The position numbers were made by a program, and so were the translations under genes. A stretch of 34,948 nt of DNA from Acidobacteriota bacterium (lineage in GTDB: Bacteria > Acidobacteriota > Terriglobia > Terriglobales > Acidobacteriaceae). The DNA is taken from contig JAGWNX010000038.1 of NCBI GenBank assembly GCA_028872955.1, forward strand, positions 1 to 34,948, in the 5' to 3' direction. Under the pieces are notes generated by a model. The model did not search any database and was not told where the DNA came from. It was given only the letters and a program-made list of their open reading frames with translations. Below, in pieces: positions 1 to 34,948 of the stretch (within the stretch, counting starts at the first letter, position 1; every line of letters begins with the position of its first letter).

Positions 1-12
1 TGTCTCTCTTCA

Positions 13-42
13 GTTTTGAAAGGGCGCGGCTTAAGCCGCGCC
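13..42. repeat. REP-like palindrome, left outer end of RAYT unit
   Basis: Bases 23-42 form a perfect 20-bp palindrome centred on TTAA. It is preceded by GTTTTGAAAGGGCG (13-26), the exact reverse complement of 588-601 on the other side of the transposase gene. The stop codon of the minus-strand transposase (31-33) lies in the middle of this palindrome. The layout is that of a REP sequence at the end of a RAYT-REP unit. Confidence 0.75.
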
Positions 43-528
43 GTCCAGGGTTGCCATGGAGCCGGGCTTCAGCCCCGGAGGGAAGGCATCCAACTCAAAC
101 TCGCCATTTGCCGAGCTATAGGGATACTCCTCTTCGCGGACAGCCAGGTTGCCTTTTACAGCGTTGCGTGCCATGTAGCGTTGGTGTGTTTCAAAGTCCT
201 GCGTGTCTCGAATTCGATGATCGGAAAAGCCAGCAACCCAGATCGCGCCCTTCCAGGCAAACTCTCTCCGGGCACGGAAGGAGAACCCGCCCTTGAGGCA
301 TTGCACGGCTGATTCGAGGCTTCCACAGGGAGTCAGCAGGCAATGGAAGTGATCGGGCATTACGGTAAAGCCATGCAGAAAGTAACGCTCGGGTCGGTAG
401 TGATACAGCATCTCGAGGAACAGCTGAGCCCATCGCTCATGCCGGAAGAGAGGCAGCCGGCCAGCCGTACTTGATGTTACAAAGTACGTCCGCCCGTTCT
501 TGGTCGCCTGTTCTCTCTCTGGCCGCAT
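31..528 (-). CDS. REP-associated tyrosine transposase (RAYT, IS200/Y1 HUH family)
   Basis: This 165-residue protein resembles the Y1/TnpA-REP family, single-strand DNA transposases that cut REP hairpins through a catalytic tyrosine. The HUH metal-binding motif is visible as MPDHFHCLL (about residues 57-65). The likely nucleophile is the Tyr in THQRYMARNAV (about residue 117). RAYTs differ from IS200 elements in being single-copy and immobile or nearly so, and are thought to maintain REP/REPIN repeats. The ATG at 526-528 has a GAGG ribosome-binding site about 8 nt upstream. The C-terminal tail (PPGLKPG...DGAA) is encoded by REP palindromes, so it is probably dispensable. The gene sits between two sets of REP-like palindromes, as RAYTs typically do. 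No frameshift is visible, so the gene looks intact. Confidence 0.9.
   Translation of the reverse strand: MRPEREQATKNGRTYFVTSSTAGRLPLFRHERWAQLFLEMLYHYRPERYFLHGFTVMPDHFHCLLTPCGSLESAVQCLKGGFSFRARREFAWKGAIWVAGFSDHRIRDTQDFETHQRYMARNAVKGNLAVREEEYPYSSANGEFELDAFPPGLKPGSMATLDGAA
62..78. repeat. REP-like palindrome inside the RAYT 3' end
   Basis: The near-palindrome CCGGGCTTCAGCCCCGG has arms GGGCT/AGCCC and a 2-nt centre. It lies in the last codons of the transposase gene, where the minus strand reads it as Pro-Gly-Leu-Lys-Pro-Gly. It is the same GGGCT-NN-AGCCC type as the copy at 540-551. Confidence 0.6.
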
Positions 529-539
529 ACGTCCCTCGG

Positions 540-551
540 GGGCTAAAGCCC
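540..551. repeat. REP-like palindrome, right inner copy
   Basis: The palindrome GGGCT-AA-AGCCC lies just upstream of the RAYT start codon and pairs in type with the copy at 62-78. It probably belongs to the same RAYT-REP unit. Confidence 0.6.
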
Positions 552-571
552 AGTTCCCTTTGACACTAAAC

Positions 572-601
572 GGCGGGACTAAAGTCCCGCCCTTTCAAAA
601 C
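572..601. repeat. REP-like palindrome, right outer end of RAYT unit
   Basis: The arms GGCGGGACT (572-580) and AGTCCCGCC (583-591) pair perfectly around an AA centre. The following CTTTCAAAAC completes the 14-bp inverted repeat (588-601) that matches 13-26 exactly in reverse complement. It lies just downstream of the carA stop codon on the minus strand, so its hairpin might also help end or stabilise the carA transcript. Confidence 0.75.
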
Positions 602-633
602 AAAGCCACACACCCGCAACATGCCTCCACTGC

Positions 634-1773
634 TTACTTTTTCCACTCTTCCATCATGGTCCGGAAGTCCCGGAACAGGTAGTGCGAGTCGTGTGGTCCG
701 GGGCTGGCCTCCGGGTGGTACTGCACGCTGAACATGGGGTCCGTCTTGTGGCGCAGGCCGGCCAGGGTGTGATCGTTCAGGTTCGTGTGCGTCTGCTCCA
801 CATCCGCAGGCAGCGAGGCCGGATCGACGTTGAAGTTGTGATTCTGCGCGGTGATCTCCACCTTGCCGGTGCGGTGGTTCAGGATGGGGTGGTTGCCGCC
901 GTGGTGCCCGAACTTGAGCTTGTACGTCTTGCCGCCCAGTGCCAGACCAAACAGCTGATGCCCCAGACAGATGCCGAACATCGGCTTCTTGCCCTGAATG
1001 GCGCGGATGTTCTGCTGCGCGTACTCAAGTGGCTCGGGGTCGCCGGGGCCGTTGGAGAAGAAGACGCCGTCGGGGTTCATCGCCAGCACGTCACTGGCCG
1101 GCGTCGTTGCCGGAACCACGGTGACGCGCAGGTTCTCACGGGTGAGCATGCGCAGAATGTTCTGTTTGATGCCAAAGTCATACGCCACGACGTGCAGCGT
1201 CTCGCGGTCGGCGTTCTCGGTTGCGGGCAGCAGCGAGTCTCCGGTCTGGTTGCGCGGCTCCTCGGCGTTCCACACGTAGATCTCGCGGGTCGTCACCTTG
1301 CTGGCCAGGTCGGTGCCTTCCATCTTCTTGATGGCGCGTGCCCGGGCGACCAGCTCCTGTTCGTTCAGGTTGTCGCCGGCGGCCAGCACGCCCCGCATCA
1401 CGCCGTTCGCGCGCAGATGCCGCACAACGGCCCGGGTGTCGATGTCCGAGATGACAGGCACGCCGTAGCGCTCCAGGTACTCATCCGCCACCTGGGTGGA
1501 GCGCCAGTTGGAGCACACCGGCGAAAACTCACGGGTGACCAGGCCCTCAATAAACGGCTTCACCGACTCGGCATCGCTGGGTGTGGTGCCGTAGTTGCCA
1601 ATGTGGGGATTGGTGAGAACAACGATCTGTCCGGCGTAGGAGGGATCGGTAAAGATCTCCTGGTATCCGGTCAGCGAAGTATTGAAGACGACTTCTCCGG
1701 AGCGCTCCGTACTGGCTCCAAAGCTTGTACCACGAAAGATGCGCCCGTCTTCCAGCGCGAGTATGGCCTGCAT
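634..1773 (-). CDS. carA: Carbamoyl-phosphate synthase small (glutaminase) subunit
   Basis: CarA hydrolyses glutamine and passes ammonia to CarB for carbamoyl phosphate synthesis, which feeds pyrimidine and arginine biosynthesis in the cytoplasm. The 379-residue length is normal for the family. The N-terminal CPSase small domain ([22 protein letters not shown]) is followed by a class I glutamine amidotransferase domain. The triad is visible as Cys269 in GICLGHQ, and His353 and Glu355 in [12 protein letters not shown]. The ATG at 1771-1773 has a GGAGAGG-type ribosome-binding site close upstream. carB is not next to it: the neighbours are a RAYT downstream and a His-rich small gene upstream, so the large subunit must be elsewhere. 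A TAGAAT -10-like hexamer and an inverted repeat lie about 30-60 nt upstream. Confidence 0.97.
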
Positions 1774-1800
1774 TGCCTCTCCGAGGAGTGGATTTTATCG

Positions 1801-1831
1801 ATTCTACCAGTTTGGGCGGTGCCAAATCTGG
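1801..1831 (-). promoter_or_regulatory. Candidate carA promoter/operator with inverted repeat
   Basis: On the minus strand TAGAAT (1801-1806) is a good -10 match about 30 nt before the carA ATG. Directly upstream lies the inverted repeat CCAGTTTGG (1807-1815) and CCAAATCTGG (1822-1831), whose arms match apart from one extra base. I see no convincing -35 hexamer. The repeat overlaps where RNA polymerase would sit, so it could be an operator. This is inference from position only. Confidence 0.35.
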
Positions 1832-1945
1832 ATTCCCCGTGAAGAAATGTACGCGCAGGCAGAAAAGCGCGCAGCCCACCCCTGGCTGGCATCGGAGCCA
1901 GTGCGGATGGGCTGCCCTGTGGTTGCTCTCGAGCGACGCGGAAAG

Positions 1946-2062
1946 CTACTTGGTGTGGTGGTGGCGGTGGTGATGATGGTGCCCGGCGGCCTGGGCCGGA
2001 ACCACGACACCTGCCAGCACAACGGCCGTCAACAGAGCGAAAACTACGGTACGAATCTTCAT
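1946..2062 (-). CDS. Small secreted histidine-rich peptide (38 aa)
   Basis: This 38-residue open frame starts at the ATG 2060-2062 with a clear AAGAGGT ribosome-binding site about 6 nt upstream. Residues 1-26 form a textbook Sec signal peptide: positively charged start MKIR, a hydrophobic stretch, and VPAQA before the cut. The mature part is only about a dozen residues, nine of them histidines (two His runs broken by one Arg). The His cluster suggests binding of Ni, Cu, Zn or Co in the periplasm, but that is inference. It lies between carA and a Rieske protein, all on the minus strand. I do not recognise a named family. The signal peptide plus a well-placed ribosome-binding site argue for a real gene. 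Confidence 0.65.
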   Translation of the reverse strand: MKIRTVVFALLTAVVLAGVVVPAQAAGHHHHHRHHHTK

Positions 2063-2201
2063 CGTGTACCTCTTAGCGGAGATGCTGGCGGCTGCGGATG
2101 CATTGCAGCGCCGATGCCCTAGCATAGGGGCCAACTCCGCCGGTGGAAAAGGAAAGATTTCCTCAGAACCCGGGCTGGAACCTTCTCTGGTTCCTGCTCG
2201 C

Positions 2202-2528
2202 TCAGCCGATGGGCGGCGTCTCGATCTGGATGAGCACGTCCTCGTCCTGCACCCGCACCGGGTACACCGGCAGGGTGACCTTGGCGGGAAACTCACCCTC
2301 GCCGGTCTTCAGGTCAAAGGTCCAGCTGTGCCAGGGGCACACGACAGAGCCGCCCTCCAGCCAGCCCTGGCCTAACGGGCCGTCCCGATGCGGGCAGCGG
2401 TTGTCGATGGCGCGCAGCTCGCCGTCCACATTGGCCAGGCACACCATGTGTCCTGCAGCCTCGGCTTCTCTGACCTGTCCGACCGGTGGAGCCTCTGCCA
2501 GACCACACACCCTAACCCAATCTGCCAC
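2202..2528 (-). CDS. Rieske [2Fe-2S] ferredoxin-like protein (NirD-type)
   Basis: This protein of about 108 residues is a single Rieske domain. The cluster ligands are visible in the pair CPHRDGPLGQG and CPWHSWTFD (Cys-X-His ... Cys-X2-His), spaced as in nitrite-reductase small subunits and ferredoxin components of dioxygenases. It has no signal peptide or membrane anchor, so it is probably a soluble cytoplasmic electron carrier. I chose the GTG at 2526-2528 because a perfect AAGGAGG lies 8 nt upstream. The longer ATG start at 2547-2549 would place this ribosome-binding site inside the gene and has only a weak site of its own. No oxygenase or nitrite reductase partner is adjacent, so the electron acceptor is unknown. 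Confidence 0.88.
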   Translation of the reverse strand: MADWVRVCGLAEAPPVGQVREAEAAGHMVCLANVDGELRAIDNRCPHRDGPLGQGWLEGGSVVCPWHSWTFDLKTGEGEFPAKVTLPVYPVRVQDEDVLIQIETPPIG

Positions 2529-2639
2529 GCAACAACCCTCCTTGCACATCTTAGCCTGTCCGCATGGCCAGCTTCCGGCAGAATGGACGTGGCAGCATGC
2601 TTCCCTGCCGCCCAGATGCTACCCTCAAGAGGTAGCGCC

Positions 2640-3551
2640 ATGGCCTCCAAGACCTCCGCCCGCCAGCCCCGACCGCAGCGCCCGGTACCGCAACCGCCCA
2701 ATCAGCCGGAGGTGGTGCAGCCGCTCTGGATTCTGCGCTCGATGGCGCTCATCATCCTCGCGGCCTTCGTCTGCGGATATCTGACGATGCTCTATCTCTT
2801 CTACCAGGGGCAGTGGCAGCTTGTGCTGCATCCCGAGCGAACGACGGCCGCCCCGGTCGTGCCGGATGCCGTCCCCGAGCAGGTGCGCTTTGGGCTGGAC
2901 GAGTCTGCCACACCGCAACTGACCGGCTGGTGGATCGCAGCCCCTCCGGGCTCCCGCTTTGCCGCCGATACCGTGTTGTATCTGCGCAACGGCAGCGGCT
3001 CGCTCGCGGGCGACGGAGCCACCCTGGCGGCGCTGCAAGGGCTGGGAAGGAACGTCTTTGCCTTCGACTATCGGGGCTACGGCCAGAGCGCCGCGGTACA
3101 CCCCAGCCAGAGCCGCATGCTGCAGGACGCCGCACAGGCCTGGCAGTATCTTGCGGACCATCGCGGCATCGCGGCCGGGCACGTTGTGCTGTTTGGCGAC
3201 GGGGTTGGCGGCTATCTGGCGGCTACGCTGGCCCGCCAGCACCCCCAGGCAGCGGCGCTGGTGCTGAGTTCCCCACAGCCTGACCAGATTGGCGTTGCCC
3301 GGCAGGATGACCGAACCCGGCTGGTGCCCGTCTCCCTGCTCTTCCGCGAGCGCTTCCGCCTGGAGGACGTGCTGCCTGCCCTGACGACGCCGAAGCTGTT
3401 GCTGGTGACCAACGCCGCCGAGGCCGGCGTGGCCGCAACCGCAGCCATGCCCCGCATGGTGGTCACGCTGCGGCCGCAGGACAAGAACACGCCGCTCAGT
3501 AACGAGCAGATTGGCCGTTTCCTGGACCAGTATCCAACCGAAGCAAAGTAG
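2640..3551 (+). CDS. Membrane-anchored alpha/beta-hydrolase-fold protein, nucleophile missing
   Basis: The 303-residue protein starts at ATG 2640-2642 with AAGAGG 7 nt upstream; the open frame runs further 5' but without a better start. A Pro-rich cytoplasmic N-terminus (1-28) precedes one membrane segment (about 31-55). The rest resembles BAAT/FrsA/YfhR-like alpha/beta hydrolases: FDYRGYG (142-148) is the strand/oxyanion loop and VVLFGDGVGG (182-191) the nucleophile elbow. In active members this elbow reads G-x-S-x-G-G; here the Ser position is Gly188. No His near the C-terminus looks like the third triad residue. A non-catalytic or altered activity is therefore likely, with the globular part probably outside the membrane. 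A hairpin follows the stop codon. Confidence 0.8.
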   Translation: MASKTSARQPRPQRPVPQPPNQPEVVQPLWILRSMALIILAAFVCGYLTMLYLFYQGQWQLVLHPERTTAAPVVPDAVPEQVRFGLDESATPQLTGWWIAAPPGSRFAADTVLYLRNGSGSLAGDGATLAALQGLGRNVFAFDYRGYGQSAAVHPSQSRMLQDAAQAWQYLADHRGIAAGHVVLFGDGVGGYLAATLARQHPQAAALVLSSPQPDQIGVARQDDRTRLVPVSLLFRERFRLEDVLPALTTPKLLLVTNAAEAGVAATAAMPRMVVTLRPQDKNTPLSNEQIGRFLDQYPTEAK

Positions 3552-3571
3552 CAGGCGGAGTCTCTGCCTGC
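3551..3571 (+). terminator. Weak hairpin after the hydrolase-fold gene
   Basis: The arms GCAGGC (3551-3556) and GCCTGC (3566-3571) pair perfectly around a 9-nt loop, beginning at the last base of the stop codon. There is no T-run behind it, so it is at best a weak terminator or an mRNA-stabilising hairpin. Confidence 0.35.
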
Positions 3572-3683
3572 GGTGGGATGCGGTTGCCACACAAGGCACC
3601 GGGCGGGCTGGGCGTGGCGTTCTCCGCAAGCGATCGCGCTAGGCTGGTGGAGCAACGCGTTTGCAGAAGGTTGAGGCTTACCA

Positions 3684-4109
3684 ATGTCAAAGTGGCTGAG
3701 TGGGATGCAACCCCTGGGTGCCCTGGTAATGCGGCTGGTACTGGGCCTGGCGATGGTGAGCCACGGCTGGGATAAGGTGATTCCGCCCGGTGGCTTCCAT
3801 GGTCACAACACCTTTGCAGCGATCGACCACCACAGCCGCTACGTGGCTGGCCTGGGTCTTCCCTACTGGATGGGCGTTCTCTCGGCACTCACGGAGTTTG
3901 TGGGCGGGTTTGCGCTGCTGGCCGGTCTGCTGACGCGCATCGTTGCCTTTCTGGTGGCGGCCAATATGCTGGTCGCTCTGCTCTTCGTCAACATCCACCA
4001 CGGCTATGCCGGCAGCGAGTACGGGCTGGCCCTGTTTGCCCTTGCCCTGATGCTGCTGTTCTACGGCCCCGGGCAGATGGCGCTGGACCGACGGCTGGGA
4101 CTCACCTAG
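3684..4109 (+). CDS. DoxX family membrane protein
   Basis: The 141-residue protein has four predicted membrane segments (about 10-25, 60-82, 83-105, 112-130). It shows the DoxX pattern of an early GLAMVSHGWDK motif and LTEFVGGFALLAGLLTR in the second/third helices. DoxX proteins are small inner-membrane proteins linked to quinone or thiol redox chemistry; the exact reaction of this one cannot be read from sequence. The ATG at 3684 has GAGG about 8 nt upstream. It follows the hydrolase-fold gene by 132 nt on the same strand, and a hairpin lies shortly after its end. Confidence 0.88.
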   Translation: MSKWLSGMQPLGALVMRLVLGLAMVSHGWDKVIPPGGFHGHNTFAAIDHHSRYVAGLGLPYWMGVLSALTEFVGGFALLAGLLTRIVAFLVAANMLVALLFVNIHHGYAGSEYGLALFALALMLLFYGPGQMALDRRLGLT

Positions 4110-4147
4110 TCCAAAGGTGACCCAGACTTTTCTCGCCGCATGACGTG

Positions 4148-4173
4148 AAGGCCTCCGGTGCTCTGGAGGCCTT
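4148..4173 (+). terminator. Candidate terminator hairpin after doxX
   Basis: AAGGCCTCC (4148-4156) pairs perfectly with GGAGGCCTT (4165-4173) around an 8-nt loop, about 38 nt after the DoxX stop codon. Only a short T-stretch follows, so efficiency is uncertain. Confidence 0.5.
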
Positions 4174-4324
4174 ACTCATAGGAGGGGAGGGTCGTGCGGA
4201 TAGGGGAAACCGGACCGTGGGAACCTCTAGTCCAGTGCTTGTTACATCCAATAAGACGCAACCTATGTTGAATAGTTGCTCAGGCGCTGTGGAGCAAAGG
4301 CAACATTTTTGTAACACCTGGATG

Positions 4325-4361
4325 AAAAAAACTGCTGCGAGTAAGACACGCTCGCAGCAGT
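4325..4361 (-). terminator. Strong intrinsic terminator for the DUF1800-DUF1501 unit
   Basis: An 11-bp perfect stem (4331-4341 with 4351-4361) carries a 9-nt loop and, read on the minus strand, is followed by a run of six T (4325-4330). It lies 45 nt beyond the DUF1501 stop codon. The rest of the 4110-4406 spacer shows no gene. Confidence 0.88.
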
Positions 4362-4406
4362 GCATCGAAATGCCAGATTCGTGTGACTTGCAGACAACTC
4401 CGGGCG

Positions 4407-5726
4407 CTAGACCAGCCCGAGAAACTGCTGGGGATGCAGGCCTGCACCCGGAAAGATCTGCTCCAGATTGCGCGCGCCCATCGACTTCCAGGCCACCTCC
4501 GCCAGCACGCGCCGGTAGTCAGTGGTCACGGTCAGGTCGCGGCCCTCGTTCAGCTGCTCCGGGGCAAGCCCCGGCCACTGGCCGTAGACGTGGCCGCCCC
4601 GGACGTTACCGCCCAGAACGAACATGACGTTGGCATGGCCGTGATCCGTGCCGCCGGTGCCGTTCTGGCGGGCGGTGCGGCCAAACTCCGACATGGTGAC
4701 CAGCGTGATGTTCTCTGCCTCGACGCCCATGTCCTGCCAGAAGGCGGCAATCGTATCGGCAAACTCCTTCAGCCGGGCGGCCAGCTGGCCCTCGGCAGCA
4801 CCCTGGTTCTGATGCGTATCCCAGCCGCCGATGTCAGAGAATGCCGCCTCTACCCCAAGGTCTGCCTTCAACAGCTGGGCGATCTGCCGCATGCTGTTGC
4901 CAAACGGAGAGTTAGGGTAGACCACACCGGCCGCGGGCTGATAGTGCGCCGGGTCTGCGGACTTCAACATCTTGACCGCCTCAAACGTCTCCTGCCCGGT
5001 GCCGTGCAGCACGGAGTCCGTGCTCTCGTCGTACATGGCCTGGAAGGCATTCGCGAGAGGCGAGGCCTGGGGGCCACGACCGCCCACAGAGAAATCCGCG
5101 AGATTGTTGATGGCGACCGCGGGTAACCTGCCCTGCAGGGTACGCGGCACCTGGGTGCCCAGCGCGACCGCGCGAAACGCGGAGCTGCGGGCCGGCGCAG
5201 GCTCGGCCTGCAATGCGCGATTCAGCCAGCCGTCCGGGGTGGACTTCACCCCCGGCGTGCCGCTCTCCATGTAGTCCTGCGCATCGAAGTGTGAGCGGGT
5301 GGTATCCGGCGATCCTGCGGCATGCACCACGGCCAGGTGTCCGACGTCGTAGAGCGGCTTGAAGGAGGCCAGCGCCGGATGCAGGCCGAAGAAACCATTC
5401 AGGTCCAGAACCTGACTCTGCGGAATCGCAATGGTCGGACGCATCGCGTAGTAGTTCGGCTCGCGGTACGGAACGACGATGTTCAATCCGTCGGCGGCAC
5501 CGCGCTGGAAGAGCACCACCAGCTTGCGATTTGCCGCTGCGGCTGTTTTGGCCTCTGCCAGCACGCTACGCACCAGAAAGCCGGGAATAGCCGAAGTACC
5601 GACCAGCGCCAGCGCTCCCTGGCGCAGAAAGACACGTCGCGAGGCAACTCGCGCGCCAGTTTGCCCCTTGCGCGCGTCACAGCCCCAGTCCGTGGAGTCG
5701 ATCGTCTGCTTTCCGAAGTTCGTCAT
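4407..5726 (-). CDS. DUF1501 family protein, Tat-exported
   Basis: This protein of about 439 residues belongs to the DUF1501 family, related to sulfatase/alkaline-phosphatase-like folds and of unsettled function. The N-terminus carries a twin-arginine signal, SRRVFLR (29-35), followed by a hydrophobic stretch ending near LAEAK, so it should be exported folded. The family region is recognisable in VVLFQRGAADGLNIVVPY, in SRSHFDAQDYMESG (here T-RSHFDAQ) and in TMSEFGRT near the C-terminus. I chose the ATG at 5724-5726 because AAGGTGG lies about 6 nt upstream; the ORF continues 16 codons further 5'. It lies 93 nt after a DUF1800 gene on the same strand. The two families commonly occur as a pair, and a strong terminator follows. 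Confidence 0.9.
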   Translation of the reverse strand: MTNFGKQTIDSTDWGCDARKGQTGARVASRRVFLRQGALALVGTSAIPGFLVRSVLAEAKTAAAANRKLVVLFQRGAADGLNIVVPYREPNYYAMRPTIAIPQSQVLDLNGFFGLHPALASFKPLYDVGHLAVVHAAGSPDTTRSHFDAQDYMESGTPGVKSTPDGWLNRALQAEPAPARSSAFRAVALGTQVPRTLQGRLPAVAINNLADFSVGGRGPQASPLANAFQAMYDESTDSVLHGTGQETFEAVKMLKSADPAHYQPAAGVVYPNSPFGNSMRQIAQLLKADLGVEAAFSDIGGWDTHQNQGAAEGQLAARLKEFADTIAAFWQDMGVEAENITLVTMSEFGRTARQNGTGGTDHGHANVMFVLGGNVRGGHVYGQWPGLAPEQLNEGRDLTVTTDYRRVLAEVAWKSMGARNLEQIFPGAGLHPQQFLGLV

Positions 5727-5819
5727 CACGCACCACCTTGTACTCGCACGTTGCCGCCACTCTACTGAACGCAACCGGCCGCCGCAAGTTGCTGTGCCTG
5801 CGTCACATTGCGCAACAAA

Positions 5820-8099
5820 CTACCGGCGCTGGAACTCTGGCGAGCCAAGCAGCAACCCAGCCATGGTAGCTGCCTGGGCGTCCTGCGGGGCCTGGGGTGG
5901 CGCGGGCCGGGCATTCGCGGGGTTGGCCAGCGAGCCTCCGGGCACGGCAGCTGCCATCAGCTCAGGGTCCCGCGCCTTGATGCCAAAGTTGCGCTCCGCC
6001 TCAGCCTGGGCGGCAGCGTTGTTGAACTGCTGGAGCACGGTCTGCCGCGTGGTGGCACTGGCGGGCTGGTCCAGCAGCACGGCCTCCAGCGCCAGCTCCT
6101 TCTGCGCGACGGGGCTGGCTGCGTCGCTGCTGCGCGGCTCGGTCTGCGGGCTTGCCTCGGCAGCAGCCTGGCTCAGCAGGGCGGCATAGTCGGCACGGAC
6201 CCCCGGCAGATGGTTGCTGCTCATCACCAGCGCAAAGTTCATGCGGCTGACCAGCGCACCGGAGCTGACCCACGGCTCCGCCATCCAGCTATAACCGTTC
6301 GGCGTCTGCATGCCATACAGCGGCATGCCCAGCCGATCCAGCGCCTGCACCAGAGGCTGCGGGTTGCTGACCTCGGTGCCGCTGGCGCGTGCGGCTGAGA
6401 CGACGAACTCCAGCGGCGTCTTCAACTTGGCGCGGTAGCCCTGCTGCGACCAGAACTCTGGCGCGTGAAACATGGTGCGCAGGACGCTGCGGATCTCGCC
6501 GTTGCTGGCCAGGTAGGACTGTGCCATGGCATCGACCAGCGCAGGTGGTGGCGTATCGCTGACGAAGCGGACCGCGAGCTGGTAGCTCAGGAAGTGCGCC
6601 GTCGCCGGGCTGGTGGCCAGCATGTGCAGCACCTGTAGCCCCTCCCGCTCGCCTCCCTCACGGATCTGCTGCCCCAGCACCAGCTTGGTGCCGGGCTGGT
6701 GGCGGCGCTCGTCAAACTGATAGGCCGCGGTACGCAGCGGGCGATCGATCGTCCAGCCGGTCAGCACCTGGGCCACGCTGGTCACATCCTGCTGGGTGTA
6801 TCCGTGGCCGCAGGCAGCGGGTAGTGCGCCGACGGGGTGATCCTGACTGACCTCGCACTGCACGCCCAGGGTATGTAACTCCATCAGCTCACGGGCATAG
6901 TTTTCGTTCAAGCCGCGATCCGGCGCAGGCTTGCCGGTCATCAGCATCTGCCGGGCACGGTTGCGTGCCGCCAGGGAGTCCGGGCCGATGCTCTGCCAGT
7001 TGTCCAGATACATCAGCATCGCCGGGCTCTGGGCCGTTGCCACCAGCAGATCTTCAAACCGGCCCAGCGCATGCGGCCGGATGACCTCACGCTCGTAGGC
7101 CGAGAGCAGCCAAGGCTCGTTCTGATTCTTGTGCAGGAAGACGTTGAAATGGTTCAGCCAGAAGTCCGTCATCACGGCCTCCAGCTGGCGCTCGCTGTAG
7201 AGGTCGCGCAGCAGGCGGGTGGCCAGCAGCTCCTGCACCATCATCCGCTGCGTGTTCTCCATGGCCTGCCACGCCTCACGCTGTTCGGGCGTCAGGCCCT
7301 CCGTTACGGCGGTCAGTTCGCTGCGGTTCAAGCTGTTGCGAAAGCGCGCCAGCTCCTCGGGCGGCATGGCAACCAGGCGGCGAAAGCGCTGCTCGGGCGG
7401 CAGATTCACAATCTGGACCGCCTCCAGGTCGGAGTACAACTGCGCCTCGTGGCGGGCCATGGCCGGCGTCGCGGGGTCAACGTTGTCGCCCGGCAACGCT
7501 GCCTTGGGCGGCATGGCATCGGCTGCGGCCATGGTTGACGCTGCCCCAGCCGGACCAGAGGGCGTAACCTTGGCTGCGGCCTGGCTCTCCGCTCGCTTCG
7601 CCTCACGCATCCTTTGCTCCGCAATCTGGTCGGCATAGATGGCGCGAGTCACAGGATCCGAGGGTAACGGCTCGCGGGTGTTCATCATCTGCCGGATGCG
7701 TTGCGGGGTGGGAAACCGGTCCAGGAGCTGATCCTGCCGCAACTGCATGGCCGGATATTCGGCCATGCGAACCCGCAGCGCGGAGTCGTCGATGGACTCC
7801 GGGTGAAGTTGCTGCTCAAACCAGCGGTCCAGCCCCATGGCGGTAACCGCGGCCACGTCTCCCGGACGTGGGCCAAAGGTCAGGCGATCCAGTGCATGCA
7901 GCACCCGCTGCTGGCCCGTCAGTTGCCCGGGCTCTGGTGGCGGCACGGTGTTGTGGTGTCGAGCCCCTGCCAGCGGAGCGCCCGCTGCCATAACCGGCTG
8001 CACAACCAGCATGACGCACAAGGCGCCTGCACTGCCTCCGAGCAGCGCACTCCTCAACCACTCGGTTGCCTTGCCTCTGTGTCTCTTTGCCGACAGCAT
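5820..8099 (-). CDS. DUF1800 family protein, Sec-exported
   Basis: This protein of about 759 residues belongs to the DUF1800 family, whose biochemical role is not established. A signal peptide is visible (MLSAKRHRGK, then a hydrophobic stretch ending QPVMAAGA). Family hallmarks include HALDRLTFGPRPGDV near the N-terminus, LNHFNVF in the middle, NENYARELMELHTLGV, and YTQQDVTSVAQVLTGWTI. A region around 160-230 rich in Ala, Pro and Met looks like a low-complexity insertion. I chose ATG 8097-8099 (AGGA 7 nt upstream); a GTG at 8136-8138 is possible but would precede the signal peptide by 13 residues. It is followed by DUF1501, the usual partner, and probably forms a two-protein envelope system with it. 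Confidence 0.9.
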   Translation of the reverse strand: MLSAKRHRGKATEWLRSALLGGSAGALCVMLVVQPVMAAGAPLAGARHHNTVPPPEPGQLTGQQRVLHALDRLTFGPRPGDVAAVTAMGLDRWFEQQLHPESIDDSALRVRMAEYPAMQLRQDQLLDRFPTPQRIRQMMNTREPLPSDPVTRAIYADQIAEQRMREAKRAESQAAAKVTPSGPAGAASTMAAADAMPPKAALPGDNVDPATPAMARHEAQLYSDLEAVQIVNLPPEQRFRRLVAMPPEELARFRNSLNRSELTAVTEGLTPEQREAWQAMENTQRMMVQELLATRLLRDLYSERQLEAVMTDFWLNHFNVFLHKNQNEPWLLSAYEREVIRPHALGRFEDLLVATAQSPAMLMYLDNWQSIGPDSLAARNRARQMLMTGKPAPDRGLNENYARELMELHTLGVQCEVSQDHPVGALPAACGHGYTQQDVTSVAQVLTGWTIDRPLRTAAYQFDERRHQPGTKLVLGQQIREGGEREGLQVLHMLATSPATAHFLSYQLAVRFVSDTPPPALVDAMAQSYLASNGEIRSVLRTMFHAPEFWSQQGYRAKLKTPLEFVVSAARASGTEVSNPQPLVQALDRLGMPLYGMQTPNGYSWMAEPWVSSGALVSRMNFALVMSSNHLPGVRADYAALLSQAAAEASPQTEPRSSDAASPVAQKELALEAVLLDQPASATTRQTVLQQFNNAAAQAEAERNFGIKARDPELMAAAVPGGSLANPANARPAPPQAPQDAQAATMAGLLLGSPEFQRR

Positions 8100-8202
8100 T
8101 CCCTGTTCCTGCCCCTGGTGTGACTCGCCACCGCTCACCGCCCTGTGGCTGCTGATGCAGACCCACGGGCGACCGCGAAGTTGCGCGGCAACGTCGTTAC
8201 CC

Positions 8203-10395
8203 CTAAAAGGCGACCAGCGACTGCATGGCCTGGTACAGATCCTCCGGCTGCGGCAAGATCACGTCTTCCAGGATGGGCTGATAGGCCACAAAGGTGTCCA
8301 TGGCTGCGACACGCCGCACCGGAGCGTCCAGATCGTGGAACAGCTCATCGGCAATGCGCGCGGCCAGTTCAGCACCGTAGCCCCAGCTCTGCATATCCTC
8401 GTGGGCGATGATCACGCGGTTGGTCTTGCGCACGGATTCGGCGATGGCCTCCCAGTCATACGGCGAGAGGCTGCGCAGGTCCAGAATCTCGGCGTCGATG
8501 CCGTGCTCGCGCTGCAGCTTTTGCGCGGCCTGCAGAGCGCGTGGCACGACAGCGCCGTAGGTCACCACGGTCACGTCCTTGCCCGGCTTCACCAGTCGCG
8601 CTTTGCCAAAGGGGATGCTGAACTCCGGTCCGGGGTAGAGGGCGCGGCCAAAGGTCTCCCGGTAGAGCCGCTTATGCTCCAGGAAGAGCACGGGGTCGTC
8701 GCAGCGGATCGCCGTGCGCAACAGGCCCAGTGCGTCCAGCGCGTTGGACGGCATGACCACACGGACGCCGGGAGTATGGGTAAAGATGCTCTCGCCCGAT
8801 TGCGAGTGGTAGATGGAGCCGCCGGTGAGATATCCACCGATGGGAACGCGCATGACCAGCGGGCAGCTGAAGTTGTTGTAGGAGCGCCAGCGCATGACGG
8901 CCATCTCATTGCGCATCTGGTGAACGGCCGGCCAGATGTAGTCAAAGAACTGGATCTCGACCACCGGCTTCAAGCCGCGCACCGCCATACCGATGGCGCG
9001 GCCCACAATGTTCGCCTCAGCCAGCGGCGAGTTCCACACGCGGTCGGCACCAAACTCGGTCTGCAGACCGGCGGTCAACTTGAAGACGCCGCCTTTGCCT
9101 TTGAACTCGCCCTTGCGCAGACCCTCTTCGCGGGTAGCATCGGCCACGTCCTCGCCAAAGATGACGATGCGTTCGTCACGGCGCATCTCGTCGCGCAGGC
9201 AGGTGTTGATCAGGTCGGCCATGGTGCGCTCGGAGGGATCTGCCGTAGCCTCGGGCTGGCGGTCGTAGCGCGCGTCGGTGGGCTTCAGATCCTCCGAGTA
9301 CACGTAGCGCTCAATCGCCTCTTTGGCGGTGGAGGGCAACACGGCCTGCACGGCGCGGTCGGCCGCGCGCTGCACCTCGTCATCCACCTGCTTCTCCAGC
9401 CGGTTGATGCCATCTGCATCCAGAATGCCCTCGCGCAGCAGCCACATCTGCATCTTGGCAATGGGATCGCGCTTGGCATCGGCCTCAATCTCAGCCTTGG
9501 TGCGGTAGTTGCGCTCATCATCGCTCAGCGAGTGCGAGTAGGGCCGAATGACGTGGCCATGCACCAGCGCCGGGCCACGCCCGGAACGGCAGTAGGCGAC
9601 GGCCTCTACCATGGCCCGATAGCTGGCAATGGGGTCCGTGCCATCCACCTCGGCAAAGTGGAAGTTCGGGAAGTTAGCGACCAGCCGGGAGATGTTGCCG
9701 CCGGGGGTATTGGCCTCCACCGGGGTGGAGATGGCGTAGCCGTTGTCCTCCACAACATAGAGCACGGGCAGCTTCTGGTTGCTGGCGGTGTTCAGCGACT
9801 CCCAGAACTCACCCTGGCTGGTGGAGCCTTCGCCGATGGAGGTGTACGTCACCTCATCGCCATGGAAGACGACATCTTTGAATTCGCGATAGTCGCCGGT
9901 GTGCTTCTTGGCAGCCTCCGGGTGCTGTGCGAAGTAGCGACCTGCCTCAGCGCAGCCGATGGCGTGCAGGCACTGCGTGGCGGTGGCGGAGCTGGGGCTG
10001 ACGAGGTGCAGCCGCGGGTTGGTCCAGTGCGAGGGCATCTGGCGGCCACCACTGGCCGGGTCGTCTGCGGCGCCCACGGCCTGCAACATCTGCCCTTCGA
10101 CGGAGTCGCCCAGAGCCAGAGCCAGAGCGCGATCGCGGTAGTAGGGGAAGAACCAGTCGTAGCCGGGACGCAGGGCCAGAGCGGCAGCCACCAGCAGGGC
10201 CTCGTGACCGGCGCAGGAGATCTGGAAGAAGATCTTCTGCTGGCGCTTCAGCACAATCTCGCGGTCATCGGCGCGCCGGGAGAGATACATCAAACGGTAG
10301 AACTCAATCAGCTGCTCTTTGCTGAGTAAGGTGTCGCCGTACCCGGTTGCCTGGGTCAGGTCGCCCTCCGTGGTGTTTGCCGTCTTCCGTGCCAT
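8203..10395 (-). CDS. Fused 2-oxo-acid dehydrogenase E1 (alpha+beta, thiamine diphosphate)
   Basis: One 730-residue chain contains both E1 halves of a branched-chain-type 2-oxo-acid dehydrogenase, which decarboxylates a 2-oxo acid on thiamine diphosphate and passes the acyl group to E2 lipoamide. The alpha half (about 1-380) has the cofactor motif beginning [10 protein letters not shown] (188-197) and ending VVEDN (Asn218), plus [12 protein letters not shown], like the regulatory loop of E1 alpha. The beta half (about 390-730) has [10 protein letters not shown] with Glu415, [12 protein letters not shown] and [12 protein letters not shown]. The ATG at 10393-10395 has AGAGGGA about 5 nt upstream; the ORF extends 41 codons further without support. 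No E2 or E3 gene is adjacent. Substrate (2-oxoisovalerate or another) cannot be fixed from sequence. Single-chain E1 proteins also occur in other bacterial phyla. Confidence 0.92.
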
Positions 10396-10432
10396 GCAAG
10401 TCCCTCTGCAGAACCTCGTGCTACTGCCCTCG

Positions 10433-10438
10433 ATTGTA
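10433..10438 (-). promoter_or_regulatory. Candidate -10 element for the E1 gene
   Basis: TACAAT on the minus strand is a 5-of-6 match to the -10 consensus and lies about 38 nt upstream of the E1 start codon. I found no convincing -35 hexamer at 16-18 nt, so this is tentative. Confidence 0.3.
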
Positions 10439-10521
10439 CCGTTTAGCACGTCGGAATTGGGTGCCCGGAGAGGTCCCTTTTTCAGCAGACAACCGGGCCG
10501 TTTTCTCTGCTGCGGCAAAGC

Positions 10522-10543
10522 AAAAGGGTGGCCGAAGCCACCC
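10522..10543 (-). terminator. Intrinsic terminator of the H+-pyrophosphatase gene
   Basis: On the minus strand GGGTGGC and GCCACCC pair around a TTCG tetraloop and are followed by TTTT (10522-10525). It lies about 26 nt past the pyrophosphatase stop codon. It separates that gene from the downstream E1 gene. Confidence 0.85.
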
Positions 10544-10568
10544 CTCTGCCTTTGGTCGCTCAGGGTTG

Positions 10569-12872
10569 CTAGACAAACAACGGAGCCAGCACCAGGGTGA
10601 TGGTTGCCAGCAGCTTGATGAGCACGTGCAGGCTGGGGCCCGCCGTGTCCTTGAACGGATCGCCCACGGTGTCACCGACCACCGCGGCCTTGTGTGCGTC
10701 ACTCTTCTTGCCGCCGTACTGGCCGGTCTCAATGTACTTCTTGGCGTTGTCCCAGGCACCGCCGCCGTTGTTCATCAGCATGGCCAGCAGCACTCCTGCG
10801 ATGGTACCCACCATCAGCAGGCCGGCCACAGCCTCTGCACCGGCCAGGTTGACGGCTTTGCCAGCGATCTCTGGCACGGGCAGCGCCAGATGCGCACGGT
10901 AGATGCCCGAGGTGGACTGATAGCTTGCGCTGAAGTGACGGAAGAGCAGGCCTACCGCCACCGGCAGTCCGACGGCCAGCACCCCGGGCAGTACCATCTC
11001 CTGCAGTGCCGCGCCGGTGACGATGTGAACGCAGCGGGCGTAGTCCGGCTTTGAGGTGCCCTCCATAATTCCCGGGTTCTCCTTGAACTGCTGCCGTACA
11101 TCCTGCACCACCATCTGCGCACTGCGGCCCACGGCCTTGATGGCCAGCGAGCTGAACAGGTAGGTGAGCATGGCGCCGAGCAGCGCGCCGACGAAGACCG
11201 GCACCTGCGCCAGGTTGATGTTCGTAAAGCTCCAGCCCGCGGGCATCACGCCACCAGCGGCTGCCACCTTGGCGGCGACGATGGTCTTAATCTCCTCCAG
11301 ATAGGCGGAGAACAGCAGGAACGCCGCCAGCGACGCGGAGCCGATGGCATAGCCCTTGGTCAGCGCCTTGGTGGTGTTGCCGGCCGAGTCCAGCTTGTCC
11401 GTGCGCACACGGTAGTTGTCGGGCTGATGCGACATCTCGACGATGCCGCCGGCGTTGTCGGTAATGGGCCCGAAGGTGTCCATCGCCAGGATGTAGGCCG
11501 CACAGGAGAGCATGCCCATGGTGGCGATGGCAGTGCCATAGATGCCCTTGGCGTAGTCGCTGACGCCAGCGACCTCAGCCAGGCCGCGCACGCCAAAGTA
11601 GTAGCTCAGCAGTAGCGCCGCTGAGATGACGATGACCGGCAGGGCCGGCGTCTCCATACCAACCGCGAGACCGCTGATGATGTTGGTCGCCGGGCCGGTA
11701 AGCGAGGCCTCTGCGATGGACTGCACCGGCCGATACATCGACTCGGTGTAGTACTCGGTGATCCACACAAACAGGAAGGCAGTTGCCAGGCCGATGACAC
11801 CGCAGCCCAGCAGCCAGAGCCACTGCACCTGCGGCCCGTTCAGCATCAGGTACACGGCACCGGCAAACCCCAGCAGCGCCAGCAGCGAGGTGACGTAGAA
11901 GCCCTTGTTCAACGCGTGCATGGGGTCTTCTTCTTCCCCGGTCTTGACCACAAAGACGCCCACCGTACTGGCGACGAGGTTGATGGCGTGCACAATGAGC
12001 GGGAACAGGATGCCCTTGATTCCGAAGACGGGGTACAGGGCGACGCCCAGGATCATGGCGCCGACGTTCTCTGCCGCGGTGGACTCGAAGAGGTCGGCAC
12101 CACGGCCCGCGCAATCACCAACGTTGTCTCCCACCAGGTCTGCAATGACGGCCGGGTTACGCGGGTCGTCCTCAGGAATGCCCGCTTCGACCTTGCCCAC
12201 CAGGTCTGCGCCTACGTCGGCAGCCTTGGTGTAGATGCCACCACCCAGCTGGGCAAACAGCGCCACCAGCGACGCGCCAAAGCCAAAGCCCACCAACTGG
12301 TAGGGCACGGCCTGGGGATTGCCGAGGCCGCCAAAGGCCAGGAACAGCACGCCTACGCCCAACAGGCTGAGCGCCACCACCACCAGTCCAGTGACGGCTC
12401 CACCCTTCAGCGCCATCTGCAGGGCGGCATTCAGGCTGCTGCGTGCGGCAGAGGCGGTGCGGATGTTGGCACGGATGGAGCAGTACATGCCGGTGTAGCC
12501 CGCCAGCGCCGAGCAAACCGCGCCCACCAGAAAGCTGATGACCGTGCGTCCGGCGTAGGGAGCCGTGCGCGCCGAGAGCGAGTAGCCCACGTACACCACC
12601 ACGGCCAGGGCCACGGCGATCATGCCGATGGTGCGGTACTGCCGCCGCAGAAAGGCCTCTGCCCCCTCGCGGATGGCATCGGAGATCATGCGCATCTCGG
12701 CCGTGCCGGTATCCGCTGCGATTACGGTTCTGGCCAGCAAAAGAGCTGCGCCCAGCGCCAGGATGCCTACACCCAGAGCAATCCACAACCACGTACGACC
12801 ATCACTGCTGCCCAAAGTAGATACAGGAATCTGCTCCTGTAACGCGTAGGCCAAAGTACGAACTACCACCAT
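10569..12872 (-). CDS. hppA: Membrane H+-translocating pyrophosphatase (K+-independent type)
   Basis: This 767-residue integral membrane protein couples pyrophosphate hydrolysis to proton pumping out of the cytoplasm. Catalytic loops are clear: [11 protein letters not shown] (219-229), [32 protein letters not shown], and the C-terminal [17 protein letters not shown]. The residue that separates K+-dependent (Ala) from K+-independent (Lys) enzymes lies in [16 protein letters not shown], where Lys502 is present. The enzyme is therefore predicted to be the K+-independent H+ pump and not a Na+ pump. I chose ATG 12870-12872 (GGAG 9 nt upstream); the ORF extends 38 codons further 5' with unlikely composition. 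The gene has its own promoter candidate upstream and a terminator downstream, so it is probably monocistronic. Confidence 0.96.
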
Positions 12873-12923
12873 GCAAACATCTCCATCCGATTGGGATTGC
12901 GAAACTGCCTGATACAGGGCGCA

Positions 12924-12953
12924 ATTAGAGCACGCGTGAAACGACAGGGTCAA
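12924..12953 (-). promoter_or_regulatory. Candidate sigma-70-type promoter of hppA
   Basis: On the minus strand TTGACC (12948-12953) and TCTAAT (12924-12929) are separated by 18 nt. The predicted transcript start is about 45 nt before the hppA start codon, leaving room for the ribosome-binding site. Confidence 0.5.
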
Positions 12954-13049
12954 TGCGCGAAGGAGCACATGCGTCGAGCTTTCCACAGGCTGCCAAAAGT
13001 AACAGGATCAGGCACATCCTGCGCTGCAGTCCCGGACAGGCCTGCCGAT

Positions 13050-13065
13050 GTATCTGACTAGATAC
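13050..13065. promoter_or_regulatory. Inverted repeat in the hppA/subtilase divergent spacer
   Basis: GTATCT (13050-13055) and AGATAC (13060-13065) form a perfect inverted repeat with a 4-nt centre. It lies about 50 nt upstream of the subtilase start in the 240-nt spacer between divergent genes. It could be an operator or a small hairpin; nothing decides between these. Confidence 0.3.
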
Positions 13066-13112
13066 CCGACCGGGTGCTGCCCTGCCCGGACGCATGAGAC
13101 CCCCAGAACACC

Positions 13113-14690
13113 ATGCGAAGCCACCTGCACCCTCGCGCTGCACTTCCTCCTGCGGTCAGCCACCTGCTGCTGATCCTGCTGGTTGCGCTGTTCCAGCCAT
13201 CCGCACTGGCCGCGCAGACTGCCAACCAGGTGGTGCCGCACCGCTACGTGCTGCTGCTCAGCAGCTCCTCCGCAGCGCCGCCTGACCTGCGCCGGGCGGG
13301 CCCGCGCCTGCTGCACCACAGTACGCGCCTGGGCTATGCGCTGGTCAGCACTCCGGCTGCACAGAGTGACGCAGCCGCCATGCGTGAGCTCTCGGCACTG
13401 CCCGGTGTTACGGCAGTGCTGCATGATCGCATCCTGATGGCACAGCACCTGGCCGTGGCTCCCGCTCTGCAGCCGGAGTTTCGCCTTGTGGTCAAGACGC
13501 CGCCGGTCTTTGACAGCTACTACAACTCGCCCCAGGGGTGGGCCGTGCGCGCGGCGGGCGGATACGGCGGCGGCGTGGCAGGTGGCCCTGCCAGTGGCCC
13601 CTGGGATCGCACCACCGGGCGCGGCGTGCGCATTGCGATTCTGGATAGCGGAATCGACGGCACGCACCCGGACCTGGCTCCGAATCTCGCGCTGAATCTC
13701 TCGGAGGTAGACTCCTCCTCCACCACCGGATTGCCCAGCGCGTGCGACGATGGCTCGCCGCAGGACCAGCAGGGGCACGGCAGTTGGACGGCCTCGCTGG
13801 CGGCCGCTGCGCAGGGCCCAGGCACAGGCCAACTGGTGGGTGTCGCTCCGGATGCCAGCCTGCTGAACATCAAAGTGCTGGAGCGGCTGCCGGCGAATCT
13901 GGCCGGGGCGGCCACTCTGGAACAACAATGCGCCGCGGGTGAGGCTGGCGGCCTGTTGAGCTGGGTGCTGCAAGGAATCGACGACGCCGTGCTGAACCAG
14001 GCCGAGGTGATCTCCATGTCGTTTGGCGTGGTGGCCGACCTGAACACGGGCGAGGGCTCCGGCCTGAAGACCTTGTTTGACCATGTCACCTATGCCGCGC
14101 AGCAGGCAGGCGCGGTGCTGGTGGCTGCCGCAGGCAACAACGGCTATAACCTGACCAGTCCGCGATACATCGAGCTGCCCGCCCAGGCGCGTGGCGTGCT
14201 GGCCGTTGCGGCATCGACCAACCCGGCCTGTGCCGAAGACCTCTCCGCTGGGGCCACCTGTCAGCCGGGCCCGGTCACACTGGCCCAATACAGCAACTTT
14301 GGTGCGCCGCTCCAGGCGATTGCCGCGCCCGGCGGCAGCGACCCTGAGGGCCCGGATTTGGGCGTATCAGGCTGGGTGCGAGGAGCCTGCAGCAGCGGAG
14401 AGCCGGGAACGGTGAGCGGGCTGCCAGGCACGCCAGGGCAGAGCTATGGCTGCTTTGGCATGGGCCATGCCGCCTACGTGCAGGCTAAGGGAACCAGCGC
14501 CTCTGCTCCGCTGCTGGCCGGAGCCGCAGCCCTGCTGCGGGCGCTGCATCCGGAGTGGACCCCGGCCCAGGTGGTGGCGGCACTGCAGCAGTCGGCCGAT
14601 GTGCTGCCCACGCTTCCGTTTCCCCTGTTGAACACCCAGGCAGCCATGGACGCCAGGCCGGTGGCAACCGCGCAGGATGACTCCAACTGA
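13113..14690 (+). CDS. Secreted subtilisin-like serine peptidase (S8 family)
   Basis: The 525-residue protein has a signal peptide (hydrophobic core about 15-33, ending SALAAQ) and a probable inhibitor-like prodomain (about 40-115). The S8 catalytic domain follows. The triad is complete: Asp178 in AILDSGIDGTHPDL, His222 in QGHGSWTASLAAAA, and Ser462 in GTSASAPLLAGAAALL. The oxyanion-hole Asn342 is in VAAAGNNG. Several Cys residues (211, 273, 372, 383, 426, 447) suggest disulfides outside the cytoplasm. The ATG at 13113 has no good ribosome-binding site, so the exact start is uncertain. It diverges from hppA and converges with a small secreted protein gene 29 nt beyond its stop. Confidence 0.93.
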   Translation: MRSHLHPRAALPPAVSHLLLILLVALFQPSALAAQTANQVVPHRYVLLLSSSSAAPPDLRRAGPRLLHHSTRLGYALVSTPAAQSDAAAMRELSALPGVTAVLHDRILMAQHLAVAPALQPEFRLVVKTPPVFDSYYNSPQGWAVRAAGGYGGGVAGGPASGPWDRTTGRGVRIAILDSGIDGTHPDLAPNLALNLSEVDSSSTTGLPSACDDGSPQDQQGHGSWTASLAAAAQGPGTGQLVGVAPDASLLNIKVLERLPANLAGAATLEQQCAAGEAGGLLSWVLQGIDDAVLNQAEVISMSFGVVADLNTGEGSGLKTLFDHVTYAAQQAGAVLVAAAGNNGYNLTSPRYIELPAQARGVLAVAASTNPACAEDLSAGATCQPGPVTLAQYSNFGAPLQAIAAPGGSDPEGPDLGVSGWVRGACSSGEPGTVSGLPGTPGQSYGCFGMGHAAYVQAKGTSASAPLLAGAAALLRALHPEWTPAQVVAALQQSADVLPTLPFPLLNTQAAMDARPVATAQDDSN

Positions 14691-14719
14691 GGTGCCCGCG
14701 CCACGCCCGACACCCTTGA

Positions 14720-15097
14720 TCAGTTCCGCATGCGATCTTTGACGTTGCGGGCCAGATGCTCGATCTCCTCGGCCACGCGTGCCGACTCTGCGCTGGACTC
14801 GGCCGTACGCGGCTGAACCAGCTCCGCACGCAACTGACCGGCCAGGGCAAGTAGATGGTCGGCGTCGGTCATCATCCGCTTCTGGCGCTCCGTCACGCGC
14901 AGCCGCTCCTGCTGGGCCTCAATCCGTGCCCGCTCCGGGTCCTCCTGCAGCAGCGGATCGGCAGCGCCCATCCCACGCACGCCGGGCGACTGCGAGGCAG
15001 CCGGTGGCAAAGGACTTGCTGCGCCGGACTGAGCCCATGCTCCGCCTCCGGGCACCAACAACATCCCCGCCCCCAACACAACCAGCCAGGAACGCAT
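14720..15097 (-). CDS. Small secreted coiled-coil protein of unknown function
   Basis: The 125-residue protein has a signal peptide (MRSWLVVLGAGMLLVPGGGAWA|QSG). A Pro/Ala/Ser-rich linker (about 24-45) is followed by a charged helical region (about 50-125) rich in Glu, Arg and Gln with heptad-like spacing. The ATG at 15095-15097 has AAGGGTGG 7 nt upstream. I recognise no named domain. It is probably periplasmic and could be a structural or partner protein. It diverges from the MscS gene and converges with the subtilase gene. Confidence 0.7.
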   Translation of the reverse strand: MRSWLVVLGAGMLLVPGGGAWAQSGAASPLPPAASQSPGVRGMGAADPLLQEDPERARIEAQQERLRVTERQKRMMTDADHLLALAGQLRAELVQPRTAESSAESARVAEEIEHLARNVKDRMRN

Positions 15098-15186
15098 CGC
15101 TCGACCACCCTTCCCTAGGAGTTAACCAGCATCATCATCGCCCGACGGATGCGGTGCTGACAACCGGTTCCTCAGGTTGCCCCTCA

Positions 15187-15192
15187 TATACT
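15187..15192 (+). promoter_or_regulatory. Candidate -10 element of a leaderless mscS transcript
   Basis: TATACT is a 5-of-6 match to the -10 consensus and ends 6 nt before the A of the mscS start codon. Transcription from it would begin at or next to the ATG. No Shine-Dalgarno sequence is present upstream of this ATG, which fits a leaderless mRNA. No strong -35 is visible. Confidence 0.4.
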
Positions 15193-15198
15193 CAAACG

Positions 15199-16125
15199 AT
15201 GGACCCACTCGCCCCCGTACCCCAGAATGTGATGCAGGATGAGCACCTCGCCAGAATCCTGGAGCGGGACTGGCACCAGGACATTGTGAACTTTCTGCGG
15301 GCTGACCTGCCGCGGCTGATCGCCATCCTGCTGCTGGCGCTGGTGCTGCAGCGCATCTGCCGGTTCTTCGTGCAGCGCATGCTGCGCCTGGCCGACCAGC
15401 AGATAGGCAACACGCAACGCGCGGCCCAGCTACGCACCATGGCCGCGATCCTGCGGGCGACCTCCTACAGCGTCATCGGTTTTATCGTGCTGCTGCACGT
15501 GCTCTCCATCTTCAACATCAACCTGACACCGCTTCTGGCCTCGGCGGGGGTGGTTGGGGTCGGCATTGGCCTGGGCGCACAGTCCATCTTCAAAGACATG
15601 CTGAACGGAATCTTCATCCTGCTGGAGGACCAGTACAACGTGGGAGAGAGCATCCGCGTAGCCGGGCTGCAGGGCGTGGTGGAGAACCTGACGCTGCGCT
15701 GCACCACGTTGCGCGACGCCGATGGCACGGTGCACATCATCCCCAACAGCAGCATCAACACGGTCTCCAACCTCTCGCGGGACTACTCGGTAGCGACCCT
15801 GGCGCTGGGGGTAGACGCGAGCGCCGATCCGAACACCGTGTTGCGCGTCCTGCGCTCCGTTGCCGACCAGATGCGGCAGGACCCGGCGTTTGCGCAGGTT
15901 GTACTGGAGGATCCAGTGGTACCGGGCATCGACAGGATCAGCGGCGGCGAGGTGGTGTACCCCATCAACCTGCGGGTCCGAGCCAACCAGCGCGACCCGG
16001 TGCTGCGCGAGCTGAGGCGGCGGGTGCTGGAGGCCTTTGGGGCAAACCACATCCCGCTCAGCAGCCCGGGCACCCAACTCATCCTGCCGGAGTCCTGGAA
16101 GCCAGTGCCACCGCAACAGCCCTAG
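15199..16125 (+). CDS. Small-conductance mechanosensitive channel (MscS family)
   Basis: This 308-residue inner-membrane channel opens under membrane tension and releases solutes on osmotic downshift. Three membrane segments are visible (about 37-53, 85-104, 113-135). The last is the Gly/Ala-rich pore helix ASAGVVGVGIGLGAQSIFKDMLNGIFILLEDQ. The MscS beta domain follows (YNVGESIRVAGLQGVVENLTLRCTTLRDADG, then VHIIPNSSI) and then the cytoplasmic alpha/beta C-terminal domain. The ATG at 15199 starts the family-like region; the open frame extends upstream through non-coding sequence. There is no ribosome-binding site, but a -10-like TATACT is 6 nt upstream. Its stop codon overlaps that of the convergent DUF255 gene in a shared CTAG. 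Confidence 0.93.
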   Translation: MDPLAPVPQNVMQDEHLARILERDWHQDIVNFLRADLPRLIAILLLALVLQRICRFFVQRMLRLADQQIGNTQRAAQLRTMAAILRATSYSVIGFIVLLHVLSIFNINLTPLLASAGVVGVGIGLGAQSIFKDMLNGIFILLEDQYNVGESIRVAGLQGVVENLTLRCTTLRDADGTVHIIPNSSINTVSNLSRDYSVATLALGVDASADPNTVLRVLRSVADQMRQDPAFAQVVLEDPVVPGIDRISGGEVVYPINLRVRANQRDPVLRELRRRVLEAFGANHIPLSSPGTQLILPESWKPVPPQQP

Positions 16126-18263
16126 AGCATCTGGTTCATGGCTTCAATCAGCTCGTCTACGGTCTGGACCGGGGGCAGACAGCCTTTGCCGTTGCACAGC
16201 ATGGCAAAGCTGCCCTGCATGGGCGGAGCGTAGGGTAGCGTCTCCGCCAGCGCGGGTGGCAGCTGTCTCAGCTGGTCCGGACGCAGTCGAATCACGCTCT
16301 TGTTTACGGCGTAGCGGGCCAGGGCAACTGCCTCCAACCGGCGCGCATCGGCGTCCTCGCCAATGATGCAGATCTGCACCGCGCGCTGCACCAGCCGCTG
16401 CAGCGCAAGGCCGTAGCTGGCCGCGTACAGGCCGAAGTGCTCCACCACACCGGCGAAGGTCTCCATGGTGTCCTGGGCCATCACGGCGTAGTCCGGCCGA
16501 CCGTTCAGCGCCTCCAGCCGCATCAGCAGCGAGGCAGCCGTCGGGTTGCCGGCCGGGGTGGGCGAGTCCTGCAGTGGCTTGCGCCGCGCCGCCAGGGCTC
16601 CCAGGCGACGCTCACCGACCGAAAGCGTCTCGGTGTCAAAGAAGCCGGCGTCTGCGCGGTCGTAGAAGCGCGCGACGGCACTGGCTGCAATCGCCTCGGC
16701 CGCCTCGTAGTAGTGATACTCGCCGGTTACCTCCCAGGCATCCAGCGCGGCATGGCCCAGAAAGACGTAGTCGTCGAGCACGCCGGAGACGCGGCGATCC
16801 GGATGGTCGTTCTTCTCGCCGTAGGCCACCACATGGGCGAGCGAGCCGTTGCTGTGCCAGGCCTCACGCAGCACGCGATCCAGCGACTTCAGTGCGAACT
16901 CACGCACCTCAGGCAGGTCCAGCACACGGCCCGCCTCAAGGTACGACGAGATGCACATCGCGTTCCAGGCCACGTAGATGGTCTTGTCGATGTACGGCAT
17001 AGGACGCCGCAGACGCCCCTCATACAGCTTGATGCGCGCCGTCGCCAACCTTTGCCTGGCCACGTCCACATCAATCTGGTTCGATCGCGCCACGCTCTGG
17101 ATGGTCGTGCGCACATGCAGCACATTCTTGGCCGGGTTGTGCTGCATGTCTCCAATCTCGCCGATGTCGTAGTAGGCACCCGCAACCGCATGCTCCTCGG
17201 GGGTCAGCACGGCGGCAGCCTCGTCGCGAGTCCAGGTGTAGTAATCGCCGTCATCTTCCAGCGAGTAGTCGGCGTCCTGCGAGGCATAGAAGCCGCCGCG
17301 CTCACGGTCGCTCAGCCAACGATCCATCCAGCCGATGATCTCGTGCGCGACGCGAGCCATCTCCGGCTCTACAAACGTCTGGTAGGCGTGCACGTAGTTC
17401 TTCAGCAGCTCGCTGTTGTCGTAGGACATCTTCTCGAAGTGCGGCACCACCCAGCGCTCGTCCACACTGTAGCGATGGAATCCCCCGGCAAGATGATCGT
17501 AGATGCCGCCCCGCGCCATCTTCTCCAGCGTTACCAGCGCGGCCCGCTTTGCGGTGTCGTTCACCACTGCGGAACCAGCGCCGATGGAGACGCGCGAGGC
17601 CGCGTCGAGCAGCAGATCGATGGCGCCGGAGTGGGGAAATTTGGGCTGCGATCCAAAGCCACCGGAGCGATGGTCAAACTGCTTCAGCACGCCCTCCACC
17701 AGGCTGCCCACCAGCTCCGGCCCGGGATTGCCGGCTCGGCCCATGAAGGCCTCGTTGTGCTCGATGGCGTTCATGACGCCCTGAGCCGACTCATTCACCT
17801 CGTCGCGGCGCTTATAAAACGCCTCCGCCATGGTGAGCAGAACGCGCTTCAGCCCCGGGCGGCCGTGCCGATCCTCGGGCGGGAAGTAGGTGCCGCCAAA
17901 GAAGGGCTGCCCCTCAGGGGTCAGAAAGACAGTGAGCGGCCACCCGCCCTGTCCGCTGATCGAGGCCACCGCAGCCTGGTAGCGTGCGTCCACGTCGGGC
18001 CGCTCGTCCCGGTCTACCTTGATTGCGATGTAGTGCTCATTGATGAGCTGCGCGACCCCGGCATCCTCGTAACTTTCGCGGTCCATGACATGGCACCAGT
18101 GGCACCAGACGGCACCAACGTCCAGCAACACGGGCTTATCCTGCCGCTGCGCCTCGGCGAAGGCCTCTTCTCCCCACTCCCGCCAGCGGACCGGCTGATG
18201 CATTGCAGACCGCAGATAAGCCGAAGATGCCTGCTCAAGGGAGTTTCGTGTCTCAGCACTCAT
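16122..18263 (-). CDS. Thioredoxin-domain / (alpha/alpha)6-barrel protein (DUF255, YyaL/SPATA20-like)
   Basis: This 713-residue protein has an N-terminal DUF255 thioredoxin-like domain (about 15-175), with [22 protein letters not shown] carrying the Cys54-His-Trp-Cys57 motif. A long helical-barrel region related to glycosidase/epimerase folds follows ([32 protein letters not shown] about 310-345, then repeats ending near 660). The family is widespread and is called thioredoxin domain-containing protein or YyaL; its substrate is unknown. There is no signal peptide with the ATG at 18261-18263. The ORF reaches 36 codons further 5', where a hydrophobic stretch (MFLGPLFVLGAGAV) might be argued as a signal, but I judge it unlikely. 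It is bordered by a TolC gene upstream and convergent mscS downstream. Confidence 0.92.
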
Positions 18264-18350
18264 ACGTGCCCATTGTAGCCTGCTGGCTGGTTGTACCTCA
18301 TTAATCGCGGCAGAGTGAATCGAGGTACATACGGCACCTGCGCCCAAAAC

Positions 18351-18387
18351 GAAAAGCGGGCCGAGGAACATCCCTCAAGCCCGCTTT
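18351..18387 (-). terminator. Terminator hairpin after the TolC gene
   Basis: AAAGCGGG (18353-18360) pairs with CCCGCTTT (18380-18387), and an inner GAGG/CCTC stem sits within the loop. On the minus strand the stem ends in CCCGCTTTTC, giving a short T-run. It begins about 22 nt past the TolC stop codon and precedes the DUF255 gene. Confidence 0.7.
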
Positions 18388-18409
18388 ACGTATCTGCTGG
18401 GTGTCGCGA

Positions 18410-20497
18410 CTACGGCTGCGCCGGAACCGTGGTGCTGATGGGCTTGGGCGCTTCCACTGACTTGGGAGCAGTCAGGCCCGGCACCGAGGGTACCTGCCTG
18501 ATGTTGCCCGTTGCGGCCTCCTGGATGCTCACCCCATATTTATCCAAGGTAAGCGAGAGCAGCTGCAGCAGACCGGCGCGATCCTTGGCGTACGCTGCCG
18601 AAGCTGCGATCAGGTTGTTCTCTGCCGTGGCCAGGTTGCGCTCCTGCTGCAGGACGTTTGCCGTGGTGGAGGCACCGAGCTTGTACTTCTTCTGCTCGGC
18701 GTCGTAGCTCTGCGCGGCGTAGTCACGTGCCGCCTGGGCAGACTGCACCTGGGCACGATCGTTGGTAAGCGCATACTGCGCGTTCACCACCTGGATGCGA
18801 ATCTGGGTGTAAAGCTGCTGCAGACGCATCTGCGACTGGCGGTACTCCATCACCGAGCGAGCCTGGTCTGCCTGCGCCATACGGTTGCGCAGCGGGATGG
18901 TGATGCTGAGGCCGACACCCTTGTCTGGAGACGTATTGTTGAAGTCGGCCTGCAACGTGGAGCCGTAGCTGATCGGCGTTACGGTTCCAGCCGGGCAAGC
19001 GACGAAGGGCTTGGCAAAGCCGCCGCAGTTCAGGTTCGGGTTCTGTCCGCCACCCAGACCACTGCCACCGTAGTAGGCAAAGGCATCCACCGTAGGCAGC
19101 ATACCGTTGCGCTCTGCCTTGATGGTGATCTCGTTGTTCTTCATGTTCAGCACGGCCTGCTCAATCTGCGGATTGTTCGCATAGGCCTGCTTCACCAGGT
19201 CTTCGACCGGCTGGTCCTCTTCGGGCAGGCGGTCCAGCCCCACGCGATCGGTGGGGATAACCGGGGCATTCTGCAGCTGCGGATCGTTCAGGTCGCGGGC
19301 GATCGCCTGCTTCATGATGAGCTGCTGATACTCCAGATTGGACTGCGAGGCGATCAGCGCCTGCTTGTCGCTGGCCACGGAGGCATCCGAGTTGACCACA
19401 TCGAGCGGAGCCAGCGTGCCGATCTCCAGCTGCTTGCGGTTATCGCTGGAGAGCTGCGTGCTCTGCGCCAGGGCGCGCTCCTTGGACTGCTCGTCCTCAT
19501 AGGCGCTAACCAGGCCCCAGTAGATGTTCTCCACCTGATTGATGGTGTACAGCAACTGCTCGCGGAAGGCCGAGTCCGTGATGCGACGGTCGTTCTTGGC
19601 CTGCAGAATAAAGCGCGCGTTCAGGCCCAGACCGAAGCCCTGCAGCAGATGCTGGGTAGCCCTTGCCTGGAAGCTGGACTGCAACACCGGGCTGTAGTTG
19701 GTGTTCTGGTTGTTGGTGGTGGTGCGGGTGTTGTCAAAGGTGACGTTGAACTGCGTACCTGTCAGAAAGCCCTGCTGGTAGCCAAAGTTGTACGTTGCCG
19801 TGTTCTGGATCAGGCTGTTCGTACCCGTCAGGAAGGTCGTGCTCTGCTGAGCGGTGTTGGCGTCGTACTGCAAGGTTCCCGTCAGGATGGGGTCCAGCGT
19901 CTCCGGCAGCGGACCGCCGCCGTTGGTGCTGAGCACCAGGCCGCTGGCGCCTGCACCGGTACCGCCGGTTCCGCCCGAGGTGCCGCCCGGGCCGCCACCG
20001 CTGGTCACCGTGGTGCCGGAGCCGCCCAGGGTGTTCGTCACCAGGCCGGTGGAGACACCGCGGAGGGTTGAACCGGACTTGGCACGCAGAATATCGGTGT
20101 CAGCAATGTCCAGGTTGATGCGCGCAATGGCGATGTCGTAGTTGTTCTCCAGCGCCAGCGTGACCGCGTCCGAGAGGCTGAGGTAGATCTTGCCATCCTT
20201 CAGCAAACCGGCAAGACGCGGCGAGTTGCCGGTCTGCGTGGTCGGAAAGCTGACCGGACGATAGGGCGCGATCGGATTGCTGAGATGACTTTGCGGCTGG
20301 GAGTAATCGCGGCTGGTATCGCGCAGATTCAGCGGCTCGTTCAGCTTGGGCTGAGGGGTGGCCGGCAGCGAGCTGCTGGCCGTGGGGGCCGATGCGTTGC
20401 CCGTCGCCTGGGTCTGTTGTCCCCACCCCTGCTGGGTGTTCACACTCAACAGCAACAGTGCGATGCATGTTGCCGCCTGCATGTCCTTTAGTCTCAC
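18410..20497 (-). CDS. TolC-family outer membrane efflux protein
   Basis: This 695-residue outer-membrane channel protein has duplicated OEP repeats. A signal peptide (MRLKDMQAATCIALLLLSV...) is followed by a Gln/Ser/Pro-rich linker. The first OEP unit starts near LSLSDAVTLALENNYDIAIARINLDIA, and long coiled-coil helices are visible in both halves (LLYTINQVENIYWGLVSAYEDEQ and YAAQSYDAEQKKYKLGASTTANVLQQERNLATAENN). It is longer than typical TolC (about 470), owing to the linker and a Gly/Thr-rich insertion between the first helix and first beta region. I chose the GTG at 20495-20497 because GGAGA lies 9 nt upstream and it keeps the basic n-region. An ATG at 20480-20482 is the alternative, but its AAAGGA is too close. 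No inner-membrane pump or adaptor gene is adjacent. Confidence 0.9.
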   Translation of the reverse strand: MRLKDMQAATCIALLLLSVNTQQGWGQQTQATGNASAPTASSSLPATPQPKLNEPLNLRDTSRDYSQPQSHLSNPIAPYRPVSFPTTQTGNSPRLAGLLKDGKIYLSLSDAVTLALENNYDIAIARINLDIADTDILRAKSGSTLRGVSTGLVTNTLGGSGTTVTSGGGPGGTSGGTGGTGAGASGLVLSTNGGGPLPETLDPILTGTLQYDANTAQQSTTFLTGTNSLIQNTATYNFGYQQGFLTGTQFNVTFDNTRTTTNNQNTNYSPVLQSSFQARATQHLLQGFGLGLNARFILQAKNDRRITDSAFREQLLYTINQVENIYWGLVSAYEDEQSKERALAQSTQLSSDNRKQLEIGTLAPLDVVNSDASVASDKQALIASQSNLEYQQLIMKQAIARDLNDPQLQNAPVIPTDRVGLDRLPEEDQPVEDLVKQAYANNPQIEQAVLNMKNNEITIKAERNGMLPTVDAFAYYGGSGLGGGQNPNLNCGGFAKPFVACPAGTVTPISYGSTLQADFNNTSPDKGVGLSITIPLRNRMAQADQARSVMEYRQSQMRLQQLYTQIRIQVVNAQYALTNDRAQVQSAQAARDYAAQSYDAEQKKYKLGASTTANVLQQERNLATAENNLIAASAAYAKDRAGLLQLLSLTLDKYGVSIQEAATGNIRQVPSVPGLTAPKSVEAPKPISTTVPAQP

Positions 20498-20880
20498 GAT
20501 CGCGTTCTCCGGCTTCTGCCATCTGGGCTCGACGTGCGCCACTGCGCCCGACTGCCCGGTTGAGGGGTGCTCTCCTGCGGGTGCACCCGGCCTATCTGCT
20601 TGGAATCCAACCACTAACTAGACGCTCAGCAAGGTGCAAAGGACTCGAAAACTTGCCGCCCCCGGTGCCACCTGCCTCACTTCAGCCGTTTCGTTCTGTA
20701 ATACGCACCAGGCACTGCCTTCGTTCCCACACCTCGGCCGGCGGCGGTTCAGGCGATGTTGCGGCGTGTCCGGGCGACGGGGAGGTGGTAGGAGACGCAT
20801 CCGAAGTATAGCAATCGCAACGGCGCGCCTCCTCCGTTCCTCGTGCCGGGTCTCTTCCGTGATACCGTCCTTTAAGTCCT
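20498..20880. other. Divergent intergenic region, TolC / truA (383 nt)
   Basis: This spacer separates divergent TolC and truA. It must carry promoters for both, but I found no pair of hexamers convincing enough to report; TATAGC near 20809 is a possible -10 for truA. The open frames within it have unlikely, Arg/Ser-rich translations. truA has no Shine-Dalgarno sequence before its ATG. Confidence 0.5.
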
Positions 20881-21711
20881 ATGCCCGTCTTCAAAGCCAT
20901 TCTTGCCTATGACGGGGGGCCGTTCCACGGCTGGCAGGTGCAGCCCGGCCTCACTACCGTACAAGGCACGCTTGCCGAGGCGATCCATCACGTAACCGGG
21001 CTGACGGTGCTGCCGCAGGGCTCTGGCCGGACGGATACCGGGGTACATGCCCTGGGCCAGGTGGCGTCCTTTGCCCTGAATACGCCCATCCCGGCGGAGA
21101 ATCTGCACCGTGCGCTGAACCGGGTGCTGCCACGTTCCATCCGCGTGCTGCAGTTGCAGCAGATGCCGGATGGGTTCCACGCGCGGCACAGCGCCGTGGG
21201 CAAGACCTACGAGTATCGCATCCTGCCTACCCGCGTCCTGCCCGGGCCCTACACCGGCAGCCCCCAGCACACCAACCCTCAGGCTGCGCACCGGGCGGTC
21301 GTCTGCTCGCCGTTTCTCGCCCCGTGGGTGTGGGACTTTCATCTGCCGCTGGATCTGGAGCTGCTGCAGCAGGCGGCCCAGGCGGTGGTGGGCACCCATG
21401 ACTTTACCTCGTTCGCCGCCACGCGAACCGACCTCTCCGCCCGCGCAGAGGACGCCGAGCCACCAAACAACGTGCGCACGCTGTACAGCTCCCAGTGGCT
21501 GCAGCAGGATGGCCTGTTGCTTTATCGTGTTTCAGGCAACGGCTTTCTGTACCACATGGTGCGGAACCTGGTGGGCACGCAGGTTGAGATCGGCTCCGGC
21601 CGTCTGCCAGCCGACCAGATGCCCGCCATTCTGGCGGCGCGCACCCGCTCGGCCGCCGGACCCACCGCGCCGGCTCGTGGCCTGTTTCTCGTCGAGGTGG
21701 CCTACCCATGA
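20881..21711 (+). CDS. truA: tRNA pseudouridine synthase A (U38-40)
   Basis: TruA converts uridines 38, 39 and 40 in the tRNA anticodon arm to pseudouridine. The 276-residue protein shows the family start AILAYDGGPFHGWQVQPGLTTVQGTLAEA. The catalytic loop GSGRTDTGVHALGQVASF carries Asp52. Further hallmarks are HARHSAVGKTYEYRI, GTHDFTSFAA and GNGFLYHMVRNLVGT. The ATG at 20881 lacks a Shine-Dalgarno sequence. An insertion around PGPYTGSPQHTNPQAAHRAVVCSP (about 119-142) is somewhat longer than in E. coli TruA. Its stop overlaps the ATG of the next gene (ATGA), so the downstream peptidase and transporter are probably translated from the same mRNA. Confidence 0.96.
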   Translation: MPVFKAILAYDGGPFHGWQVQPGLTTVQGTLAEAIHHVTGLTVLPQGSGRTDTGVHALGQVASFALNTPIPAENLHRALNRVLPRSIRVLQLQQMPDGFHARHSAVGKTYEYRILPTRVLPGPYTGSPQHTNPQAAHRAVVCSPFLAPWVWDFHLPLDLELLQQAAQAVVGTHDFTSFAATRTDLSARAEDAEPPNNVRTLYSSQWLQQDGLLLYRVSGNGFLYHMVRNLVGTQVEIGSGRLPADQMPAILAARTRSAAGPTAPARGLFLVEVAYP

Positions 21712-22952
21712 CCGCATCTGCAGCGCAGCGACGCATCGCCCGACTGGCCAGCCTTGCCGGAGTTCACCGCGCCTTTCACTGGCTGCATCTGCACCAGCCG
21801 CAGTTGCGTAGCTGGCAGATGGAGCTCTCCGGCATCGCCGCCCCGCCGTTTCAGGAGGAGGCCCGGGCCCACTGGTTTCTGCAGCGGTTCGCCGAGCTTG
21901 GCCTGTCCAACATTCACCTGGATGCAGAGGGCAACGCACTGGCCGAGTTGCAGCCAGAGACGCCGGTTGCCGGACAGCCGTGTCTGCTGCTTTCTGCGCA
22001 TCTGGACACGGTGTTTCCGGCCGGCACCGCCTGCCAGCCGAGTCAGGCCGAGGACTCTGCCCGGCTGACCGGGCCCGGCATCTGCGACAACGCCGCCGGA
22101 CTGACGGGGTTGCTGGCCATGGCGGCGGCGCTTCGCTATGCCCGGATTGTGCCGCCGGTTCCGCTGGTGTTTGCCGCCAACGTGGGCGAAGAGGGCGAGG
22201 GCGACCTGCGTGGCATGCGGCATCTGTTTGCGCACGAGCCTTACCGCAATCGCATCGCCGCCGCCATTGCGCTGGAGGGCGCCGGAACCGAGACCGTGGT
22301 GACACGGGCACTGGGCAGCCGCCGCCTGCGCGTCACCATCACCGGCCCCGGCGGACACTCCTGGACCGATGCCGGCGCGCCAAACCCGATTCTGGTGCTA
22401 TGCCAGGCGCTCAGCCAACTGTCGAGCATTCCCCTGCCGGCCACTCCGCGGACGACGCTGAACGTCGGCCACATCTCCGGAGGCACCTCCGTAAACTCGA
22501 TTCCTGCCTCCGCGACGGCGCTTCTGGACCTGCGCTCGACGGACCCGGAGCAGCTACTGGCGACCGAGACCCGGCTGCGCGCGCTGCTGGCCAGCAACCT
22601 GGCTGCGTCCTCCCCGCTGCTGCAGCTCAAGATTGAGACGATTGGCAATCGTCCGGCGGCGGCCCTGCCAGAGACCTCCAGCCTGCTGTTTACGGTGCGC
22701 GCTGTGGATCGCCACCTGAACCTGCACACCGAGCAGCGAATTGGCTCCACCGATGCGAATATTCCGCTGGCACTGGGCATTCCCGCTGTCGCGCTGGGCG
22801 CGGGTGGCCGCGGCGGCGGAATCCACACCTTGCAGGAGTGGTATGACCCGACGGGCCGCGAGCTTGCCCTGCGGCGAATCCTGCTTACGGTTCTGGATAT
22901 GCTGCACCAGATTAAGGACGCCTCCGACCAGGAGCCGAGTGACGCTCGATGA
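21708..22952 (+). CDS. M20-family metallopeptidase
   Basis: This 414-residue, two-zinc hydrolase (M20/M25/M40 type, PepT-like) probably acts in the cytoplasm on peptides or acyl-amino acids. Metal and catalytic residues are in place: His98 and Asp100 in SAHLDTVFP, Asp127 in GICDNAAG, Glu161/Glu162 in VGEEGEGDLRG, Glu190 in ALEGAG, and His373 in GGGIHTLQEWYD. The dimerisation domain (about 200-315) contains TITGPGGHSWTD. The ATG at 21708 overlaps the truA stop by 4 nt, with GAGGTGG 7 nt upstream. It is in turn coupled by ATGA to the EamA transporter gene. No signal peptide is seen. The substrate is not deducible. Confidence 0.93.
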   Translation: MTASAAQRRIARLASLAGVHRAFHWLHLHQPQLRSWQMELSGIAAPPFQEEARAHWFLQRFAELGLSNIHLDAEGNALAELQPETPVAGQPCLLLSAHLDTVFPAGTACQPSQAEDSARLTGPGICDNAAGLTGLLAMAAALRYARIVPPVPLVFAANVGEEGEGDLRGMRHLFAHEPYRNRIAAAIALEGAGTETVVTRALGSRRLRVTITGPGGHSWTDAGAPNPILVLCQALSQLSSIPLPATPRTTLNVGHISGGTSVNSIPASATALLDLRSTDPEQLLATETRLRALLASNLAASSPLLQLKIETIGNRPAAALPETSSLLFTVRAVDRHLNLHTEQRIGSTDANIPLALGIPAVALGAGGRGGGIHTLQEWYDPTGRELALRRILLTVLDMLHQIKDASDQEPSDAR

Positions 22953-23884
22953 CGCAACGGCGTCCGATCCTGTGGGCTCATCTGCTTCTGCTGGGCATCG
23001 TGCTGGTGTGGGGAGCCACCTTCACGGTCATCAAGGACGCGCTGAGGGACGCCTCGCCTCTGGTCTTCAATCTGCTGCGGATGACGGTGGCAAGCGCAGC
23101 GTTGCTGGCGATTAACTGGCGCTGGCTACGGCCCCTGCCACCACGAGCACTGTTTTCCGGGGCGACGGCCGGGCTGTTTCTGGCTGCAGGCTACCAGTTT
23201 CAGACCGCCGGACTGGCGCGGACGACTCCAGCCAACTCTGCCTTCCTCACCGGGCTGTTCGTTGTCTTTGTGCCGGTCTTCAACCTGATTCCCGCCATCC
23301 GCCCAGCCAATGCGCATGCGCCTAGGCTGGCGGCCTTCACGGGAACCCTGCTGGCCTTTGCCGGGCTGCTGTTGCTGACCACGCCCCCGGGCACGCAGGC
23401 CGCAGCCTTATTGCGGAGTATCGGCCCGGGCGACTGGCTCTCGCTGGTGTGCGCGGTGGGGTTCGCCGCGCACCTGCTGACGCTCGCGCACGCCTCGCCG
23501 GTCATCCCAATACGCCAGCTGGCAACGCTGCAGATCGTCTTCTGCACCTTATTTATGTTGCTTACGTTGCCCCTGGAACCGGTACACCACCTGACCGGCA
23601 CGCCCCGGCTTGCAGGCGCGTTGCTGTTGACCGGACTGGTAGGCACAGCCCTGGCCTTTACGGTGCAAAGCTGGGCCCAACAGTTTCTGCGTCCCACTCA
23701 CACGGCGCTGCTCATCACCCTGGAGCCGGTGTTCGCCTACCTGACTGCGATGGCTGTGCATCAGCAGACGCTGGAGCGGCGCAGCTTCGCCGGCTCGGCG
23801 CTGATCCTGGCAGGAATGTTGGTCGCCGAGTTACTCCCAGGGGACGCGAGCGGCTCCGTCAGGACACCGGGCGACATTTCGTGA
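22949..23884 (+). CDS. EamA/DMT-family transporter
   Basis: This 311-residue inner-membrane protein has about ten membrane segments, arranged as two EamA repeats (about 8-145 and 155-290). The first helix carries VWGATFTVIKDALRDASPLVFNLLRM, and the second repeat ends in TALLITLEPVFAYLTA and FAGSALILAGMLVAELL, both typical of this drug/metabolite exporter superfamily. The ATG at 22949 overlaps the M20 peptidase stop by 4 nt. Coupling with a peptidase raises the possibility that it exports hydrolysis products such as amino acids, but this is inference. Confidence 0.93.
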   Translation: MTQRRPILWAHLLLLGIVLVWGATFTVIKDALRDASPLVFNLLRMTVASAALLAINWRWLRPLPPRALFSGATAGLFLAAGYQFQTAGLARTTPANSAFLTGLFVVFVPVFNLIPAIRPANAHAPRLAAFTGTLLAFAGLLLLTTPPGTQAAALLRSIGPGDWLSLVCAVGFAAHLLTLAHASPVIPIRQLATLQIVFCTLFMLLTLPLEPVHHLTGTPRLAGALLLTGLVGTALAFTVQSWAQQFLRPTHTALLITLEPVFAYLTAMAVHQQTLERRSFAGSALILAGMLVAELLPGDASGSVRTPGDIS

Positions 23885-23951
23885 GACACCGCGTCTAAAC
23901 GAGCGTAAAGGCTGCTAGGCGCTACACCTGCCAGACGTAGAGCCCAACAGC

Positions 23952-23957
23952 TATACT
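23952..23957 (+). promoter_or_regulatory. Candidate -10 element of the degP-like gene
   Basis: TATACT matches the -10 consensus at five of six bases and lies about 68 nt upstream of the chosen start. The region 17 nt further upstream (TGCCAG) is a poor -35. It would produce a leader containing the hairpin at 23968-23987. Confidence 0.4.
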
Positions 23958-23967
23958 CAGCTTCTCG

Positions 23968-23987
23968 GCTGGGCAGGCTTGCCCAGC
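23968..23987 (+). promoter_or_regulatory. Hairpin in the leader of the degP-like gene
   Basis: GCTGGGCA (23968-23975) and TGCCCAGC (23980-23987) form a perfect 8-bp stem with a GGCT loop. It is 11 nt downstream of the -10-like TATACT and 37 nt before the chosen ATG. It could be an mRNA hairpin affecting translation or stability, or a protein-binding palindrome. Confidence 0.45.
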
Positions 23988-24024
23988 CCAACGCGCAATG
24001 ACGAAAAGAGGTCTTGACTTCCGT

Positions 24025-25650
24025 ATGGACTCACAGAATCGCTTCACTTCGACCCTGCAATCACTCTTCCGCAGCAGTCGCTTCGCCTCCACCTTCGCCT
24101 TGCTGACCACACTCTCGGCCGGCATTCTGCTTGGCTCCGTGCTGACGCACAGCGTCGCCGGAAAAGAGAATGACAGCGCAGATGCCAAGCCGCTGTCAGT
24201 TCCCTCTCCCGTTACCCTCTCCAACGGCTTCTCCCAGATCGTCAAGCAGGTAGGCCCGGCGGTCGTCAACATCAACACGGAGTCGCTGCCGAAGGAGAGC
24301 AAGGTCAACCCGCATACTCGCCGTGGCCAGCAAAACCAGCCAGATCAAGGCGATATGCAGGATTTCTTCAACCGCTTCTTTGGCGGTCAGGGTGGTGATG
24401 GCGACGATGAGGATGGCGCGCCTGGCCAGGAGCGTCGCGCCCTGGGTTCGGGCTTCATCGTCGACCCCAACGGCTACATCATTACTAACAATCACGTGGT
24501 GGACAAGGCCGACAAGATCTATGTGAAGCTCTCCACGGATCCCGATGGAGGCCCCGGGGACTACGGTCGCCCGGCGCGAGTGATCGGTGTCGATAAGGAT
24601 ACGGATATCGCCGTCATCAAGATCGATACCAAGGAGCCATTGCCGACGGTGAAGCTGGGCAACTCCGACGGCGCTCAGGTCGGTGACTGGGTGCTGGCCA
24701 TCGGCAGCCCGTTCGGCCTGTCGCAGACCGTCTCGGCCGGCATTGTCTCGGCGAAGAACCGTTCGATTGACGAGCCGACGCCGAACGGCATCTCGCAGAG
24801 CCAGTTCCAGCGGTTTATCCAGACGGACGCAGCCATCAATCCCGGTAACTCGGGCGGCCCGCTGGTGGATATGGCCGGCCAGGTGATCGGCATGAACACG
24901 GCGATCTACACGCAGTCGATGGGCTCCGAGGGTGTGGGCTTTGCGATGCCCTCCAACATCATCGTGAACGTGTACAACATGCTGATTGGACCGGAGCACA
25001 AGGTGACGCGCGGCTCGATCGGCATCAGCTTCCAGTCTGGCATCAGCTCGGCGGTCGGCCGGATGTACGGCTTCTCGAACGGCGTGATTGTGAGCACGGT
25101 GACCCCGAACGGCGGTGCGGCGAAGGCCGGCATTCAGCCGGGCGACGTCATCGTCTCCGTAGATGGCCGGAAGATCAAGGATGGCGACGACCTGGTGGCG
25201 GATATCTCGTCCCGCAAGGTAGGTTCCTCGGTCAACCTCGGCTTCCTGCGCAACGGCAAGCAGCAGTCGGCAACCGTAACCATCGGCGACCGGGCCAAGA
25301 CGTACGCTGAGATCACCGGGAACGATGGCGACGACAGCGCCAGCGCGGATGACTCCGATGCAGGCCAGAATACCCTGGGCATCTCCGTTGCTCCGGTGCC
25401 GGCAGCGACGCAGAAGAAGCTGGGTATCTCCGGCGGTGTGGTGATCACCAATGTGCGGGCGGGCTCGTTTGCGGACGAGATCAACCTAGGCAAGGGCATG
25501 ATCATCACCGAGATCAACAAGCAGCCGATCACGGACGAGGCCAGCTATCGGGCGATCGTCAAGGGCCTGAAGTCGAAGGGTGATGTGGTGTTTGTGGTGC
25601 GGGATCCGCGTGCCGCAGGCAATAACTACATCGGAGGAACACTCCCCTAG
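24025..25650 (+). CDS. Periplasmic serine endoprotease, DegP/HtrA type (two PDZ domains)
   Basis: This protein of about 541 residues degrades or holds misfolded envelope proteins. An N-terminal hydrophobic segment (about 22-42) acts as a signal or anchor. The trypsin-like domain has its triad at His157 (ITNNHVVDKADK), Asp194 (DKDTDIAVIKID) and Ser276 (NPGNSGGPLVDMAG). Two PDZ domains follow: one with GGAAKAGIQPGDVIVSVDGRKIKDGDDLV, and a C-terminal one around ITNVRAGSFADEINLGKGMIITEINKQPI. A Gln/Asp/Gly-rich loop (about 100-140) precedes the first catalytic strand, like the LA loop of DegP. I chose the ATG at 24025 (AGAGG 13 nt upstream, rather long). An ATG at 23998 is possible but has no ribosome-binding site. 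A hairpin and palindromes follow the stop. Confidence 0.92.
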   Translation: MDSQNRFTSTLQSLFRSSRFASTFALLTTLSAGILLGSVLTHSVAGKENDSADAKPLSVPSPVTLSNGFSQIVKQVGPAVVNINTESLPKESKVNPHTRRGQQNQPDQGDMQDFFNRFFGGQGGDGDDEDGAPGQERRALGSGFIVDPNGYIITNNHVVDKADKIYVKLSTDPDGGPGDYGRPARVIGVDKDTDIAVIKIDTKEPLPTVKLGNSDGAQVGDWVLAIGSPFGLSQTVSAGIVSAKNRSIDEPTPNGISQSQFQRFIQTDAAINPGNSGGPLVDMAGQVIGMNTAIYTQSMGSEGVGFAMPSNIIVNVYNMLIGPEHKVTRGSIGISFQSGISSAVGRMYGFSNGVIVSTVTPNGGAAKAGIQPGDVIVSVDGRKIKDGDDLVADISSRKVGSSVNLGFLRNGKQQSATVTIGDRAKTYAEITGNDGDDSASADDSDAGQNTLGISVAPVPAATQKKLGISGGVVITNVRAGSFADEINLGKGMIITEINKQPITDEASYRAIVKGLKSKGDVVFVVRDPRAAGNNYIGGTLP

Positions 25651-25654
25651 TCAA

Positions 25655-25667
25655 GAGGTTAAACCTC
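25655..25667. repeat. Short palindrome after the degP-like stop
   Basis: GAGGTT and AACCTC are separated by a single A, five bases after the stop codon. It may be the first part of a compound end-of-transcript structure with the larger hairpin downstream. Confidence 0.3.
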
Positions 25668-25674
25668 ATGATGC

Positions 25675-25733
25675 AAGCGGCGCGCGAGGTGAGAGCACAG
25701 GTTGGTTCCGGACTCTGGCCTCGCGCGTTGCTT
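25675..25733 (+). terminator. Long imperfect hairpin after the degP-like gene
   Basis: AAGC and CGCGCGAGG (25675-25689, with a 2-base mismatch) pair with CCTCGCGCG and GCTT (25719-25733). A loop of about 29 nt separates the arms. Only a short T stretch lies at the end. Position and stability suggest a terminator or a 3' mRNA-protecting structure. Confidence 0.5.
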
Positions 25734-25822
25734 TAGTTGAAGCCACCCTCTGAGTGTGTCAAACCAGGAACCCGAGCTGGAAAAGACATGGCATGGGCGG
25801 AGTTGTATTGCACTGGCCAGAC

Positions 25823-25872
25823 CATATCGATATGCTATGGACGGTATTAGAAGTTTGATTGCCTGAACTTCT
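25823..25872. promoter_or_regulatory. Two palindromes upstream of the peptidoglycan-binding gene
   Basis: CATATCGATATG (25823-25834) is a perfect 12-bp palindrome. AGAAGTT (25849-25855) and AACTTCT (25866-25872) form a perfect inverted repeat with a 10-nt spacer. They lie 30-80 nt before the start codon in an otherwise gene-free spacer and are candidate regulator sites. Confidence 0.35.
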
Positions 25873-25901
25873 GACTTACTCCCCGAGGTACTTGCTGTAT
25901 T

Positions 25902-26303
25902 ATGCACACGCGCAAAACCGTTCTCGCACTCACCCTGCTGCTGATGGCTGGCCCCGCGTTTGGGCTTACCCATGTGCGCCGGGGCCCAACCTCCCCGCAC
26001 TACTCGTCTCGCAAGAGCAAATCAGTTTCCCATCGTCTCTCTGGCCAGGCCGGAATTGATCCGGCCCGCGCCACTGAGATTCAGAGCGCGCTGATCAAGT
26101 CGGGCTACCTGACCGGGCAGCCCTCTGGCGTGTGGGACGCGCAGACACAGGCCGCCATGCAAAAGCTGCAGGCAGATAACGGCTGGCAGACCAAGCTGGT
26201 GCCGGACTCCCGCGCCATCATCAAGCTGGGTCTTGGCCCTGGCACCGCCACCGAGCAAAGCTCCGTTACGCCTGACGTCATCCCGACGACGGCCTCGAAT
26301 TAG
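25902..26303 (+). CDS. Small exported peptidoglycan-binding protein
   Basis: The 133-residue protein has a signal peptide (MHTRKTVLALTLLLMAGPAFG|LTH). A basic, Ser-rich linker (about 24-48) precedes a PG_binding_1-type domain (about 52-105). Its pattern is visible in IQSALIKSGYLTGQPSGVWDAQTQAAMQKLQADNGW. The tail is Thr/Pro-rich and unstructured. The domain presumably tethers the protein to cell-wall glycan in the periplasm; no catalytic domain is attached. The ATG at 25902 has only a distant GAGG (13 nt away). It is convergent with the flagellar operon's last gene. Confidence 0.82.
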   Translation: MHTRKTVLALTLLLMAGPAFGLTHVRRGPTSPHYSSRKSKSVSHRLSGQAGIDPARATEIQSALIKSGYLTGQPSGVWDAQTQAAMQKLQADNGWQTKLVPDSRAIIKLGLGPGTATEQSSVTPDVIPTTASN

Positions 26304-26366
26304 TCCCACGCTCCCGTAGTCTTCCCGCTGACAACTTTCGCGTACACCGAAGCCCGGGCTGTGCTG

Positions 26367-26406
26367 CGCCTGCGGTAGAGCACTGCTGTGCGCTTTGCCG
26401 CAGGCG
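26367..26406. terminator. Hairpin between convergent genes, possible bidirectional terminator
   Basis: CGCCTGCGG (26367-26375) and CCGCAGGCG (26398-26406) form a perfect 9-bp stem, with an inner GCAC/GTGC pairing in the loop. It lies 14 nt past the end of the last flagellar-operon gene (minus) and 63 nt past the peptidoglycan-binding gene (plus). No T-run is present on either side. Confidence 0.5.
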
Positions 26407-26420
26407 AGCCACCCCGCACG

Positions 26421-27419
26421 CTACGCCTGGCCACCCAACGTGAACAGATAGTCCTGCATATCTTCGTGGGTTCCGGGCAGGTCGCCAGCGGTGCCGCGGG
26501 TGCCACTCTCCAGCCACAGCCGCAGCCAGAAGTACTGGTGCATGCGGACCAGTCTTGACGCGAGAGGCTGGCGATCCTCCAGCAGCGCGGAGACACGGGC
26601 CGTCAACGCATCCAGATCTGCCGCAGCGGCCACCTCGCACGGAATGTTGTTGGCGGCGGCGAGAGCCTCGCGAGCAGCCTGAAAGGCTTTGCTTTCAACC
26701 AGTCCAGTCTCAGTCTTCAAGCCCGACATGCGCTCTGCGGCAAATGCAACCGAAGGGCTGGGGCGATCTTCGCAGCCCAGGTACAACATATTGCCGACGG
26801 CGCGAAGCGGCACCATGCCGAACTCCTGAACCGCAGGCTCTGGCAGCACCAGGGCCATGGCCTGCGCGTCAAAGCCATCGGTCGAGAAGACCGGGCAGCC
26901 CCACTGTACGCTCAGCCCGCGCGTGACCTGCTCGGTGTCGAGCCCGCAGGCGTTCACCAGCCAGTCTCCGATGCGGCCGGTACCGGCGGTGCGCTGCTGG
27001 TTGAGCGCCTGCTGCAGCTGGGGATTCGTGATCCAGCCCTGAGCCAGCATAACCAGTCCCAGCGGAACACGGTGCCGATGAGGCTGCGGTGCGGACGCGT
27101 TGCGACGTTCGCCTCCGTGCTCGCGGCGCACGGCTGCTCGCACGATGGACTGCAGGCACCGACCGCTGCACCCCCACTGGGACTCGAAGACCGGGCGACG
27201 GCGACTCCGCCAAGGGACGCTCCAGCTGCTGCTGCACTCCGGGTTGCCACAGACATACTTCTGCCGGGCGCTGCTCTGCTCCTGCAGGTTGCCCAGGTGG
27301 AGACCTGCGTCGCCGGGTTCATACACGTCGGTGGTGTCCTGGTTGAGATGCAGCTCGGTGCCCAGCCCAAGGCCGGCGACCTGTTGCTGCCTATTGCCAA
27401 ATCGTCCTAAGAAAGGCAT
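26421..27419 (-). CDS. Zinc-ribbon + standalone MshEN/T2SSE_N-like protein in the flagellar operon
   Basis: This 332-residue soluble protein has no signal peptide. Residues 57-88 hold a Cys4 motif, CGNPEC (57-62) and CSGRC (84-88), around an Arg-rich PWRSRRRPVFE segment, resembling a zinc ribbon. Residues 119-142 (PLGLVMLAQGWITNPQLQQA then LNQQ) and 149-172 (RIGDWLVNACGLDTEQVTRG then LSVQ) are two copies of the 24-residue MshEN pattern. That pattern forms the N-terminal domain of GspE/PilB/MshE ATPases and binds c-di-GMP in several of them. The region to about 240 (LVLPEPAVQEFGMVPLRAVGNMLYLGCED) continues like T2SSE_N, but no Walker ATPase follows. The C-terminus (270-332) is unrecognised. 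The ATG at 27417-27419 lies inside fliN (13-nt overlap, different frame) with GGAG 10 nt upstream. A c-di-GMP role is inference. Confidence 0.8.
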   Translation of the reverse strand: MPFLGRFGNRQQQVAGLGLGTELHLNQDTTDVYEPGDAGLHLGNLQEQSSARQKYVCGNPECSSSWSVPWRSRRRPVFESQWGCSGRCLQSIVRAAVRREHGGERRNASAPQPHRHRVPLGLVMLAQGWITNPQLQQALNQQRTAGTGRIGDWLVNACGLDTEQVTRGLSVQWGCPVFSTDGFDAQAMALVLPEPAVQEFGMVPLRAVGNMLYLGCEDRPSPSVAFAAERMSGLKTETGLVESKAFQAAREALAAANNIPCEVAAAADLDALTARVSALLEDRQPLASRLVRMHQYFWLRLWLESGTRGTAGDLPGTHEDMQDYLFTLGGQA

Positions 27420-27727
27420 CGTATGCTCTCCAATCGCATTTGCGGTGTTGCTACTTCCGTGATGCGCAGTGCGAAGTTGCCGCTCACCACGACGACTTCA
27501 CCACGCGCCACAATACGGTCGCCGACGACAAGATCCACCGGCTCCGAGACGTGACGATCCAGCTCGATAACATCTCCGGGGCCAAGCTCCAGCACTTCGC
27601 GCAGGGGCATCTCTCGCGCGCCAAACTGAAGGGTGGCGTCCAGCTCAATGTCACAAAGCAGACCCAGCGGATTCTCCTCTACCGTTGTCTGGGCCGGCTG
27701 GGCAGACAACACCTCTGCGTTCTCCAT
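27407..27727 (-). CDS. fliN: Flagellar motor switch protein FliN
   Basis: This 106-residue protein is made mostly of one SpoA (FliMN_C) domain (about 25-98). Characteristic segments are LDATLQFGAREMPLREVLELGPGDVIEL and VDLVVGDRIVARGEVVVVSGNFALRI. FliN forms the lower ring of the C-ring with FliM and helps dock the export ATPase. The length is within the usual range. The ATG at 27725-27727 has AAGGAGA 9 nt upstream. It follows fliM by 57 nt and overlaps the start of the zinc-ribbon/MshEN gene by 13 nt, which suggests translational coupling. Confidence 0.94.
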   Translation of the reverse strand: MENAEVLSAQPAQTTVEENPLGLLCDIELDATLQFGAREMPLREVLELGPGDVIELDRHVSEPVDLVVGDRIVARGEVVVVSGNFALRITEVATPQMRLESIRCLS

Positions 27728-27775
27728 CCTGGTGCGTCTCCTTGCTCTTTCGGGCTCTGCCCGGGGTTGGGTCGA

Positions 27776-27783
27776 GGGGGGGG
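27776..27783. repeat. Homopolymer tract (8 x G on plus strand) after fliM
   Basis: An uninterrupted run of eight G (C on the mRNA-sense strand) lies one base beyond the fliM stop codon, in the 57-nt fliM-fliN spacer. Such tracts are slippage-prone. Here it is outside any reading frame. Confidence 0.6.
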
Positions 27784-27784
27784 A

Positions 27785-28735
27785 TTACTGCGCGCGAGGG
27801 GCCGCCTCAAGCTGAGCGCCGCGATGCTCTCCTGAGCGGACGGCGTGGGCGCGGTCGAAGAGGAGTCCACCGACGCGGAGTTCCGCGGTGCTGTTTCGAG
27901 GCAGCGGAAGTCGCAACAACGCGCCTTCCTCCAGCGCAGCCAGCTCGCGCGCGCCAAGCTTCATCACCGGGAACTGCAACACCGTCGCGACGTTGGCCTG
28001 ACCGAGCAGCTCACGCATGCGCGCCCGCGCCTCAGCAGACCGGCGCCGTGGGCGATCGCCCTCTTTCACCAGCTTGCGCAGAATGGCATTGAGCACCGAG
28101 GCCGGCAGGCACAGGTTCAGCACGCCCTGAGCCTCCGGCATGCGTACCTCCCAGCAGACGCTGAGCGTCTTCTCCCCCAGGTTCATCACGCGCGAGAGCT
28201 GCCCCTCATTCTCACGTTTGGCATAGGTCAGCTCCAGCCCCACGGCTCTCCAGGCAAGACTGAGTTCCTGCAGCAGCATCTTGACCACGGTGTGGAGAAT
28301 CTCCTCTTCGATCTCGGTCATCTCGCGGACCTCACGGACGCGACCGACGCCGCCAAGCAGAACATCAACTATGGGGAACGCAAGACTGAGTTCCATCTCC
28401 AGCACACCCAGCGCGTCGAAGGGCTCCAGATTGACCGAGCACACGTAGGTTGGCTTCCCCAGTCGACTGACAAACTCGGCAAACGGAAGCTGCTCACCAG
28501 CCACCAGGTTGACCTGGAACTGGGTGCGCAGCCAGGCACCGAGGGTGTGCATGAGATTACGCGCAAAGACGTCGTTCAACGTGCTGATGGCGCGCATCTC
28601 GTCCGGGCTGATCTGGCCGGCATGACTGTAGTTGAATCGATAAGCACCAGCACCATCGATGGCTTCGCCACTTGTCTGCTCCGTCGTTGCAGCAAACAGT
28701 GCGTCGATGTCCTTCTGTCCCAGAATCCGTTCCAT
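27785..28735 (-). CDS. fliM: Flagellar motor switch protein FliM
   Basis: This 316-residue C-ring protein couples chemotaxis signals to rotor direction. The N-terminal ILGQKDIDALFAA matches the CheY-P-binding peptide (LSQ-x-EIDALL type). The middle domain (about 45-230) includes the family segment FNYSHAGQISPDEMRAISTLNDVFARNL (here preceded by YR) and LLGGVGRV. A C-terminal SpoA domain follows (VLQFPVMKLGARELAALEEGALLRLPLP). The ATG at 28733-28735 has AGAGGGA about 4 nt upstream. Beyond the SpoA domain the tail is a little Ala/Arg-rich. It lies 53 nt after the sigma factor gene and 57 nt before fliN. Confidence 0.96.
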   Translation of the reverse strand: MERILGQKDIDALFAATTEQTSGEAIDGAGAYRFNYSHAGQISPDEMRAISTLNDVFARNLMHTLGAWLRTQFQVNLVAGEQLPFAEFVSRLGKPTYVCSVNLEPFDALGVLEMELSLAFPIVDVLLGGVGRVREVREMTEIEEEILHTVVKMLLQELSLAWRAVGLELTYAKRENEGQLSRVMNLGEKTLSVCWEVRMPEAQGVLNLCLPASVLNAILRKLVKEGDRPRRRSAEARARMRELLGQANVATVLQFPVMKLGARELAALEEGALLRLPLPRNSTAELRVGGLLFDRAHAVRSGEHRGAQLEAAPRAQ

Positions 28736-28788
28736 GCTTCCCTCTCTCTTGTGTGATACGTCTGCGTGGGTATGCTGCGCGGCTTGGG

Positions 28789-29691
28789 CTAGGGGCGCGC
28801 GGTTCGTGACTTCGACTGGGGTTGCGGACTGCGACCACGCAGGTCAGCAAAGGCGGCACGCAGACGCAGCACAGCCGAAGAGTGAATCTGCGAGACACGC
28901 GATTCGACGACGCCCAGAGTCTTGCCGATCTCTTTCATGGTCAGCTCCTCGTAGTAATAGAGCGTGAGCACGAGTCGCTCCTTTTCCGGCAGAGCGTCGA
29001 TGGCATCAATCAGCCGCTGGCGCATCTCGCCCTGCAGGCACCGGAAGAGAGGATCCTCTTCCGGCGAGCCGGGAATGTACGCGAGCTCCTCATCGCCAGA
29101 GTCTTCGGAGCGCTCCATGTGCAGACTGCCGATCTCGAGGCCCTTCAATTCGCCCAGCAGCAGCTGATACTCCTCAAGCGAGAGTCCCATCGCTGCAGCG
29201 ATCTCCTGCTCCAGAGGCGCTCGGCCGAGGCTCTGCGTCAAACTGCGAATCGCGTCCTCCGCTGCGCGTCCCTTGCGGCGCAGCTCACGCGGGCTCCAGT
29301 CCAACGTGCGCAGCGAATCCAGAATTGCGCCGCGGATGCGGAACTGTGCGTAGCTCTTGAACTGCACATTCTTCTGGTGATCGAACTTGGCAAAGGCATC
29401 GATAAGCCCGACGACACCGGCCGATACCAGGTCGTCAAACTCCACGTGCTGCGGCAGCCGCTCGTGAATACGTCGCGCGACGTAGCGCACGGTGGGCAGA
29501 TGCTCTAACAACAGGCGGTCGCGCTCCGAGGCTGCGCCATCCAACACTGAGGCCGAGTTACCTGCTGTTTGCTGCCAGGACTCTGCAGCAGCGGCGGATG
29601 CCTGCTGAAACTTGTTGGCAGGTGGCAGCAGATGCACTGCTGCTGCCGGATCCCGCTTCACGCTCTTGGCCAAGGATTGCTCTCTTTGCAT
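28789..29691 (-). CDS. fliA: Flagellar sigma factor, FliA/WhiG (sigma-28) family
   Basis: This 300-residue sigma factor directs RNA polymerase to late flagellar and chemotaxis promoters. Region 2 is visible in VRYVARRIHERLPQHVEFDDLVSAGVVGLIDAFAKFD and FKSYAQFRIRGAILDSLRTLDWSPRELR. Region 3 follows (about 130-185), and region 4 is in LPEKERLVLTLYYYEELTMKEIGKTLGVVESRVSQIHSSAVLRLR. It is longer than E. coli FliA (239) mainly through an N-terminal extension of about 55 residues (Ala/Gln-rich). The ATG at 29689-29691 has GGAG 5 nt upstream. The gene lies inside the operon between flhA and fliM, so its expression is tied to early gate genes. Confidence 0.94.
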   Translation of the reverse strand: MQREQSLAKSVKRDPAAAVHLLPPANKFQQASAAAAESWQQTAGNSASVLDGAASERDRLLLEHLPTVRYVARRIHERLPQHVEFDDLVSAGVVGLIDAFAKFDHQKNVQFKSYAQFRIRGAILDSLRTLDWSPRELRRKGRAAEDAIRSLTQSLGRAPLEQEIAAAMGLSLEEYQLLLGELKGLEIGSLHMERSEDSGDEELAYIPGSPEEDPLFRCLQGEMRQRLIDAIDALPEKERLVLTLYYYEELTMKEIGKTLGVVESRVSQIHSSAVLRLRAAFADLRGRSPQPQSKSRTARP

Positions 29692-29747
29692 GCTCTCTCC
29701 GTCTCCCTTTCTGCTCTACCGGGTTCGACCACTGATGTTCGCCCCGA

Positions 29748-31856
29748 CTATCCAACCGTGCCGAGGCTTCGCACCCGCACCTCAGGTGGAATCTCCACCG
29801 GTGCCAGCACCGTGACCTTTGGCATAAATGGCTCAAGCCATCTCCGCAGGTGATAACGGGCTGGACTTGGGCAAATGAGCACGGGAAGTGCCGCGGAGGT
29901 GGCATCTCCGGTTAGGCGCTTCACAGAATCCACGAGGCGACGTAGATACTCTGTGGTGGAGGCCTGCCTGCGGGTGCCGTCGCCCAGCATCAGGTCTGCA
30001 CTCTTGGGGTCAAAGGTGCTGACCAGCTCTGTCTCCAGACCGGGCTCCAGCATCAACACGCGCAGCCCACCCTCGGCGTCCAGCAAGGGATGGATGAGAC
30101 CACGGCCAAGTGCCTGGCGCACGCTCTCAACCAGATGCACCACGCTCTTGGAGTGTGGCGCGGCCTCCACGAGCACCTCGAGGATTGCACCGAGATCGCG
30201 GATGGAGACCTGCTCGCGTAGCAGTTGCTGCAGCACGCGCTGCACCTCACCCAGCGTCATCAGCTTGGGCACCAGTTCCTCAACAAGCTTGGGATGCGAA
30301 TCGTTCAGGCTATCCAGCAGGCGCTTCACCTCATGCCTGTTGAGCAACTCATGTGCATGCCGACGGATCAACTCGCCCAGGTGCGTGCCGATCACCGTCG
30401 TCTGATCGACCACGGAGTATCCGGCGGCGAGCGCAGCCTCCTGCAGCCCGGGTTGAATCCAGCGCGCATTCACGCCAAAGGCCGGTTCGCGCGTCTCCGT
30501 GCCTGCAATCGGCCTGGCCTTGGGATCTGCGTTGACCGCCAGCAGACAGTTCTGCTCGGTGCTCCAACGCGCAATCTCGACTCCGCGCAGGCTCACAACA
30601 TACTCACGCGGTCGCAGGCGAAGATTGTCGGTGATGTGGACGGCAGGCACAATAAAGCCGAGGTCCGTGGCCAGGTGACGGCGCAGCGCACGCACTCGAT
30701 TCAGCATCTGTCCGCCCTGCTTCTCATCGACCAGTGGAATCAACTGGAAGCCGATCTCCAGAGTCAGCTCATCCATCTTCAGGAGTGAGGCCAGGTTCTC
30801 GCTCTTCGCTGCGTCCTCGGTGCCCGCAGCCGTGGCTGTCTTGCCGACGACGAGTTCATCCGTCTGGGTTCCCTCGTCTGCAGTCGCTGGAAGCCGCCTG
30901 GCCAGCAGAGCCATGCCCGCAGCAAGCAGCAGGAAGGAGAACTTAGGCAGGCCCGGCACCAGCGCCAACGCCACCAGGACGCCACAGGCGATCCAGAGCG
31001 TGGTGCGGCGCTGCAACAGCTGTGAGCCAAGTTCACTGTTCAGAGTGCCGGCCGAGGAAGCACGCGTGAGCACCATGCCGCCGGCCACTGAGACCAGAAG
31101 ACTCGGGATCATCGTCACCAGGCCATCGCCGACCGTAAGCACGGTATAAGTCTTCAGAGCTGTGGCCACATCGGTTCCCTGCTGGATGACTCCGATCAGC
31201 AGACCGGCGACGATGTTGATAGCCGTGATGAGGATGGTTGCCAACGCATCGCGCTGGTTGAACTTCGCCGCGCCATCCATCGCGCCATAGAACTCTGCTT
31301 CACGGGCGATCGTCTGACGTCGAATGCGTGCGCCCTGCTCATCGATCAAGCCGGCGTTCATATCCGCATCAATGGCCATCTGTTTGCCCGGAAGCGCGTC
31401 GAGGGTGAAGCGCGCTGTGACCTCGGCCGTGCGCACTGCTCCATGACTTACGACGAGGAACTGAATGGCAATGAGCGCCAAAAAGAGGACAAAGCCCACG
31501 ATGTAGTTGCCGCCCACGACAAACTGCCCGAAGGCCTCAATCACGGAACCGGCCGCGTGTGTCCCCTCATTGCCATGCAACAGGATTCTGCGGCTGGAAG
31601 CCAGATTCAGCGAGAGTCGGAAGAGCGTGAGCAGCAACAGCAACGTTGGAAAGACCGAGAAGTCGACGGCCTTGCGCACCTGGACTGCAGTAAGGAAGAC
31701 CACCACAGATGCCGTGATGGATGCGGCCAGCAGCAGATCCAGCAGGATAGCCGGCACGGGGATGAGCATGACAAAGATGACTGCGATGGCACCGATAGGA
31801 ACGACTAGCGGTCGCAACTTATCCAATCGCATCTTGCTCGGGTTGGTCTGACTCAC
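29748..31856 (-). CDS. flhA: Flagellar export gate protein FlhA
   Basis: This 702-residue inner-membrane export gate component drives proton-coupled secretion of flagellar subunits. About eight membrane helices occupy the first 330 residues. The FHIPEP signatures include FSVFPTLLLLLTLFRLSLNLASSRRILLHG, RTAEVTARFTLDALPGKQMAIDADMNAGLI and the charged loop RIRRQTIAREAEFYGAMDGAAKFNQRD. The cytoplasmic C-terminal domain (about 350-700) contains NLRLRPREYVVSLRG and GYSVVDQTTVIGTHLGELIRRHAHELLNRHE. The start is a GTG (31854-31856) overlapping the flhB stop by 4 nt; a strong GGAGGT lies 5-6 nt upstream and supports it. The neighbours confirm a flagellar and not a virulence type III system. Confidence 0.96.
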   Translation of the reverse strand: MSQTNPSKMRLDKLRPLVVPIGAIAVIFVMLIPVPAILLDLLLAASITASVVVFLTAVQVRKAVDFSVFPTLLLLLTLFRLSLNLASSRRILLHGNEGTHAAGSVIEAFGQFVVGGNYIVGFVLFLALIAIQFLVVSHGAVRTAEVTARFTLDALPGKQMAIDADMNAGLIDEQGARIRRQTIAREAEFYGAMDGAAKFNQRDALATILITAINIVAGLLIGVIQQGTDVATALKTYTVLTVGDGLVTMIPSLLVSVAGGMVLTRASSAGTLNSELGSQLLQRRTTLWIACGVLVALALVPGLPKFSFLLLAAGMALLARRLPATADEGTQTDELVVGKTATAAGTEDAAKSENLASLLKMDELTLEIGFQLIPLVDEKQGGQMLNRVRALRRHLATDLGFIVPAVHITDNLRLRPREYVVSLRGVEIARWSTEQNCLLAVNADPKARPIAGTETREPAFGVNARWIQPGLQEAALAAGYSVVDQTTVIGTHLGELIRRHAHELLNRHEVKRLLDSLNDSHPKLVEELVPKLMTLGEVQRVLQQLLREQVSIRDLGAILEVLVEAAPHSKSVVHLVESVRQALGRGLIHPLLDAEGGLRVLMLEPGLETELVSTFDPKSADLMLGDGTRRQASTTEYLRRLVDSVKRLTGDATSAALPVLICPSPARYHLRRWLEPFMPKVTVLAPVEIPPEVRVRSLGTVG

Positions 31857-33001
31857 ATTCCACCTCCAATAATCTGTGTTGTCCGCAGGCTTGGAAAGTA
31901 CGGCTGCCTGATCTCTTGTTCCCGCTGGTGCTGCCTCTCGCGCTCGCGACGCATCTTCTCTTCCACGTGCTGCCGGAAGAGGTAGGCCAGAATGCCCGCA
32001 ACTGCGGCGTACAACTCAAAGGGAATTGCCTGCCCAGGGGCGACCGCCTTGAACAGGCTGCGTGCGAGCGGAGGGTTCTCCACCATCGGAATTCCCAGCC
32101 AACGGGCCTCCTCACGAATCTCCGCCGCATGCAGGTCGCGGCCCTTAGCAAGGACCACGGGAGCAGACATCGTCTCGAAGCTGAACTCCAGGGCAACGGC
32201 GTAGTGCGTTGGGTTGGTGATGACGACGGTAGCGCGACTCAGGTCTGCTTTGACCTTGCGCTTGCGAATGGCAATCTGGACCTGTCGAATCCTTGCCTTC
32301 ACCTGGGGATTTCCGAGCGCTTCACGAATCTCTTCGCGCAGCTCATGCTTGCTCATCTTCAGCCGTTCGTTCCAGCTTCGCCACTCCATCAGATAGTCCA
32401 CGGCAGACCACGCCAGCGTGAGCCAGGCAGCATCCAGCGCGAGTGTGTATGCCGTGCTGAAGGTCTGCGTCAGTCGAGTGAGTTGTATCGCCTGCACCGG
32501 CGCAGTCATGCGGCGCAACGCGGCATACCCGAGCATTGCGACGACCGCCGCCGGCAACAAGGACTTGAGCAACCGCACGGCAGCACGCAGGCTGAATAGC
32601 TGTCCAAAGTTCGAGACAGGGTTAAACTTTTCGGGTTTGAATGCCAGGGCCTCTGGATTGAGCTGAACGCCACCACCCTGAGCAATGCCCGTTAACAAGG
32701 CGGCGCAGAAGCTAGCTGTCATGACCGATAGAAGCGGCAGAGCCAACCGAACCAGCAAGGCGCGCAGCGCAGTCACCCAGGCCGTATTGCCTGCCAGCTC
32801 CTGCAGTGTGGCTGAACGAATGCAGATGGCGTAGAACTCACCCCACTGACGCAAGAACTGCGGTGTCGCATAGCCAAGCATCAACAGGCCTGCCAGCATG
32901 CCCATGGCAGAGAGCAGGTCGCGGCTGCGCACACTGTCTCCACGCTCGCGTGCCTTGCGCTTGCGCTGCGGTGTCGCTTGCTCTGTTCCCTTCTCGCTCA
33001 C
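31853..33001 (-). CDS. flhB: Flagellar export switch protein FlhB
   Basis: This 382-residue gate protein switches export specificity from rod/hook to filament by self-cleavage. Four membrane segments lie in residues about 30-210. The autocleavage motif NPTH (263-266, within TVVITNPTHYAVALEF) is intact. The N-terminal MSEKGTEQATPQRKRKARERGD is typical of the family. The C-terminal tail (about 350-382) is charged and ends in GGGM. The start is a GTG at 32999-33001 with AAGGA 6 nt upstream. It lies 9 nt after fliR and overlaps flhA by 4 nt. FlhB is about the normal length. Confidence 0.95.
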   Translation of the reverse strand: MSEKGTEQATPQRKRKARERGDSVRSRDLLSAMGMLAGLLMLGYATPQFLRQWGEFYAICIRSATLQELAGNTAWVTALRALLVRLALPLLSVMTASFCAALLTGIAQGGGVQLNPEALAFKPEKFNPVSNFGQLFSLRAAVRLLKSLLPAAVVAMLGYAALRRMTAPVQAIQLTRLTQTFSTAYTLALDAAWLTLAWSAVDYLMEWRSWNERLKMSKHELREEIREALGNPQVKARIRQVQIAIRKRKVKADLSRATVVITNPTHYAVALEFSFETMSAPVVLAKGRDLHAAEIREEARWLGIPMVENPPLARSLFKAVAPGQAIPFELYAAVAGILAYLFRQHVEEKMRRERERQHQREQEIRQPYFPSLRTTQIIGGGM

Positions 33002-33010
33002 TCGTTGTCC

Positions 33011-33793
33011 TTACCCACGCGCCAGCAGACCAGCGGCATGGTCCAACAGCAGGTTGAAGTGGCGCTCTACCCAGCCCGGCCACACAGCCAGACTCGCGAT
33101 CAGCACCAGATAGGAGACCATGGTCTTGAGCGGTACGCTGACAAACAGGACCGGCAGCTGCGGTGAAAGTCTGCCGATGAGGGACACCGTCACCTCTACC
33201 GTGAGTGCTGCCGCCAGCACCGGTGCTGCCAGTTGCAATCCAGAGAGAAAGATGTCCCCCGCCATCTGCACCAGGCGGTGCGCTGAGGTTGCAAGCAGAA
33301 CAGCACTGCCCACGGGCACTGCGGCGAAGCTTCGAACCACAGCCATCAGCAGCGTGCGATGCAACCCCGCGCTGAGGATGAGCAACATCGTCATCCAGTT
33401 CAGCAACTCAGAGAGCACGGGAGAGTCCACACGCGAGTTTGGATCCAACAGGTTGACCAGCGAGAAGCTGAACTCCATCCCAAGCAACGAGCCGGCGAAG
33501 TTGACCGCCTCCGAAAGCATGGCGAGGCTGAGGGCAAACGTGAGACCAACCGCCAACTCACCAAGGATCGCTGAGAGATCGAGCGAATGCCGCGCTCCGG
33601 GCAGAACAGCAGCCGCCGGAGCCACCAGCAATGACACAGCAAACACGAAGACGGCCTTCACCCGAGGAGAGATCGCTGCGGAGGAGTAGAACGGAGCAAA
33701 CGCAACCAGGGCGCTGAGCCGAAGCATGACCAGCACCATGGCTGTCGCATAAGACGACCAGTTCGTGACCAGATTGCTTACAGTCTGCGGCAT
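33011..33793 (-). CDS. fliR: Flagellar export gate protein FliR
   Basis: This 260-residue membrane protein with about six helices joins FliP and FliQ in the export gate core. Family features include MLRLSALVAFAPFYSSAAISPRVKAVFVFAVSLLV near the N-terminus and LGMEFSFSLVNLLDPNS in the middle. The C-terminal half has APVLAAALTVEVTVSLIGRLSPQLPVLFVSVPLKTMVSYLVL. The ATG at 33791-33793 starts 5 nt after the fliQ stop; the ORF extends into fliQ in another frame and is not used. The ribosome-binding site is weak (CGGAT), as expected for a coupled gene. Confidence 0.94.
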   Translation of the reverse strand: MPQTVSNLVTNWSSYATAMVLVMLRLSALVAFAPFYSSAAISPRVKAVFVFAVSLLVAPAAAVLPGARHSLDLSAILGELAVGLTFALSLAMLSEAVNFAGSLLGMEFSFSLVNLLDPNSRVDSPVLSELLNWMTMLLILSAGLHRTLLMAVVRSFAAVPVGSAVLLATSAHRLVQMAGDIFLSGLQLAAPVLAAALTVEVTVSLIGRLSPQLPVLFVSVPLKTMVSYLVLIASLAVWPGWVERHFNLLLDHAAGLLARG

Positions 33794-33798
33794 GCACG

Positions 33799-34080
33799 TT
33801 ATCCGAAGTAGCGGTGCAGATTTGTGAAGAGATGCAGGGTATAGAGCACCAGGCGGTGCACGCTCCACGGCAACACCAGCACCGCCACCGTGAAGACCAC
33901 GATCAGGCGTGGCACTGAGGTAAGCGTCTGCTCCTGGATACCCGTGAGAGTTTGCACCAGACTGACGAGGACGCTCACCAGGCCGGCTGCAATTAGCAGC
34001 GGCGCACTCAGCAACATGGCCTCCAGCAGCATGCGACAGATTAATTCAACAGTCTGGTCTGGTCCCACCGGACGCTCCAC
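33799..34080 (-). CDS. fliQ: Flagellar export gate protein FliQ
   Basis: This 93-residue protein has two membrane helices (about 17-42 and 55-80) linked by the conserved LVQTLTGIQEQTLTSVPRLIVV region. It packs around the FliP-FliR core of the export gate. It starts at GTG 34078-34080, sharing one base with the fliP stop codon (TAG/GTG). An AAGAG lies about 6 nt upstream. The length is normal for FliQ (about 90). Confidence 0.94.
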   Translation of the reverse strand: MERPVGPDQTVELICRMLLEAMLLSAPLLIAAGLVSVLVSLVQTLTGIQEQTLTSVPRLIVVFTVAVLVLPWSVHRLVLYTLHLFTNLHRYFG

Positions 34081-34928
34081 TAAAAACTCTTGATCAATTG
34101 ATTTGCCAATAGATTCCAGCCGTCCACCATGACAAACAGAAGTATCTTGAGGGGCGTAGACAGAACGACCGGTGGCAGTTGCATCATGCCAATTGAGGTC
34201 GTCACGCTGGCAACGACAAGATCAATTAGCAGGAACGGAAGAAAGAGGATGGCACCAATCTGGAAGCCCGCTTTCAGCTCACTGAGCATGTAGGCAGGCA
34301 CGACCACCGCCATCGGCAGATCCATCGCGGTGCGCGGCCGCTGCTGCATACCGGCTGAAGCGAACACGGCAAGATCCTTCTCTCGGGCGTAACGCAACAG
34401 GTATTGCTTGACTGGCACGGAACCACGATCCAGGGCGTCGAGTCCGCTGATCTGGCCTGCCTGGTAGGGCACCACGGCCTGCTGCTCCACCTGCTGCAGC
34501 ACAGGCTGCATCAGGAACCAAGTCATCATCAGGCCTAGTCCCATCAGGACCTGGTTGGATGGAGCCGTTTGCGTGCCCAGCGCCTGCCGCAAGAAGTGGA
34601 AGACAACCAGCAGGCGCACGAGGGGCGTCATGGCGAGCAACAGCGCAGGCAACAACGTTAGCAGCGTAAGGCCAAAGACAATCGACCAGGGGGTGCTCTG
34701 GCTCTGATCTAACTCCTGCTGGATACTCGTGCCTTTGTTCGACGGGGTTGAATGCAGGTCAGTCGCTGCAGCAAGGCCGAGCTGTGACGACGATCGCTTA
34801 GCTGCACCATGCGCACCCACCCAGTAGGATTGCGAACTTCTTGCGGTGGCGTCCGCTGCCTGGGCAGAGGGTGAGAAGAGCAGCGGCAGCCCGATGAGGA
34901 GGAATAAAGCAGCGAACGTTATCCTCAT
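34080..34928 (-). CDS. fliP: Flagellar export gate protein FliP
   Basis: This 282-residue protein has a cleavable signal peptide (MRITFAALFLLIGLPLLFSPSAQA|AD), then a Ser/Gln-rich periplasmic stretch of about 50 residues that is longer than in E. coli FliP (245 in total). The export-gate domain follows: IVFGLTLLTLLPALLLAMTPLVRLLVVFHFLRQALGTQTAPSNQVLMGLGLMMTWFLM, DLPMAVVVPAYMLSELKAGFQIGAILFLPFLLIDLVVASVTTSIGMMQLPPVVLSTPLKILLFVMVDGW. The ATG at 34926-34928 has GAG about 8-10 nt upstream; a GTG 6 nt earlier is possible. It is the first gene of the operon visible here. FliO, if present, would be beyond the window edge. Confidence 0.95.
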   Translation of the reverse strand: MRITFAALFLLIGLPLLFSPSAQAADATARSSQSYWVGAHGAAKRSSSQLGLAAATDLHSTPSNKGTSIQQELDQSQSTPWSIVFGLTLLTLLPALLLAMTPLVRLLVVFHFLRQALGTQTAPSNQVLMGLGLMMTWFLMQPVLQQVEQQAVVPYQAGQISGLDALDRGSVPVKQYLLRYAREKDLAVFASAGMQQRPRTAMDLPMAVVVPAYMLSELKAGFQIGAILFLPFLLIDLVVASVTTSIGMMQLPPVVLSTPLKILLFVMVDGWNLLANQLIKSF

Positions 34929-34948
34929 ACACACGTCTCATCTTGTGT

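Follow-up and report, generated by a model that had tools for sequence, protein, structure and literature searches.

A Cys4-MshEN protein at the fliN end of acidobacterial flagellar gene clusters: a candidate link between c-di-GMP and swimming

Background

A number of bacterial proteins are known through which c-di-GMP acts on pili or flagella, and those closest to the protein considered here are the MshEN domains (PF05157; NF053729) of the ATPases MshE, PilB and PilF. In the structure of MshE the ligand is contacted by Arg1, Leu2, Gly3, Leu17, Leu21 and Gln24 of the repeats (PMC5013675). The same paper gives a relaxed motif that admits Pro at the Arg1 position, relates from an earlier study that changes of Arg9, Asp12 and Gln32 cost at most about fivefold, and lists eight changes in XpsE, an MshEN domain that has lost c-di-GMP binding. 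Arg9 and Gln32 of MshE have also been called pivotal (PMC12943098), and on the weight of Arg9 the two papers differ in tone. At the flagellum, YcgR is a PilZ effector of the motor (PMC12713396), the Cle proteins are CheY-like effectors of the switch with a c-di-GMP-binding C-terminal extension (PMC5677366), and SwrB of B. subtilis activates flagellar export, its loss being mimicked by defects of the C-ring (PMC4526659).

The protein described here is encoded in the window, by which is meant the whole 34,948-nt stretch of acidobacterial DNA that was analysed. It shares with MshE, PilB and PilF the tandem 24-residue repeats and an MshEN_C part, and its relatives of the types found in the families f29 and f25 can be aligned to the start of N2. 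It differs from them in having a Cys4 segment ahead of the domain and no ATPase behind it, the N2 domain and Walker ATPase that follow N1 in PilB and GspE being missing, and in that the family of the window has Pro for Arg1 of motif I and a shifted loop in motif II. The likeness to YcgR is a proposed one, with c-di-GMP as the input and the basal body as the output, but the window protein has no PilZ domain (no Pfam match at E<=1), its domain is unrelated and its gene position is tied to fliN. The likeness to Cle, as a c-di-GMP effector at the switch, is likewise only proposed, a domain of MshEN type with a Cys4 segment standing in place of the CheY-like architecture. SwrB is not a homolog; it resembles a neighbour that the Cys4-MshEN gene has elsewhere in the phylum, and the step from C-ring to export is one that they might have in common. 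The glycosyltransferase NfrB (NF008411) is another protein with an MshEN domain that is not an ATPase, and its model matches residues 113-237 at E=7.3e-10, far below its own cut-off; we know of no flagellar link for NfrB.

Acidobacteriota are common in soil and, as far as we know, their switch between swimming and surface life has been little studied, so that a gene which is conserved among them, stands between those for the switch and the rod, and has a candidate c-di-GMP site offers one clear target. A literature search, mostly of papers outside subscription and excluding preprints, found no paper on such a protein among titles and the opening lines of abstracts.

The gene and its neighbourhood

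The features of the window to which the text refers are as follows.

26421..27419, minus strand: Cys4 + MshEN flagellar-cluster protein, 332 aa, ATG start, last gene of the flagellar gene run
27407..27419, minus strand: overlap of 13 nt between the ATG of the Cys4-MshEN gene and the end of fliN
27428..27431, minus strand: GGAG, Shine-Dalgarno-like, 8 nt 5' of the Cys4-MshEN ATG (by eye)
27156..27251, minus strand: Cys4 segment, residues 57-88, C-x4-C-x21-C-x3-C
26994..27065, minus strand: MshEN motif I, residues 119-142, Pro at position 1
26904..26975, minus strand: MshEN motif II, residues 149-172, Arg1 retained, Cys10, Gly11
26667..26903, minus strand: MshEN_C-like region, residues 173-251
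26424..26663, minus strand: C-terminal tail, residues 253-332
27407..27727, minus strand: fliN (FliMN_C, Pfam E=7e-25)
27785..28735, minus strand: fliM (FliM, Pfam E=3e-37)
28789..29691, minus strand: FliA/WhiG sigma factor gene (NCBIfam match)
29748..31856, minus strand: flhA (Pfam)
31853..33001, minus strand: flhB (Pfam)
33011..33868, minus strand: fliR (Pfam)
34080..34934, minus strand: fliP (Pfam)

The earlier note on this DNA, made from the letters alone, had described a gene at 26421..27419 beside flagellar switch genes, with cysteines at residues 57, 62, 84 and 88 and 24-residue repeats at 119-142 and 149-172. The gene is present as described and these positions are right, as are the reservations made about the Pro at Arg1 of motif I, the Cys at position 10 of motif II and the spacer of 6. 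Beyond those reservations, position 11 of motif II is Gly in the window protein, which means that the glycine of the loop has moved by one position. The genes upstream of it, all on the same strand, are in order fliN, fliM, the sigma gene, flhA, flhB, fliR and fliP. A scan of 25650-29800 found no site resembling a promoter; of sites resembling a terminator it found two, each on the plus strand, which is no more than in shuffled sequence. This speaks neither for nor against one transcript, and that the Cys4-MshEN gene is transcribed together with fliN and the upstream genes is inferred from gene spacing.

Identity and ancestry of the domain

The NCBIfam model NF053729, for the MshE-related c-di-GMP domain, matches residues 119-172 over profile positions 1-53 with E=4.5e-9 and 36.0 bits, narrowly under its curated cut-off of 38 bits. 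A phmmer search of PDB sequences gave matches within residues 113-251 to PilF (1.6e-16), PilB (3e-9) and MshE (2.2e-5). Pfam, PF05157 included, gave no match to the window protein at E<=1, and among eight relatives PF05157 matched the four of f29 type at 49-57 bits, over its cut-off of 23.1 bits, and the other four below it at 17-21 bits. No ATPase domain follows the MshEN part, since the protein ends at residue 332 and no T2SSE match was found in it or in the relatives scanned. The claim of an MshEN-type protein without an ATPase has thus held up on the NF053729 match, the PilF, PilB and MshE matches and the absence of T2SSE. A chance repeat is excluded by the E-value of the NF053729 match, by the PDB matches and by conservation in relatives, and a misread secretion ATPase by the length of the protein and the missing T2SSE match. 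The genome of the window has a PilB of its own (L001 1423-3048), which is the only PF05157 match there. It begins beyond the point where the tandem MshEN motif would lie, and this pilus ATPase therefore seems to be without the c-di-GMP part.

Three alignments were compared with 20 PilB ATPases of the phylum: A1, of the window type, built from 48 of the best 120 of 863 proteins; A3, of the f29 type, from 26 of the best 120 of 229 proteins; and A4, from 10 loci. A1 and A3 align with each other over 240 columns (hhalign probability 98.65). Against the PilBs, the matches of A3 and A4 extend past N1 into the beginning of N2, ending at column 275 (probability 99.4) and column 282 (99.5) of 629, whereas A1 covers N1 only, to column 195 (98.3). 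With the PilB of the window's own genome, A3 can be aligned as far as RASDIHLE in N2, though with less confidence (88). In a FastTree phylogeny of the MshEN region, the 79 members and the 20 PilBs fell into two groups split with support 1.0, and the 63 members from the window's family were grouped at 0.989. On the profile alignments and this split, the gene is one old lineage apart from PilB, consisting by sequence of a PilB/GspE-type front end with a Cys4 segment and with the motor absent; the tree excludes an ordinary PilB paralog.

Distribution and gene order within the family

The survey of the genus covered 60 genomes with the same genus label, including that of the window, and 49 of them gave a match to the gene, one of which (G030) has only a C-terminal remnant and is counted as being without it. 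A further locus, L022, is on a contig equal in length to G020:C10, in all likelihood the same record, and does not enter the counts. At all 47 of the other same-genus loci the gene follows FliN directly on the same strand, and in 45 of these 47 relatives there is an in-frame start codon with an identical 13-nt overlap of fliN. The gene also adjoins FliN at 15/15 loci from other genera of the family, making 62/62 in all. FliM is present in the same locus in 55 of the 62, once as a fragment; it was not found at the other seven (L050, L051, L055, L064, L098, L110 and L111), where FliN still adjoins the gene. At L050, L051, L055 and L064 the main operon is without FliM, and a divergent fliM and a divergent fliN occur elsewhere in the same genomes (L073, L074, L075 and L078). 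At 43/47 same-genus and 15/15 other-genera loci the cluster has the sigma gene upstream as well.

Among the 60 genomes the gene is present in 47 of the 50 with FliM and in one of the 10 without (Fisher p=1.4e-7, uncorrected for kinship), and in other genera of the family, among the matches listed, in 15/16 with FliM and 0/7 without (p=3e-5, likewise uncorrected for kinship). The three FliM-positive genomes that are without the gene (G019, G026 and G030) have only a second, more divergent type of flagellum, and no match for the gene was found at loci of this second type (L071, L072, L076 and L077). Three further genomes (G003, G006 and G036) carry the second FliM type beside the first, and at L071 an HDOD-like gene was seen by eye to follow fliN. 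The sole FliM-negative genome with the gene, G044, has a decayed operon (L045, G044:C7) in which the start of flhB abuts the end of fliM; flhA and the sigma gene were not found there, and fliN and the Cys4-MshEN gene have been kept. In G030 an ORF that by eye resembles a sigma54 activator continues in frame into the sequence for the C-terminal tail of the flagellar protein (L070, G030:C5, 5963-7303, plus strand), and this fusion has the look of a scar left by a deletion in which the flagellar operon of this type was lost. In the window's family the gene is strictly linked to the fliN end of flagellar clusters.

Relatives in other families of the phylum

The phylum was searched as a set of 396 genomes, with the family profile (window type) and then with profile A3 (f29 type). 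Among the matches listed, the family profile found distant matches extending over the Cys4 part, in family f29 and once in f25, and A3 added f8 and f38. The loci read in other families numbered 25, and this reading covers a part of the 66 genomes outside the family that have a FliM match over the cut-off. Ten of them (L093-L096 and L112-L117) were chosen for a known match, 14 (L119-L132) for FliM alone, with no whole-length match to A1 or A3, and one, L118, because its genome had a partial match on another contig; L118 ends before the place of the gene. The gene is present at 16 of the 25 (six in f29, four in f25, two in f8 and one each in f38, f47, f34 and f59), six of them among the 14 FliM-chosen loci, and it was not found in the other eight of those clusters (L119-L124, L129 and L132). 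Flagellar clusters with a whole-length homolog are therefore known from seven families besides the window's own, eight in all, and every whole-length match that was read lies in a flagellar cluster, a partial match at a contig end (G260:C196) being left out. A third protein search gave 120 listed proteins, of which the three with an organism name were all acidobacterial (Acidobacteria bacterium, Vicinamibacterales); the distribution searches were directed at the phylum Acidobacteriota.

The usual order elsewhere in the phylum is sigma - fliM - fliN - (HDOD gene) - small TM/coiled-coil gene - Cys4-MshEN gene - flgF - flgG, with parts not found at some loci. The small TM/coiled-coil gene gives a weak match to DUF6115/DUF2802 and is in that sense SwrB-like. 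We take DUF6115 to be the family of SwrB, and B. subtilis was one of two control genomes positive for it. In other families this gene stands directly before the Cys4-MshEN gene, which it overlaps at L093 and L095. An example is L093 2555-2974, and it is also seen in f29 clusters where the Cys4-MshEN gene was not found (L121-L124). In the window's own genome the DUF6115 model gave no match, and a SwrB-like neighbour was not found by that model.

The flagellar linkage claimed in the earlier note is borne out, both beside fliN in the window's family and in the flagellar clusters of other families; that note would have been refuted by homologs that are never linked to motility genes, and the survey of acidobacterial loci gave the opposite. 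The homologs across genomes of the genus and of the phylum also exclude an oddity of one genome. The gene is a part of some flagella and not of every one, as the second type within the same group and the eight FliM-chosen clusters show. What is new about this known domain is its architecture and its setting, and eight families of the phylum have it in that form.

The candidate c-di-GMP site

The residues that contact c-di-GMP in MshE (Leu2, Gly3, Leu17, Leu21 and Gln24 of both repeats, and Arg1) are mostly retained, with the exception, in the window's family, of Arg1 of motif I. None of the 79 members departs from Gly3 in either repeat or from Gln24 in repeat II, and Gln24 of repeat I is present in 77/79, the two others (L099 and L100) also being without Leu21 of motif I. 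Arg1 of motif I is Pro in 63/63 members from the window's family, and Arg or Lys in 13/16 from other families. The 11 contact positions have a mean entropy of 0.41 bits, compared with 1.93 for 126 other positions of the domain, and 0 of 20,000 random draws were as low, the entropies being taken over positions with at most 10% gaps (79 members) or at most 20% (PilB comparison). Ligand-contact positions are therefore mostly conserved, Arg1 of motif I excepted. However, the 20 PilBs of the phylum gave a similar contrast (0.42 compared with 1.15), so conservation alone cannot separate ligand binding from upkeep of the fold.

The relaxed motif is passed twice by none of the 79 members; it is passed at least once by 43/48 of the window's group, 10/15 from other genera and 8/16 from other families. 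Of the 20 phylum PilBs, six pass it twice, 11 once and three not at all. As regards the residues of MshE called pivotal, the Gln is retained in the window protein and Arg9 is replaced. Of the eight changes listed for XpsE, which does not bind, the window protein shows not one, as mapped by eye: G121, L139, R149, G151, L169 and Q172 are the MshE residue, and W129 and V165 are hydrophobic. The genome of the window has 11 GGDEF matches and so probably makes c-di-GMP. It also has two PilZ matches: the first ORF is of 893 aa, and the second, with a single domain, adjoins an apparent response-regulator gene (by eye).

Possible role

The relatives in flagellar clusters of several families of the phylum make this gene a good candidate for a link between a bacterial second messenger and swimming. 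The reading that we prefer, with a probability of a little under one half (about 0.48), is that the Cys4-MshEN protein may be a cytoplasmic, c-di-GMP-sensing accessory protein of the flagellar basal body, acting as a soluble adaptor. Its body is, by sequence, the N1 (MshEN) part of a PilB/GspE-type ATPase, in the remote relatives with the start of N2 as well, with the Cys4 segment ahead of it. c-di-GMP would sit between the two 24-residue repeats as it does in MshE, and its binding would alter how the domain is oriented towards the Cys4 segment and the tail. These in turn would contact the C-ring on its FliN side or, where there is one, the SwrB-like protein, so that high c-di-GMP would gate the maturation or output of the basal body. 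The C-ring and the transition from it to export are suggested by where the gene stands in the run, by its overlap with fliN and, elsewhere in the phylum, by the SwrB-like neighbour. A role in assembly of the C-ring and export apparatus suits the adjoining genes of other families (FliN, the SwrB-like gene and the rod genes) at least as well as that of a brake, and a checkpoint on this assembly is ranked above a motor brake because elsewhere the gene sits between C-ring genes, with the SwrB-like gene, and rod genes. It may instead affect the motor in the manner of YcgR (PMC12713396) or the switch in the manner of Cle (PMC5677366).

An important consideration is whether the fold still binds a ligand at all, as it could have been retained only as a module for protein-protein contacts or oligomerisation within a structural scaffold of the basal body. 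The loss of Arg1 of motif I throughout the family, the altered loop of motif II and the want of any member with two relaxed motifs are all consistent with this, and XpsE is a precedent for an MshEN domain that ceased to bind (PMC5013675). Such a scaffold is nonetheless rather unlikely when set against the absence of all eight XpsE changes from the window protein, the invariance of Gly3 in both repeats and of Gln24 in repeat II, and the small cost that the same paper relates for changes of Arg9, Asp12 and Gln32.

The remaining explanations place the protein away from the basal body. It is improbable that it serves as a c-di-GMP-responsive checkpoint on flagellar gene expression, its Cys4 segment binding the FliA/WhiG sigma factor, another regulator or nucleic acid. 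Zinc fingers are frequent binders of nucleic acid or protein, and the sigma gene is upstream in the same cluster at nearly all loci of the family, but no model of a DNA-binding domain gave a credible match, and the gene stays behind fliN even at the 7/62 loci from which fliM has gone, which points to structure rather than to regulators. It is more improbable still that the protein is a decoy of the type IV pilus machine, a mimic of the PilB front end that competes for the partners of PilB or for c-di-GMP and so ties the pilus to flagellar expression. The kinship with the N-terminus of PilB is clear, but the gene travels with flagellar genes, its MshEN region stands apart in the tree from PilBs of the same phylum, and the one PilB of its own genome is without the tandem motif.

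If the preferred reading of a c-di-GMP-sensing basal-body protein is true, a sensor of the pilus motor has been reused for the flagellum. We would go further only tentatively, and with more doubt than for that reading: where other flagella have PilZ (YcgR) or CheY-like (Cle) effectors of c-di-GMP, Acidobacteriota might possess one of a third structural class, a motorless front end of a pilus motor with a zinc finger that would gate export or rotor output together with the C-ring and the SwrB-like protein, and that would have belonged to the phylum's flagellar cluster from early on.

Cys4 segment, tail and N-terminus

All four cysteines are retained in 48/48 members of the window's group and 16/16 from other families; in other genera of the window's family the first is present in 12/15 and each of the other three in 15/15. 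No Pfam zinc-finger model matched the window protein or eight relatives, two of which (P0232 and P0216) are cut at the N-terminus. The segment is a candidate zinc-finger-like element with a putative zinc site, presumably treble-clef or TRASH-like as judged by eye. In the tail W298, L299, R300 and W302 are invariant in 48/48 of the group, and in the remote relatives the corresponding part can be aligned with the beginning of N2 of PilB. Asp218 of the window protein aligns with the Asp of 'ADP' in PilB (phmmer alignment) and is probably the equivalent of MshE Asp108; the position is Asp in 39/48 of the group and mostly Ala (12/16) in other families, a change that speaks against ligand binding. 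Residues 1-36 are variable apart from a conserved MPFL at the start and a D-x-Y near 31-33 (D31 in 41/48 and Y33 in 40/48 of the group), two stretches that might form a docking peptide.
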